Assembly (NCBI RefSeq): GCF_020832045.1
Contig: NZ_JAFIFK010000050.1
Span: 62,001 to 126,000, forward strand
DNA: 64,000 nt
DNA from: Halomonas sp.
GTDB lineage: Bacteria > Pseudomonadota > Gammaproteobacteria > Pseudomonadales > Halomonadaceae
Direction of reading: 5' to 3'
This document shows positions 1 to 64,000 of this stretch, one piece after another; positions within the stretch are counted from its first letter, which is position 1, and every line of letters starts with the position of its first letter. The notes beneath the pieces are model-generated. The model saw only the letters and a program-made list of their open reading frames with translations, was not told the DNA's origin and searched no databases. The position numbers and the translations under genes were made by a program.

Positions 1-1189
1 CGCCCGTGGCGGGGCCACCGCACACAGCGCGATTCTCGCCCGCGCGCTGGGCATCCCCGCCGTGGTGGGCGCCGGTGAACGGGTGCTGACGCTGACAAAC
101 GGCTGCGAACTGATTCTCGACGGCGAACGCGGCCGGGTGATTCCGGCCCCTTCCGCCGAGCGCCGTGCCGCGGCGGAGCAGCGCCTGGCCGAGCGCCAGC
201 GCCGCGAAACCGAGGCCTGGCAGGCACGCTTCGAAGAAGCCCGCTGCCGCGACGGGCATCGCGTGGAAGTGGCCGCCAATCTGGGCAATCCGGCGCATAC
301 TGCCGACGCAGTGGAGCGTGGTGCCGAAGGTATCGGCCTGCTGCGAACCGAATTTTTATTCATGGCCCACGCCACGGAGCCGGATCTCGAGACCCAAATC
401 GCGGATTATCGCGAGGCTCTCGAAGCGCTCGACGGCCTTCCGCTAGTCGCCCGCACCATGGATGTGGGTGGCGACAAGCCCCTGCCCTACTGGCCGCTCC
501 CCAGGGAAGACAACCCATTTCTCGGCCTGCGCGGCATTCGGCTCAGCCTGACCCGTCCCGAGGTATTCGAGATACAGCTGAGAGCCTTGCTGATGGCGGC
601 TGCCCCCACTGGCGGGAAGGAATCGAATGGCAGGCCGCGACCTCTGCGCATCATGTTACCGATGGTCAAGGACTTGGGCGAGTTCCGTGAGGCACGCGCT
701 ATCTTCGATCGCCTGCTCGAGGAAATTCCCGCCGACGAGCGCACTACGGACGTCCAGCTTGGCGTGATGATCGAGGTACCCTCGGCAGCGCTGCTGGCAC
801 CGACGCTGGCCGCCGAAGTGGACTTTTTCTCGGTAGGAACCAACGACCTGACCCAGTATGCCCTGGCCATCGATCGCGACCACCCTGCGCTCTCGGCCCA
901 GGCAGATGGTCTCCACCCGGCGGTGCTGCGCCTGATCGAGATGACGGTGGCGGCGGCCCGCAGCCACGGTAAATGGGTCGGCGTGTGCGGTGAATTGGCC
1001 AGCGACCCCCTGGCCATTCCGGTGCTGGTGGGGCTCGGGGTCGACGAACTCTCGGTGAGCGCGCGTCAGGTTCCGCTGGTCAAGGCGCGATTGAAGGAGT
1101 TCGACTTGACCGAGGCTCGCGCCCAGGCCGAGCTGGCCCTGGCCCAGGCCACCAGCGCAGCGGTTCGTGACGCCCTGGAGGTACGCTGA
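1..1189 (+). CDS. fruB: PTS fructose multiphosphoryl transfer protein, C-terminal part (Enzyme I domain); 5' end outside window
   Basis: Frame +2 reads ARGGATAHSAILARALGIPAVVG (EI phosphohistidine region) from the window edge. It continues into PEP-binding EI motifs (EGIGLLRTEFLFM, VGTNDLTQYALAIDRDHP, GVCGELASDP). It is followed by fruK and fruA. Confidence 0.93.
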   Translation, partial: ARGGATAHSAILARALGIPAVVGAGERVLTLTNGCELILDGERGRVIPAPSAERRAAAEQRLAERQRRETEAWQARFEEARCRDGHRVEVAANLGNPAHTADAVERGAEGIGLLRTEFLFMAHATEPDLETQIADYREALEALDGLPLVARTMDVGGDKPLPYWPLPREDNPFLGLRGIRLSLTRPEVFEIQLRALLMAAAPTGGKESNGRPRPLRIMLPMVKDLGEFREARAIFDRLLEEIPADERTTDVQLGVMIEVPSAALLAPTLAAEVDFFSVGTNDLTQYALAIDRDHPALSAQADGLHPAVLRLIEMTVAAARSHGKWVGVCGELASDPLAIPVLVGLGVDELSVSARQVPLVKARLKEFDLTEARAQAELALAQATSAAVRDALEVR

Positions 1190-2163
1190 TGGCGCGTGTG
1201 CTCACCCTGACGCTGAACCCGGCGCTGGATCTCTCCGTGAGCCTGGAGCGGCTGGTGCCTGGGGCTGTCAATCGCACCCGTGAAACCCACCTGACGGCGG
1301 CCGGCAAAGGGGTGAACGTGGCGCGAGTATTGGCCGAGCTCGGCCACGACGTGACGGTTTCCGGCTTCCTCGGTGCCGACAATGACGGCCCCTTCCTGCG
1401 CGCCTTCGAGGCCATGGGGGTAGAGGACGCCTTCCTGCGCGTGCCTGGCGAGACCCGTATCAACGCCAAGCTGGCCGAAGCCGATGGCCGGATCACCGAC
1501 ATCAACGGTCCCGGAACGACCATTGATGCAACAGCCTGGCAGCGCTTTCTCCACTGGCTCGGTACGCGTGTCGACGATCCCCGGCGCTGCCCCGATGCGG
1601 TGGTCATCGCAGGCAGCCTGCCGCCCGGGGTGACGGCCGACGCGCTCGTCGAACTCATTACCCACCTGCGTGCCGCCGAGCTGCCGGTATGGGTGGATAC
1701 CAGTGGCGAGGCATTGAATCGGGCCATCGAGGCCCGCCCCACTGCGGTCAAACCCAACGAACACGAGCTGGCTGCCTGGGCCGGCGGCACTCTCGACTCG
1801 GCACCGGCACGCCTTGCCGCGGCGCTGCGCCTTTATGCCGCGGGCATCGAGGAGGCCGTGATCTCCGCCGGCCCTGCCGGCGTGCTGTGGGTCAGTCGTC
1901 GCGGCGCCTGGCAGGCCACGCCACCGCCGGTAGCAGTGGTTAGCACCGTGGGCGCCGGCGACACTCTGCTTGCCGCGCTGCTACACGGCGTCGTGTGTGG
2001 CCACCCTCCCGACCAGACGCTGCGCCTGGCCACGGCCCTTTCTGCCGAATCGGTTCGTCATCTGGGCGTGGGTGACATTCACGCCGATGACTTCCCGCAA
2101 CTTCAACAACAGACCCGCGTGCGTCGCCTCAATGACGTCGACGCAGGGGGAGCACTCGCATGA
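1189..2163 (+). CDS. fruK: 1-phosphofructokinase (PfkB family)
   Basis: TLTLNPALDLSV start, AGKGVNVARVL, and STVGAGDTLLAALLHG PfkB signatures; lies between fruB and fruA. Confidence 0.95.
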   Translation: MARVLTLTLNPALDLSVSLERLVPGAVNRTRETHLTAAGKGVNVARVLAELGHDVTVSGFLGADNDGPFLRAFEAMGVEDAFLRVPGETRINAKLAEADGRITDINGPGTTIDATAWQRFLHWLGTRVDDPRRCPDAVVIAGSLPPGVTADALVELITHLRAAELPVWVDTSGEALNRAIEARPTAVKPNEHELAAWAGGTLDSAPARLAAALRLYAAGIEEAVISAGPAGVLWVSRRGAWQATPPPVAVVSTVGAGDTLLAALLHGVVCGHPPDQTLRLATALSAESVRHLGVGDIHADDFPQLQQQTRVRRLNDVDAGGALA

Positions 2164-3905
2164 ACGTGATCATCATCACCGCCTGCCCCAGCGGCATGGC
2201 CACCACCTTCCTCGCTGCCCGTCGCCTGGAGCAGGCCGCACGTCGACTCGGCTGGCAGCCCAGCGTCGAGATGCACAGCCAGCTCGAAAGCGTCGAACCG
2301 ATATCAGCCCAGGCAATTGCCGATGCCGAATTGATCGTCGTCGCTGCCGACCAACTCCCAGCCGCCGAGCGTTTTGCCGGTAAGCGGTTATTCCAGGCCA
2401 CCACCAATGACGCTCTGCGCGACCCCGAGGCTTTCCTGCAGCGCGCCCGGCGCGAGGCCGGCGACTACACGCCATCCGTCACGAGCGCGCCGGCGGAGCC
2501 AGTGCAGGCAGAGCCAGGCGGCAGTCGGATCGTCGCCGTTACGGCCTGCCCCACCGGCGTGGCTCACACCTTCATGGCCGCCGAGGCGCTGAGCGAAGCG
2601 GGCAGGAGTCTGGGACACGCCATTCGCGTCGAGACCCAGGGTTCGGTGGGCGCTCAAAACAAGCTCACCGACGAGGAGATCGCCGCAGCGGACGTGGTGA
2701 TACTCGCCTGCGACATCGAGGTCGATCCCACCCGCTTCGCCGGCAAGCGCATCTACCGCACCTCGACCGGCAATGCGCTGAAAAAACCGCGCCCCACCAT
2801 CGAGACAGCGCTCGACCAGGCCGAGGTTGAGGAGACCGGCAGCTCTCGCCACGGCGACGCGAACCGGAGCACCAAGGAGAATGGGGTCTACAAGCACTTG
2901 CTCACCGGGGTCTCCTTCATGCTGCCCATGGTGGTGGCCGGCGGTCTGTTGATCGCCCTCTCCTTCGTCTTCGGCATCGAGGCCTTCCAGGAAGAAGGCA
3001 CACTGGCCGCGGCGCTGATGCAGATCGGCGGCTGCACCGCTTTCGCCCTGATGATCCCGGTGCTGGCCGGCTACATCGCCTACTCCATCGCCGATCGGCC
3101 GGGTATCGCCCCCGGCATGATCGGCGGCATGCTGGCGGCCGAGATCGAAGCCGGTTTCTTCGGCGGCATCATCGCCGGCTTCCTGGCCGGCTACGTGGCA
3201 CTGGCCGTGACCCGCTACGTCAAACTGCCGGCCAGCGTCGAATCGCTCAAGCCGATCCTGATCATTCCCCTGATCGCGAGTCTGGTCACCGGGCTGACCA
3301 TGATCTACGTGATCGGCGAACCGGTAGCGGCGATACTGGCCGGCCTGACCAGCTTTCTTGCCGGCATGGACGCTACCAATGCGGTGCTGCTGGGCATCCT
3401 GCTTGGCGCCATGATGTGCTTCGACCTGGGTGGTCCGGTCAATAAGGCCGCCTACACCTTCGGCGTCGGCCTGCTAGCCTCCCAGACTTATGCGCCAATG
3501 GCTGCAATCATGGCCGCCGGCATGGTGCCGGCGATCGGCATGGGTATCGCCAGCTTCGTCGCGCGGCACAAGTTCTCCGAACCGGAGCGCGAGGCGGGCA
3601 AGGCGTCGTTCGTGCTGGGGCTATGCTTCATCAGTGAAGGGGCCATCCCCTTCGCCGCCAAAGATCCACTGAGAGTCATTCCGGCATGCATATTGGGCGG
3701 CGCAACGACCGGCGCCCTCTCCATGCTTGTCGGCGCCCAGTTGATGGCGCCCCATGGCGGTATTTTCGTGCTGCTGATCCCCAATGCCATCAGCCCGGCA
3801 CTACTCTACCTGGGCGCCATCGTCGTCGGCTCCCTGATCACTGGCCTGGGCTACGCCGCTATCAAACGCGGCGCGGCGCCGGTCGCGGTGGGCGCCACTG
3901 CCTGA
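2160..3905 (+). CDS. fruA: PTS fructose transporter subunit IIBC
   Basis: Two IIB domains (ITACPSGMATTFLAA, VTACPTGVAHTFMAAEAL) followed by a membrane IIC domain (GVSFMLPMVVAGGLLIAL, FDLGGPVNKAAYTFG, EGAIPFAAKDPLRVIP). Confidence 0.96.
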   Translation: MNVIIITACPSGMATTFLAARRLEQAARRLGWQPSVEMHSQLESVEPISAQAIADAELIVVAADQLPAAERFAGKRLFQATTNDALRDPEAFLQRARREAGDYTPSVTSAPAEPVQAEPGGSRIVAVTACPTGVAHTFMAAEALSEAGRSLGHAIRVETQGSVGAQNKLTDEEIAAADVVILACDIEVDPTRFAGKRIYRTSTGNALKKPRPTIETALDQAEVEETGSSRHGDANRSTKENGVYKHLLTGVSFMLPMVVAGGLLIALSFVFGIEAFQEEGTLAAALMQIGGCTAFALMIPVLAGYIAYSIADRPGIAPGMIGGMLAAEIEAGFFGGIIAGFLAGYVALAVTRYVKLPASVESLKPILIIPLIASLVTGLTMIYVIGEPVAAILAGLTSFLAGMDATNAVLLGILLGAMMCFDLGGPVNKAAYTFGVGLLASQTYAPMAAIMAAGMVPAIGMGIASFVARHKFSEPEREAGKASFVLGLCFISEGAIPFAAKDPLRVIPACILGGATTGALSMLVGAQLMAPHGGIFVLLIPNAISPALLYLGAIVVGSLITGLGYAAIKRGAAPVAVGATA

Positions 3906-4135
3906 AGTCTCTTTGTCGCTTTTGGTTTCATCTATTGGCGTGTCGCCTTTCCGGCTTACCGCAACCGGGCAGGCGACAATGATCCCCCCTTCTCCTGCAT
4001 TCGTCTCGCCATGGCGACACGAGCCTGCTATCGGCGTCATAGCATCAATTTTCTATACAAAAGTGTTACCAAGCGCTATAAAAGACATGCACAGCACAAA
4101 AACGTACAGCTTGTGCATAACTTTTGAGGTCGTCC

Positions 4136-5818
4136 ATGCGCCATAACGGTCCGGTAACGCAGAAAGAATATGTGTTGCGGGAAGATGATGTTCTCATCTC
4201 GAAAACCGATACACGAAGCATCATCACCTATGCCAATCGGCGTTTTATAGAAGTCAGCGGTTACGACTATGAGGAGCTGCACGGAGAGCCTCACAACGTC
4301 GTGCGACACCCTGATATGCCGCCCAGCGTCTTCGCCGACATGTGGCACGACCTCAAGGAAGGGGAATTCTGGTCCGGTCTCGTAAAGAACCGGCGCAAGG
4401 ACGGAGATCACTACTGGGTTCGAGCCAACGTCGTTCCGATTCGCGAGAACGGCGTGCTCAAGGGCTTCGCCTCCATCCGGGTCAAGCCCAGCGCTGAAGA
4501 GACCGCTCATGCCGAGAATGTCTATCGGGATATTCGGGAGAATGGGGGGCGCTTCATGGTCAAGCACGGCCGGCCCTACCGGCGTGGCTTGCTGCATGCG
4601 GCCAGACGCATTCAATGGAACAGCCTGTTTACCCGTAGCCTCTTTTCCAGCCTCAGCATCGCTGCGTTGCCAGCAGCCCTGGGCATCTCCGCATGGTCCT
4701 CGATGCCAGCCTCGTCTTCACTGCTCGACGAGGGCTTCATTGCCGCCGGCATGCTGGGCGGGGCACTGCTGGGCTGGATAAACTGGCGAGGCAGCGCACG
4801 TCTGCGCCACTCGCTGCATCAGGCTCACGATTTCTCGCTGCAGGTGGCCGCAGGCAACCTTCGAGCCGAGCTGCCCATGCAAGGCAAGGATGAGCTGGGA
4901 AGAATGCTTGGTGCCATGACCTTCATGCGCCAATCCCTCGGCGCGTTGATCGGCGAGCTGGAGCGGCGCATCGGGATCGTAGAGCCGTCGGTATCGGAGT
5001 TGGTACGAAACAACGACGCCATGGCCAGCCGACTGGAGCAGCAAGCATCCTCGGTACAGCAAACCGCCGCCAGTACGGAACAGATCAGCGCCACGGTCAG
5101 CCAGAGTGCCGAGCACGCTCACCAGGCAAGCGAAGCCACTTTCGGCAATGCCACGGCAGTCGATCATGCCGGTGACGTCATGCAAGCGCTGGCTGCCACC
5201 ATGCAGGAGATCAAGCGACAGGCAGATAACATGGCCAGCATCGTCGGCACCATCGACAGCATCGCTTTTCAAACCAATATCCTGGCTCTCAACGCCTCGG
5301 TGGAAGCAGCACGAGCCGGCGAACACGGTCGCGGTTTTGCCGTAGTGGCCCAAGAGGTGCGCAAGCTTGCCAGCGAGTCGGCGAATGCTGCCCATCGCGT
5401 ACAGTCATTGATCCTTTCGGCTCGTAACGAAATCGAGGCGGGCAGAGGAAGGGCCAGTGAAGCGGAAGAGGCCATGGTGCGTATCAGGACGGCCAGCCAC
5501 AAGGTCAATGGGTTGATGCAGGAGATCAGTGCCGCCACTGCCGAACAGAGCCAGGGAATAGAACAGATCAGCCAGGCCATCGGCGAGATCGACCAGGCGA
5601 CGCAGACAAGCGCCGCCAGTATGCAGCAATACCGCCGGGCAACGGCTTCGCTGGAACGGGAAGTCAGTGCGCTTGCCCACAGCGCAGCGGCCTTCGGGGG
5701 TAGCGATACGATTCCCAAGCACGCAACAGTGACCAGCCATCATGAAAACCGCTTGCCCAGACTTCCAAGCAAGCAGAGCCGCAGGAGCGCGCAAGCCGAG
5801 GAGTGGGAAACGTTTTGA
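4136..5818 (+). CDS. PAS domain-containing methyl-accepting chemotaxis protein (Aer-like)
   Basis: N-terminal PAS ([37 protein letters not shown]), transmembrane/HAMP-like region, MCP signal hairpin ([40 protein letters not shown]). Start chosen at MRHNGPVTQ. Confidence 0.92.
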
Positions 5819-5838
5819 GTAGGAAAAGCATACGGAGT

Positions 5839-5863
5839 AAAAAAGCCCGGCCATGAGCCGGGC
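5839..5863 (-). terminator. Rho-independent terminator of the zwf-pgl-eda transcription unit
   Basis: aaaaaa-GCCCGGC-catga-GCCGGGC on the + strand, i.e. a 7-bp GC stem followed by a U6 tract on the minus strand, just downstream of the eda stop. Confidence 0.85.
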
Positions 5864-5914
5864 AATGACAGCACTGGCTGCCGAGAGAGCACAACAAGAC
5901 GGGTGGATAGCCGC

Positions 5915-6583
5915 TCAGTGGTGAAAGCGTTCGGCGGCTTCCCTGGCCAGTTGGCGAATACCGTTCCAATCCTCGGCCTCGACCAGGGATTTTGGCGTCA
6001 GCCATGAGCCACCCACACACATCACGTTCTTCAACATCAGGTAGTCCTCGGCATTGTCGAGGTTGATCCCCCCTGTAGGGCAGAATCGCGCCTCGGGAAT
6101 CGGGCCGGCGAAAGCTTTCAGCGCCTTTACGCCGCCGCTGGCTTCGGCGGGGAAGAACTTGAAGCGCCGATAGCCGTACTGCCAGCCGGTCATCAGCTCG
6201 GACACCGTGGCCACGCCGGGCAGCATCGGCACCGGACTGGTGACGCCGTAACGATAGAGCGCTTCAGTGGTACCGGGGGTGACGACGAAATCGGCACCCA
6301 CCTGCTCGCTCTGCCGATACTGGGCCGGGGTGAGGACGGTACCCACGCCGATACTCGCTTGGGGCAAGGCTTCCTTCAGTCGCTTTACCGCTTCGAGGGC
6401 GCAGTCGGTGCGCAGGGTCACTTCCAATACGGTGAGCCCCCCTTCGACCAGGGCACGGCCCAACGGTACGGCATCCTCGATCCGCTGAATGGCCAGCACC
6501 GGTATCACCTCGGCTTTCAGGCAGATACTGTCGAGTTCGGTAGTCCGCGTGGACGGCAGCTGTTTCTCGATGGTCATGAGCAA
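5915..6583 (-). CDS. eda: 2-dehydro-3-deoxyphosphogluconate (KDPG) aldolase
   Basis: VIPVLAIQRIEDAVPLGRALVEGGLTVLEVTLRT, GVGTVLTPAQ, RFKFFPAEASGGVKALKAFAGP, CPTGGI; next to pgl and zwf. Confidence 0.96.
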   Translation of the reverse strand: MLMTIEKQLPSTRTTELDSICLKAEVIPVLAIQRIEDAVPLGRALVEGGLTVLEVTLRTDCALEAVKRLKEALPQASIGVGTVLTPAQYRQSEQVGADFVVTPGTTEALYRYGVTSPVPMLPGVATVSELMTGWQYGYRRFKFFPAEASGGVKALKAFAGPIPEARFCPTGGINLDNAEDYLMLKNVMCVGGSWLTPKSLVEAEDWNGIRQLAREAAERFHH

Positions 6584-6592
6584 GACTCCAGA

Positions 6593-7270
6593 TCAGGGGG
6601 CCCAGTAAATCGCCAGCGGGCAAGAAAGAAAGGCACGAATCGGCAGCTCGCGCGAATCGTCGCCGGACATGGCCCGGGCCAGCACACTACGCTTGTCGTC
6701 ACCGGTGATATGCAGAACATGGCGCCGCGCCTGATGCAGACGATCGGCGCTCAGGGTGATTCGCGGCTGGGGCTGACTGGGCGTGCGGGCGGCCAGAACC
6801 GGGGCGTCGGTGGTCAACCCCAGCTCCAGCTCACGACTGTCGGGAAACAGCGAGGCGGTATGGCCGTCTGACCCCATGCCCAGCACCACCAGGCTGGCAG
6901 GCCAGGAGAGTGCTTCGATGCGCCGAGTGACGGCCTCGACGCCCTGCTCGGGTGTCTCGTCGTCGGTGGTCAGCGAGACGAAATTGGCCGCGGCTGCAGA
7001 GCCGGTCAGCAAATGCAGACGCACTAGACGCGCGTTGCTTGCCTCGTCGGTCTCCCTTACCCAGCGCTCATCGGCCAGCGTTACCTCGACACGTTCCCAC
7101 GGCAGCTGCTGCCGAGCCAGTGCCTGGAGAAAAGGTACCGGCGTCGATCCACCGGAGAGGACCAACAGCGCACGTTCCTGTCGCGCCAGGTCCTGGCGTA
7201 GCGCCTCACCGGTGGCCTCGGCCAGGTGCTCGGCAAGCTGTTCGCGCGGCTTGGCATCCAAGTGGTTCAT
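6593..7270 (-). CDS. pgl: 6-phosphogluconolactonase
   Basis: LVLSGGSTPVPFLQAL, LADERWV, LVVLGMGSDGHTASLFP; start at MNHLDAKP; lies between zwf and eda. Confidence 0.94.
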   Translation of the reverse strand: MNHLDAKPREQLAEHLAEATGEALRQDLARQERALLVLSGGSTPVPFLQALARQQLPWERVEVTLADERWVRETDEASNARLVRLHLLTGSAAAANFVSLTTDDETPEQGVEAVTRRIEALSWPASLVVLGMGSDGHTASLFPDSRELELGLTTDAPVLAARTPSQPQPRITLSADRLHQARRHVLHITGDDKRSVLARAMSGDDSRELPIRAFLSCPLAIYWAP

Positions 7271-7271
7271 C

Positions 7272-8792
<1,521 letters not shown>

Positions 8793-8847
8793 CTGGTTAT
8801 CTTACATAAAAAATACGGCGATTCGGCCTGCCCTGCAACATTTGTTC

Positions 8848-8859
8848 TGTAATATTACA
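8848..8859. promoter_or_regulatory. Candidate HexR operator upstream of zwf
   Basis: Perfect 12-bp palindrome TGTAATATTACA in the zwf-hexR divergent intergenic region. It resembles the TGTAAT...ATTACA half-sites of gammaproteobacterial HexR sites, although the central spacing differs. Confidence 0.5.
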
Positions 8860-8974
8860 CCAAATATCACGCTTTCAAATCACCAAATTCGCGGTCGAGA
8901 CGACTCCGCGATAGGATAGCCCTAGCTAATGTTGTTAAATCACTACATGACTGTCCTGGAGAGCAACGATCACC

Positions 8975-9835
8975 ATGGCCCACGATCTGCTGCAACGAAT
9001 AAGGCAACGCCTGGAAGAGCTCAACCGCTCTGAGCGCAAGGTAGCAGATGTGATCCTGGCCGACCCAGCCAGAGCCACTGGGTTGAGCATTGCCAGCCTG
9101 GCCCAGGCAGCGTCCGTCAGCGAGCCTACCGTCAATCGTTTCTGCCGCAGCTTCAATGCCAAAGGCTATCCCGATTTCAAGATCAAGCTGGCTCAAAGTC
9201 TGGCTGGCGGCACCCCCTACGTCAGCCAATCGGTAGAGCCCGGTGACGCAGCGGCCGAGTACACCGGCAAGATCTTCGGCGCGACCATCGCCGCCCTGGA
9301 CGAAGCCAGTCGCACCCTCGACCCGGCACGTATCGAGCGGGTGGTGGACTATCTGATCCAGGCCAAGCAAATACACTTCTTCGGTTTGGGTGCCTCTGGC
9401 GCCGTGGCCCAGGATGCACAGCACAAGTTCTTCCGCTTCAACCTGCCGGTCACGGCCTATGTGGACGTTCTCATGCAGCGCATGGTGGCGTCGGCCTGCC
9501 ACACCGGCGACGTGGTGGTGGTCATCTCCTGGACAGGCCGCACCCGCGAACTGGTGGACATCGCCCGCCTGGCGCGTGAGAGCGGCGCCGTGGTGCTGGG
9601 CATCACAGCGCCAAACTCACCGCTCGCCGCAGAGTGCACCGAAACCCTCGAGGTGGCCACACCTGAGGATACCGACGTCTACATGCCAATGACATCGCGC
9701 ATGATCCAGCTCACCTTGATCGACGTTTTGGCCACCGGGGTCACCCTGCGTCGCGGTGAGGACTTCCTGCCCCACCTGAAGAAGATCAAGGACAGCCTGC
9801 TGGAAACCCGCTACCCGGCCACTCGGCAGGATTGA
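8975..9835 (+). CDS. hexR: MurR/RpiR family regulator HexR
   Basis: HTH_6 N-terminus ([25 protein letters not shown]...[15 protein letters not shown]) plus SIS domain ([51 protein letters not shown]); divergent from zwf. Confidence 0.92.
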
Positions 9836-9916
9836 GCCCAACGGTCAAAGGGTTGCCAGGGCGCCGCGACGCCACAACAATAGCGGCTTCGTCCTCGCTC
9901 ATGCCATGGAGCCCTC

Positions 9917-10789
9917 ATGCGTCGGATCGCGCTTACCCCTCTCTTTATGCCCGCCATCGCCTTGGCCCTGTTCGCTCAGGTTGCCATCGCCGAGACCTTT
10001 CGCTTCACCGCCATCCCCGACGAGGACCAGGCCCGCCTGGTGGAGCGCTTCGGCAAGGTGGCCGACTATCTCGAGGAGCGCCTCGGCATCGAGGTGGAGT
10101 TCGTGCCGGTGAAGTCATACAGCGCGGCGGTCACCGCCTTCCGCAACGATCAGGTGCAACTGGCCTGGTTCGGCGGTCTGTCGGGTGTGCAGGCGCGCCG
10201 CCTGGTGTCAGGTTCCCAGGCGCTGGCCCAGGGCAGCGAGGACGACGCCTTCATGAGCTACTTCATCGCTCACACGTCCACCGGCCTGACACAAGCCGAT
10301 GAGCTGCCCGACGAGCTCGAGGGCATGAGTCTGACCTTCGGCTCGCGTACCTCTACCTCCGGCCGGCTGATGCCGGAACATTACTTTCGCCAGCGCTTCG
10401 ACGATGTCGACCCGGACCGATTCTTCTCCCGCGTGGGTTACTCGGGCGATCACTCGCGCACCATCGCACTGGTGGAAGCAGGCACCTATGACATCGGCGC
10501 GGTCAATTACACCGTGTGGGAGGCCGCCGTCGAAGATGGCCGAATCAATACCGACCAAGTTCGCGTGATCTGGGCCACTCCCCCCTATCCCGACTACAAC
10601 TGGACTCTGCGCGGCGACGCCGATGAACGTTTCGGCGAAGGCTTCACGGAGAAGGTCCGGGCCGCCTTCCTGGAAATGGACGACCCGGAGCTGCTCGCCT
10701 CTTTCCCACGTGAGGCGTTCATTCCCGCCGACAACGACCTCTACGCCCCCATCGAAGAAGTGGCCGAAGAGCTCGGCCTGCTGCGCTGA
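9917..10789 (+). CDS. PhnD-like ABC transporter substrate-binding protein, resembling the putative selenate ABC transporter family
   Basis: Signal peptide; FRFTAIPDEDQARLVERFGKVADYLEERLGIEVEFVPVKSYSAAVTAFRNDQVQLAWFGGLSGVQAR; followed by ATPase and permease genes. Substrate assignment is from family memory only. Confidence 0.75.
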   Translation: MRRIALTPLFMPAIALALFAQVAIAETFRFTAIPDEDQARLVERFGKVADYLEERLGIEVEFVPVKSYSAAVTAFRNDQVQLAWFGGLSGVQARRLVSGSQALAQGSEDDAFMSYFIAHTSTGLTQADELPDELEGMSLTFGSRTSTSGRLMPEHYFRQRFDDVDPDRFFSRVGYSGDHSRTIALVEAGTYDIGAVNYTVWEAAVEDGRINTDQVRVIWATPPYPDYNWTLRGDADERFGEGFTEKVRAAFLEMDDPELLASFPREAFIPADNDLYAPIEEVAEELGLLR

Positions 10790-11553
10790 TGGAGGGCGAG
10801 CAACGGCGACTGCTGGTACGCTTCGATGACGAGGACCTGGGGCACGGTGCTCAGGTGGTCCTGCCGCGGCTTGCCCTCGCACTGCACGAGGGCGACCGGG
10901 TCGCCCTGCTCGGCCAGAGCGGCGCCGGCAAGTCCACCCTGCTAGGCGAACTGCGCCGTCGGCTGGGTGGCCAAGTGGCCTGGTGCCCCCAGCATCACGG
11001 CCTGGTCCCTCAGCTCGCCGTGTATCACAACGTCTTCATGGGCCGTTTGCCCGAGCACTCGACCCTGGCCAACCTGTGGAATCTGGTGCGCCCGCTGCGA
11101 GGGCCATGGCGGGAGGTAGCCGCGCTGTGCGACGCATTGGGGCTGGCCGGCCTGATGCGCCGGCCAGTGGGCGAGCTCTCCGGTGGCCAACGCCAGCGAG
11201 TGGCTATCGCTCGCGCCCTATATCAGGCGCGTCCACTCTTTCTCGGTGACGAACCGGTGGCCAGCGTCGACCCCCACCAGGCGCTGCGGCTACTGTCACT
11301 GATCGACGCCCGCCACACCACCTCGGTGGTCGCCCTGCATCAACGCGAACTGGCGCTGACCCACTTCGATCGGGTATGGGGGCTGCGCGACGGCCGCCTG
11401 GTGATCGATGCTCGCGCCAACTCGCTCACACTTGCCGAACTGGATGAGCTCTATCCCGATGCCAAGGCGCCGGAACACGACCCGCTGCCTGACGCTGCCG
11501 CTGCGGCCATGCCAAGCGTCGATGCGCTGCCCTGTGCGCGAGGGAAACCGTGA
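10789..11553 (+). CDS. PhnC-like ABC transporter ATP-binding protein
   Basis: Walker A LLGQSGAGKSTLLGEL, signature ELSGGQRQRVAIARALYQ, Walker B PLFLGDEP. Confidence 0.9.
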   Translation: MEGEQRRLLVRFDDEDLGHGAQVVLPRLALALHEGDRVALLGQSGAGKSTLLGELRRRLGGQVAWCPQHHGLVPQLAVYHNVFMGRLPEHSTLANLWNLVRPLRGPWREVAALCDALGLAGLMRRPVGELSGGQRQRVAIARALYQARPLFLGDEPVASVDPHQALRLLSLIDARHTTSVVALHQRELALTHFDRVWGLRDGRLVIDARANSLTLAELDELYPDAKAPEHDPLPDAAAAAMPSVDALPCARGKP

Positions 11554-13073
11554 ATGGCGGCCTGACAAAGGAACCTGCACCATCGGCCAGCGCCTGGTGG
11601 CGTGGGGGTTCACCCGGCTTGCGTCTGGCCCGCCATAGCCTCGGGTTGTTAGCACTGGCCATACTGCTGGTACCTTTCGCCGACCTCGCCATCCATACTC
11701 GCGACCCTTGGGGGGAACTGGCGCGCATGGCTTCCGGCATGGCCTGGCCAGCCTGGGGTGCCTTGGAGTCGCCTTTCGCGGCGCTGGGCCTCACCGTGGC
11801 AGTGGCCCTGTGGGGCACCCTGGCCGGGGTGGTGCTGGGCTTCCCCCTGGCGCTGCTGTTTGCACGCTCGCGACTGGTTCGCGCCGGCTGCGCCTTCGTG
11901 CGCGCCATCCATGAGCTGTTCTGGGCGCTTTTGTTCCTGCAGGTGTTCGGTCTCTCGGCACTCACCGCGCTAGCCGCGCTGGCGATTCCCTACGCCGGGA
12001 TCTTCGCCAAGGTATATGCCGAGATCCTCGAGCAGACCCCAAGCGCACCGCGCGATGCCCTGCCTTCAGGCAGCGGACGCTTGGCACGCTTCGTCTATGC
12101 CGAGCTGCCGCTGGCCTGGTCTCAGCTCGCCGCCTATACCCGCTACCGCTTCGAATGCGGCCTGCGTGCCAGCGTGCTACTCGGCTTCGTCGGCCTGCCG
12201 ACCTTGGGCTTCCATCTCGAAACCGCCTTTCGCGAAGGGCGCTACCCTGAAGCCGGTGCGCTGCTGTGGCTGTTCTATCTGCTGATCGCAAGCCTGCCGT
12301 GGTGGGGCCACAAGCGGCTGATTCCGCTGCTGCTGGTGGGCGGCGCCTGGCTGCTGGGGCCGTGGCCCAGAGTGGACGGTGCGCTGCTGTGGCGGTTCGT
12401 CTCCGAGGATATCTGGCCGGCGGCACTGCTGACCGGCGACTGGGCGGGACTGCTCGAATGGCTGGCGCGGATACCGGAGCTGGGGCCAGCCATCGGCAAT
12501 ACCCTGCTACTGGGGCTGCTCGGTACCGTCGGCGCACTTGCCGTGGCACTGGTGCTGTGGCCGCTGGCCAGCCGGCACTTCGGCAACCGCGCTTCCCGCC
12601 TGGCCGGGCACGGCGTGCTGATCTTCCTGCGCTCGACGCCGGAGCTGATGCTGGCGTTCATCTTCCTGCTGCTGCTCGGCCCTTCGCTGCTGCCCGCCTG
12701 GCTGGCACTCGCGCTGCACAATGGCGCCTTGATCGCCTTTCTGGTGGCACGCCACGCCGACGCCATCACCCCCGGCATGCCCGGGCTACCCGCCAGTAGC
12801 CGCCTGGCCTATGAACTGCTGCCGCGGGTCTACCCGGGTCTGCTGGCGCTGCTCTACTACCGCGCCGAGGTGATCCTGCGGGAAACGGCGATACTGGGCA
12901 TGCTGGGCGTCGCCACCCTGGGCTTCTATATCGAAGAGGGCTTCGACTACCTGATGTTCGACGTGGCCTTCTTCCTGCTGCTTATCACCGCCGTGCTCAA
13001 CATCGCCGTGGACGCCCTCTCGCGGCGCCTGAGGCCGCGAGAGGCACCATTGGATGACCCCTGTATCCGTTAG
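11550..13073 (+). CDS. PhnE-like ABC transporter permease, fused two-domain
   Basis: About 507 aa with two repeated permease domains ([26 protein letters not shown]...; [26 protein letters not shown]...) and two parallel motifs ([21 protein letters not shown] / [21 protein letters not shown]). Confidence 0.85.
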
Positions 13074-13444
13074 TAACTGTAGTCGCCGCCGGTCACTGCC
13101 GCCGTAACGGTGATCTCCACCTTGAGCTCGTCGGCGGGCATGGGTGCACAGACGCAGGTGCGCGCCGGGGCGTGGCCGGTGGGTACCCAGGCATCCCACA
13201 CCGCATTCATGGCTGCGAAGTCGCTGCCGTCCTTGAGATAGATCGTGGCCGTCAGCAGGTTTTCACGGTCGGAGCCGATCTCGGCGAGCAGCGCATCGAC
13301 CCGGGCCAGCATGCTTTCGGTCTGCTCGGCGATGTCGCCGTGGCGCGCCTCCGGGCCGGCCACCTGGCCGCACAAATAGGCAATACCGTTATGGATCACG
13401 GCGCGGCTCATGCGTGCCTTGGTGTCGTGACGAACGATGGTCAT
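13070..13444 (-). CDS. RidA family protein
   Basis: [74 protein letters not shown]. Confidence 0.9.
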
Positions 13445-13582
13445 GTAACTCTCCTGCCAATGGAATTCGACAGATTCTAACGCATCATCGCGCCCCGTCG
13501 ATGCAGCGTCTCAGGATCAAGCTGCTATGATGCCGGGCTTCGTTTCATCTATTACTGCTTGTCATCGCCAAGGGAGGGCGTC

Positions 13583-14776
13583 ATGGGCTATCGCACCTTG
13601 CTGCGAGATCACCGAGGGTTGCTCGGCATCTGCTTCCTGGCGATGTTCACCTCGAGCATGGGCCAGAGCTTCTTCATCGGACTGTTTCAGGCACCGATCA
13701 GCGAACGGCTCGACTTGACGCCTGGCCAGTTCGGTAGCGCCTATGCCCTGGTCACGCTGGCGGCCGGCTTTGCCGTGCTGCGCCTGGGGCCAAGCCTCGA
13801 TTGGGTATCGCCGCGGCGCTTCGCTCTGCTGGTATTGACGACGCTCGCCACCGGCGTGTTGCTGCTGACGCTCTCACCCTGGTGGGGGCTGGGGGTGCTC
13901 GGCCTGGGGTTGGTACGCTTCTGCGGTCAGGGCATGATGACGCACCTGGGCAACACGTTGGCCGGGCGTGAGTTCGTGGCCCTGCGCGGACGCGCCCTGG
14001 GGCTGACAGGCATGGGGCTGATGCTCGGCGAAACGCTGCTGCCGCCCCTCGTCGCCCTGCTGCTGGTGCTGCTCGGATGGCGTGAGTTGTGGTGGCTGTT
14101 CGTACTGGTGTTGGCTGCCTGCTGGCTACCGGCGCTCGTGCGTGGCCCCTGGCCCGCGGCGCCCGGGGAGCGCCCCTCCCGCGGCCAACGCCTCGAAGGC
14201 CCACGCCCCTTTCGCGACGCGCGCTTCTGGCGTCTGCTGCCGCTGCTGATGACGCTACCTGTGACACTGACGGGGCTGTTCATCTACCAAGCGGTAATGA
14301 CACGGGACCTTGGCAGCACGCTCACCGTCTATGCCCTGGCGCTGACCGGCATGGGCCTGGCCAAGCTGCCCGGCGCACTGCTTGGCGGGCGCTGGGTCGA
14401 CCGCCTGGGGCCCGTAGCACTGGCGCGTTGGTATCTGCTGCCCTTTGCGCTTGCCTTGCTGCTTGCCATCGCCTTCGGCGGCCATTTCGGCGTATGGGCG
14501 CTGATGGTGGGTGGCGGGCTAGCCATGGGCACACAGGAACCCATCGCCACGAGCCTGCTGGTACGTATCTGGGGTGCCGAGTACCTCGGCACGGTCCGCG
14601 CCACGCTGAGCGCCAGCATGGTGTTTGCCACCGGGCTCGCCCCGGCGGCCTTGGGCATCGCCCTGGACCTGGGAGCGAGCTTTTCGCTCATCCTCGCCGG
14701 CATGCTGGCCTTCCTCGTGTTCGGCTGGTGGCTGGCCCAAAGCGTGCTGCGTAGCCCCGAAGCGCGGGGAGAATGA
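13583..14776 (+). CDS. MFS transporter
   Basis: About 12 hydrophobic segments; N-terminal FLAMFTSSMGQSFFIGLFQAPISERLDLTPGQFGSAYALVTLAAGF; RBS gggagg before ATG 13583. Confidence 0.85.
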   Translation: MGYRTLLRDHRGLLGICFLAMFTSSMGQSFFIGLFQAPISERLDLTPGQFGSAYALVTLAAGFAVLRLGPSLDWVSPRRFALLVLTTLATGVLLLTLSPWWGLGVLGLGLVRFCGQGMMTHLGNTLAGREFVALRGRALGLTGMGLMLGETLLPPLVALLLVLLGWRELWWLFVLVLAACWLPALVRGPWPAAPGERPSRGQRLEGPRPFRDARFWRLLPLLMTLPVTLTGLFIYQAVMTRDLGSTLTVYALALTGMGLAKLPGALLGGRWVDRLGPVALARWYLLPFALALLLAIAFGGHFGVWALMVGGGLAMGTQEPIATSLLVRIWGAEYLGTVRATLSASMVFATGLAPAALGIALDLGASFSLILAGMLAFLVFGWWLAQSVLRSPEARGE

Positions 14777-14777
14777 A

Positions 14778-14808
14778 CGACGCCACCGGCCTGAAGCCGA
14801 CGGCGTCG
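14778..14808. terminator. Candidate hairpin terminator between convergent MFS and usp genes
   Basis: CGACGCC-ac-CGGC-ctgaa-GCCG-ac-GGCGTCG nested inverted repeat immediately after the MFS stop; no clear T tract. Confidence 0.4.
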
Positions 14809-14823
14809 AAACATGGTGGAAAC

Positions 14824-15678
14824 CTAACGCAGCAGCAGCACCGGCACTCTGACCCGCCTAAGCATGGCGGTGGTGGTGCTGCCCACCAGAAGGTGACGAA
14901 TACGCGAGTGGCCGTAGGCGCCCATCACCAGCAGGTCGATGGCGTGCTCTTCCTTGTAGGCGCGAAGGGTCTCCTCCACCTCGCCGGCGCGGATCGCCCC
15001 TTCCGCCTCGTGGCCGGCCTCGCGCAGCGTAGCCAGCGCCCAGTCGAGCTGCGAGCGGTTGTCGCCAGTCTCGGCGCCGACGATCACCACATGCACGGGA
15101 ATGCCGCTGAACAGCGGGCTCTTGGCCAGCATCTCGACGCCCTTGCGGGTGGTCTTGCTGCCGTCGAAGGCAAGCATCACCCGCTGGGGTGGGGTGAAGG
15201 TTTGCGGCACCATCAGGATCGGCCGGTGCAGGGCACGCACCACCCGCTCCAGGTTGGAGCCCAAGTGCTCGCTGGCCTGATGGTAGGTCTCGCCGCGCTT
15301 GCCCAGCACCAGCAGGCGCATTTCGTTCTGCAGCTCCTCCAGGGTCTCCACCAGGGTGCCGTTGCGCTGTCGGGTGACGGGCTGTGCCACGCCATCCTCG
15401 ATGGCACGCTCCTTGGCCGCCTGAAGCATCGACCGCCCTTGCTCCTGAGCCACTTTGGCGCGCTGCTCGTCGAGCTGCGAAAGTTCCTCGAGCAGGTGTT
15501 CGCGTGAACCCAGACCGATGTTGCCGGCGAGGTCCACCTCAGCGGTTTGGGGGTGATTGTCCGCCACGTGAAGGAAGGTCAGCGGCGCACCGAGTGCAAG
15601 GCTGGCCCATGCGGCGTAGTCGCACACCCCAGTGGAGAACTGCGAGCCGTCGATGGCGGCCATTACCTGTTCGGTCAT
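14824..15678 (-). CDS. Universal stress protein, tandem UspA domains
   Basis: MTEQVMAAIDGSQFSTGVCDYAAWASLALGAPLTFLHV; second domain RVMLAFDGSKTTRKGVEMLAKSPL ... DLLVMGAYGHSRIRHLLVGSTTTAMLRRVRVPVLLLR. Confidence 0.93.
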   Translation of the reverse strand: MTEQVMAAIDGSQFSTGVCDYAAWASLALGAPLTFLHVADNHPQTAEVDLAGNIGLGSREHLLEELSQLDEQRAKVAQEQGRSMLQAAKERAIEDGVAQPVTRQRNGTLVETLEELQNEMRLLVLGKRGETYHQASEHLGSNLERVVRALHRPILMVPQTFTPPQRVMLAFDGSKTTRKGVEMLAKSPLFSGIPVHVVIVGAETGDNRSQLDWALATLREAGHEAEGAIRAGEVEETLRAYKEEHAIDLLVMGAYGHSRIRHLLVGSTTTAMLRRVRVPVLLLR

Positions 15679-15802
15679 CGTGTCGTTTCCTGGCTGGCGT
15701 ATGTCGTCATTCTCCCCTTCGTTTCTACCTCAGAGAAAGCGCCTTGGCCATGTGACAGATCATTGTCTTCAATCATCGAACCCGAGAAAACCATAGACGC
15801 TT

Positions 15803-16492
15803 TTATCGGTGCTGAATAGCTTGATGCCTGACTGACGAGGCCCTACTGTTAGCACGCTGCCAACGTCTAGCCAGCAACACGAATTCGATGACCGCAATCA
15901 GTATCAGCCCATAGCCGAGCAACTCCACCACCTCTTCCGCAGCGTTTTTGAAGGTTCGCACATAGTTTTCCTCCAGAACGGCCATCCAGAAGCTCTGACG
16001 GCCATAGAGACGGGAGAAAACATGGGTCACCAATACCCCAGCGGCGAACAAGCCAAAGGAAAAGCTGTTGCCGTACCAGGCAAACTCTTCAATAAATCGT
16101 CGGCGTTCCATTATCACCCAGTAGAGACACGGCACGATGACCAAGGCCACCAGCACCTTCCAGGTATGCCGGGCCACCCAGGTGTCCAGCCAATAGTCCT
16201 GCTCGCGAATGAAGGAGCTGAAGACGAAGGCGAACATCAGCAGCGTTATGGTTGGCCACACGCGCAGCACTTGGCGTACATAGAGAAGCAGCATGGCGCT
16301 CATCAACAGCAGCACGCTCTGTGCCAGCTCGGTGAACCCGAGCTCCGAGAATCGGCCTTCCGGGTGATATAGCGCTTCATAATAGGTGCCCTGAGCAAGG
16401 GCTGCGATGAAGAGCATATATATAAGGGTCCTCAGGCAGCTCATGCCGAAGCTTATGGACCCATTTTCGCCTGAGCAGGGAGAGGTGGACAT
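15803..16492 (-). CDS. Conserved-looking integral membrane protein, unknown function
   Basis: ORF with about 5-6 hydrophobic segments (TLIYMLFIAALAQGTYY, LAQSVLLLMSAMLLLYV, VLVALVIVPCLYWVIM, GLFAAGVLVTHVF, LLGYGLILIAVIEFVLLA); no family recognised. Confidence 0.7.
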   Translation of the reverse strand: MSTSPCSGENGSISFGMSCLRTLIYMLFIAALAQGTYYEALYHPEGRFSELGFTELAQSVLLLMSAMLLLYVRQVLRVWPTITLLMFAFVFSSFIREQDYWLDTWVARHTWKVLVALVIVPCLYWVIMERRRFIEEFAWYGNSFSFGLFAAGVLVTHVFSRLYGRQSFWMAVLEENYVRTFKNAAEEVVELLGYGLILIAVIEFVLLARRWQRANSRASSVRHQAIQHR

Positions 16493-16530
16493 AGTCAGAC
16501 CTGTTCGCACTTCACCAAATGATATCGGGG

Positions 16531-16878
16531 TCAGAACTGAGGTGCATCGAAGTCGTGGGGTTCGTCAGTATAGACGCATACATTGGCGTGCTGTACGTCT
16601 CCGTCGGGTGACTGGACGTGAGTGACGAAGAACTTCTGGATCTCACGACGGTTACAGTGCGCCTCAAACGCTTCGCGGCTGGCCCAGACCTCGTGAAAGA
16701 CGATCGGATAGCTGGCACCTTGTGCATTCGGATGGTCGATGTGGCGGGTCACCGTGTACTGCAGGCAACCATCTTCCCGGTGCGTATTAGGCTCCAATGC
16801 CTGCAGTGCTTTGAACAGGGCTTCTTCCCTGCCTGGCTTGGGCTTGAAGCTGGCGATACAGAAGATCTTGCTGGACAT
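16531..16878 (-). CDS. Antibiotic biosynthesis monooxygenase (ABM) domain / putative quinol monooxygenase
   Basis: KIFCIASFKPKPGREEALFKALQALEPNTHREDGCLQYTVTRHID...PIVFHEVWASREAFEAHCNRREIQKFF; start at MSSKIF. Confidence 0.85.
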   Translation of the reverse strand: MSSKIFCIASFKPKPGREEALFKALQALEPNTHREDGCLQYTVTRHIDHPNAQGASYPIVFHEVWASREAFEAHCNRREIQKFFVTHVQSPDGDVQHANVCVYTDEPHDFDAPQF

Positions 16879-16894
16879 ACGTTTTTTTCCTTCC

Positions 16895-18412
16895 TTAGTG
16901 TCCGCCCATGAGCTTCTCGACGGCGGCAGGGTCGTCATGAATGGCATAGCGATCGACGATGGTGGCAGTGGCTTGATTGAGGCCGATCAGCTCCACCTCG
17001 GTGCCTTCCCGGCGGAACTTGATGACGACTCGATCCAGTGTCTGCACCGCACTAATGTCCCAGAAGTGGGCGCGGGAGAGATCGATAGTGACCTTCTGCA
17101 CGGTTTCCTTGAAATCGAAGGCGTTACCGAAGCGCTCGGAAGAAGCAAAGAACACCTGGCCCACGACATTGTAGATTCTACGGCTGCCATCGTCGGCTTC
17201 TTCGGAGCCGATATAGAGAATGTTGCCCACCTTGTTGGCGAAGAACATCGCCGCCAACAGCACGCCGACGAAGACCCCGATGGCCAGATTATGCGTACCC
17301 ACGGTGACGGCCACGGTGGCCAGCATCACGATGTTGGTGCTCATCGGGTGTTTCTTGAGATCGCGGATCGAGGCCCAGCTGAAGGTGCCGATGGAAACCA
17401 TGATCATCACCGCCACCAGCGCGGCCATGGGAATCAGCGACACCCAGTCGGCGAGGAAAACCACCAAGATCAAAAGCAGCACGCCGGCTACCAGCGTGGA
17501 GAGCCGCCCGCGACCTCCCGACTTCACGTTGATCACCGACTGGCCGATCATCGCGCAGCCGGCCATGCCGCCCAGCAGGCCGGAGCCGATGTTTGCGATC
17601 CCTTGGCCCTTGCATTCGCGGTGCTTGTCGCTGGGAGTATCGGTCAGGTCATCGACGATGGTGGCGGTCATCATAGACTCCAGCAGGCCCACCACGGTAA
17701 GCATGATGGAGGTCGGCAGGATGATCCACAGCGTCTCGAGGTTCAGCGGCACGTCGGGCCAGAGGAAGATCGGCAGCGTATCGGGCAGCTCGCCCATGTC
17801 GCCCACGGTGCGAATGTCCATGCCGGAGAGTAGGTAGACGGCGGTGAGCACCACGATGCAGACCAGCGGCGAGGGAATCGTCTTGCCGATCTTGGGCACA
17901 TAGGGGAAGAGATAGATGATCCCGAGCCCAGCGATGGTCATGACATAGACGTGCCAGGTCACGCCGGTGAGCTCGGGCAGCTGCGCCATGAAGATCAGAA
18001 TCGCCAGCGCGTTGACGAAACCGGTGACCACCGAGCGCGAGACGAAGCGCATCAGCTCGGCCAGCTTCAGGTATCCGGCGGCTATCTGCAGCACCCCGGT
18101 GAGCAGGGTCGCGGCGAGCAGGTACTCGAGACCGTGGTCGCGCACCAGGGTAACCATCAATAGTGCCATGGCCCCGGTGGCGGCGGAAATCATACCCGGG
18201 CGCCCGCCGGTGAAGGCAATGATCACGGCGATACAGAAGGAGGCGTATAGCCCTACCTTGGGGTCGACGCCGGCAATGATGGAGAAGGCGATTGCCTCGG
18301 GAATCAGGGCCAGCGCGACCACGATGCCGGCGAGGGTGTCGCCCTTGATATTGGAGAACCACTCTTGCTGGATGGATCGGAACATTCTTTGGTCCAGTGG
18401 GTGAAGTGTCAT
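16895..18412 (-). CDS. SulP family inorganic anion transporter with STAS domain
   Basis: [67 protein letters not shown]-terminal STAS ([30 protein letters not shown]). Confidence 0.95.
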
Positions 18413-18813
18413 GCCGACAGGGGCCAGGCCTGTGGCGCATCAGGGGCAAGTCAAACGCTTACGGAGACCGGCGTCTAAGAGACGCAGTCTTAAGTGCGTT
18501 GCGAAATCGGCGTGAAAGAAACAGGTCGAGAAGCCCGGAACATCATAACGATGTCGAGCAGTGGTGTGCCGAGGACGGCATCACCCGAGGAGAGGGAACG
18601 CTAGGGCGGAGTGGCCAGCCCGGTCAGAGGAATCAGCACGTTGCGTTGGTCCAAGTTCAGATCAGTCGGCTCGCCGTGACACGATTGCGTCCCGACGTTC
18701 CGAAAAGAGGGGCGCATTCTAGCAGAGTCGATGCGGCGCTGCACCCCGGCCAGGATCAGCAGCACGTTGCCGCCTTTGGTCAGCAATAGACACTGCTGAC
18801 GATGAGCAAGTGA

Positions 18814-18849
18814 GTGAAACAAGGCGACCTCGGCTCAGACAGGTCGCCT
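18814..18849 (-). terminator. Candidate Rho-independent terminator of the nfeD-slipin unit
   Basis: Perfect 9-bp stem AGGCGACCT-cggctcagac-AGGTCGCCT; the minus strand continues ...TTGTTTCAC; lies downstream of the slipin stop. Confidence 0.6.
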
Positions 18850-18882
18850 CAGCATGCTACGCCCAAGCTGCATGACAATGCT

Positions 18883-19707
18883 TCAACCCTCTCCCAGGTC
18901 ATTGGGCCGGCCCGTCGCCGCCTCTCTCGCATCATCTCTCGCCTTGGCTGCCGGGGACGCCTTGAGGTGCCGGAACGCTTCCATGATATCCATCGGCAGC
19001 GGGAAAAAGATGGTCGAGGCGTTCTTGTTGCTCATGTCGCTCATGGTCTGTAGGTAGCGCAGCTGCAGCGCGGCGGAGTTCTCAGCCATGACGTTGGCGG
19101 CCTCGACCAGCTTCTTCGACGCTTGCAGCTCGCCTTCGGCATGGATCACCTTGGCACGACGCTCACGCTCGGCCTCGGCCTGGCGGGCAATGGCACGGAT
19201 CATGCTCTCGTTGAGATCGACGTGCTTGATCTCGACATTGGCCACCTTGATGCCCCAATCCTCGGTCTGGGCGTCGATGATCTCCTGGATATCATTATTG
19301 AGTTTGTCGCGCTCGGAGAGCATCTCGTCCAGATCATGCTTGCCCAGTACCGAACGCAGAGTGGTCTGAGCCAGCTGGCTGGTGGCCACGGTGAAATTCT
19401 CGACCTTGATGATCGCCTTCTCGGGATCGACCACGCGGAAGTAGAGTACCGCGTTGACTTTCACCGTGACGTTGTCCTGGGAGATGACGTCCTGCTCCGG
19501 CACGTCCATGGTGATCACGCGAAGATCCACCACGCTCATCTGCTGAATACCGGGTATGACAATGATGAGCCCCGGCCCCTTGACCGCCTGAAAACGACCG
19601 AGAAAGAAGATAACGCCACGTTTATACTCCGGCAAGATGCGAATCGACGCGGCGATTAGCATCAGTAGCAGGACTACCGGAATCAGGTATTCGATCATCA
19701 TGAGCAC
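18883..19707 (-). CDS. SPFH/slipin family membrane protein
   Basis: [76 protein letters not shown]...; [22 protein letters not shown]. Confidence 0.95.
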
Positions 19708-19723
19708 TTCTCCTTGGTATCGA

Positions 19724-21217
19724 TCACTGCGTTGTGGATGGTGGCCGATTGGCCGGCTCGACCTTGAGCGTAAGCCCCTCGACGGCCACTACGCGAACCT
19801 GTTGACCTCGGCGCAGCGCAGCGCTGCTACGTGCATTCCAGCGCTCGCCTTCCAGGCGCACATGGCCTTCGTTCCGAAAATCCTCTAACGCCACTCCCAG
19901 GCTGCCGATCATATGCTCATGGCCAATACGAGCCGGACGACGGCGAAGAGCGGTAAAGCGCACCATCACCCATAGCATGATGCCCGCCGCCAGCAAAGCC
20001 ACGCCGCCGATCATGGGCAGCGAGACGGCCAACTGATCGGAATCCATCAGTATCACCGACCCGATCACGAAGGCGACGATGCCCCCCATGCCGAGGATGC
20101 CGAAGCTGGGCATCAAGGCTTCACCAACGATCAAAGCGAGGCCGACAAGAATCAGCGCCAGTCCAGCATAGTTGATCGGCAATACCTGGAAGGCGAACAG
20201 GGCGAGCAGCAGCGAAATAATGCCAATGGTGCCCGGTACCAGGGCGCCCGGGTTGGAGAGTTCGAAGATCAGGCCGTAGAAGCCGATGATCATCAGGAAG
20301 TAGGCCACGTTGGGGTTGGTGATCACCTGCAGCAATTGGGTACGCCAGTCGGGATCAAGGCGTTCAACGGTAACGTCGGTGGTATTGAGGATGCGTTCGC
20401 CTCGCTCCATCACCACCTCGCGACCGTCGATCTGCGCCAGCAGGTCATCGATGTCACTGGCGACGACATCGATCACGTTGAGCTCGAGCGCCTCACGCGA
20501 GGTCAGGTTGACCGCCTCACGTACCGCTTCCTCTGCCCAATCGGCGTTGCGATCATGCCGCTCGGCCAGCCCGCGGATGTAATAGACTGCATCCTCGAGC
20601 ACCTTACGCTCCATGGCGGTCTCGCCACGCCGCCGGGTATCGGCCGGCGCTTCATCTGCGGCATCCTCCGCTTCGCCCTCGGCGACTTCGTCATTACCGC
20701 CTTCTGCTTCTTCCGTGGCTTCCTCCCCGTTGCGCTCTTCAGCCCTCGCATCTTCCTCGTCACGATCATCCATGCCGGGAAAGCCGCCGCCCATTTGCAC
20801 CGGCGTGGCCGAACCCAGATGCGTCGAAGGGGCCATGGCGGCGACGTGGCTACCGTAGAGCAAGTAGGTACCGGCACTGGCGGCACGCGCCCCACTGGGT
20901 GACACATAGATGGCTACGGGTACGGGTGAGGTGAGCATGGCGCGGATCATGCTGCGCATGGTGGCATCGAGCCCGCCCGGGGTATCCATTTGCACGATGA
21001 CCAGTTCGGCGTCGCGATCGGCCGCCTGGCGCAGGCCACGCTCGAAATAATCGCCGGTGGCCGGCCCGATTGCTCCTTCCACCGTAAGCACCAGGGCAAG
21101 GCGCTCGTTCTCCTGGGCCTGGCTCTGCCACGCCAGCAATCCGCCGCCCAAGGCGAGGCACAAGAAGCTGAACCAAAGCACAAGTCGGTGAAGCCAGGCG
21201 ACGCGGCGCACGCTCAT
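19724..21217 (-). CDS. NfeD family protein, ClpP-like serine protease domain, membrane region and NfeD OB domain
   Basis: [89 protein letters not shown]; paired with slipin. Confidence 0.93.
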
Positions 21218-21349
21218 GACAAACTTTCCTCACGACGTGATAGGGGTATGCTTGTAGGACCCATTGAGGATGATTCAGTTTCTACTGAATCAGGTTAGCA
21301 GGCAGAACCGAGAACGCCGAACCCAACATCTGCCTAGGAGTTGATGACG

Positions 21350-22573
21350 ATGCGGATCCCAGCCCTTGCGGTCCCCCTACCAGCCCTTGCGGTCCCCCTA
21401 TTTGTCTCATTGAGCCTGTCGCTTCCTGCAGCGGCCGATACCTGGCAACACGTTCTCGACGATGCCCGCGGACAGACCGTCTACTGGCATGCCTGGGCCG
21501 GCGACACACGGGTCAACGACTATCTCGATTGGGTGAAGCGCCAGGTGCGGGACGAGCATGGGGTCGAGCTGGTACACGTCAAGATCGACGACACCGGCGC
21601 CGCTGTCTCGCGGGTGCTGGCCGAGCGCAGTGCCGGCAACCACGACGACGGCAGCGTCGATCTGATCTGGCTCAACGGCGAGAACTTCGCCGCCATGAAA
21701 GCGAACGACCTGCTCTACGGCCCCTTCGCCGAGACGCTGCCCAACTTCGCGCTGACCTTTCCCGAGCATAATCCCGAGGTGGTCACCGACTTCACGCTGC
21801 CTACGGAAGGCTATGAGTCGCCCTGGGGAAAGGCGCAGATCACTTTCTATTACGACGCCGAGGAATTCGACGAAGCACCGCCGCGCAGCATGGCGGAGAT
21901 CCTCGCCTGGGCCGAAGCCAATCCGGGGCGCTTCACGTATCCGCGAATTCCCGACTTCCTCGGCAGCACCTTCCTCAAGCAGGCGCTCATCGTCCTGGCC
22001 GACGATACCAAGGCCCTTTACGAACCGGTGGCACAGAGCGATTTCGAGACCGTCACCGCGCCGCTGTGGGACTACCTCGATGCCTTGCACCCCCACCTAT
22101 GGCGTAGCGGTCGACAGTTTGCCGCCAGCGGCCCCGAGATGCGCCGTTTGATGGCCGACGGCGAGCTGGCACTTGCCTTTACCTTCAACCCCGCGGAACC
22201 GGCCGCCGCCGTGGCCGACTTCGAATTGCCCGAATCGACCCGCAGCTACGTTCTCGAGGGCGGCACCCTGGGCAACGTGCATTTCGTCGCCATCCCGTTC
22301 AATTCCCCGCGTCGTTCCGGTGCCATGGTGGTAGCCAATTTTCTGCTCTCGCCCGAGGCTCAGGCACATAAGCAGGATATCTCGGTGTGGGGCGATCCCA
22401 CCGTACTCGACGTGACGCGTCTGGACGACGAAACTCGCGCGCTCTTTGCACAGGAGCGCGACAATCCCGCCCTGCTGGCCCCGGAGGCGCTGGCCGAGAC
22501 CCTGCCGGAACCGCATCCGAGCTGGATGACGGCGCTGCAGGACGCCTGGCAGTCACGTTACGTCGGCCGCTAG
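21350..22573 (+). CDS. YnjB-like ABC transporter substrate-binding protein
   Basis: DARGQTVYWHAWAGDTRVNDYLDWVKRQVRDEHGVELVHVKIDDTGAAVSRVLAERSAGNHDDGSVDLIWLNGENFAAMKANDLLYGPF; followed by YnjC- and YnjD-like genes. Confidence 0.85.
   Translation: MRIPALAVPLPALAVPLFVSLSLSLPAAADTWQHVLDDARGQTVYWHAWAGDTRVNDYLDWVKRQVRDEHGVELVHVKIDDTGAAVSRVLAERSAGNHDDGSVDLIWLNGENFAAMKANDLLYGPFAETLPNFALTFPEHNPEVVTDFTLPTEGYESPWGKAQITFYYDAEEFDEAPPRSMAEILAWAEANPGRFTYPRIPDFLGSTFLKQALIVLADDTKALYEPVAQSDFETVTAPLWDYLDALHPHLWRSGRQFAASGPEMRRLMADGELALAFTFNPAEPAAAVADFELPESTRSYVLEGGTLGNVHFVAIPFNSPRRSGAMVVANFLLSPEAQAHKQDISVWGDPTVLDVTRLDDETRALFAQERDNPALLAPEALAETLPEPHPSWMTALQDAWQSRYVGR
21359..21400 (+). repeat. Exact 21-bp tandem duplication (2 copies) inside the signal-peptide codons of the ynjB-like gene
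   Basis: CCAGCCCTTGCGGTCCCCCTA at 21359-21379 and again at 21380-21400, encoding PALAVPL-PALAVPL. Confidence 0.97.
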
Positions 22574-22634
22574 GGTAGGTGTCAATGTTGGATGACCTGG
22601 ACCGGCTCCGCCTGGAGAAGGGAGACAGGTCCTG

Positions 22635-24329
22635 ATGCTGCGTTTTGCGCCACCGCTGATCATGGCTTTACTGGTAGGGCCGATTCTCGCCGGTTTGGTC
22701 ATGGCGGTGCTGCCCGCATTCGGCTACCTGCCGGCGCTGGGCGGCCATGCCTTCAGCCTGGACCCCTGGCGGCAGCTCTTTGGCCAGCCGGGACTGGCCC
22801 GCTCGGTGGGAGTGAGTTTCGCCAGTGGCCTGGTCACCACGGCCCTCTCGCTCGCCGTGGTGCTGCTGTTCCTGGCCGGTGTCTCGGGTAGTCGCCTGGA
22901 TCGCTGGATACGGCGCATGGTCGCACCGCTGCTGTCGGTCCCCCATGCCGCCGCGGCCTTCGGCCTGGCCTTCCTGATCGCGCCATCCGGCCTGCTGGCA
23001 CGGCTGGTCTCGCCGGAACTGAGCGGCTGGGAGCGTCCGCCGGACGTGCAGATCGTTCAGGATCCCTGGGGGATCTCACTCATGGCCGGGTTGATCATCA
23101 AGGAGATCCCCTTCCTGCTGCTGATGTGCCTCGCCGCCCTGCCCCAGCTCGACCCGGAGCGCCGCGTGGCCATGGCCCGCTCTCTCGGCTACCGACCGAC
23201 CACCGCCTGGCTCAAGGTGGTGGCCCCCTCGCTCTACCCGCTGATCCGTCTACCGGTCTTTGCCGTCATCGCCTATGCCACCTCAGTGGTCGACGTGGCG
23301 CTGATTCTCGGCCCAACCCTGCCGCCAACGCTGGCGGTCTCGATTCTCACCTGGTTCAACGACCCGAACCTGAGCCAACGCTTCGTGGCCTCGGCCGGCG
23401 CCGTGCTACAGCTCGGCGTCACGGCCTCGGCCCTCATCGCCTGGTGGTGCCTGGAACGCCTCGCCGCGCGGTTGGGGCGTCGATGGCTCGATCGAGGCGA
23501 GCGCGGCAGGAGCGAGCGGCCGCTACGCCTGGCGGGCAAAGGGCTGATTCTGCTGGCCACCCTCACCGCCTTCGTCGGCATCGCCGGCCTAGCGCTCAAC
23601 TCCGTTGCCGGCTTCTGGCGCTTTCCCGATGCCCTTCCTCAAGGCATCACCGCGGTGCACTGGTTACGCGCCCTACCCACCCTTTCGGGGCCGGTGGCCT
23701 CGACAGTACTGATCGCCACCGCCGCCACCCTGGTGGCGCTGGCACTGACCCTGGCAGCCCTGGAAAACGAGCAGCGAACGGGGCGGCAGCCGGCGCAAGG
23801 CCGCCTGCTCTCGGCATTGGGGCTGCTCTACTTGCCACTGATCGTACCGCAGATCGCCTTTCTGTTCGGGCTGGTGGTGATGATGGAGTCGCTGGGCATA
23901 CGCCCCACCCATGCACTGGTGATCTTCGGCCATCTGCTGTTCGTGCTGCCCTATGTGTTTCTCTCCCTCTCGGAGAGCTATCGTCTCTTCGATGCGCGCT
24001 GGTCGCAGCTGGCGCTGAGTCTCGGGGCCTCACGCAACGGCACCTTCTGGCGGGTTCGGCTGCCGATGCTGCTGGCGCCGATGCTCACCGCCGCCGCCGT
24101 GGGCCTGGCCGTCAGCATCGGCCAGTATCTGCCTACCCAGTTGCTCGGCGCCGGCCGGGTGCCCACCGTAACGACCGAGGCGGTATCGCTTGCCGCCGGC
24201 GGTAACCGACGGGTAATCGGCGTTTGGGCGATGGTGCAGGCCAGCCTGCCGTTGGTAGGCTTCATCATCGCCGTGGGCTTGCCGCGGCTGCTCTGGAGCA
24301 ATCGCCGCGGCATGAGGGGTTCACCATGA
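22635..24329 (+). CDS. YnjC-like ABC transporter permease (two fused permease domains)
   Basis: 564 aa with two BPD-transp-like halves (KEIPFLLLMCLAALPQLDPERRVAMARSLGYRPTTAW; LSLSESYRLFDARWSQLALSLGASRNGTFWRVRLPML); overlaps the ynjD-like gene by ATGA. Confidence 0.88.
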   Translation: MLRFAPPLIMALLVGPILAGLVMAVLPAFGYLPALGGHAFSLDPWRQLFGQPGLARSVGVSFASGLVTTALSLAVVLLFLAGVSGSRLDRWIRRMVAPLLSVPHAAAAFGLAFLIAPSGLLARLVSPELSGWERPPDVQIVQDPWGISLMAGLIIKEIPFLLLMCLAALPQLDPERRVAMARSLGYRPTTAWLKVVAPSLYPLIRLPVFAVIAYATSVVDVALILGPTLPPTLAVSILTWFNDPNLSQRFVASAGAVLQLGVTASALIAWWCLERLAARLGRRWLDRGERGRSERPLRLAGKGLILLATLTAFVGIAGLALNSVAGFWRFPDALPQGITAVHWLRALPTLSGPVASTVLIATAATLVALALTLAALENEQRTGRQPAQGRLLSALGLLYLPLIVPQIAFLFGLVVMMESLGIRPTHALVIFGHLLFVLPYVFLSLSESYRLFDARWSQLALSLGASRNGTFWRVRLPMLLAPMLTAAAVGLAVSIGQYLPTQLLGAGRVPTVTTEAVSLAAGGNRRVIGVWAMVQASLPLVGFIIAVGLPRLLWSNRRGMRGSP

Positions 24330-24961
24330 AGGCAGGTCATCGCCTGAAGCTTGACGAAATCAGCATCGTACTGGATGGGAAAACGCTACTTGAAGTCGAT
24401 GTCGAGATCGCCCCTGGCGAGGTATTCACCGTGATGGGGCCGTCAGGCTCGGGCAAGTCGACGCTGCTGGCCTACCTGGCCGGCTTCCTGGCGCCGGCCT
24501 TCCAGGCAAGCGGGCAAGCACTGCTCGACGGGCGCGACATATCCTGTCTGCCGGCAGAGCAACGCGGTATCGGCCTGCTGTTTCAGGACCCGCTGCTGTT
24601 TCCGCATCTTTCGGTGGCCGGCAACCTGCGCTTCGGCATCCCGCGAGCGAGCCCTCACAAGGCCGGGAGAATCGAGGCAGCGCTGGCCCAGGTCGGCCTG
24701 GCCGGCTTCGGGCCGCGCGATCCGGCCACCCTCTCCGGCGGCCAGAAGGCCCGGGTGGCCCTGATGCGCCTGCTGCTTTCCGAACCTCGCGCCGTTCTGC
24801 TCGACGAACCCTTTTCGAAGCTCGACAGGCAGCTGCGCCACGACATGCGCCGGCTGGTCTTCGACCGACTGCGCGAGGCGGGCCTGCCCAGCCTGCTGGT
24901 GACCCATGACCGCGAGGATGCCGAGGAAGCGGGCGGCCGGGTGATTGAATTAACTCATTGA
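24326..24961 (+). CDS. YnjD-like ABC transporter ATP-binding protein
   Basis: VMGPSGSGKSTLLAYLAGFL, TLSGGQKARVALMRLLLSEPRAVLLDEPFSKLD; start by ATGA overlap at 24326. Confidence 0.92.
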   Translation: MKAGHRLKLDEISIVLDGKTLLEVDVEIAPGEVFTVMGPSGSGKSTLLAYLAGFLAPAFQASGQALLDGRDISCLPAEQRGIGLLFQDPLLFPHLSVAGNLRFGIPRASPHKAGRIEAALAQVGLAGFGPRDPATLSGGQKARVALMRLLLSEPRAVLLDEPFSKLDRQLRHDMRRLVFDRLREAGLPSLLVTHDREDAEEAGGRVIELTH

Positions 24962-25217
24962 ACCGATACTTGAAAATGGTGGGCGCGAACCCCCTTGATT
25001 CTACCAAGAACGCTCTAACACTTTTTAATGGGTACTTATCTAAACAGGCATTAGTATTTTAATGACGAACAATCAACATACAAGCCCGCTGCACTCGAAT
25101 AACATCTCTCTATCTTTCAGTACAAACAATTACATGACCGCTGAAAACCGCCATGCTTATATTGCCAATGTGGCACACCTTTTCAGGCTGTGTCGTATCG
25201 CAAAGTTATCAATTATT

Positions 25218-25245
25218 TCAACAAGTTAAAACAGCAAGCTATAAT
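25218..25245 (+). promoter_or_regulatory. Candidate sigma70-type promoter upstream of glgA
   Basis: TCAACA (25218-25223), 16 bp, TATAAT (25240-25245) in an AT-rich intergenic region about 225 bp upstream of the likely glgA start. Confidence 0.35.
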
Positions 25246-25471
25246 GAAGGACGCCTTATCTCAACAAGAGCCAGGAAATCATGAATTTATGAAGACTTGA
25301 CATAGGTTAGTGCTTTTCCTGTCCAACAAAGCTAGCCTTAATAGTCTATAACTATGCAAATAAGAGACATCGCTTCCTCCGGTCAGTAAAAGGTCAAGGA
25401 TACGGCTCCTACCGGAAAGATTGCTGTGTATAGCATTGTCTGGCCATGCCAAAACAGGGAGGGTTGTCATC

Positions 25472-27088
25472 ATGGGCAATGTGGCACTGAAGGGCATCGG
25501 CTCCGATGCCGTCGTGGTCCGTCGAAGTCGTACGATCACATCACCGCTGGCTGATCTCACGCTCGACGATGCCCTCCGAACCAGGCGGGACTTGGCTCCT
25601 CCCAAGCGGGAAGACGATGGCTCACATCCATCGCAACGGGTGCTGTTCGTTACCCCCGAAATTGCGGATTTCGTCAAGGTGGGCGGGCTTGGAGACGTTT
25701 CCTCGGCACTTCCTCGAGCGCTGGCTTGCCATCACGATATTCGCATCCTCATTCCAGGCTACCGAGAGGTGCGCCACTCGGGGCTCGATCTCCGCCGCGT
25801 CGGCCAGCTCCCGGCCCACGCCGAACTGCCGGCCTGTGAGATAGGCGAGCTTACCTGTGCCGATGGCATGGTGATCTACGTACTGCTCTGCCCAGAGCTG
25901 TATGAGCGTGAAGGCGGCCCTTATGGTACCGGACCGGGTGGCTACGGCGGAAACGGCTGGGATGACAACGACATACGCTTTGCCAGGCTGTCGCTGGCTG
26001 CTGCCGAGATCGCTGCCGGGCGCGCCGGGCTCGACTGGCAGCCGCAGCTCCTGCACCTCAACGACTGGGCATGCGGCCTGGCACCCGCCTATCTGCACTG
26101 GTGGAAGATCAACGTTCCCAGCGTATACACCATCCACAATCTGGCCTACCAGGGGCTCTACGATAGAAGCCGCTGCACGGCCCTGGGAGTTCCCGAGAGC
26201 GCCTTCCACATCGAGGGGGTCGAGTACTACGGCAAGCTCTCGTTCATGAAGGCCGGGATCGTTTACGCCTCGCACGTCACCACGGTCAGCGCGACCTATG
26301 CCCAGGAAATCACGACGCCGGAGTTCGGCTGTGGCCTGGACGGCCTGCTGCGCTGCAAGGCGGAGCAAGGCAAGCTCAGCGGTATTCCCAACGGCATCGA
26401 CGACTCCTGGGACCCGCGCACCGACGCCCATCTGGTACAGGCCTTCTCGGCCAATGATTGGCGAGGCAAGCGTGCCAATGCCGACTATGTTCGCCATCGC
26501 TTCGGTCTGGCCCCCAGCGCGGGACCGCTGTTCGCCATGATTTCGCGCATGGTGCACCAGAAAGGGGTCGACCTGGTCATCGAGGCGGCCCCGAGCATCA
26601 TCCAGGCGGGTGGGCAGATAGTCTTCATGGGCAGCGGCGAACGTCGTGTCGAAGCGCAGTTGGACCGCCTGGCCGAACGTTATCCGGGCGCCATCGGCAC
26701 CTATATCGGCTTTGCAGAAGATGAGGCCCGCTGCATCTACGCCGGTAGCGACTTCCTGCTGATGCCGTCGCGTTTCGAGCCCTGCGGACTCAGTCAGATG
26801 TATGCCCAGCGCTTCGGTTCGCTGCCCATTGCGCACCGTACCGGTGGACTCGCCGATACCATCGAGGACGGTATCACCGGCTTCCTGTTCGATGGGGTCA
26901 GACTATCGAGCTTCATGCAGTCGGTTCAGCAGGCCTTTTCGGTCTATCACTCCACCGAGCTGTTCTATGCCATGCGACGCGCCGCCATGACCGGACGTTA
27001 TCACTGGCGCCAGTCGATCGCTCCCTACACGCAGCTCTATCAGCAGGCTTGCGCTGCGACAGGCTTGGAGGCACGAGCAGCAGGATGA
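25472..27088 (+). CDS. glgA: Glycogen/starch synthase
   Basis: VLFVTPEIADFVKVGGLGDVSSALPRAL; HLNDWACGLAPAYLHWW; GLFDGL-type region EFGCGLDGLLR; FLLMPSRFEPCGLSQMYAQRFGSLPIAHRTGGLADTIEDG. Likely start MGNVALKG. Confidence 0.93.
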   Translation: MGNVALKGIGSDAVVVRRSRTITSPLADLTLDDALRTRRDLAPPKREDDGSHPSQRVLFVTPEIADFVKVGGLGDVSSALPRALACHHDIRILIPGYREVRHSGLDLRRVGQLPAHAELPACEIGELTCADGMVIYVLLCPELYEREGGPYGTGPGGYGGNGWDDNDIRFARLSLAAAEIAAGRAGLDWQPQLLHLNDWACGLAPAYLHWWKINVPSVYTIHNLAYQGLYDRSRCTALGVPESAFHIEGVEYYGKLSFMKAGIVYASHVTTVSATYAQEITTPEFGCGLDGLLRCKAEQGKLSGIPNGIDDSWDPRTDAHLVQAFSANDWRGKRANADYVRHRFGLAPSAGPLFAMISRMVHQKGVDLVIEAAPSIIQAGGQIVFMGSGERRVEAQLDRLAERYPGAIGTYIGFAEDEARCIYAGSDFLLMPSRFEPCGLSQMYAQRFGSLPIAHRTGGLADTIEDGITGFLFDGVRLSSFMQSVQQAFSVYHSTELFYAMRRAAMTGRYHWRQSIAPYTQLYQQACAATGLEARAAG

Positions 27089-28899
27089 ACGAAGCGCAGC
27101 GTTTCCAATACGGTTTCGGCGCACAGGTCCTGGGGCCGCAATGGACAAGCTTTTCGCTCTGGGCGCCGAGCGCCAACCGGGTCGACCTGGAGGTGGAAGG
27201 CTTGAAGCCCCTCGCCATGACCCATGCCGGCGAGGGCCGCTTCATCGGTGAGGCACGCTGCGACCATGGCGCCCGCTACCGTTACCGCGTTTACCTCGAC
27301 GATGCGCCCGAGGGCATTTCGGTGCCCGACCCCGCCGCCCGCGCCCAAGCGGGCGGCATCGACGGTCCGAGCTTGGTGATCGACCCCTACCAGCACCCCT
27401 GGCGGCATGCCGGCTGGCGAGGCCGGCCCTGGCATGAAACCGTGCTCTACGAGCTCCACCTGGGCGCCCTGGGCGGACTGGCAGGGGCGCGTGAACTGCT
27501 GCCCTACCTGGCCGAACTAGGCGTTACGGCAGTCGAGCTGATGCCGGTGGCAGCGTTTCCGGGAAAGCGCAACTGGGGCTACGACGGCGTGCTTCCCTAC
27601 GCCGTGGATGAAACCTACGGCGACCCGGATGCGCTCAAGGCCTTCATCGACGATGCTCACGGCCTCGGCCTGATGGTATTCCTCGATGTGGTCTACAACC
27701 ACTTCGGCCCTGACGGTAACTATTTACCACTCTACGCCAAGACTTTCTTCCGACACGACCGCGAAACACCCTGGGGTCCGGCCATCGACTTCCGCCACCC
27801 CATGGTGCGCCGTTTCTTCATTGAAAATGCGCTGATGTGGATCGATGAATACCGCCTCGACGGGCTGCGGCTGGATGCGGTACACGCCATTGGTGAGCGC
27901 GACTTTCTCATCGAACTGGCCGAGACGCTGCACAGCCACCTCGATTCCCAGCGCCACCTCCACCTGGTGCTGGAGAACGAGCACAACGATGCCCAGCTGA
28001 TTGGCCCCGGCCGCTTCACCGCGCAGTGGAACGACGATTGGCACAACGTGATGCACGTACTGCTGACCGGAGAGCGAGAAGGCTATTACAGCGATTTCAC
28101 CGACGATACGATCCACAAGCTGGTGCGCTGCCTCAGCGAAGGCTTCATTTACCAAGGCGATACCACCCGCAGCGGCACACCACGCGGTACACCTAGCGGC
28201 CATCTGCCACCCCAGGCCTTCGTGGCCTTCCTGCAGAACCACGATCAGGTGGGAAATCGCGCCCTGGGGGAGCGCCTGTCCCGGCTCGTCGAACCCCCGG
28301 CGCTCGAGGCCGCCACACTGCTACTGCTGCTCTCGCCCATGGTGCCGCTGCTCTTCATGGGCGAGGAGTGGGCCAGCCGGCAGCCTTTCCTGTTTTTCAC
28401 CGACCATCGCGACGAACTCGCCGAAGCCGTGCGCGAGGGTCGCCGCGCCGAGTTCGCCGCGTTCAGCACCTTCAGCGATCCGGCCAGCCGAGAGGCCATC
28501 CCCGATCCCAATGACGCCGCCACTTTCGAGGCTTCTCGGCCCGACTTGGAGGCTCGCGATACCCCACCTCATGCCGACTGGTTGGGCTTCGTTCGTCATC
28601 TTCTGAAGATTCGCCATGCCGAGGTCGTGCCACGGCTGGACGGCGCCAAGCCGCTGAGCGCCGAAGCACTGGGAGAATCTGCCTTCGTTGCCCGCTGGCT
28701 GATGAACGATGACACCCAACTGGTCATAGCTGTGAATCTGAGCGAACAACCGATCGCCACCTGCGCCTTCGGCATCGGAAGATGCCTGTACGAGACCCGC
28801 GCCGGCGTTGCGGTTGCCACCGAGAGCGGCAACCTTCCAGCCTGCTGCGCAGCCGCCTGGCTGAGACCGGGACCCGGGGACGAGGAGCTTAGCGCATGA
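27085..28899 (+). CDS. treZ: Malto-oligosyltrehalose trehalohydrolase
   Basis: FGAQVLGPQWTSFSLWAPSANRVDLEV; VLYELHLGALG; VELMPVAAFPGKRNWGYDGVLPYAVDETYGDPDALKAFIDDAHGLGLMVFLDVVYNHFGPDGNYL; ENEHNDAQL. ATGA overlap with glgA. Confidence 0.95.
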   Translation: MNEAQRFQYGFGAQVLGPQWTSFSLWAPSANRVDLEVEGLKPLAMTHAGEGRFIGEARCDHGARYRYRVYLDDAPEGISVPDPAARAQAGGIDGPSLVIDPYQHPWRHAGWRGRPWHETVLYELHLGALGGLAGARELLPYLAELGVTAVELMPVAAFPGKRNWGYDGVLPYAVDETYGDPDALKAFIDDAHGLGLMVFLDVVYNHFGPDGNYLPLYAKTFFRHDRETPWGPAIDFRHPMVRRFFIENALMWIDEYRLDGLRLDAVHAIGERDFLIELAETLHSHLDSQRHLHLVLENEHNDAQLIGPGRFTAQWNDDWHNVMHVLLTGEREGYYSDFTDDTIHKLVRCLSEGFIYQGDTTRSGTPRGTPSGHLPPQAFVAFLQNHDQVGNRALGERLSRLVEPPALEAATLLLLLSPMVPLLFMGEEWASRQPFLFFTDHRDELAEAVREGRRAEFAAFSTFSDPASREAIPDPNDAATFEASRPDLEARDTPPHADWLGFVRHLLKIRHAEVVPRLDGAKPLSAEALGESAFVARWLMNDDTQLVIAVNLSEQPIATCAFGIGRCLYETRAGVAVATESGNLPACCAAAWLRPGPGDEELSA

Positions 28900-31010
28900 G
28901 CGAAAAACGATTGGACGCGCTGGCCGACGCCGCCGGCCTGATCAGTGAATGGGAGGACAGCGAGGGCAATCTCTGTCGGCTCGACCCTGCCACTCGTCGC
29001 GAGCTGCTGTCATGCCTAGGCTATCCGGCCGAGAGCGACAGGGAGATCGCTGCCAGTCTGGAGCGCCTGCGCGGCCCTGCGTCACCGTCAGAGTGGCCGC
29101 CATTGATCACCGCCGAACAAGGACAGAGTACCCCCCTGCCATCGTCGCTGCCGCCAGGGACTCGTTACGTACTGACGCTTGAAGAGGGCAAACGAGACGA
29201 AGGCGTGCTGGACGCTCAGGGCGCGCTGCCGGGTGTTGCCACCACCGGCTACCATCGTCTGAGCATCGCAGAAGTCGACATTACCCTGGCCGTAGCGCCA
29301 ACACGCTGTTTCACCGTCGCCGACGCTTGCGGCAGCGAGACACCGCGGCTATGGGGCCTGACCGCCCAGCTCTATGCCCTGCGCCGTCTAGGCGACGACG
29401 GCATCGGCGACACCCTGGCGCTGGAGCGGCTGGTTCGACATGCCGCCGAAGCCGGCGCAGCGGCCGTGGCCATCAGCCCCGTGCACGCCATGTTCAGTGC
29501 CGATGTGACGCGCTTCAGCCCCTACGCGCCCTCCAGCCGCCTGCTCTACAACGTCCTGCACGCGTCGCCGGAAGCCCTGCTCGGCGAAGAGGCAGTCAAG
29601 CACGCCAAGGAGATAAGCGGCGTGAATGGCGACCTGCCGCGGCTCGAAGCGGATCCCCTACTCGACTGGCCTGCCACGGCCAGCGCCAAGCTGACCTGGC
29701 TACGCGCCTTATGGGACGACCTCATGCACCGTGAGGACGCACAGGCGCACAGCATCCGCCAGGCCCTATCGGCGTTTCGCGAAGACGGCGGCTCGACGCT
29801 CGAACTTCACTGCCGCTTCGAGGCACTGCAGCAGCGGCTCGGCATACTCGACTGGCGACAGTGGCCGCAGGAGCTGCGTGACCCGGCAGGCCAGGAAGTG
29901 GCTCGCTTCGCCGAGGTGGATTCTCGCGACGTCGAGTATCACGCTTTCCTGCAGTGGCTGGTCAGCGAAGGGCTGGCCCACGCTCAGGCGTCGGCCCGAG
30001 AAGCCGGTATGCCCATTGGCTTGATGTCCGACCTCGCGGTAGGCGCCGATGCGGCCGGCAGTCAGGCCTGGAGCCGCCAGGAGGAGATGCTCGAGGGGCT
30101 TTCGATCGGCGCACCACCGGACACCTTCAATGTGCACGGCCAGGACTGGGGGCTCGCCCCCTTCTCGCCCCAAGGGCTGGTGCGATCGGGCTTTCGAAGC
30201 TTCATCGACATGCTGCGAGCCGGCTTCGCCCATGCCGGTGGGCTACGCATCGACCATGTGCTGGGACTCATGCGCCTGTGGCTGATACCGCATGGCAATG
30301 CGCCCAACGAAGGCGGTTACGTGCGCTACCCGCTCGACGATCTGTTACGGCTGGTCGCACTGGAATCATGGCGTCATCGCGCCATCGTCATCGGTGAGGA
30401 CCTGGGCACCGTAGCGCCCGGCTTTCGTCGGCAGCTGGCGCGGCGCGGCATCCTCGGCATAAGTGTGCTGTGGTTCGAACGCGACGACGAGGGCAACTTC
30501 CTGGCCCCAGCGCAGTGGTCGAAGGATGCCATTGCCACCAGCACGACCCATGACCTGCCCACACTGGCAGGCTGGTGGGTGGGCCGCGATATCGAATGGC
30601 GCAGCCACCTCGGCCTGCTTGGAGAAGGGCAGGACGCCGAAAGCGAGCACGCCGAACGCCGGGTTGCGCGTGCCCGCCTGGCCGACGCTCTCGGCCTGAC
30701 CGACCCCCAGCATCATCCCGAGGTATTGGATGCCAACGAACTGCCGGCCTCGCAGGTACTGGACGCCTGCATCCGGCACCTGGGTCTGACGCCCGCTCCT
30801 CTCGTGCTACTACCGGTGGAAGATGCTCTGGGCCTGGAGGAGCAGGCCAACTTGCCGGGTACCATCAAAGAGCACCCCAACTGGCGCCGACGCCTGCCCG
30901 ATGCCAGCGCGCGGCTGTTCGCCTCCACCGAAGTACGACACCGCATGGAGCAGCTGGTCGAGGCCCGCCAGAAAGCGAATAGCGTACAGGAGGGCAGCGC
31001 CGATGAGTGA
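28896..31010 (+). CDS. malQ: 4-alpha-glucanotransferase
   Basis: RLWGLTAQLYALRRLGDDGIGDTLALERLVRHAAEAGAAAVAISPVHAMF; GLRIDHVLGLMRLWLIPHGN; VIGEDLGTV; STTHDLPTLAGWW. Confidence 0.94.
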   Translation: MSEKRLDALADAAGLISEWEDSEGNLCRLDPATRRELLSCLGYPAESDREIAASLERLRGPASPSEWPPLITAEQGQSTPLPSSLPPGTRYVLTLEEGKRDEGVLDAQGALPGVATTGYHRLSIAEVDITLAVAPTRCFTVADACGSETPRLWGLTAQLYALRRLGDDGIGDTLALERLVRHAAEAGAAAVAISPVHAMFSADVTRFSPYAPSSRLLYNVLHASPEALLGEEAVKHAKEISGVNGDLPRLEADPLLDWPATASAKLTWLRALWDDLMHREDAQAHSIRQALSAFREDGGSTLELHCRFEALQQRLGILDWRQWPQELRDPAGQEVARFAEVDSRDVEYHAFLQWLVSEGLAHAQASAREAGMPIGLMSDLAVGADAAGSQAWSRQEEMLEGLSIGAPPDTFNVHGQDWGLAPFSPQGLVRSGFRSFIDMLRAGFAHAGGLRIDHVLGLMRLWLIPHGNAPNEGGYVRYPLDDLLRLVALESWRHRAIVIGEDLGTVAPGFRRQLARRGILGISVLWFERDDEGNFLAPAQWSKDAIATSTTHDLPTLAGWWVGRDIEWRSHLGLLGEGQDAESEHAERRVARARLADALGLTDPQHHPEVLDANELPASQVLDACIRHLGLTPAPLVLLPVEDALGLEEQANLPGTIKEHPNWRRRLPDASARLFASTEVRHRMEQLVEARQKANSVQEGSADE

Positions 31011-33795
31011 CATCCGTGCCACCGTGCGCCTGCAGTTCCATCGCGGCTTCACCTTGGACGATGCCTGCGAGTGCGTCGACTACTACGCCCGGCTCGGTAT
31101 CAGCCATGTCTATGCCTCACCGCTGCAGGTGTCGCGCAGCGACTCACCTCACGGCTACGACGGCATCGATCCTACCCGTATCGACCCCGAGCTCGGCGGT
31201 GAAGAGGCCCTGGAGCGGCTGGTCTATCGCCTGAGCTCCCACGACATGGGCCTGATCCTCGATATCGTTCCCAACCATGTGGCCGTAGGCGGCTCGCAGA
31301 ACCCTTGGTGGCAGGACGTGCTGGCATGGGGGCAGCAAAGCCCCTTCGCCGGTTTCTTCGATATCGACTGGCACGTCCCCGACCCCACCCTGGCCGGCAA
31401 GGTGCTACTACCCTTCCTTGGTGGCCCCTATGCCGATGCGCTGCAAGGGGGTGAGCTGGCGTTGCGCCACGAGGCCGAAACGACACGCTTCCAGGTCGTT
31501 TATCACGAACACCGCTACCCCATCGACCCTCGCCGCTATGGCGACATTCTGCGCCTTGCCGAGCATGAGACGTTATGGGACCTGGCGCCGCGTTTCGACG
31601 CCCTGCGCCAGCGCGACGACGCCTATACCGCCGTGACCGAGAGCCGCGATGCCCTGCGCCAGGCCCTTTCGGACCGCACCGCCAGCCAGGCACTGGAACA
31701 CGCCCTCAGCCTCTTCGACGGCAAAACGCGCGGCGGCGCCATTCGGCTGCACGACCTGCTTGAGCAACAGCATTATCGATTGGCCTGGTGGCGCAGTGGG
31801 GCCGACGAAATCAATTGGCGACGCTTCTTCGACATTACCGAGCTCGGTGGGCTGCGCATCGAGCAGCCTGAGGTGTTCGAGGCCGTACATGCGCTGCCGC
31901 TGCGCCTGGTGGAGCAGGGCTGGGTCGACGGCCTGCGCATCGACCATATCGACGGTCTGGCCGACCCGCGCGGCTACTGTCGTCGGTTGCGCACCCGCCT
32001 GGATGAGGTCCAGCAGCGGCGCCCGCCGGACGCGGTACGCCACGTGCCGATCTTCGTCGAGAAGATCCTGGCCGCCGAGGAGACACTGCATGGCGACTGG
32101 GGAGTCGAAGGCACCACCGGCTACGAGGTGATGAACGCGATTTCCGCTCTGCAGCACGACCCAGCCGGCGCCGAGCCGCTGCGTAACCTGTGGCAAGATG
32201 TCACCCACCGCAGCGCCGATTTCCTCTTCGAGGCTCGCCTGGCTCGTCGCGAGGTGCTCGCCAGCCTGCTGGCAAGCGAGTTCGAGGCGTGCGCCCGCGC
32301 CCTGCACGCCGTGGCCCGCCACGCGTTGGCAACTCGGGATATCACCCTGGCGTCGGTACGTCGGTCGCTTGAAGCACTGATCGTGCACTTCCCGGTCTAT
32401 CGGACCTATGCCGATGACGGTGGCCGCCCGGAACTCGACGCGCCCTTTTTCGACGAGGCCATGGCTGGCGCCCGGGATGAGCTGAGTCCGCCCGATACCG
32501 AAGTGCTGGAGTGGCTGCAGCGCTGGCTGGGCGGCGAGGCACCCTGCGATGTCGAAGATGCCGAGGAGCGCTGGCTGCGCCAGCGGGCCATCGTTCGCTT
32601 CCAGCAGCTCACCTCGCCGGTAGCCGCCAAGGCCGTGGAAGATACCGCTGGCTATCGTAGCGCGGCGCTGATTTCGCGTAACGACGTCGGCTTCGACGGC
32701 GAGCACTTCAGCCATACGCCACGCCAGTTTCACGATGCCAACGTCTGGCGAAGTCGCCACTTCCCACACGGCCTGGTTGCTACCGCCACCCATGACCACA
32801 AGCGTGGCGAGGACGTGCGGGCGCGGCTGGCTGCATTGAGCGAGAACGCCGGTGGCTTAGCCAGCCGAATCGCTCACTGGCGCGAGCTCGCCGCTCCACT
32901 GCGCCAGACGCAAGCGGCGGGGCCCGCCCCCAGCCCCGGCGACGAGCTGATTCTCTATCAACTCCTGCTTGGTGCCTGGCCGCCAGCCCTCCAGAGTCAC
33001 GATGAGGACGGCATACGTACGTTTGCCGAGCGAGTGGCCAAATGGCAGCAGAAGGCACTGCGCGAAGCCAAACTGCGCACTCACTGGCTGTGGCCCGACG
33101 ACGCCTACGAGGCCGCCTGCCGCGATTACCTGATGGGGATCCTGACCACGCCCGAGCTGTGCCGCGAGATCGAGGCGGCGGCCCGCGAACTCGATCTGCC
33201 AGGTGCGCTCAACGGCCTGGTCCAGACGACACTGCGCCTGACCGTACCCGGTGTGCCGGATCTTTACCAAGGCTGCGAATTCTGGGACTACAGCCTGGTC
33301 GACCCCGACAACCGGCGCCCTGTCGACCATGACGTGCGTCGGCACTCACTCGAAGCCGACAAGGAGCTCGCTGCAGCGCTGGCGGATTGGCAAGACGGTA
33401 CTGTCAAGCAGACGCTGATCGCACGCTTGCTGGCCCTGCGCCAGCAGCGGCGCGAGCTTTTCCTGGATGGGAATTACCACCCTCTGGCGGTCGAGTGCGG
33501 ACAGGGCGACAGGCTGGTCGCCTTCTTGCGTAGCCACGCTGACCAGCAGCTGATGGTTGTCGTACCACGTCTAACCGCACGACTCCTGCTGGATGCCGAT
33601 CGTCCCCATGTGGTGCCATCACAGTGGGGTAATACCGCCATCTGCCTCCCCACGGAAGCAATGGGCGTTTGGCAAAACGCACTGACCGGTACCATCCTGA
33701 ACGTATTGGAATCGCCTGTTGCCGCCGGTGAACTGCTGAACGATTTTTCCGTCGGCATCTATCTACGTAACCCGCAAGGGCAAAGGGAGAGCTAG
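31003..33795 (+). CDS. treY: Malto-oligosyltrehalose synthase
   Basis: ATVRLQFHRGFTLDDACECVDYYARLGISHVYASPLQVSRSDSPHGYDGIDPTRIDPELGGEEALERLV; GLRIDHIDGLADPRGYCRRLR; TATHDHKRGEDVRARLAALSE; PGVPDLYQGCEFWDYSLVDPDNRRPVD. Start at 31003 (MSDIRATVRL). Confidence 0.96.
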   Translation: MSDIRATVRLQFHRGFTLDDACECVDYYARLGISHVYASPLQVSRSDSPHGYDGIDPTRIDPELGGEEALERLVYRLSSHDMGLILDIVPNHVAVGGSQNPWWQDVLAWGQQSPFAGFFDIDWHVPDPTLAGKVLLPFLGGPYADALQGGELALRHEAETTRFQVVYHEHRYPIDPRRYGDILRLAEHETLWDLAPRFDALRQRDDAYTAVTESRDALRQALSDRTASQALEHALSLFDGKTRGGAIRLHDLLEQQHYRLAWWRSGADEINWRRFFDITELGGLRIEQPEVFEAVHALPLRLVEQGWVDGLRIDHIDGLADPRGYCRRLRTRLDEVQQRRPPDAVRHVPIFVEKILAAEETLHGDWGVEGTTGYEVMNAISALQHDPAGAEPLRNLWQDVTHRSADFLFEARLARREVLASLLASEFEACARALHAVARHALATRDITLASVRRSLEALIVHFPVYRTYADDGGRPELDAPFFDEAMAGARDELSPPDTEVLEWLQRWLGGEAPCDVEDAEERWLRQRAIVRFQQLTSPVAAKAVEDTAGYRSAALISRNDVGFDGEHFSHTPRQFHDANVWRSRHFPHGLVATATHDHKRGEDVRARLAALSENAGGLASRIAHWRELAAPLRQTQAAGPAPSPGDELILYQLLLGAWPPALQSHDEDGIRTFAERVAKWQQKALREAKLRTHWLWPDDAYEAACRDYLMGILTTPELCREIEAAARELDLPGALNGLVQTTLRLTVPGVPDLYQGCEFWDYSLVDPDNRRPVDHDVRRHSLEADKELAAALADWQDGTVKQTLIARLLALRQQRRELFLDGNYHPLAVECGQGDRLVAFLRSHADQQLMVVVPRLTARLLLDADRPHVVPSQWGNTAICLPTEAMGVWQNALTGTILNVLESPVAAGELLNDFSVGIYLRNPQGQRES

Positions 33796-33796
33796 G

Positions 33797-34522
33797 ATGG
33801 CTGACGAAGAGCGCATACGGAATCTCGCCTACGAAATATGGGAATCGGAAGGCCGCCCCGAAGGCCAACAACAGCGGCATTGGGACATGGCATTGAAGAT
33901 CGTCGCCGCTGAACAGGCAGCAGGCATGGATGCCGAACTCGAGGAGCTGGGCGAACCGGTAGAGGAGACTCCCATCTTCGAGGACGATCTGCCACTGGAG
34001 GACGACGAGGTAGGCATCCAGGAGAACCGGCTACCGCTCGACCCACCCGATGGCAGGGTCGACTTCGACGAGCTGCCTTATCGTGACGACCATGACGTGG
34101 CCCAGGACGTGCCGGTACAGGACCGTGGCAGCCCTGGGTCTACGACAACGGACAGCGTACCCACCGCCGCATCGCGCAGCCCGCTACCGGCCGAAGAGGC
34201 CACGAGCAGCGGTGCTCAGAATCAGGACATCGCCAATCGCGGAGGGCCGGACACCGCGCCGAGCTCACCGGACCCCGGGCCTGGCCCGATGGAGCCGCTG
34301 CCAGCGGAGTCGGCAACGGCCAAGCGAAAACGCAAGCCGCGCCGCGCCGACGATGGCCTGAGTCAGCCTGACGGCACCGACACCTCTCAGGTACCGGGAA
34401 AGACCGCCAAGTCCGCCGGCAGCAAGCGCAGCGCCAAGGCAGGCGACAGCGGCAAAGCGGCCAAGACGTCGTCCACCACCAAGGCGAAGAAATCACCGAG
34501 CCGCAAGAAGCCCAAGGAATGA
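33797..34522 (+). CDS. DUF2934 domain-containing protein with long disordered acidic middle and basic Lys/Ser/Ala-rich tail
   Basis: N-terminus MADEERIRNLAYEIWESEGRPEGQQQRHWDMALKIVAAEQ (DUF2934 pattern). Tail AKRKRKPRRADDGLSQPDGTDTSQVPGKTAKSAGSKRSAKAGDSGKAAKTSSTTKAKKSPSRKKPKE. Sits 1 nt after treY. Confidence 0.88.
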   Translation: MADEERIRNLAYEIWESEGRPEGQQQRHWDMALKIVAAEQAAGMDAELEELGEPVEETPIFEDDLPLEDDEVGIQENRLPLDPPDGRVDFDELPYRDDHDVAQDVPVQDRGSPGSTTTDSVPTAASRSPLPAEEATSSGAQNQDIANRGGPDTAPSSPDPGPGPMEPLPAESATAKRKRKPRRADDGLSQPDGTDTSQVPGKTAKSAGSKRSAKAGDSGKAAKTSSTTKAKKSPSRKKPKE

Positions 34523-34564
34523 ACGACACCTGGTAAGACGCCCACCGCTTCATGGATGAGAACG

Positions 34565-36772
<2,208 letters not shown>

Positions 36773-36824
36773 AGCCGCCACGTCCCGAGCGGTGGCAGGA
36801 AGAACGAGAGACAAGGAGTCCGAA

Positions 36825-38852
36825 ATGAGTTCACCTGCGTTGACAATTCCAAGGGTCGATCAGCTGCAAGAGCCGTTTCCGAGCGATGTCTCGGCCGCTG
36901 CTCATGCCCCTCGTATCGCCATCGAGGACGTGCATCCATCGCTAGATCACGGTCGTTTCGCCGCCAAAACCATCGTCGACGAACCTGTCATCGTCAAGGC
37001 GACGATATTCGCCGATGGTCACGACGTTCTGGCCGCCGCCATTTGCTGGCACGACGATTTAGGGGCGCAAAAGCGGGAACCCATGGAGGCAGTCCTCCCC
37101 CCCGGACGCGATCTCTACCAAGGGTGCTTCACGCCTTCCAGAGTGGGGAGACACGGTTTTTACATCGAGGCCTGGTGGGACATCTACGGCACTTATCACA
37201 GCGAGCTTTCCAAGAAATATCGGGCGGGCGTGCCGGTCGGCCTCGAGCTCGAAGAGGGACGGCTGTTAGTCACTCAGGCCATGGAGCGCAGCGAAGGTGA
37301 GCTGAGAGAAGCGCTGGCCGCCCTGCATGAAAAGTATCAGCAGCTCGAGCTCGATGCCGATCGAGTTGCGCTGCTGTTGGACAACAGCACGGTAAAGCTG
37401 ATGGAGGCCGCGGATTCACGCCCGCATCTGGTACGCAGCGACGCTTGCTACGGCGTCGAAGTAGAGCGCCTCAGGGCGCGTTACTCGAGCTGGTACGAGC
37501 TGTTCCCGCGCTCGGAAACCGACAGTCCGCATCGCCACGGTACCTTCCGTGACGTGCACGCACGCCTCCCCCTGATTCGCGACATGGGTTTCGATGTTCT
37601 CTATTTCCCGCCTATTCATCCCATCGGTCGCACACATCGCAAGGGACCCAACAACTCACTTGAAGCAGGGCCGGACGACCCCGGCAGTCCTTACGCCATC
37701 GGTAGCGAGGAGGGTGGTCATGAAGCGATACATCCGGAGCTTGGCACACGAGACGATTTCCGCGATCTGGTACGCGCTGCAGCCGATCATGGCTTGGAAA
37801 TCGCGCTGGACTTCGCCATCCAGTGCTCGCCCGACCACCCCTGGCTCGACGAGCACCCCGGTTGGTTCTCATGGCGCCCCGACGGGTCTATCCGCTACGC
37901 AGAGAATCCGCCCAAGAAGTATCAGGACATCGTCAACGTCGATTTTTATGCCGCGGACGCGGTCCCTTCGCTCTGGATCGAGCTTCGCGACATCGTTCAG
38001 GGCTGGGTCGACGAAGGCGTAAAGATCTTCCGCGTCGACAACCCCCATACCAAGCCGCTGCCTTTCTGGGAGTGGCTGATTGCCGATATTCGAGGTCGCG
38101 ACCCAGCGGTAATTTTTCTTGCCGAGGCCTTCACGCGGCCGGCGATGATGCTGCGACTTGGCAAGCTGGGCTTCAATCAGAGCTATACCTATTTCACTTG
38201 GCGCCATACCAAACAGGAGCTGACCGAGTACTTCACCCAGCTCAACGAATCACCGCTGCGCGAAGGCTACCGCCCCAACTTCTTCGTCAACACGCCCGAC
38301 ATCAACCCCTACTTCCTGCAGTCTTCGGGAAGACCCGGCTTTCTGCAACGAGCGGCCCTGGCGGCTCTCGGGGCCGGTTCCTGGGGGGTGTATTCAGGCT
38401 TCGAGCTGTGCGAGGGGGAACCGGTGCCGGGCAAGGAGGAGTATCTCGATTCGGAGAAGTACGAGATTCGCCCGCGTATCTATACCTCCCCCGGCAACAT
38501 CACCTATGAGATAGCGCAGCTCAACCGCATTCGACGGGAGAACCCGGCACTGCAGACCCACCTGGGCGTGTCCTTCTACACGGTGCACAACGAGAGGATT
38601 CTCCTTTTCGGCAAGCGTACCGAAGCACAGGACAATTTCATCCTCGCCGCGATCAACCTTGATCCGTTCGAGGCTCAGGAGGGGGTGTTCGAACTACCGC
38701 TGTGGGAGTTCGGGTTGCCCGACGACGCCACCTTGCAGGGAGAGGACCTGATGAATGGGCAACGCTGGACGTGGCACGGCAAGTGGCAATCGCTACGACT
38801 CGAGCCGTGGCATATGCCCTTCGCCATTTGGCGTATTCGCCCGGTTCACTAG
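36825..38852 (+). CDS. glgE: Alpha-1,4-glucan:maltose-1-phosphate maltosyltransferase
   Basis: RIAIEDVHPSLDHGRFAAKTIVDEPVIVKATIFADGHDVLAAAICW; DVLYFPPIHPIGRTHRKGPNNSLEAGPDDPGSPYAIGS; VKIFRVDNPHTKPLPFWEWLIADIR (GlgE signature). Confidence 0.96.
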   Translation: MSSPALTIPRVDQLQEPFPSDVSAAAHAPRIAIEDVHPSLDHGRFAAKTIVDEPVIVKATIFADGHDVLAAAICWHDDLGAQKREPMEAVLPPGRDLYQGCFTPSRVGRHGFYIEAWWDIYGTYHSELSKKYRAGVPVGLELEEGRLLVTQAMERSEGELREALAALHEKYQQLELDADRVALLLDNSTVKLMEAADSRPHLVRSDACYGVEVERLRARYSSWYELFPRSETDSPHRHGTFRDVHARLPLIRDMGFDVLYFPPIHPIGRTHRKGPNNSLEAGPDDPGSPYAIGSEEGGHEAIHPELGTRDDFRDLVRAAADHGLEIALDFAIQCSPDHPWLDEHPGWFSWRPDGSIRYAENPPKKYQDIVNVDFYAADAVPSLWIELRDIVQGWVDEGVKIFRVDNPHTKPLPFWEWLIADIRGRDPAVIFLAEAFTRPAMMLRLGKLGFNQSYTYFTWRHTKQELTEYFTQLNESPLREGYRPNFFVNTPDINPYFLQSSGRPGFLQRAALAALGAGSWGVYSGFELCEGEPVPGKEEYLDSEKYEIRPRIYTSPGNITYEIAQLNRIRRENPALQTHLGVSFYTVHNERILLFGKRTEAQDNFILAAINLDPFEAQEGVFELPLWEFGLPDDATLQGEDLMNGQRWTWHGKWQSLRLEPWHMPFAIWRIRPVH

Positions 38853-38891
38853 CAGAGTGGTGCGTACCTAACCCCCAAGGAGGGCAAGACC

Positions 38892-41800
38892 ATGATGGAT
38901 GCCAGCAGCGAATCCCACGCCGTCGAGACCCTCGATTTCCTCGACGACCCCCTCTGGTACAAGGACGCCGTGATCTATCAGGTGCACGTCAAGTCCTTCT
39001 TCGACGCCAACGACGACGGTATCGGCGATTTCAAGGGGCTGATCGAAAAGCTCGATTACATCGTCAGCCTCGGTGTGAATACCATTTGGGTACTGCCGTT
39101 CTACCCATCGCCACGACGCGACGATGGCTACGACATCGCCGAATACACCAGCGTCAGCCCGGACTACGGCACCATGGAGGATGCCCGACACTTCATCGAA
39201 GAGGCACATCGTCGGGGATTGCGGGTGCTCACGGAGCTGGTCATCAACCATACGTCCGACCAGCATGAATGGTTCCAGCGCGCTCGCCGATCGCCGCCCG
39301 GCTCGCCGGAGCGAGACTTCTACGTATGGTCCGACACTGACCTCAAGTATCCCGGCACCCGCATCATCTTTCTCGACACCGAAGTATCCAATTGGACATG
39401 GGATCCGCTAGCTGGCGCCTATTATTGGCATCGCTTCTATTCTCACCAGCCCGATCTCAATTTCGATAACCCGCAGGTGCTGGACGAAGTGATCAAGGTC
39501 ATGGAGTACTGGCTCGACATGGGCGTCGACGGCCTGCGCCTGGATGCCATTCCATACCTGGTCGAGCGCGAAGGCACCAACAACGAGAATCTTCCCGAGA
39601 CCCACGAGGTGCTCAAGAAGATTCGCGCGGTAATCGACGATCGTTACCCTGACCGCATGCTGCTCGCCGAGGCCAACCAGTGGCCCGAGGACACCCGCCC
39701 CTACTTCGGCGACGGCGACGAGTGTCATATGGCGTTCCATTTCCCATTGATGCCGCGCATGTACATGGCCCTCGCCCAGGAAGACCGCTTCCCGATCACC
39801 GACATACTGCGACAGACCCCCGAGATACCGGCCAATTGCCAATGGGCCATCTTCCTGCGCAATCACGATGAGCTGACGCTGGAGATGGTCACCGACAAGG
39901 AGCGCGACTACCTCTGGAACCACTACGCCGCCGATCGCCGTGCTCGCATCAACCTCGGAATACGCCGACGCCTGGCGCCGCTGCTCGAGCGCGACCGTCG
40001 TCGTGTCGAGCTGCTCAATAGCCTGCTGCTGTCGATGCCGGGAACACCGGTGCTCTACTATGGCGACGAGATCGGTATGGGCGACAACATCTACCTCGGC
40101 GACCGCGACGGGGTGCGTACCCCCATGCAATGGTCGGTGGATCGCAACGGCGGCTTCTCACGTGCCGACCCGGCAAGCCTCGTGCTGCCGGCGCTCATGG
40201 ACCCCCTCTACGGCTATCAGGCGGTCAACGTCGAATCCCAGCTGCGCGATCCGCATTCGCTACTGAACGCCATGCGGCGCCTGCTCGCGGTGCGCGATCA
40301 GCATCGAGCTTTCAGCCGCGGCACCATGCGGCCACTCTACCCGGCCAATCGCCATATCCTCGCCTACCTCCGCGAAATGACACTCGACAACGGCGAGACG
40401 GAAACACTGCTGTGCGTCGCCAATATGGCGCGAACCGCCCAGGCGGTGGAAGTCGATCTCTCCGCCTTCGCCGGCCAGGTGCCGGTGGAAATGGTCGGTG
40501 GCAGTGCATTTCCGCCGATCGGACGGACGCCGTACCTGCTGACACTGCCTCCTTATGGCTTCTTCTGGTTCCTGCTGGCACCGGAATCCGCCATGCCTGA
40601 ATGGCACGTGCCGGCCCCCGAGCCCATGCCGGAATATGTCACGCTGATCGTCAAAAAACGGCTCGAGGAGATATTCCAAGCCCCGGCGCGCCAGCTGCTC
40701 GAGCGTGAGACCCTACCTAGCTACCTGCCCAAGCGACGCTGGTTCGCCACCAAGCAGGCCCATATCGACCAAGTGCGCATCCTCTACGTTGCCCGGCTGG
40801 AGCACAGCCAGCACGCCATGCTGATCGCCGAGATGGAGGTCCACCATGCCGAGGGCATCGAACGCTACCAACTACCGCTGGCGTTTCTCGGTGAAGAGGA
40901 GCAGACCAGTGCCCTGCCCCAGCAGCTCGCCATGGCACGCGTCCGCCGCTTCCACGAAGTGGGGCTGCTGACCGATGCGCTGACACTGGATGCCTTTGCC
41001 CTGGCGGTTATCGATGCCATGCGACAAGGCCTAAAACTGCCGTGCGGCAGCGGGGAAATTCGCTTCGAGTCTACGCCCTTGCTCACCGCGCTGGAGCTTC
41101 CCGACCCCCTCGAAGTGGAGCAGCTGAGCGCGGAGCAATCCAACAGTTCGGTCATCATCGGCCGCCAACTGGTGCTCAAGCTATTCCGCAAGGTGGCGCC
41201 AGGAATTCACCCCGAAGCTGAGATCGGTCGCTTCCTCACCGAGCGCGGTTTCACCCATATCGCTGCCTTGCTTGGCGAGGTAACCCGCTTCGATGAGCAG
41301 GGAACGCCTCACACGCTGATGGTGATGCAGAGCTTCATCGATAACCAGGGCGATGCCTGGGCCTGGTTTCGAGCCACGCTCGCGCGTGCAGTTCGCGAGG
41401 CCAGAGCCGATCGGGATCAGGGACACGACAAGGCTTTCGAAGAGCCGGGTTATGGCGCCTGCGAGGAGTTGGAGTCTTTCGCCACCACCCTGGGCAAGCG
41501 TTTAGGCGAAATGCATAGCGTATTGGCTTCGCCCAGTGAGGATCCCGCCTTCAGTCCTCAAATTGCTTCGGATACCCAAGTCGAGCAGTGGAAGCAGCGA
41601 GTGCGGGAGCGTGTCGAAGAAGCGCTGGCACTGCTTGAGCAGCATGCAAAACAGTGTGACGAAGCCGAGCGACAGATCATCGAAGGGATCATGGCAAGTC
41701 GTGACTCGCTCACGGCCGCCATCGCTACCATCGCTGGGCTGACCAAAGGCAGCCTGCTGACGCGTATCCACGGCGACCTGCACCTGGGACAGGTGTTGGT

Positions 41801-42242
41801 CGCGCACCACGATGCCTACATCATCGACTTCGAGGGCGAGCCTGACCGCCCGCTGGAAGAGCGTCGCATAAAGGACAGCCCGCTAAGAGACGTGGCGGGC
41901 ATGTTGCGCTCCTTCGACTATGCCTTCACAAGGGTGGATGAGGCTCTTCCCGGTGGCGAGGGCGAAGAGATGCACGACGACAGCGATCACGAGGTGGCGG
42001 AGCGCTGCCTACTGAGCGCTCGCCAGGCCTTCCTCAATGCCTATTGGCATGCCACCCAGGCATTGCCGCACGAATGGCAACAAACGGCCGGCCCGGCCGC
42101 GGCAGTCGATCTGTTCGTTCTGGAAAAGACCGCCTACGAAATCGCCTATGAAATATCCAATCGTCCCGCCTGGCTGAGCGTGCCGCTGCGTGGCCTGGCG
42201 GCGCTAGTCGAGCAATTGGATGAAGGAGAGCCAAATGTCTGA
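38892..42242 (+). CDS. treS: Maltose alpha-D-glucosyltransferase (trehalose synthase) fused to maltokinase (TreS-Pep2)
   Basis: Tre[99 protein letters not shown]-terminal kinase half: [69 protein letters not shown]. Confidence 0.96.
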
Positions 42243-44457
42243 TCTCACCGCCAGGCTTACACCTGATCCGAGCCTGTGGCTGCCCGAGGAGGAAGCTGAG
42301 GCCTTGGCGCGTGGCACCCATGGCGATCCGTTTTCGCTGCTAGGCGTCCATGAACACGACGGGGCTCCCATACTGAGGGTCTTCTTGCCCGGTGCGTTGG
42401 GCGTCGACGTGCTCGACCGAAAGGACGGTAGCTTTCGCTGCTGCCTGACGAGCATGCAGATCCCCGGCCTCTTTGCCGGCCGTCTGCCGTATGCAGCTCC
42501 CTACACCCTGCGCATTCGCTGGTCCAGCGGTGAAGAGAGCACGGAAGACCCCTACAGCTTCGACCTGCTGCTTGGCGAAATGGACCTTTATCTGATCGGC
42601 GAGGGTACGCATCGCTATCTGGGCGACTGTCTCGGCGCTCAGCACATGGCGGTGGAGGGCATCAAGGGGGTTCGTTTTGCCGTGTGGGCTCCCAATGCCC
42701 GGCGTGTCTCGGTGGTAGGCAATTTCAACGGCTGGGATGGGCGCCGCCATGTGATGCGTCTGCGCCATCCCGCTGGCGTCTGGGAGCTGTTCATTCCACG
42801 CATTGGCCCCGGTGAGTCCTACCAATACGAGATCCTCGATGCCCACGGAGCACTGGGCCTGCGGGCCGACCCGGTCGCGCTAGCCACTGAGACGCCACCC
42901 AGCACTGCCTCCGTCGTGGCCGATTCCACGCCCTACCAATGGCACGACGAGGCCTGGCTCGCACAACGCGGCAAGGCGCATGCGCCGAACCGGCCAATCA
43001 GCATTTATGAGGTGCACGCTTCCTCATGGCGGAAGCATGGCGGCGACCATGGCGAACTCTATAGCTGGCGCGAACTGGCCGAACACCTGATTCCCTACGT
43101 GCGGGAAATGGGCTTCACCCACGTTGAACTGCTGCCCATCATGGAACACCCGTTCGGCGGCTCCTGGGGCTACCAGCCGCTAAGCCAATTCGCCCCCAGC
43201 GGGCGCTTCGGCACACCTGCCGACTTCGCTCATTTCGTCGACGAGTGTCATCAGGCAGGACTCGGCGTGGTGCTCGACTGGGTGCCTGCCCACTTCCCCA
43301 CCGACCTCCACGGCCTGGCTCGCTTCGACGGCACAGCGCTGTACGAGTACGAGCACCCCTTCGAGGGCTTCCATCAGGATTGGGACACCTTCATCTATAA
43401 CTGGGGAAGGCGTGAGGTACACGGCTTTCTGCTGGCCTCGGCGCTGCACTGGCTGCGCCACTTTCATGTCGATGCACTACGCGTCGATGCCGTCGCCTCG
43501 ATGCTATATCGCAATTACTCGCGCAACGAGGGTGAGTGGATTCCCAACAAGCACGGCGGACATGAAAACCTGGAAGCGATCGACTTCCTGCGCCACCTCA
43601 ACGATGTTGTCAGCGAGGAAGCTCCCGGCACGCTGGTGATCGCCGAGGAGTCCACCGCCTGGCCCGGCGTTACAAAGCCGACCGCCGAGGGGGGGCTGGG
43701 ATTCGCCTACAAGTGGAACATGGGCTGGATGCACGACACCCTGAGCTTTATCGGTGAGGAACCCATCCATCGCCGATATCACCATCACCACATGACGTTT
43801 CCCATGGTCTACGCTTTTTCGGAGCATTACGTGTTGCCGATCTCCCACGACGAGGTCGTGCACGGCAAGGGATCGCTGATCGGCAAGATGCCTGGCGACG
43901 AGTGGCAGCAGTTCGCCAACCTACGCGCCTACCTCGCCACCATGTGGACCCAGCCCGGCAAGAAGCTGTTGTTCATGGGCTGCGAGTTCGGCCAATGGCG
44001 CGAGTGGAGCCACGATCGTGAACTTGACTGGTTCCTGCTCAGCGAGCCACGTCATTCCGGTGTACGCCAGCTGCTAACCGATCTCAATCACCTATACGTC
44101 GAGCATGCTGCCCTGCATGAATGCGATTCCGACCCTCACGGTTTCACCTGGGTGGTAGGCAACGACGATACCAACAGCGTCTTCGCCTGGCTGCGGTGGA
44201 GTGCTAAGGGAGAACCACTGTTGATCGTAGCCAACATGACGCCGGTTCCGCGCGGTGGCTACCGCTTGGGTGTGCCCCGCCCCGGATTATGGCAGGAGAT
44301 TTTCAACAGCGATGCCGAATGCTATGGCGGCTCGAATGTCGGCAATATGGGCCATCTGGAAGCCGAGGACGCTCCACTTCACGGCCAGACCGCCAGTCTA
44401 TCGATGACACTACCGCCGCTGGCGGTAGTGATATTGCAACCTGCCGAGCCACACTGA
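42235..44457 (+). CDS. glgB: 1,4-alpha-glucan branching enzyme
   Basis: [123 protein letters not shown]. Confidence 0.97.
44408..44430 (+). repeat. Perfect 10-bp inverted repeat in the 3' end of glgB
   Basis: CACTACCGCC-GCT-GGCGGTAGTG. Confidence 0.9.
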
Positions 44458-44514
44458 GCAGCATCAGCCAACCCGGCCTCTTCGATGACCCTGGTTTCTA
44501 AAGGAGCGCGTGCG

Positions 44515-44534
44515 GTTGGTCGAAGCTGACCAAC
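44515..44534. terminator. Candidate hairpin between convergent glgB and HAD genes
   Basis: GTTGGTC-gaagct-GACCAAC; no strong T tract. Confidence 0.35.
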
Positions 44535-44549
44535 AGCGGGAATAGCGAC

Positions 44550-45233
44550 TCAGCCCAGCCGGTCGGCCAGTGCAATCAGATCGGCTACGGTCAGGTCGGG
44601 CTCGATGCCCCAGGGATCGAAGGGGGCATCGAGACTACGCCTGACCCAGGCGGCATGCAGCCCGGCATGGCGCGCGCCGATCACATCGAAGGGGTTGCTG
44701 GAGATCAGCCAGGTATCGCCGGGAGCGACCTCCAGACGGTTACGCAGATGAGCGTAAACGGCGGGGTCGGGCTTGAACCGCTTTACCTCATCGACGCTGA
44801 TCACTGCCTCGAAATGCGCGAGCACACCGGCCTGGTCGAGCAGGGCGTTCACCGCCTCGTAGGTGCCGTTGGAGAAAGCCACGCAGCGAAAGCCGGCAGC
44901 CGCCAGACGCTCCAGAGCGGTGGCAACCTCGGGAAAGGACGGCAATCGAGCATAAACGGCCATTAGGTGGTCCTTGTCGACATCCGACAGCTGGGTCTGC
45001 ATGGCTCGGTCGGTGAAATCCAGAGCTTCTCGAGTGCACTGTCCGAAGGGCAGATAGGCACCCATCAGGCCACGCCGGAAGCTGTACTCCAACTGTTTGT
45101 CACGCCAGCGACGCGAGAACTCGGCGGCAAGCTCCGTCTTGCCACTCTTGCCTAGCCGTGCCTCAAGCTCGGTGACAACGCCGTGGGTATCGATCAGGGT
45201 ACCGTAGACATCGAAGGCCAGTACCGTTGCCAT
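44550..45233 (-). CDS. Haloacid dehalogenase type II (HAD superfamily)
   Basis: TVLAFDVYGTLIDTHGVVTELEARLG; AFSNGTYEAVNALLDQAGVLAHFEAVISVDEVKRFKPDPAVYAHL; WLISSNPFDVIGARHAGLHAAWVRR. Confidence 0.9.
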   Translation of the reverse strand: MATVLAFDVYGTLIDTHGVVTELEARLGKSGKTELAAEFSRRWRDKQLEYSFRRGLMGAYLPFGQCTREALDFTDRAMQTQLSDVDKDHLMAVYARLPSFPEVATALERLAAAGFRCVAFSNGTYEAVNALLDQAGVLAHFEAVISVDEVKRFKPDPAVYAHLRNRLEVAPGDTWLISSNPFDVIGARHAGLHAAWVRRSLDAPFDPWGIEPDLTVADLIALADRLG

Positions 45234-45320
45234 ATGCCGCACTCCTCGTTTCGCTTCGTCCTTCTCAGCATGGGGGCAGGAAGTCAGTTGCTCAAGGCCT
45301 GCCAGGCGAGACGTGGCGGC

Positions 45321-46274
45321 TCATCGTCCGGCAAGTCGCGACAAAGCGAAGCTGGCGATAGCCGTGTCCTGCACGCCGGTGCCGGTCAGGTCGCAGACCG
45401 TGATGTCGGCCTCGGAAGTCCGTAACCGCTCGCCCCGGTCGATCACCCGGCCAAGCTCTAGAACAACGAACGGTGGCTCACGCTTCTCCTGGGTAAAGAC
45501 CTTGAGTTCACCATTGTGCTCACTTTGCGCGCGACAATCGCAAACGAAGGCACCGGCATGGATCAGCACCGATTCGTCGAGCTCGCGCTTATCGGGACTG
45601 TCCGACCCCATGGCCGTAACATGCACGCCATCCGGCAGATCGTGGGCGAACAGCAGTGGCTCTCGCGCCGACGTCGCCGTGATGATGATATCGGCTTGGT
45701 CGCAGGCGGAATGCACGCTGTCATGCATGCTGACGGTAAAGCCTCGACTGCGCATGCGATCGGCGTAGTCCTCGGCTCCCTCAGAGCGGCGAGCCCACAC
45801 GTCAACGATATCGATGTTGCGCACAAGGCGCAGGGCTTCGACCTGGCGCTGCGCCTGCTCACCGGCGCCCAGGACCGCCACCCGACGGCTGTCCTCACGG
45901 GAAAGATACTTGGCGGCGATGGCGCCCGCCATGGCAGTGCGCACCATGGTCAGGTAGCCTTCGTCGAACAGAACCGCCTCGACCTGACCGGTCCTTGCAG
46001 AGAACAGCATCATCAGACCGTTGAGACTCGGCAGGCCATGCTTGGGGTTGTCGAAGGCGCCACTGCTGACCTTGATCGCATAGCGCTCCCAGCCTTTGAT
46101 GTGAGCGGTCTTGACGTCGACTTCGCTGTTGAACTCCTCCATGACCATCGACAGGATCGCCGGTTGCACCGCCTCGCCGCGCCCCAGGGCGATAAAGCCC
46201 GCCTCCACCTGGCGCAGCGCCTCGTCGTCGATACCCACCACGGCCTGAATTTCATCACGTTGATAGAGCTTCAT
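45321..46274 (-). CDS. eutC: Ornithine cyclodeaminase/mu-crystallin family; ectoine-utilization protein EutC
   Basis: SGAFDNPKHGLPSLNGLMMLFSARTGQVEAVLFDEGYLTMVRTAMAGAIAAKYLSREDSRRVAVLGAGEQAQRQVEALRLVR; ATGA overlap with eutB; ectoine locus context. Confidence 0.85.
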   Translation of the reverse strand: MKLYQRDEIQAVVGIDDEALRQVEAGFIALGRGEAVQPAILSMVMEEFNSEVDVKTAHIKGWERYAIKVSSGAFDNPKHGLPSLNGLMMLFSARTGQVEAVLFDEGYLTMVRTAMAGAIAAKYLSREDSRRVAVLGAGEQAQRQVEALRLVRNIDIVDVWARRSEGAEDYADRMRSRGFTVSMHDSVHSACDQADIIITATSAREPLLFAHDLPDGVHVTAMGSDSPDKRELDESVLIHAGAFVCDCRAQSEHNGELKVFTQEKREPPFVVLELGRVIDRGERLRTSEADITVCDLTGTGVQDTAIASFALSRLAGR

Positions 46275-47326
46275 CCCTTCCTCCATGAAGTCCGAAAAGC
46301 AACTCTACGACCGGCAAGTCGGCGAGCCCGATCCAGCGTATCGAGTCCCACCCCATTGCCGGAGACGATCAGTGCTACCCGCTGGCCGCTCACGTCGAGT
46401 TCATGCTCGTTGAGTGCGGCAAGCCCCACCGCAGCGGCACCTTCCACCATCAGCTTTTCATGCTCGAGAAAGTCGACCATGGCATGGGCGATGGCCGCCT
46501 CCGAGACTTGATAATGGTTGTCCATCACCTTGCGCACCAGGTCCAGGGTGCACTGGTTGTCGAGACCGATACCGCCACAGAGAGAGTCAGCCAGGCTGTC
46601 GACCTCTTCCACCTCGACGGGCCGGCCCGCTTGCAGGCTTTCCCACATGGCCGCCCCCCGGGATAGGCTCACCCCCGTCAGCTGCGTCTCGGGACGTATG
46701 GCCTTCACCGTTGCGCCGATGCCGCCCAAGAGCCCGCCGCCGGAAAGAGCGACGATGACACGATCAAGATCGGGCGCGTCCTCCATCAGCTCCAACCCGA
46801 TGGTGCCCTGCCCCGCGGCGATCAGCGGGTCGTCGAAGGGTGGGATCAACCTCATGCCGCGCTCATGCACCAGCCGATCGACCTCGAGGAAGGCTTCGTC
46901 CTGACTTTCGCCCACGCGTCTCACCTCGGCGCCCAATGCCTCGATGGCGGCCACCTTGTTGGCCGGCACCAGCCGCGAGAGGCAGATCGTCGCCGGCACC
47001 CCGAGCCGGGCTGCGGCAAACGCCACCGCACGCCCATGGTTGCCGGTGGAAGCCGTGGTCACACCGGCGGCCAGGGCATCTCGCCCTTCACGCTCGATCA
47101 GCGCGGCGATCATGTTGGTGGCCCCGCGCAGCTTGAAGGCCCCCGTAGGTTGAAGGGTTTCCAGCTTGAGCAGGATCTCGGCGTCGAAGCGCCGGGACAG
47201 CATAGCGGAATGAATCAATGGGGTACGCACCGCCTCACCGGCAATGCGCCGGCGCGCCTGGTAAACGGAAGCGAGGGAAACACCGTGGTTGGAATACGAC
47301 ATATCGCTGTTGATTCGAAGGCTCAT
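46271..47326 (-). CDS. eutB: Threonine dehydratase-like PLP enzyme; hydroxyectoine utilization dehydratase EutB
   Basis: SVYQARRRIAGEAVRTPLIHSAMLSRRFDAEILLKLETLQPTGAFKLRGATNMIAAL; TTASTGNHGRAVAFAAARLG; VALSGGGLLGGIGATVKA; adjacent to eutC. Confidence 0.85.
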   Translation of the reverse strand: MSLRINSDMSYSNHGVSLASVYQARRRIAGEAVRTPLIHSAMLSRRFDAEILLKLETLQPTGAFKLRGATNMIAALIEREGRDALAAGVTTASTGNHGRAVAFAAARLGVPATICLSRLVPANKVAAIEALGAEVRRVGESQDEAFLEVDRLVHERGMRLIPPFDDPLIAAGQGTIGLELMEDAPDLDRVIVALSGGGLLGGIGATVKAIRPETQLTGVSLSRGAAMWESLQAGRPVEVEEVDSLADSLCGGIGLDNQCTLDLVRKVMDNHYQVSEAAIAHAMVDFLEHEKLMVEGAAAVGLAALNEHELDVSGQRVALIVSGNGVGLDTLDRARRLAGRRVAFRTSWRKG

Positions 47327-47375
47327 AGCGTCGGTTAGCGTTTTTCCAGACTAGGAAAGATTGCCGGGTAGAGCC

Positions 47376-47405
47376 AAGAAAAAGGCCGCGGGGTTGCCCG
47401 CGGCC
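47376..47405 (-). terminator. Rho-independent terminator downstream of doeD
   Basis: aagaaaaa-GGCCGCGGG-gttg-CCCGCGGCC on the + strand: perfect 9-bp GC stem followed by a U-rich tract on the minus strand, in the doeD-eutB gap. Confidence 0.85.
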
Positions 47406-47423
47406 ATGTTGTGACACGGCGAT

Positions 47424-48848
47424 TCAGCTGATCGACATGACGGTCTTGATGGCACCTTCACGGACCAGCTGATCGGTGACCTTGCTCACAGCGCGCTCGG
47501 TGCGGGCAACGATCTCGTCTACCTCGGCGCGGGTCGCGACCAACGGCGGGGCAAAGCCGAGAATGTCGCCCTGAGGCATGGCGCGGGCGATCAGGTTCTC
47601 GTCCAGCGCTGCCGCGGCGATACGCGCACCGACCTTGTGCGCGGCGTCGAAGTGCTGGCGCTTGGCCGGGTCGACGGAGAATTCCAGCGCGGCCAGCATG
47701 CCCACGCCGCGCACGTTACCGACGATGGGATGCTCGCCGAAGGCGGCCTGCATCTGCTGCTGCAGATAGGCGCCGGTCTCGGCGGCGTTGGCGGTAAGCC
47801 CCTCGCGCTCGATGATCGCCAGGTTGGCCAGCGCAGCGGCACACCCAAGGGCGTGGCCGGAGTAGGTCCAGCCGTGACCGATGGGACCATACTCGGCGGT
47901 GCCCTGCTCCAGCACGCTCCACACGCGGTCGCCGACGATCACGCCGGAGAGCGGCTGGTAGGCGCTGGTCAGGCCCTTGGCGACGGTAATCAGGTCGGGC
48001 TTGATACCGTAATAGTGGCTGCCGAAGTCAGCGCCGATACGGCCGAAGCCGCATACCACTTCGTCGGCGATCAGCAGCACGTCGTACTTGGCCAGCACCG
48101 CCTGAATCGCCTCCCAGTAGCCTTCCGGTGGCGGCACGATACCGCCGGTGCCGAGCACCGGTTCGCCGATGAAGGCGGCCACGGTGTCGGGGCCTTCGGC
48201 CAGGATCATCTCCTCCAGCTTCTGCGCGCAGAACCGGGAGAATTCACGCTCACTCATGCCTTGCTGCTCGGCAGCGCGGTGGTAGTAGTGCGGCGCCTCG
48301 GTGTGCAGGATACCGGCTAACGGCAGGTCGAACTGGTCGTGAAACGCCTTGAGACCGGTCAGCGAGCCGGTGGCCAGGCCCGAGCCGTGGTAGCCGCGCT
48401 GGCGCGAGATCACCTTCTTCTTCTGCGGGCGACCCAGCACGTTGTTGTAGTAGCGCACGATCTTGAGCTGGGTCTCGTTGGCGTCAGAGCCGCCGAGGCC
48501 GTAGTAGACCTTGGACATGCCGGGGCCGGCGAGCGCGAGAATCTTCTCGGAGAGTGCGATCTGCGGCTCGTTGGAGTGGCCCACGTAGGTGTGGTAGTAC
48601 GAGAGCTCCAGCGCCTGCTGGTAGATCGCCTCGGCCACCTCGGTGCGGCCGTAGCCGATGTTGACGCAGTACAGCCCGGCGAAACCGTCGATGAACTCGC
48701 GGCCATCCTTGTCGACGATATGAATGCCCTTGCCGCCGGTGATCACCCGGCCCGGTGCGTCGCCATGGGCGAAGTCGCGCAGGTGGGTGGAGGCGTGAAA
48801 GGTGACCTTGCGGTCGCGCTCGATCAGATCGCGGTGCTGCTGGTTCAT
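47424..48848 (-). CDS. doeD: Class III aminotransferase; ectoine catabolism diaminobutyrate transaminase DoeD
   Basis: GKGIHIVDKDGREFIDGFAGLYCVNIGYGRTEVAEAIYQQALELSYYHTYVGHSNEPQIALSEKI; LLIADEVVCGFGRIGADFGSHYYGIKPDLITVAKGLTSAYQPLSGVIVGDRVW; start MNQQHRDL. Confidence 0.87.
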   Translation of the reverse strand: MNQQHRDLIERDRKVTFHASTHLRDFAHGDAPGRVITGGKGIHIVDKDGREFIDGFAGLYCVNIGYGRTEVAEAIYQQALELSYYHTYVGHSNEPQIALSEKILALAGPGMSKVYYGLGGSDANETQLKIVRYYNNVLGRPQKKKVISRQRGYHGSGLATGSLTGLKAFHDQFDLPLAGILHTEAPHYYHRAAEQQGMSEREFSRFCAQKLEEMILAEGPDTVAAFIGEPVLGTGGIVPPPEGYWEAIQAVLAKYDVLLIADEVVCGFGRIGADFGSHYYGIKPDLITVAKGLTSAYQPLSGVIVGDRVWSVLEQGTAEYGPIGHGWTYSGHALGCAAALANLAIIEREGLTANAAETGAYLQQQMQAAFGEHPIVGNVRGVGMLAALEFSVDPAKRQHFDAAHKVGARIAAAALDENLIARAMPQGDILGFAPPLVATRAEVDEIVARTERAVSKVTDQLVREGAIKTVMSIS

Positions 48849-49115
48849 CAGACTCTCTCTTATCTCAAGGTCCCTGCCGCAGCGGGGAGAGTGTTCACAT
48901 GACGCATATTGGGATGTACATCGCCGCCATGCGACAACTCGCGATGCCCTCGGACGAAACCCTGAGGCTTCGCTTGCGGCTTGCGCGTCGAATCGGAACA
49001 AGGTCCCTCTTGCCGATTCTCGATCGATATCCCTGTCGATCGCCGCGCGCCGCTGCGCTTGCCTCAGCGTCCTCGGGTAGATATCGCTCGATGTCGCATC
49101 CCGGCTAAGTGTTCA

Positions 49116-50615
49116 CTAGCTTCCGGAAACAGACCCCAAGGCGCCGAGGCAGTAATACTTCGTTTCCAGATACTCGTCGATGCCGGTAATGCCGCCCTCG
49201 CGACCCAGCCCCGACTGCTTGACGCCGCCAAAGGGCACCGGCGGGCCGGTCATCTTCACCGAGTTGACGCTGACCATGCCGAACTCCAGCGCCCGCAGCA
49301 GCTTCCAGATGCGGCGGATGTCGTGGGTGTAGACATAGGCCGCCAGGCCGTACTCGGTATCGTTGGCCATGGCGATGACTTCATCGTCGTCGCGGTAGGC
49401 GGTCACGCCCGCCACCGGGGCGAAGTTCTCCTCGCGCCATACCTTCATCTGCGGCGTCACGTCGGTCAGCAGAACGGGCATGAAGAAGTTCTCGCCCGGC
49501 GCCTGGGTCTGGTCGCCGGCCACCAGCGTGGCGCCACGAGAGATGGCGTCGTCGACGATGGCGGAAGCCTTGTCCACCGCCTGGCGGTGGATCAGGGGCC
49601 CCATGTCGACCTCGCCCTCCATGCCGTTGCCCACGGTCAACGCCGCCATGCGCTCGGCAAAGTGCGCGACGAACTCATCGTGGATCGACTCGTGCACCAG
49701 AATGCGGTTGGCTGCCAGGCAGTCCTGACCCGCCGTCTGGAACTTTGCCGCAACCGCGGCGAAGGCCGCCTCCTTCGGGTCCATGTCGGGGCCGACGATG
49801 AACGGGGCGTTGCCGCCCAGCTCCAGCGACACGCGCTTCACGGTCTGGGCGCTCTGCTCCAGCAGCAGCCGACCGACGCGCGTGGAACCGGTGAAGGATA
49901 GCGCCTTGACGTGCTCCTCGGCACACAGAATTTTCGACACTTCCGCCGGCTCGCCCAGCACCACGTTGAATACCCCCGCCGGAATGCCGGCTCGCTCGGC
50001 CAGTTCGGCCAGCGCCAGCGCCGAGAACGGGGTCTCGCCGGCCGGCTTGACGATCACCGGGCAGCCGGCGGCCAGGGCGGCGGCGGCCTTGCGAGTGATC
50101 ATCGCCAGCGGAAAGTTCCACGGCGTGATCAGTGCGGCAATGCCCACCGGCTCCTTGAGCGTACCCAGGGCGGCGTTGGGGATGTGGCTGGGAATGGTCT
50201 CGCCGAAGGTGCGCTTGCCCTCCTCGGCGAACCAGCGCACGAAACTGGCGCCGTACTCCACTTCGCCGCGAGCGTCGGGCAGCGGCTTGCCCTGCTCCAG
50301 CGTCATGATGATGGCGAGATCCTCACGGTTCGCTTGAAGCAGGTCGTGCCAGGCCATGAGACGCTCGGCACGCTCGTCAGCGCGCAGCGCACGCCAGTGC
50401 GCGAAAGCGGCATCGGCAGCGTCTATCGCTTCGCGGATCTGATGCGCTTCGAGCCAGGGGATATAGCCGATGGATTCGCCGGTGGCGGGATCGAACACGG
50501 TCTCTTCACGGCCGCCCTCGCCATGAGTCCACTTGCCGTTGACGTAGGCGTGCTGACGAAACAGACGCGGATCATCAAGCATGGTGGACAGTGTATTGGT
50601 CAGCTTCATGTTCAT
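49116..50615 (-). CDS. doeC: Aldehyde dehydrogenase (SSADH-like), DoeC
   Basis: ITPWNFPLAMITRKAAAALAAGCPVIVKPAGETPFSALALAELAERAGIPAGVFNVV; VSLELGGNAPFIVG; AAKFQTAGQDCLAANRILV; GREGGITGIDEYLETKYYCLG. Confidence 0.87.
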   Translation of the reverse strand: MNMKLTNTLSTMLDDPRLFRQHAYVNGKWTHGEGGREETVFDPATGESIGYIPWLEAHQIREAIDAADAAFAHWRALRADERAERLMAWHDLLQANREDLAIIMTLEQGKPLPDARGEVEYGASFVRWFAEEGKRTFGETIPSHIPNAALGTLKEPVGIAALITPWNFPLAMITRKAAAALAAGCPVIVKPAGETPFSALALAELAERAGIPAGVFNVVLGEPAEVSKILCAEEHVKALSFTGSTRVGRLLLEQSAQTVKRVSLELGGNAPFIVGPDMDPKEAAFAAVAAKFQTAGQDCLAANRILVHESIHDEFVAHFAERMAALTVGNGMEGEVDMGPLIHRQAVDKASAIVDDAISRGATLVAGDQTQAPGENFFMPVLLTDVTPQMKVWREENFAPVAGVTAYRDDDEVIAMANDTEYGLAAYVYTHDIRRIWKLLRALEFGMVSVNSVKMTGPPVPFGGVKQSGLGREGGITGIDEYLETKYYCLGALGSVSGS

Positions 50616-50660
50616 GGGCACCTCCCCTGACACCGACCCTCGCTCACGGGCCGGCTGTGG

Positions 50661-50690
50661 CAAAAACGACAGAGCAGCCGGCGGCTGCTC
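50661..50690 (-). terminator. Candidate terminator between doeX and doeC
   Basis: Minus strand GAGCAGCC-gcc-GGCTGCTC followed by TGTCGTTTTTGCC. Confidence 0.55.
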
Positions 50691-50802
50691 AATGGCTACA
50701 GGGTAAGGGCAAACCCGGGGCGGGACTTTTCGTTAACCAGCAGGGCAAGTGCGCTTTTTTTTGTGTTAGCCGGCAAAGCTGTGCTTTTTTCCTCGCCGCG
50801 GC

Positions 50803-51276
50803 TCAGGCCAGCCGGTCGGGCATGACGTGGGAGCTCTTCTGCTTCACCGTCTTGGTCACGATGTAGGTGAAATAGCGCTCGATACCGACCTCTGAGGTGA
50901 GCCACGCATCGATCAGCCGCTGGTAGGCATCGACGGAGTCGGCCTCGATCTTGATCAGATAGTCGACCCCGCCCCCCACCGCCACACACTCGGTGACTTC
51001 CGGCGTCTCCTGCACCCGGGCCTCGAAGAGGGCAAAGCTCTCGGCATTGTGCTGCTTGAGCTCGATCTGCACCCACACCGGAGTAAGTTTGACCAGCGCA
51101 TCGGGGTTGATACGCGCACTGTACCCCTCGATGATGCCGGCCTTCTCCAGGCGCCGAACCCGCTCCCAGCACGGGCTGACCGAGAGATTGATCGCCTCGG
51201 CCAGCTTCGACTTGGTGATGCGACCATCGCGGGTCAGGATCTCGAGAATCTTCAGGTCATAGCGATCGAGTTTCAT
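50803..51276 (-). CDS. doeX: Lrp/AsnC family regulator DoeX
   Basis: LDRYDLKILEILTRDGRITKSKLAEAINLSVSPCWERVRRLEKAGIIEGYSARINPDAL plus RAM domain; lies in the doeABX arrangement. Confidence 0.9.
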   Translation of the reverse strand: MKLDRYDLKILEILTRDGRITKSKLAEAINLSVSPCWERVRRLEKAGIIEGYSARINPDALVKLTPVWVQIELKQHNAESFALFEARVQETPEVTECVAVGGGVDYLIKIEADSVDAYQRLIDAWLTSEVGIERYFTYIVTKTVKQKSSHVMPDRLA

Positions 51277-51295
51277 TGTTCTCTCTATGTCAGCC

Positions 51296-52309
51296 TCAGC
51301 CCAGCGAATCCACGACCTCGGCGATCACGGCAATAGTGTCCCCCATGTTGACCAAGGCCGGGAAACGGCGCGCCACCAGGATGCCGTCGCGACTGGCGCG
51401 GTACTCCACCGGCGCGGCACCGCTGCGGGTCATGTCGTACACTCGGGCGATCACCTGCCCCTCGTTCACCGTGTCGCCCAGCGCCAGAGTCAGCTCGAGC
51501 AGCCCCGTGTGCTCGCTCTGCACGTAACAGCTGGCGTCTGGCATGTCGAGATAGACCTGGGGTTCGGCGGGCATCTCCACCTCCCCTTCCAGCAAGCCAA
51601 AGTGGATCAGGAAGTTGCGCACGCCACGTTCGGTGATGGCCAGGCTCTCGGGGGTCGAAGTGCCACCGCCGCCGAGTTCGGTGGCGACGAACACCTTGCC
51701 CTGACTCTCCACCGCAGTGTCGAACAGCGCGGCGGCGTCGAGCTCGAACATCATCATGGCGTAAGGAGCGCCGAAGGCCTTGGCGCCCTCCAGCGCCTGG
51801 CGCTGCTGCTCGGGGTTCTCGAGCACGTGGGAGGCGCCGAAGGGCAGGATGTCCAGGGTGCGGCCACCGGAGTGCAGATCGAGCACCACGTCACACTTCG
51901 GTACCATCACCCGTGTGAAGTAGTCGGCGATCTTCGCGGTCACGCTGCCGTCGGGGTCGCCGGGGAAGCTGCGATTGAGGTTGCCGCCATCCATCGGGGA
52001 CGTGCGTTTGCCGGCCATGGCCGCCGGCAGGTTCATCATTGGCACGATGATCACGCGTCCGCGCACGTCTTCGGCTCGCAGGGAGTTCGCCAGCTTCATC
52101 AGCGCGGTGATGCCCTCGTATTCGTCACCGTGATTACCGCCGGTCAAAAGCGCCGTGGGGCCTTCGCCGTTGCCGACCACGGTGACCGGGATCATCACCG
52201 CGCCCCAGGCCGACTCATCGGTGGAGATCGGCAGCTTGAGAAAGCCGTGCTGGACGCCGTCGGCGTCGAAGTCCACGGTGGCGCTGATCGGGCTGGGTCG
52301 CTTGCTCAT
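51296..52309 (-). CDS. doeB: N-alpha-acetyl-L-2,4-diaminobutyrate deacetylase DoeB (succinylglutamate desuccinylase/aspartoacylase family)
   Basis: GPTALLTGGNHGDEYEGITALMKLANSL; IIVPMMNLPAAMAGKRTSPMDGGNLNRSFPGDPDGSVTAKIADYFTRVMVPKCDVVLDLHSGGRTLDILPF; start MSKRPSP. Confidence 0.93.
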   Translation of the reverse strand: MSKRPSPISATVDFDADGVQHGFLKLPISTDESAWGAVMIPVTVVGNGEGPTALLTGGNHGDEYEGITALMKLANSLRAEDVRGRVIIVPMMNLPAAMAGKRTSPMDGGNLNRSFPGDPDGSVTAKIADYFTRVMVPKCDVVLDLHSGGRTLDILPFGASHVLENPEQQRQALEGAKAFGAPYAMMMFELDAAALFDTAVESQGKVFVATELGGGGTSTPESLAITERGVRNFLIHFGLLEGEVEMPAEPQVYLDMPDASCYVQSEHTGLLELTLALGDTVNEGQVIARVYDMTRSGAAPVEYRASRDGILVARRFPALVNMGDTIAVIAEVVDSLG

Positions 52310-52320
52310 CTTGGCTCTCC

Positions 52321-53520
52321 TTATTTCACGAATAGCTGGCGGGGAAAGTTGGCCAGCGACTCGCAACCGGTCTCGGTGATTAGAATGCTCTCGGTGATCT
52401 CCAGTCCCCAGTCGTCCTGCCACAGGCCGGGCATGAAGTGGAAGGTCATTCCCGGTTCGAGGATATTGTCGTCCGAAGGACGCAGACTCATGGTGCGCTC
52501 GCCCCAGTCAGGCGGATAGCTGATGCCGATAGGATAGCCGCAGCGCGCACCGCCGCGGTCGAAGCCGTACTTGTCCATGGCGGCGCCCAGCGCCATGGCG
52601 ATATCGGCGGTACGGTTGCCGGGGCGGGCCACGGCAAGCCCGCGCTCGATCCCTTCGAGCAGGGCCGATTCCGCGCGGATGAAATCCTGCGGCGGCCGTC
52701 CCAGGAACACGGTGCGCGACAGCGGCGCATGGTAGCGCTTGAACACGCCGGCGATCTCGAAGAAGGTGCCCTCCCCTTCGCGGAAGGGGGTGTCGTCCCA
52801 GGTTAGATGGGGCGCCGCCGCGTCCTTGCCGGTGGGCAGCATGGGCACGATGGCGGGGTAGTCACCGCCATGCACCTTGCCGTTCTCGTCCACCCAACCT
52901 TCGATACCGACACGGTAGATCTCGGAAACCAGCTTGCTCTTGGGCAGGCCGGGTTCGATCACCTCGAGAATGCGCGAATGCATGCCCTCGACGATCTTGC
53001 CGGCAATGCGCATGTAGGCGATTTCCTGGGGCGACTTGATCTTGCGGCACCAGTTGACCAATGCATTGGCATCCAGAAAACGTGCGTGAGGCAGCTCGCG
53101 CAAGAGGCTCTGGTAGGCCTTGGCAGAAAAGTAATAATTGTCCATCTCCAGGCCCACCACCCCCTGGTGCCAGCCTCGGTCGGGCATGATCGACTGGGCC
53201 AGATAGTCCATGGGGTGCATGTCCGGGTTCTGCACGTAATAGTCGGGGTAGTAGGTGATATTGTCAGGATCGATCCAACAGGTGCGCAGCGCCCCGTTGG
53301 CATCCATACGGCGACCGTACCAGACCGGCTCGCCCTCGAGCCCTACCAGCACGCATTGATGCACATAGAAAGACCAGCCATCGTAGCCGGTCAGCCAAGC
53401 CATGTTGGAGGGATCGCTGATAACTAGCACGTCGATCCCTCGACTGGCCATTTCGGCACGTACCTTCCATAGGCGGCTTGCGTATTCTTCACGAGTGAAG
53501 GGCAGGGTTACCTGAGTCAT
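52321..53520 (-). CDS. doeA: Ectoine hydrolase DoeA (M24 peptidase-like)
   Basis: FTREEYASRLWKVRAEMASRGIDVLVISDPSNMAWLTGYDGWSFYVHQCVLVGLEGEPVWYGRRMDANGALRTCW; GGARCGYPIGISYPPDWGERTMSLRPSDDNILEPGMTFHFMPGLW. Confidence 0.94.
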   Translation of the reverse strand: MTQVTLPFTREEYASRLWKVRAEMASRGIDVLVISDPSNMAWLTGYDGWSFYVHQCVLVGLEGEPVWYGRRMDANGALRTCWIDPDNITYYPDYYVQNPDMHPMDYLAQSIMPDRGWHQGVVGLEMDNYYFSAKAYQSLLRELPHARFLDANALVNWCRKIKSPQEIAYMRIAGKIVEGMHSRILEVIEPGLPKSKLVSEIYRVGIEGWVDENGKVHGGDYPAIVPMLPTGKDAAAPHLTWDDTPFREGEGTFFEIAGVFKRYHAPLSRTVFLGRPPQDFIRAESALLEGIERGLAVARPGNRTADIAMALGAAMDKYGFDRGGARCGYPIGISYPPDWGERTMSLRPSDDNILEPGMTFHFMPGLWQDDWGLEITESILITETGCESLANFPRQLFVK

Positions 53521-53548
53521 GGGCCACTCGCCGTTGGATCACCACGAA

Positions 53549-53575
53549 CCGGCCGACTCAGGGAGAGTCGGCCGG
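53549..53575 (-). promoter_or_regulatory. 11-bp perfect stem-loop in the putative doeA 5' leader
   Basis: CCGGCCGACTC-aggga-GAGTCGGCCGG, 29-55 bp upstream of the doeA start codon. Confidence 0.6.
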
Positions 53576-53649
53576 GCCATCGGATAGTCGGTCATCTACG
53601 GTCAGGGTAAAAGACCGATACCGGAATCGTGCTGATCTATTTGGCCATA

Positions 53650-53738
53650 AATCATGACAATCCCAGTCCAATGCCGCTAAGCTGATAGTAGCACCACCCG
53701 TTGGCTGGCGGTCAAAGGCTTTATTGAATCATGACAAT
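53650..53738. promoter_or_regulatory. Pair of 12-bp direct repeats AATCATGACAAT in the doeA/enuR divergent region
   Basis: Exact copies at 53650-53661 and 53727-53738 (77 bp apart); the second overlaps the enuR ATG. Confidence 0.55.
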
Positions 53739-55137
53739 TGATCTAACTCCGTACCTGACCGACACCGGGCCTAAGTATCTGGCCATAGCGCGTGCCCTTT
53801 CGGAAGCGGTGCGCCAGGGAGAACTCGTGCCGGGTACTCGGCTGCCACCCCATCGGCAGTTGGCCGAAAGCCTTGGGGTCAGCGTACAGACCGTATCGCG
53901 AGCCTACGCCCAGGCCGAGAAAATGGGGCTGGTGCAGGCCCGAGTCGGCAGCGGCACCTGGATCAATGCCCTGGACGACGCCCGCGAGTCGGCTTATCTA
54001 CGGGGACATGAGGCGCGTCAGGACAACCCTCTGATCGACCTGTCGATCGCCCATCCGGTCTGCCCCCCCGGGCATCACCTGCGCTTTCGCCAGACGCTTG
54101 CAGAGCTGGCCGAACTGGCAAGCCCCGAGGTCATCAGCGCCTGTCGCCCTATCGCCGGCCTTGCCCATCAGCGGGAACGTGCCAGTGCGTGGCTGCAACA
54201 TCGCCTTCACGTTCCCGGCGAGATGGACGATCGAATTTTGTGCAATGGCGCCGCCCATGGCCTGATGCTGGCGATTTCCAGCGTGGTGCAACACGGCGAT
54301 CTGGTGCTGACCGAAGCCCTGACCGATCACGGTCTGATCGCACTGTCACGCACGCTCGGTTTCCAGTTGCGCGGCATTGCCATCGACGCCGAAGGCATCG
54401 TGCCCGAGGCGTTGGAGCTTGCCTGTCAGCGCTTCAAGCCGCGTGCGCTCTATCTCACCCCCACCCAGCTCAACCCCACCGGAGCGACCATGAGCGAGGC
54501 CCGCCGCGACGCCGTGGCCGACGTGCTGGCCCGCCATCGGGTATGGTTGATCGAGGACGATGTGCATGCGCTATTGGAATCTCCAAGCTTCACCCCGGTC
54601 ACGGCGCGCATTCCACAGCTGAGCTTTCATGTCACCAGCTTGACCAAGGTGACCGTACCGGGCCTGCGCGCCGGCTACCTCACCGTACCCCGTGGCCAGT
54701 TGCATCACGTACTGCCACGCATGCGTGCCACCACCTGGATGGCGACTCCGCTGATCTTCGAGATCGCCGACCGCTGGATCGGCGATGGCTCCGTGGAAAC
54801 TCTGGCCGCCGAGCAGCGCAACCTGCTCGGCGAACGCCAACAGCTCGCCCGTCGCCTGCTCGGCCATCATGCATTGGAGTCGCGTCCCACCAGCCTGCAC
54901 GTCTGGATCTCGCTGCCCGACGCCTGGCGCGGCGAGGAGCTTCAACAGCAGGCGGAACAGGAAGGCCTGGCAATCACCACTGCGGTGCCGTTCATGGTGG
55001 AGCAGACCCCACCCCCCCGGCGCATTCGGGTGAGCCTGGGTGCCGAACAGGATATCGCTCGGCTAGAAGAGGGCCTAAGGCGTCTGGTCGCCCTGCTCGA
55101 CGAGGCGCCACCGCCCATGATGCAGATCGTCTACTGA
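53731..55137 (+). CDS. enuR: MocR/GntR family PLP-dependent regulator, EnuR-like
   Basis: GntR wHTH (IARALSEAVRQGELVPGTRLPPHRQLAESLGVSVQTVSRAYAQAEKMGLVQARVGSGTWI) fused to an aminotransferase-like domain with presumed PLP lysine (SFHVTSLTKVTVPGLRAGYL, codon 306 by count); divergent from doeA. Confidence 0.85.
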   Translation: MTIDLTPYLTDTGPKYLAIARALSEAVRQGELVPGTRLPPHRQLAESLGVSVQTVSRAYAQAEKMGLVQARVGSGTWINALDDARESAYLRGHEARQDNPLIDLSIAHPVCPPGHHLRFRQTLAELAELASPEVISACRPIAGLAHQRERASAWLQHRLHVPGEMDDRILCNGAAHGLMLAISSVVQHGDLVLTEALTDHGLIALSRTLGFQLRGIAIDAEGIVPEALELACQRFKPRALYLTPTQLNPTGATMSEARRDAVADVLARHRVWLIEDDVHALLESPSFTPVTARIPQLSFHVTSLTKVTVPGLRAGYLTVPRGQLHHVLPRMRATTWMATPLIFEIADRWIGDGSVETLAAEQRNLLGERQQLARRLLGHHALESRPTSLHVWISLPDAWRGEELQQQAEQEGLAITTAVPFMVEQTPPPRRIRVSLGAEQDIARLEEGLRRLVALLDEAPPPMMQIVY

Positions 55138-55152
55138 AGAAGAGGAGCCGCC

Positions 55153-56088
55153 ATGCGCATATTGCTGCATATCGACGACATCGAAGCCTGGCGTGACGCC
55201 CTCGCCGAACGCCTGACCGAGGCTGAGATCGTCACCGCCAAGGACCCCCTCGAGCGGCGCCGCGACGCCGATTACCTGGCGGTGTGGAAGCCATCGGAAG
55301 CACTGCTGCGCGAGCAGAACCAGGCCAGGGGGATCGTCAATCTGGGCGCCGGCGTCGATGCGCTACTCAACAATCCGGCACTCCCCGAAGGGGTGCCCAT
55401 CGTCAAGCTGCGCGATGCCGGCATGGCTGAGCTCATCGGCGATTACGTACGCTACGGCGTGTTGCATTTCCAGCGCGATTTCGACCGCTACCGTCGCCAG
55501 CAGGCACGCTGCGAGTGGAAGGAACATGCCGTCACCGACAAGCGCAACTGGCCGGTGGGTGTGCTCGGCCTTGGGGCCATTGGGGCCAAGGTAGCTGCCA
55601 TGGTTGCCGCCGATGGTTTCCCCGTACATGGCTGGAGCCGTTCGCCTAAGACGCTCGAAGGCATCACCTGCCATCACGGAGAGGAGGGCTTCAGCGATCT
55701 GCTCGCCCAGGTGCGTACGCTGATACTGCTGCTACCAGGCACCTCATCGACCCGTCATATCATCGACGCCGAGGCGCTGGCTGCCTTGCCTGCCGGCGCC
55801 AGCCTGATCAACCCCGGCCGCGGCAGTCTCATCGACGAGACGGCTCTGCTCGAGGCACTGGGGAGCGGCGAGCAGGAGGGCCGGCTGCGCGGCGCCATCC
55901 TCGACGCCTTCCCCGAAGAGCCCCTACCTCAGGCAAGCCCACTGTGGGCACACCCGCGGATCTGGGTGACACCGCACATGGCCGGACCGACGCCGCTGGG
56001 TGAGGCCGTCGACCAGGTGGCAGACGCGATACGCGCTTTCGAAGCCGGTAAGGAGATCGATACCGTTGATCCTGATGCCGGCTACTAA
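55153..56088 (+). CDS. ghrA: Glyoxylate/hydroxypyruvate reductase A-like D-2-hydroxyacid dehydrogenase
   Basis: VNLGAGVDALLNNPALPEGVPIVKLRDAGMAELIGDYVRYGVLHFQRDFDRYRRQQ; VGVLGLGAIGAKVAAMVAADGFPVHGWSRSPK; INPGRGSLIDETALLEAL; VTPHMAGPTP. Confidence 0.88.
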   Translation: MRILLHIDDIEAWRDALAERLTEAEIVTAKDPLERRRDADYLAVWKPSEALLREQNQARGIVNLGAGVDALLNNPALPEGVPIVKLRDAGMAELIGDYVRYGVLHFQRDFDRYRRQQARCEWKEHAVTDKRNWPVGVLGLGAIGAKVAAMVAADGFPVHGWSRSPKTLEGITCHHGEEGFSDLLAQVRTLILLLPGTSSTRHIIDAEALAALPAGASLINPGRGSLIDETALLEALGSGEQEGRLRGAILDAFPEEPLPQASPLWAHPRIWVTPHMAGPTPLGEAVDQVADAIRAFEAGKEIDTVDPDAGY

Positions 56089-56091
56089 CCG

Positions 56092-56119
56092 GCACATGCC
56101 GCCCGCAGGCGGCATGTGC
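56092..56119. terminator. Strong hairpin between convergent ghrA and MCP genes (candidate bidirectional terminator)
   Basis: Perfect 12-bp stem GCACATGCCGCC-cgca-GGCGGCATGTGC; no T tract on either side. Confidence 0.55.
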
Positions 56120-56124
56120 AACGC

Positions 56125-57762
56125 TCAGGCGGGTTCGGCGCGCTTCTGCGGTAGTGGATCGTGAGCGAGAGCGGGCTGCCAGGCCGGAGCGTCGTGGCTG
56201 GACCTCTGCGTCGCTTCGATGCGGAACCACATCACCTCCTTCACGAGCAGCTCCACCTGGTGACGCAGAGTCGACGCCTCGCCGGCGGCCTGCTCGACCA
56301 GGGCGGCGTTCTGCTGGGTCACCTGGTCCATCTGACCGACGGCGGTATTGACCTGTTCGATTCCGATGCGCTGCTCACCGGATGCCGACGCGATTTCCTC
56401 CATCAGATCGGTGACCCGGGTGACGGCTTCGACGACCTGCCTTATGGTGCTGCCGGTCCTTTCGACGAGCTCCGCTCCCTGCCCTACCTGCTGGTGGGAC
56501 GACTCGATCAGGGTTCGAATCTCACGCGAGGCATCGGCGCTACGGCTGGCCAGCGTACGCACCTCACCCGCCACCACGGCGAAGCCTCTACCCTGCTCAC
56601 CGGCCCGCGCTGCCTCGACGGAGGCATTTAGCGCAAGGATACTGGTCTGGAAGGCGATCGAGTCGATCACTTCGATGATGTCTTTCACGCGTCCGGCGCT
56701 CTGTGCGATGCCGTGCATGGTGGTCACCACGTTGGCCATCATTTCGCCACCCTGGTGTGCCGTCTCCCTCGCCTCCAGAGCCAGTTGGCTGGCCACGTTG
56801 GCGTTTTCGGCATTCTGTCCCACCGTCTGCGTCAGCTCCTCCATGCTGGAGGCGGTTTCTTCAATCGATGCAGCCTGCTGCTCCGTTCGTGCGGAAAGGT
56901 CCTGATTGCCGACCACGATCTGGTCGACGCCGGCGTTGATCCGCTCCGTGCCATGGTGGATGTTCATCAATGACGCCACCAGGCGCTGGCGCATGCTCTC
57001 GATACCTGCCAGCAGACTGTCCTCATCCCCGGCCTTGAGCGTCAGGGCCTGGGTCAGATCGCCGCCGGCGATTCGCCTCACCACTTCCTGGGCATGATGT
57101 GGGTCACCACCAAGACTCTTGAGCACGTCACGAATGATCCAACCCATGGAGAGGGTCAACAGGATGCCGATGCCAAGCAGTAGCAAGCCCAGCTCGATTA
57201 AGCTTTCCCAGAAGGCGGCGTTGATATCGTCCATGTAAACGCCTGCCGCCAGGTCCCAATTCCAACCGGGCACCCGCTGCACATAGCTCATCTTGGGCAC
57301 CTGATCGGAGCCCGCCTGGCTGCGCTGGGACATATAACCGACGAAACCGCCCGTCAGGGGGTTCCTATCCGCCATTGTCTTGAGCTCTCGATAAAGGTAC
57401 AGCCCATTCTTGTCCTGGAAGTCGCGCATGGAATCGCCCAGTCCCCGCCGCGGGTGTGCCACGATACGGATATCGCTGTCGAAGGCGAAGATGTAGCCAT
57501 CGTCTCCGAAACTCAGGTTCGCCAGGCTCTCGATGGCCCTGTTTTGCGCCTCATCCTGCGTCAGCTCGCCGCTCTCGGCGCGGGCGGCAAGGCTCGCCAC
57601 CATATCGCGCGCACTGCCCACGAAATACTCGAGACTCGCGATGCGCTCATTCAACAGACCCTCTCGCTTGTCGTAAGCCGTCCATCCCACCAGCACCAAC
57701 ATGCCCACCCACATCAAGCCCAATGTTGCCCATAGCTTGGTACTCGTTGCCCAATTGCGCAT
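56125..57762 (-). CDS. Methyl-accepting chemotaxis protein with single Cache (sCache_2-like) sensor
   Basis: Periplasmic [47 protein letters not shown]...[64 protein letters not shown]; start MRNWATSTK. Confidence 0.92.
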
Positions 57763-57816
57763 CGTCACTGCTTCCTTGAATTCGTTTCGTAGGGGTTGAA
57801 TCACTGTCATGCAGAA

Positions 57817-57872
57817 GAACCGAAAGCGCATACGCCGCTTTCGGTTCCGTTTTGACGGGCGTAATCGCCCGT
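57817..57872 (-). terminator. Two consecutive hairpins between the two co-directional chemoreceptor genes
   Basis: 57817-57847: GAACCGAAAGCG-catacgc-CGCTTTCGGTTC (12-bp stem). 57855-57872: ACGGGCG-taat-CGCCCGT (7-bp stem). Confidence 0.55.
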
Positions 57873-57886
57873 TGTCGTTGTTCCGT

Positions 57887-59884
57887 TCAGGCGGGCTGCG
57901 GCAAGCGTGCAACCCCTTGGTCACCATGCTCGACCAGTGCCGATGTCTGCCATTTCAGGCCGTTGTTGACGTCTTCGCTGACACGAAAACGGGCGATCAG
58001 CCTGGCCATTTCTCCGGCCTGGTCGTCGAGTGAGCGGCTTGCAGTGGCGACCTGCTCGACCAGTGCAGCGTTTTGCTGTGTCGTGTCCTCGAGCTGGGAG
58101 ATGGCCTGATTGATCTGCTCGATGCCTGCAGATTGTTCGCTGCTGGCCGATGAGATCTCGGCGACGAGCCCGGCGACCTGCTTCACGTCCCGGGAAATTG
58201 CCGTCAGGGCTTCGGAGGTCTGGCCCACCAGGCCGTTACCTGCCTCCACCCGCTGGGTGGTATTGCCGATCAACTGGCGGATACGCTCGGCTTCCTCGGC
58301 GCTGCGGCTGGCCAGCTTGCGCACCTCACCGGCCACTACGGCAAAACCGCGGCCGTGATCTCCGGCACGCGCTGCCTCCACCGAGGCGTTGAGCGCAAGC
58401 AGGTTGGTCTGGAAAGCGATACCGTCGATGGCTTCGACAATGGCGGTGACTTGGCGGTTGGCTTCGAAGATCTGCTGCATGGCCTCGCGTGCCTCTTCGG
58501 CCACGCGGCTGGCCTGCTCAGCCTGAGCTACGGTCTGGTCCGTCATGCTGCTGGCCTGGCGTGCATTGTCCGCCGACTGGCGCACGGTGGAGGTCATCTG
58601 CTCCATGCTGGTGGCCGTCTCGACCAGCGAGGCGGACTGCTCCTCGGTGCGGCTGGCCAGGTCCTCGTTGCCCTGGGCGATTTCACCGCTGGCCGAGCCG
58701 ACCCCTCGCGCCCCCTGCTGAATCGAGGACACCAGCGCCTCCATGCTGGCCGTGGACTTATTGAAGGCGGCATAGAGCTGTGAGAGCTCGTCGCTGCCGG
58801 GCTCGTCCAGCCGCTGCGTCAGGTCGCCTTCACGCGTGGCTATCTCGTCCAGCGCCCGGCGGAGCGGCAACACCATGCTGCGTACGAGGACGGTAGAGAG
58901 CAGCGTCGCTATCACAATGGCCAACCCCGCCAGTACGACGAATGTCCACAGTTCCTGACGAGCCTGCCTTGCCAACGCGTTGGCACGGGTTTGCAAGTCG
59001 TTGGCCAACTCCAACTCGACACCACGTAGACGCTCCATTTTGCCGGTTTGCGATTCGAACCAACGATCGGAACCGATACCGTAACCGCCGTCGATACCCT
59101 GACGCATGGCAATCTGGCGCATCATGTAGAGGCTACTGTTGGCCTCGTGCTCCGTCGTGGCGGCACGATACCGAGCCAGCATGTCTGCGCCGGCCTGGAT
59201 GGTGAAACTTTCCTCGAATGCCTGCTCCTCGCCCAGCAGCCGCATGAATCGGTAGTAGACGTCGGGCGACATGGTGTTGGCAGCAAAGGCGCTGGCCAGC
59301 AGCGCCCGCTCGATACCGGCGCTCTCCTTGATCTCCAGCAGCGAGTAATAAGCCCCGCGATCACGCGCCAACTCCCCGGCGTTCCCCAGCGAATTCAGCC
59401 GCCCCACGCTTTCGGCTAGCCGTGCATTGATGTCGGTGTAGTAGTCCAGCGCTTGCAGGTCTCTCATGCTCAGCGCATCGATCTGACGACGGTTGAGGGC
59501 GAGCTCAGCGAGCAGCGCGTCGATCTCTTCACGGCGAAGGTCGATTTGCGTGTCGCCGCTGGTGTCGATGTCCCCCCAAGCCGAGTAGTATCCGGTCAAA
59601 AGCTCATCCACTCGCTGACGCTGGGCAACCAGCCGCTCGCCGAAGGCTTCGCCACGACTGCCCAGGAAACCGACCGAAAGGCCTCGCTCCACTTGGAGTT
59701 CATGCATCAACCCCCCTAGCTGGGCGGACAGCCCGGCGAAGCGGTCGACCTGTAACATGTCGCTGGCCAAGCGCTGGCGCTCGATGATGCCGACCGCGGC
59801 TAGCCACACGATGATGCAGAGAGGTAGTGCCAGTGCCAGCATGAACTTGCGTGACACCGGTATACGGTGAAGAAAATTGTGCAT
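57887..59884 (-). CDS. Methyl-accepting chemotaxis protein with NIT (nitrate/nitrite-sensing type) periplasmic domain
   Basis: [126 protein letters not shown]. Confidence 0.92.
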
Positions 59885-60223
59885 GGTAGGTATCCTGCCG
59901 AGCTAGTGATATCGGAATTCGGGACGTGGCTCGCGTGTGTGCCGTTGTTGTTGTGATATCCGTCGGCCATGATGCGAGCGCGCTCACCCAGCTCGCGAAA
60001 TATTCTTCGGCAGGGCGTCTTGAATCTTTAGCTCGGCGTCACCGCCACCCATCAGATTATTGACCTGCGTCAGACTAAGGCTCGGGAATGGCTCCGACTG
60101 GACGCTGCGGTTCGTCACGGCTGCTGCAGCAGACAAAACCATGAAACAATCGTGCATCACGGAACCCGCCGCGCCGATGAGGTTCACAGCTACTGTCGCC
60201 TATCAGCCAAGCGGTGCCCCGAA

Positions 60224-60907
60224 ATGTATCGATCCACAAGAGCCCTGGCTCGTCTGTCACTCTTCACTCTGGCGCTGACCTGGCTCCCCGCCATGGCAGC
60301 GGCAGCCATCGCGGACTCTGTGCCCCAACTCCAGCCTTTCAATGCGAACTATCGACTGGAAGTGAAGGGTTGGCCCAACGCCACCATCGAGCATCGCTTG
60401 AGCCGGCAGAGCGGCCATTGGCAGAGCCGCATGCAGGCGTCCATTGCCGTGGCTCGAGGCAATGAGAGTAGCCGCTTCATCATGACCCCCGAGGGCGTGC
60501 ATTCGGTGAACTATGCCAGCGGCTATTCGCTGCTCGGCATGGGCGGCAGGTACCGTTTGAGCAGCAGCGAACTCACCGACATGCCGGACCGTCAAGCGGC
60601 GCTGGTGGAGCTCTCGCGCAGAGCTCTACAGGGCGGCTGTGTAGAAGACAGCTGCCGTCTGGTGTATCAGGATCATCGCGGCCGCGAGGAGACACTCGAT
60701 TATCGGTCGCTGGGTACCCAAATGCTTAACGTGCCCGCCGGTGAGTTCCAGGCACTCAAGGTCGAGGTCAACGAAACGGATAAACCGGAACGCAAGATGA
60801 TGTTCCACTTTCACCCCGGCTACCCCGGACTGCTGCTAGCGGTGGACTATTACCGCGAGGGGGAGCGCAGGAGTCGTCTCACACTGACATCCCTTGAGGG
60901 CAAGTAG
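60224..60907 (+). CDS. DUF3108 domain-containing secreted protein
   Basis: Signal peptide LSLFTLALTWLPAMAAAA; LQPFNANYRLEVKGWPNATIEHRLSRQSGHWQSRMQAS...YLGT-like LGTQMLNVPAGEFQALKVEV...FHFHPGYPGLLLAVDYYREGERRSRLTLTS. Confidence 0.8.
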   Translation: MYRSTRALARLSLFTLALTWLPAMAAAAIADSVPQLQPFNANYRLEVKGWPNATIEHRLSRQSGHWQSRMQASIAVARGNESSRFIMTPEGVHSVNYASGYSLLGMGGRYRLSSSELTDMPDRQAALVELSRRALQGGCVEDSCRLVYQDHRGREETLDYRSLGTQMLNVPAGEFQALKVEVNETDKPERKMMFHFHPGYPGLLLAVDYYREGERRSRLTLTSLEGK

Positions 60908-60993
60908 CGTTCAAGATCCCGGCATAGGGCCTAAAAGGCTGGTAGAGTTAGCGATTTTTGCCGCGACATGCGGCTTGAACGTAAGGAATCGCA

Positions 60994-61920
60994 ATGCTGT
61001 CCGGGCTTTTGATCGTGCTGCTGCCGTTGATGCTGGGCTACCTGGTGCCGGTACGAAACGCTGGTGTCATGGCCGGGATCAATCGCGGCGTCAGCGCTGC
61101 CGTCTATGTCATCTTGTTGCTGATGGGCATCAGCCTGGCGGGCCTCGACGAGCTCGGCCGCGAGCTATCTCGCATGGGTGGGCAGGCCTTGGCGCTGTTC
61201 AGCATCATCACTGTCTGCAATCTGGTCGCGCTTGTGTGGCTGTCGCGCCGCCTAGGGCTACGCATGGGGTCGTCTCCGGTGGTGGCGAACGCGCCCACTA
61301 CCAAACTGGCCGCACTAGCCGGATCCCTGGCCCTGGTGGCAGTGGTCGCAGGGGGCATCATGATCGGCCTGGCGCTCGCCTGGCTGGGCGGCGACACCAT
61401 CTTCCAGCATGCAGAGCGGCTGGCCGAGTGGGTTCTCTACGTACTGCTGGCACTGATCGGCTGTCAGTTGCGCAATTCGGGCATGCCGCTGCGTCAGATC
61501 CTGCTCAATCGGTACGGCCTGGCCATTGCCGTGACTCTGGCAGTCAGCTCGCTCATCGGCGGCTTGCTTGCCGCACCCCTGCTGGCGTTGCGCTGGAACG
61601 AAGGCCTGGCGCTGGCATCCGGTTTCGGCTGGTATTCCCTCTCGGCGATCCTGGTCGGCGACCAGTTGGGGCCGCTACTGGGTGGGGTCGCCTTTTTTAA
61701 CGATCTCACCCGTGAACTGCTGGCTTTCATTTTGATTCCGCTGATCATTCGCCGTCACGCCCCAGTGGCGATCGGTTACGGGGGCGCGACCTCCATGGAC
61801 TTTACCCTGCCGGTCATTCAACAGCATGGCGGGGTGGCGTGCGTGCCCATCGCCGTTGTCAGCGGCTTCATCCTCTCGCTGCTGTCACCGCCGCTGATCC
61901 TGTTCTTCCTGTCGTTGTGA
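60994..61920 (+). CDS. lysO: Lysine exporter LysO family protein
   Basis: LIVLLPLMLGYLVPVRNAGVMAGINRGVSAAVYVILLLMGISLAGLDELGREL; ASGFGWYSLSAILVGDQLGPLLGGVAFFNDLTRELLAFILIPLI; GATSMDFTLPVIQQHGG. Confidence 0.9.
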   Translation: MLSGLLIVLLPLMLGYLVPVRNAGVMAGINRGVSAAVYVILLLMGISLAGLDELGRELSRMGGQALALFSIITVCNLVALVWLSRRLGLRMGSSPVVANAPTTKLAALAGSLALVAVVAGGIMIGLALAWLGGDTIFQHAERLAEWVLYVLLALIGCQLRNSGMPLRQILLNRYGLAIAVTLAVSSLIGGLLAAPLLALRWNEGLALASGFGWYSLSAILVGDQLGPLLGGVAFFNDLTRELLAFILIPLIIRRHAPVAIGYGGATSMDFTLPVIQQHGGVACVPIAVVSGFILSLLSPPLILFFLSL

Positions 61921-62021
61921 CGTACCGCGCCGGGCAAGCGGCCGCCCGTCACGATGCCGAACTGCACTAGCCGAAAGTCTAGGTTGAACTCGCAAGACAG
62001 AAACGGCTAACTGAGCACCAA

Positions 62022-62043
62022 TGAACTTAATCGATTAAGTTCA
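62022..62043. promoter_or_regulatory. Candidate LacI-family operator upstream of the sugar ABC importer
   Basis: Perfect 22-bp palindrome TGAACTTAATCGATTAAGTTCA with central CG, 42 bp before the ATG of the binding-protein gene. Confidence 0.8.
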
Positions 62044-62085
62044 CATCAAAGCCGTCGATAACAACAAGCCGACAAGGATTCCTTC

Positions 62086-63351
62086 ATGCTCAAGAAGTCG
62101 TTGTTCTCCACTCTCGTCGTTGCCGGAGCCGCCAGCCTCAGCTACGCACAGGCCGCCGATCTGACTATATCCTGCGGTGCCGTGGGCGCCGAACTACAGC
62201 TCTGTCAGCAGGGCGTTAGAATATGGGAAGAGAAAACCGGGCACAGCGTCGACGTGGTCTCGACGCCAAACTCCTCCACCGAGCGCCTATCGCTCTACCA
62301 GCAGATTCTCTCTGCCAACTCCACCGACATCGACGTCATGCAGATCGACGTGGTATGGCCGGGCCTGCTCGCCAATCATCTGCTCGATCTGCGCGAAGTG
62401 TTGGGCGATGACGTCGGCGAAGGCCACTTCTCCGCCATCGTCGAGAACAACACCATCGATGGTCGTCTGGTGGCGATGCCCTGGTTCACCGACGCAGGGG
62501 TACTCTACTACCGCGCCGACCTGCTCGAGCAGTACGGCTTCGAGGCACCGCAGACCTGGCAGGAACTGACCGAGATCGCCCGCGAGATTCAGAACGCAGA
62601 GCGCGAAGCGGGCAACGATCGTATGCACGGCTTCGTCTTTCAGGGCCGCGCCTACGAAGGCCTGACCTGCAATGCGCTGGAGTGGGTGGCCAGCCACGGC
62701 GGCGGCACTATCGTCGATGCCGACGGCGCGATCACCATCGACAACTCTCAGGCAGCCGCGGCGCTGGATCTCGCCGCCTCCTGGATCGGCGACATCTCTC
62801 CCCATGGCGTGCTCAACTATACCGAAGAAGAGGCACGCGGCGTGTTTCAGGGTGGCAACGCCGTGTTCATGCGCAACTGGCCCTATGCCTGGGCACTGGC
62901 GCAGAGCGAGGGCAGCGAGGTGCGCGGCAAGGTGGGCGTGACCCAACTGCCCTACGGCGGTGACGGCAGCACCTCTGCCACGCTGGGCGGCTGGAACCTG
63001 GCGGTGTCGCGCTACAGCGATAACGCCGAGCTTGCCGCCGACCTGGTAGCCTTCCTCGCCGGTGAGGAGGAGCAGAAGCGTCGTGCCATCGAAGGCGCCT
63101 ACAACCCGACGCTCGAATCGCTCTATCAGGACGATGAAGTGCTCGCCGCGGTGCCCTTCTTCGGCGAACTCTACGAGACCTTCGTCAATGCCGTGGCGCG
63201 CCCGTCGGCTCCCACCGGCGACGCCTACGGCCGGGTCAGCAACGCCTTCTTCAGCGCTACCCACGACGTGCTCTCCGGTAGCAGGAACGGCGAGCAGGCG
63301 GTAAGTGACCTGGAGAACGAGCTGGCCCGTATCAAGCGCCGCAATTGGTAA
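62086..63351 (+). CDS. Sugar ABC transporter substrate-binding protein, trehalose/maltose type (ThuE-like)
   Basis: Signal peptide; ADLTISCGAVGAELQLCQQGVRIWEEKTGHSVDVVSTPNSSTERLSLYQQILSANSTDIDVMQIDVVWPGLLANHLLDL; PWFTDAGVLYYRADLLEQYG; FMRNWPYAWALAQ. Confidence 0.87.
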   Translation: MLKKSLFSTLVVAGAASLSYAQAADLTISCGAVGAELQLCQQGVRIWEEKTGHSVDVVSTPNSSTERLSLYQQILSANSTDIDVMQIDVVWPGLLANHLLDLREVLGDDVGEGHFSAIVENNTIDGRLVAMPWFTDAGVLYYRADLLEQYGFEAPQTWQELTEIAREIQNAEREAGNDRMHGFVFQGRAYEGLTCNALEWVASHGGGTIVDADGAITIDNSQAAAALDLAASWIGDISPHGVLNYTEEEARGVFQGGNAVFMRNWPYAWALAQSEGSEVRGKVGVTQLPYGGDGSTSATLGGWNLAVSRYSDNAELAADLVAFLAGEEEQKRRAIEGAYNPTLESLYQDDEVLAAVPFFGELYETFVNAVARPSAPTGDAYGRVSNAFFSATHDVLSGSRNGEQAVSDLENELARIKRRNW

Positions 63352-63368
63352 CCCTCCTGGAGCCCGCC

Positions 63369-64000
63369 ATGTCGACTCCCGTGACCGAAAGCGCGCCGAT
63401 TCCGGCGCGCCCACAGCCAGTAAGCTACCGCAGCACCAAGGTAAGGCGTCAGCGGGTGCGTGCCGCCTGGCTGTTCCTGGCACCGATGCTGGTGACACTC
63501 ACCCTGGTGGCCGGCTGGCCCTTGCTACGCACCTTCTATTTCAGCTTCACCGACGCCTCGCTGTCGGACATGAGCAATACCCTGTTCATCGGCCTGGAGA
63601 ACTACCTGGTCTATGAGGACGGCCGCTGGTTCGGCGTACTGGCAGATCCCATCTGGTGGCGGGCAGTGTGGAACACCGTCTATTTCTCGGTGGTCTCGGT
63701 GTCGCTGGAGGTGGTGTTCGGGGTCATCGTCGCGCTGGTGCTCAACGCTGAATTCAAGGGACGCACCCTGGTACGCGCCGCGGTGCTGATCCCATGGGCG
63801 ATTCCTACCATCGTCTCGGCACAGATGTGGGCGTGGATGCTCAACGACCAGTTCGGCATCATCAATCACCTGCTGATGGCACTGGGCATCATCGCCAGCC
63901 CCATCGCCTGGACCGCCGACGCGGCCTACTCCATGTGGGCGGTGATCATGGTCGACGTGTGGAAGGCCACCCCCTTCGTCGCCCTTCTGGTACTGGCCGC
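63369..64000 (+). CDS. Sugar ABC transporter permease (MalF/ThuF-like), truncated by window end
   Basis: Frame reads MSTPVTESAPIPARPQPVSYRSTKVRRQRVRAAWLFLAPMLVTLTLVAGWPLLRTFYFSFTDASLSD...WWRAVWNTVYFSVVSVSLEVVFGVIVALVLN...RAAVLIPWAIPTIVSAQMWAWM. Confidence 0.88.
   Translation, partial: MSTPVTESAPIPARPQPVSYRSTKVRRQRVRAAWLFLAPMLVTLTLVAGWPLLRTFYFSFTDASLSDMSNTLFIGLENYLVYEDGRWFGVLADPIWWRAVWNTVYFSVVSVSLEVVFGVIVALVLNAEFKGRTLVRAAVLIPWAIPTIVSAQMWAWMLNDQFGIINHLLMALGIIASPIAWTADAAYSMWAVIMVDVWKATPFVALLVLA

Follow-up and report, generated by a model that had tools for sequence, protein, structure and literature searches.

A DUF2934 protein encoded between treY and glgX in Halomonadaceae is a probable accessory component of the glucan/trehalose pathway

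Results

The window, i.e., the whole stretch of 64,000 nucleotides analyzed here, derives from a Halomonadaceae genome whose closest named relatives are Billgrantia species. It carries a run of glucan and trehalose genes in which an open reading frame for a DUF2934 protein lies between treY and glgX (Table 1). The TAG stop codon of treY (33793 to 33795) and the ATG of the DUF2934 gene (33797) are separated by a single nucleotide, as the original prediction had stated, and translation of the DUF2934 gene is likely coupled to that of treY. Rfam returned zero matches across the operon, and promoter and terminator scans around the DUF2934 gene stayed at chance level.

Table 1. Positions in the window of the DUF2934 gene, its parts, and its neighbors
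Feature	Coordinates	Strand	Basis
Glucan/trehalose gene run glgA-treZ-malQ-treY-DUF2934-glgX-glgE-treS/mak-glgB	25421-44457	+	Profile matches
treY, maltooligosyltrehalose synthase, upstream neighbor	30823-33795	+	TIGR02401, E 6.8e-276
Probable ribosome-binding site (GGGAG) within the treY 3' end	33785-33789	+	Inferred by reading the sequence
Whole DUF2934 gene; encodes 241 aa, including an acidic linker and a basic tail	33797-34522	+	Coding status backed by pN/pS
DUF2934 head, aa 3-38, helix-loop-helix, RHWDMA signature	33803-33910	+	PF11154, AlphaFold2, pN/pS
Acidic linker, aa 43-110	33923-34126	+	Charge, pN/pS
GIQENRLPL, aa 73-81, conserved short motif within the acidic linker, candidate docking motif	34013-34039	+	Pattern in family proteins
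Pro/Ser/Thr-rich disordered stretch, aa 111-170	34127-34306	+	Low pLDDT, pN/pS
Basic Lys/Ala/Ser tail, histone-H1-like composition, aa 171-241	34307-34519	+	Charge, pN/pS
glgX, glycogen debranching enzyme, downstream neighbor	34556-36772	+	TIGR02100, 1065.6 bits

Two annotation details of the neighboring genes deserve mention. Within positions 28896 to 33795, the malQ open reading frame (to 31010) extends 188 nt into the longest treY open reading frame (from 30823). The TreY profile match begins only at residue 64, and the true start of treY therefore probably lies downstream of that of the longest frame. In the relatives G677, G687, G714, and G722, TreY is contained in an open frame of ~1,690 aa, which suggests a MalQ-TreY fusion. 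GlgX of G722 is spread over two open frames (G722:C24:61131-63202), which may reflect a frameshift or a sequencing error.

The DUF2934 gene is the only one of its kind in the whole genome. Its product matches Pfam DUF2934 (PF11154) at residues 3 to 38 with an E value of 1.4e-13 and 50.7 bits, well above the curated gathering score of 22; Pfam matched nothing else in the protein, NCBIfam nothing at all, and no carbohydrate-binding module was recognizable. AlphaFold2 predicts helices at residues 2 to 17 and 25 to 49, with a mean pLDDT above 90 across residues 11 to 40, and has low confidence outside the head, most of the protein being predicted as disordered. Net charge is -4 for residues 1 to 42, -21 for residues 43 to 110, -5 for residues 111 to 170, and +14 for the tail, which has a pI of 10.74. 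With 12 Lys per 40 residues, the tail stands apart from all other genes among the 43 of the window (at most 5), and the charge of its last 40 residues (+12) is the highest among these window genes, the runner-up having +7. The architecture of a DUF2934 head, a linker, and a basic low-complexity tail had been proposed from the sequence and is borne out by the PF11154 match and the charge profile. What had been described as a single acidic/proline-rich linker is in fact bipartite: a conserved, highly acidic section with the GIQENRLPL motif precedes a section rich in Pro, Ser, and Thr. Comparison with eight Billgrantia relatives yielded pN/pS ratios of 0.075 for the head, 0.185 for the acidic linker, 0.39 for the Pro/Ser/Thr-rich stretch, and 0.56 for the tail. 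Constraint is thus strong on the head and drops stepwise to weak on the tail, a pattern by which we consider the open reading frame a real coding gene.

We surveyed 121 genomes of the family, counting TreY and GlgX above profile cut-offs. DUF2934 was present in 44 of them, exactly those that possess TreY, and in none of the 77 genomes without treY (Fisher P 5e-34, a descriptive figure, as it ignores shared ancestry). In all 44, the DUF2934 gene directly follows treY in the same orientation, its head encoded 36 to 396 nt past the TreY match. GlgX was found in 46 genomes, and the two of these that lack TreY (G625 and G693) also lack DUF2934. The association, for which a neighborhood survey had been proposed as a check, is therefore not random. 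Among the 39 distinct family proteins, 28 contain the pattern G[IV]x[EQ]xRLPL in the linker and the remaining 11 do not; no motif of the GIQENRLPL type was seen in the proteins of f21, presumably the Pseudomonadaceae. The last 40 residues carry a charge of at least +4 in 37 of the 39. Within Halomonadaceae, composition and charge of the tail are kept while its sequence drifts.

DUF2934 also fills the treY-glgX gap in two families of the same order (f21 and f45) and in one of the same class (f52). The head signature RHWxMA was detected in 38 of the 39 Halomonadaceae proteins, the exception having RHWDRA, at all seven f21 and f45 loci, and at three further loci (L106, L109, and L110), and was absent from all other sampled DUF2934 proteins. 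These heads seem to represent a single subtype that moves together with the treY-glgX block, and the window protein shares both its gap position and its signature. The arrangement is not universal, as other treY-bearing genomes of the phylum, such as G019 of the same order, lack DUF2934. In genome G095, a second DUF2934 gene (loci L110 and L016) is located ~8.7 kb from the treY-linked copy, across the operon from it and close to glgA.

The original prediction had placed a DUF2934-type protein in the same gap in Pseudomonas. This position proved right: in P. aeruginosa, PA2161 falls between PA2162 (treY) and PA2160 (glgX) (PMC8084333), in P. syringae, PSPTO3129 occupies the interval from treY to glgX (PMC8982409), and the f21 genomes have DUF2934 in this slot, by analogy with which we infer that both gene products are DUF2934 members. 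PA2161 was among the responding genes in P. aeruginosa arrays, as were PA2159 and further members of the cluster (PMC7685553, PMC3224232), and a growth screen included a PA2161 transposon mutant among many others. The genes tested in PMC8084333 did not include PA2161, and PSPTO3129 was removed only in a six-gene deletion that took out the whole operon (PMC8982409). Our literature search found only such bulk data and no study dedicated to either gene; DUF2934 was merely listed or named there, with no function given, and the search returned nothing relevant on a link between glycogen and the nucleoid.

Outside the order, 73 genomes bearing DUF2934 were considered, with 129 sites among the stronger matches listed. 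Twelve of these sites lie within ~5 kb of GlgX, versus 0.31 expected under uniform placement, related genomes not being independent. They span seven families, namely, f52, f59, f76, f79, f90, f100, and f116, and in an eighth, f84, a DUF2934 gene encoding a basic tail precedes a glgE run, with glgX ~9 kb further on. Gene orders vary: DUF2934 sits between GlgX-MalQ and glgA/glgB in f79, after glgB-GlgX-MalQ in f76, directly before glgX in f100, after glgX in f59, before glgB-glgX in f116, and beside glgA with glgX nearby in f90. Basic tails are present in f79, f100, and an f76 example downstream of malQ. Except for f52, the glucan-linked heads outside the order lack RHWxMA, and this looks like repeated recruitment of DUF2934 into glucan operons. 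As a family, DUF2934 is not glucan specific, since most copies elsewhere sit in scattered contexts. A Pfam survey of the genes adjoining unlinked copies pointed to no prevailing partner, with no family accounting for more than 6 of the 131 genes; these neighbors include signaling and stress-type genes, e.g., those for manganese catalase, LigD, and what is, judged from its sequence, a YciE-type (ferritin-like) protein. Loci L097 and L113 encode a different DUF2934 type (AAYYIAERRGF and similar), in which the Lys/Ala-rich stretch is N terminal rather than C terminal.

A basic tail was found in 8 of 13 glucan-linked and 13 of 31 unlinked DUF2934 proteins (Fisher P 0.33), and we rejected the tail as a mark of glucan-linked copies because this difference is not significant. 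Tail-less glucan-linked members occur in f52 (56 aa), f59, one f76 genome, one f90 genome, and, within Halomonadaceae, in G695 (L080), whose natural 60-aa protein has a stop codon overlapping the estimated glgX start. Judged by these comparisons, it is the head that is constant, with the tail being an addition to it, and the head has to be explained first. When the predicted head was compared with PDB folds, the best E value was 4.9, which is chance level; sequence searches of the PDB, run with the protein as well as with a head profile of ten rows, likewise produced chance-level matches only. No head fused to a glucan enzyme was seen among the long frames checked. Two candidates were discarded. 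In G553, a frame of 673 aa is open by accident on the strand opposite a large dehydrogenase-like gene; in G417, a long frame combines DUF2934 with nothing but disordered sequence.

Discussion

Here, we describe a DUF2934 gene that is real, has a head under strong constraint, and is passed on with treY and glgX, between which it lies. On these grounds, the notion that its product serves the glucan/trehalose pathway as a dedicated accessory protein is well supported, and we hold it with good confidence. The original prediction of a conserved accessory role is thereby upheld as far as the gene neighborhood is concerned. The histone-H1-like tail is neither specific to nor universal in glucan-linked DUF2934 proteins.

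How such a protein might act is a more tentative matter. Based on gene position and head constraint, the two-helix head may dock on the pathway machinery, most likely GlgX or TreY. Where present, the disordered basic tail might bind a polyanion, most likely nucleoid DNA, as suggested by its composition and by the precedents of AlgP and PhaF, whose H1-like tails have been implicated in the spacing of polyphosphate and polyhydroxyalkanoate (PHA) granules, respectively (PMC9239181). Glucan enzymes or glucan particles would then be anchored to the nucleoid by the protein, in a manner comparable to that of PhaF with PHA and of AlgP with polyphosphate granules. We favor this combination of docking and tethering among the mechanisms considered, while regarding it as rather less than an even bet. 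It is consistent with the linkage to treY in 44 of 44 genomes, the occupation of the same gap in f21, f45, and f52, the 12 of 129 sites near GlgX versus 0.31 expected, the persistence of tail composition in 37 of 39 proteins despite sequence drift, the AlgP/PhaF precedent (PMC9239181), and the array response of PA2161 alongside PA2159 and cluster genes (PMC7685553, PMC3224232). Against it stand the lack of a head-enzyme fusion among the long frames checked and of a solved or fold relative, the location of most DUF2934 genes elsewhere away from glucan genes, and the finding that basic tails are about as common away from glgX. Moreover, since tail-less glucan-linked members exist, tethering cannot be the shared core function.

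Comparison with known systems delimits the analogy. A small head and a Lys/Ala/Pro tail are common in the DUF2934 family (PF11154); compared with DUF2934 at large, the treY-linked members form an RHWxMA subtype fixed at one operon position, the slot that PA2161 and PSPTO3129 occupy in Pseudomonas, and most Halomonadaceae members add the acidic linker with its conserved motif. PhaF, a PHA granule phasin, resembles the window protein in its Lys/Ala-rich disordered C-terminal tail and its storage-polymer gene context. However, the window protein has no phasin domain, with Phasin (PF05597) matching neither this protein nor anything else in the genome, and the polymer of the pathway is glucan. AlgP shares a helical N-terminal part and a disordered H1-like tail (PMC9239181), but has a head of 124 aa and regular KPAA repeats, whereas the window protein has a head of ~44 aa and a short tail of Lys/Ala/Ser/Thr-rich composition without a regular KPAA-type repeat.

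Two close rivals of the docking-and-tethering explanation place the weight elsewhere. In one, which we consider possible but doubtful, the DUF2934 protein would regulate or stabilize GlgX, or a GlgX-TreY pair, as a subunit, with its head binding the enzyme and tuning debranching or passing linear chains to TreY and its tail serving as a solubility or spacing element with no role at DNA. The constancy of the head alone (pN/pS 0.075), the persistence of tail-less versions beside glgX, and the recurrence of the GlgX neighborhood across several families fit this idea. Yet many GlgX enzymes are encoded without DUF2934 next door, DUF2934 lies far from glgX in many genomes, and a subunit would not need the tail charge that 37 of the 39 family proteins retain. 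The second rival, to our judgment a shade more doubtful, dispenses with enzyme contact altogether and envisages a general stress or desiccation protein, disordered and charged, that is made with trehalose from an operon induced by stress and protects macromolecules. The predicted disorder of most of the protein, the stress-type genes for manganese catalase, LigD, and the YciE-type protein beside other DUF2934 genes, and the role of the treY-glgX pathway in osmotic and desiccation survival (PMC8084333) are in line with it, but placement at treY/glgX in 44 of 44 genomes and absence from the 77 treY-less ones are tighter than is usual for coregulation alone. A nucleic acid-binding regulator coupling transcription or mRNA fate to glucan status, to which the basic tail and the multiple basic-tailed DUF2934 copies of other genomes could point, is improbable given an acidic head (-4) that matches no DNA-binding fold, a tail without conserved sequence, and tail-less linked versions.

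Returning to docking and tethering, it is tempting to go one step further and speculate that bacterial alpha-glucan has a nucleoid tether of its own, with the DUF2934 head on GlgX or TreY and the H1-like tail on DNA, and that this tether entered glucan operons on more than one occasion. We consider this possible but doubtful; if true, PhaF and AlgP would have a counterpart that positions glucan.

The GlgE and TreY-TreZ pathways have been studied for their part in osmotic and desiccation survival, and their enzyme sets have been treated as complete. A gene kept in all sampled treY-bearing genomes of the family, and an unstudied Pseudomonas gene in the same slot, suggest that a part of the pathway may have been missed. 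DUF2934, a widespread family without known function, also gains a pathway in which it can be tested by single-gene deletion.
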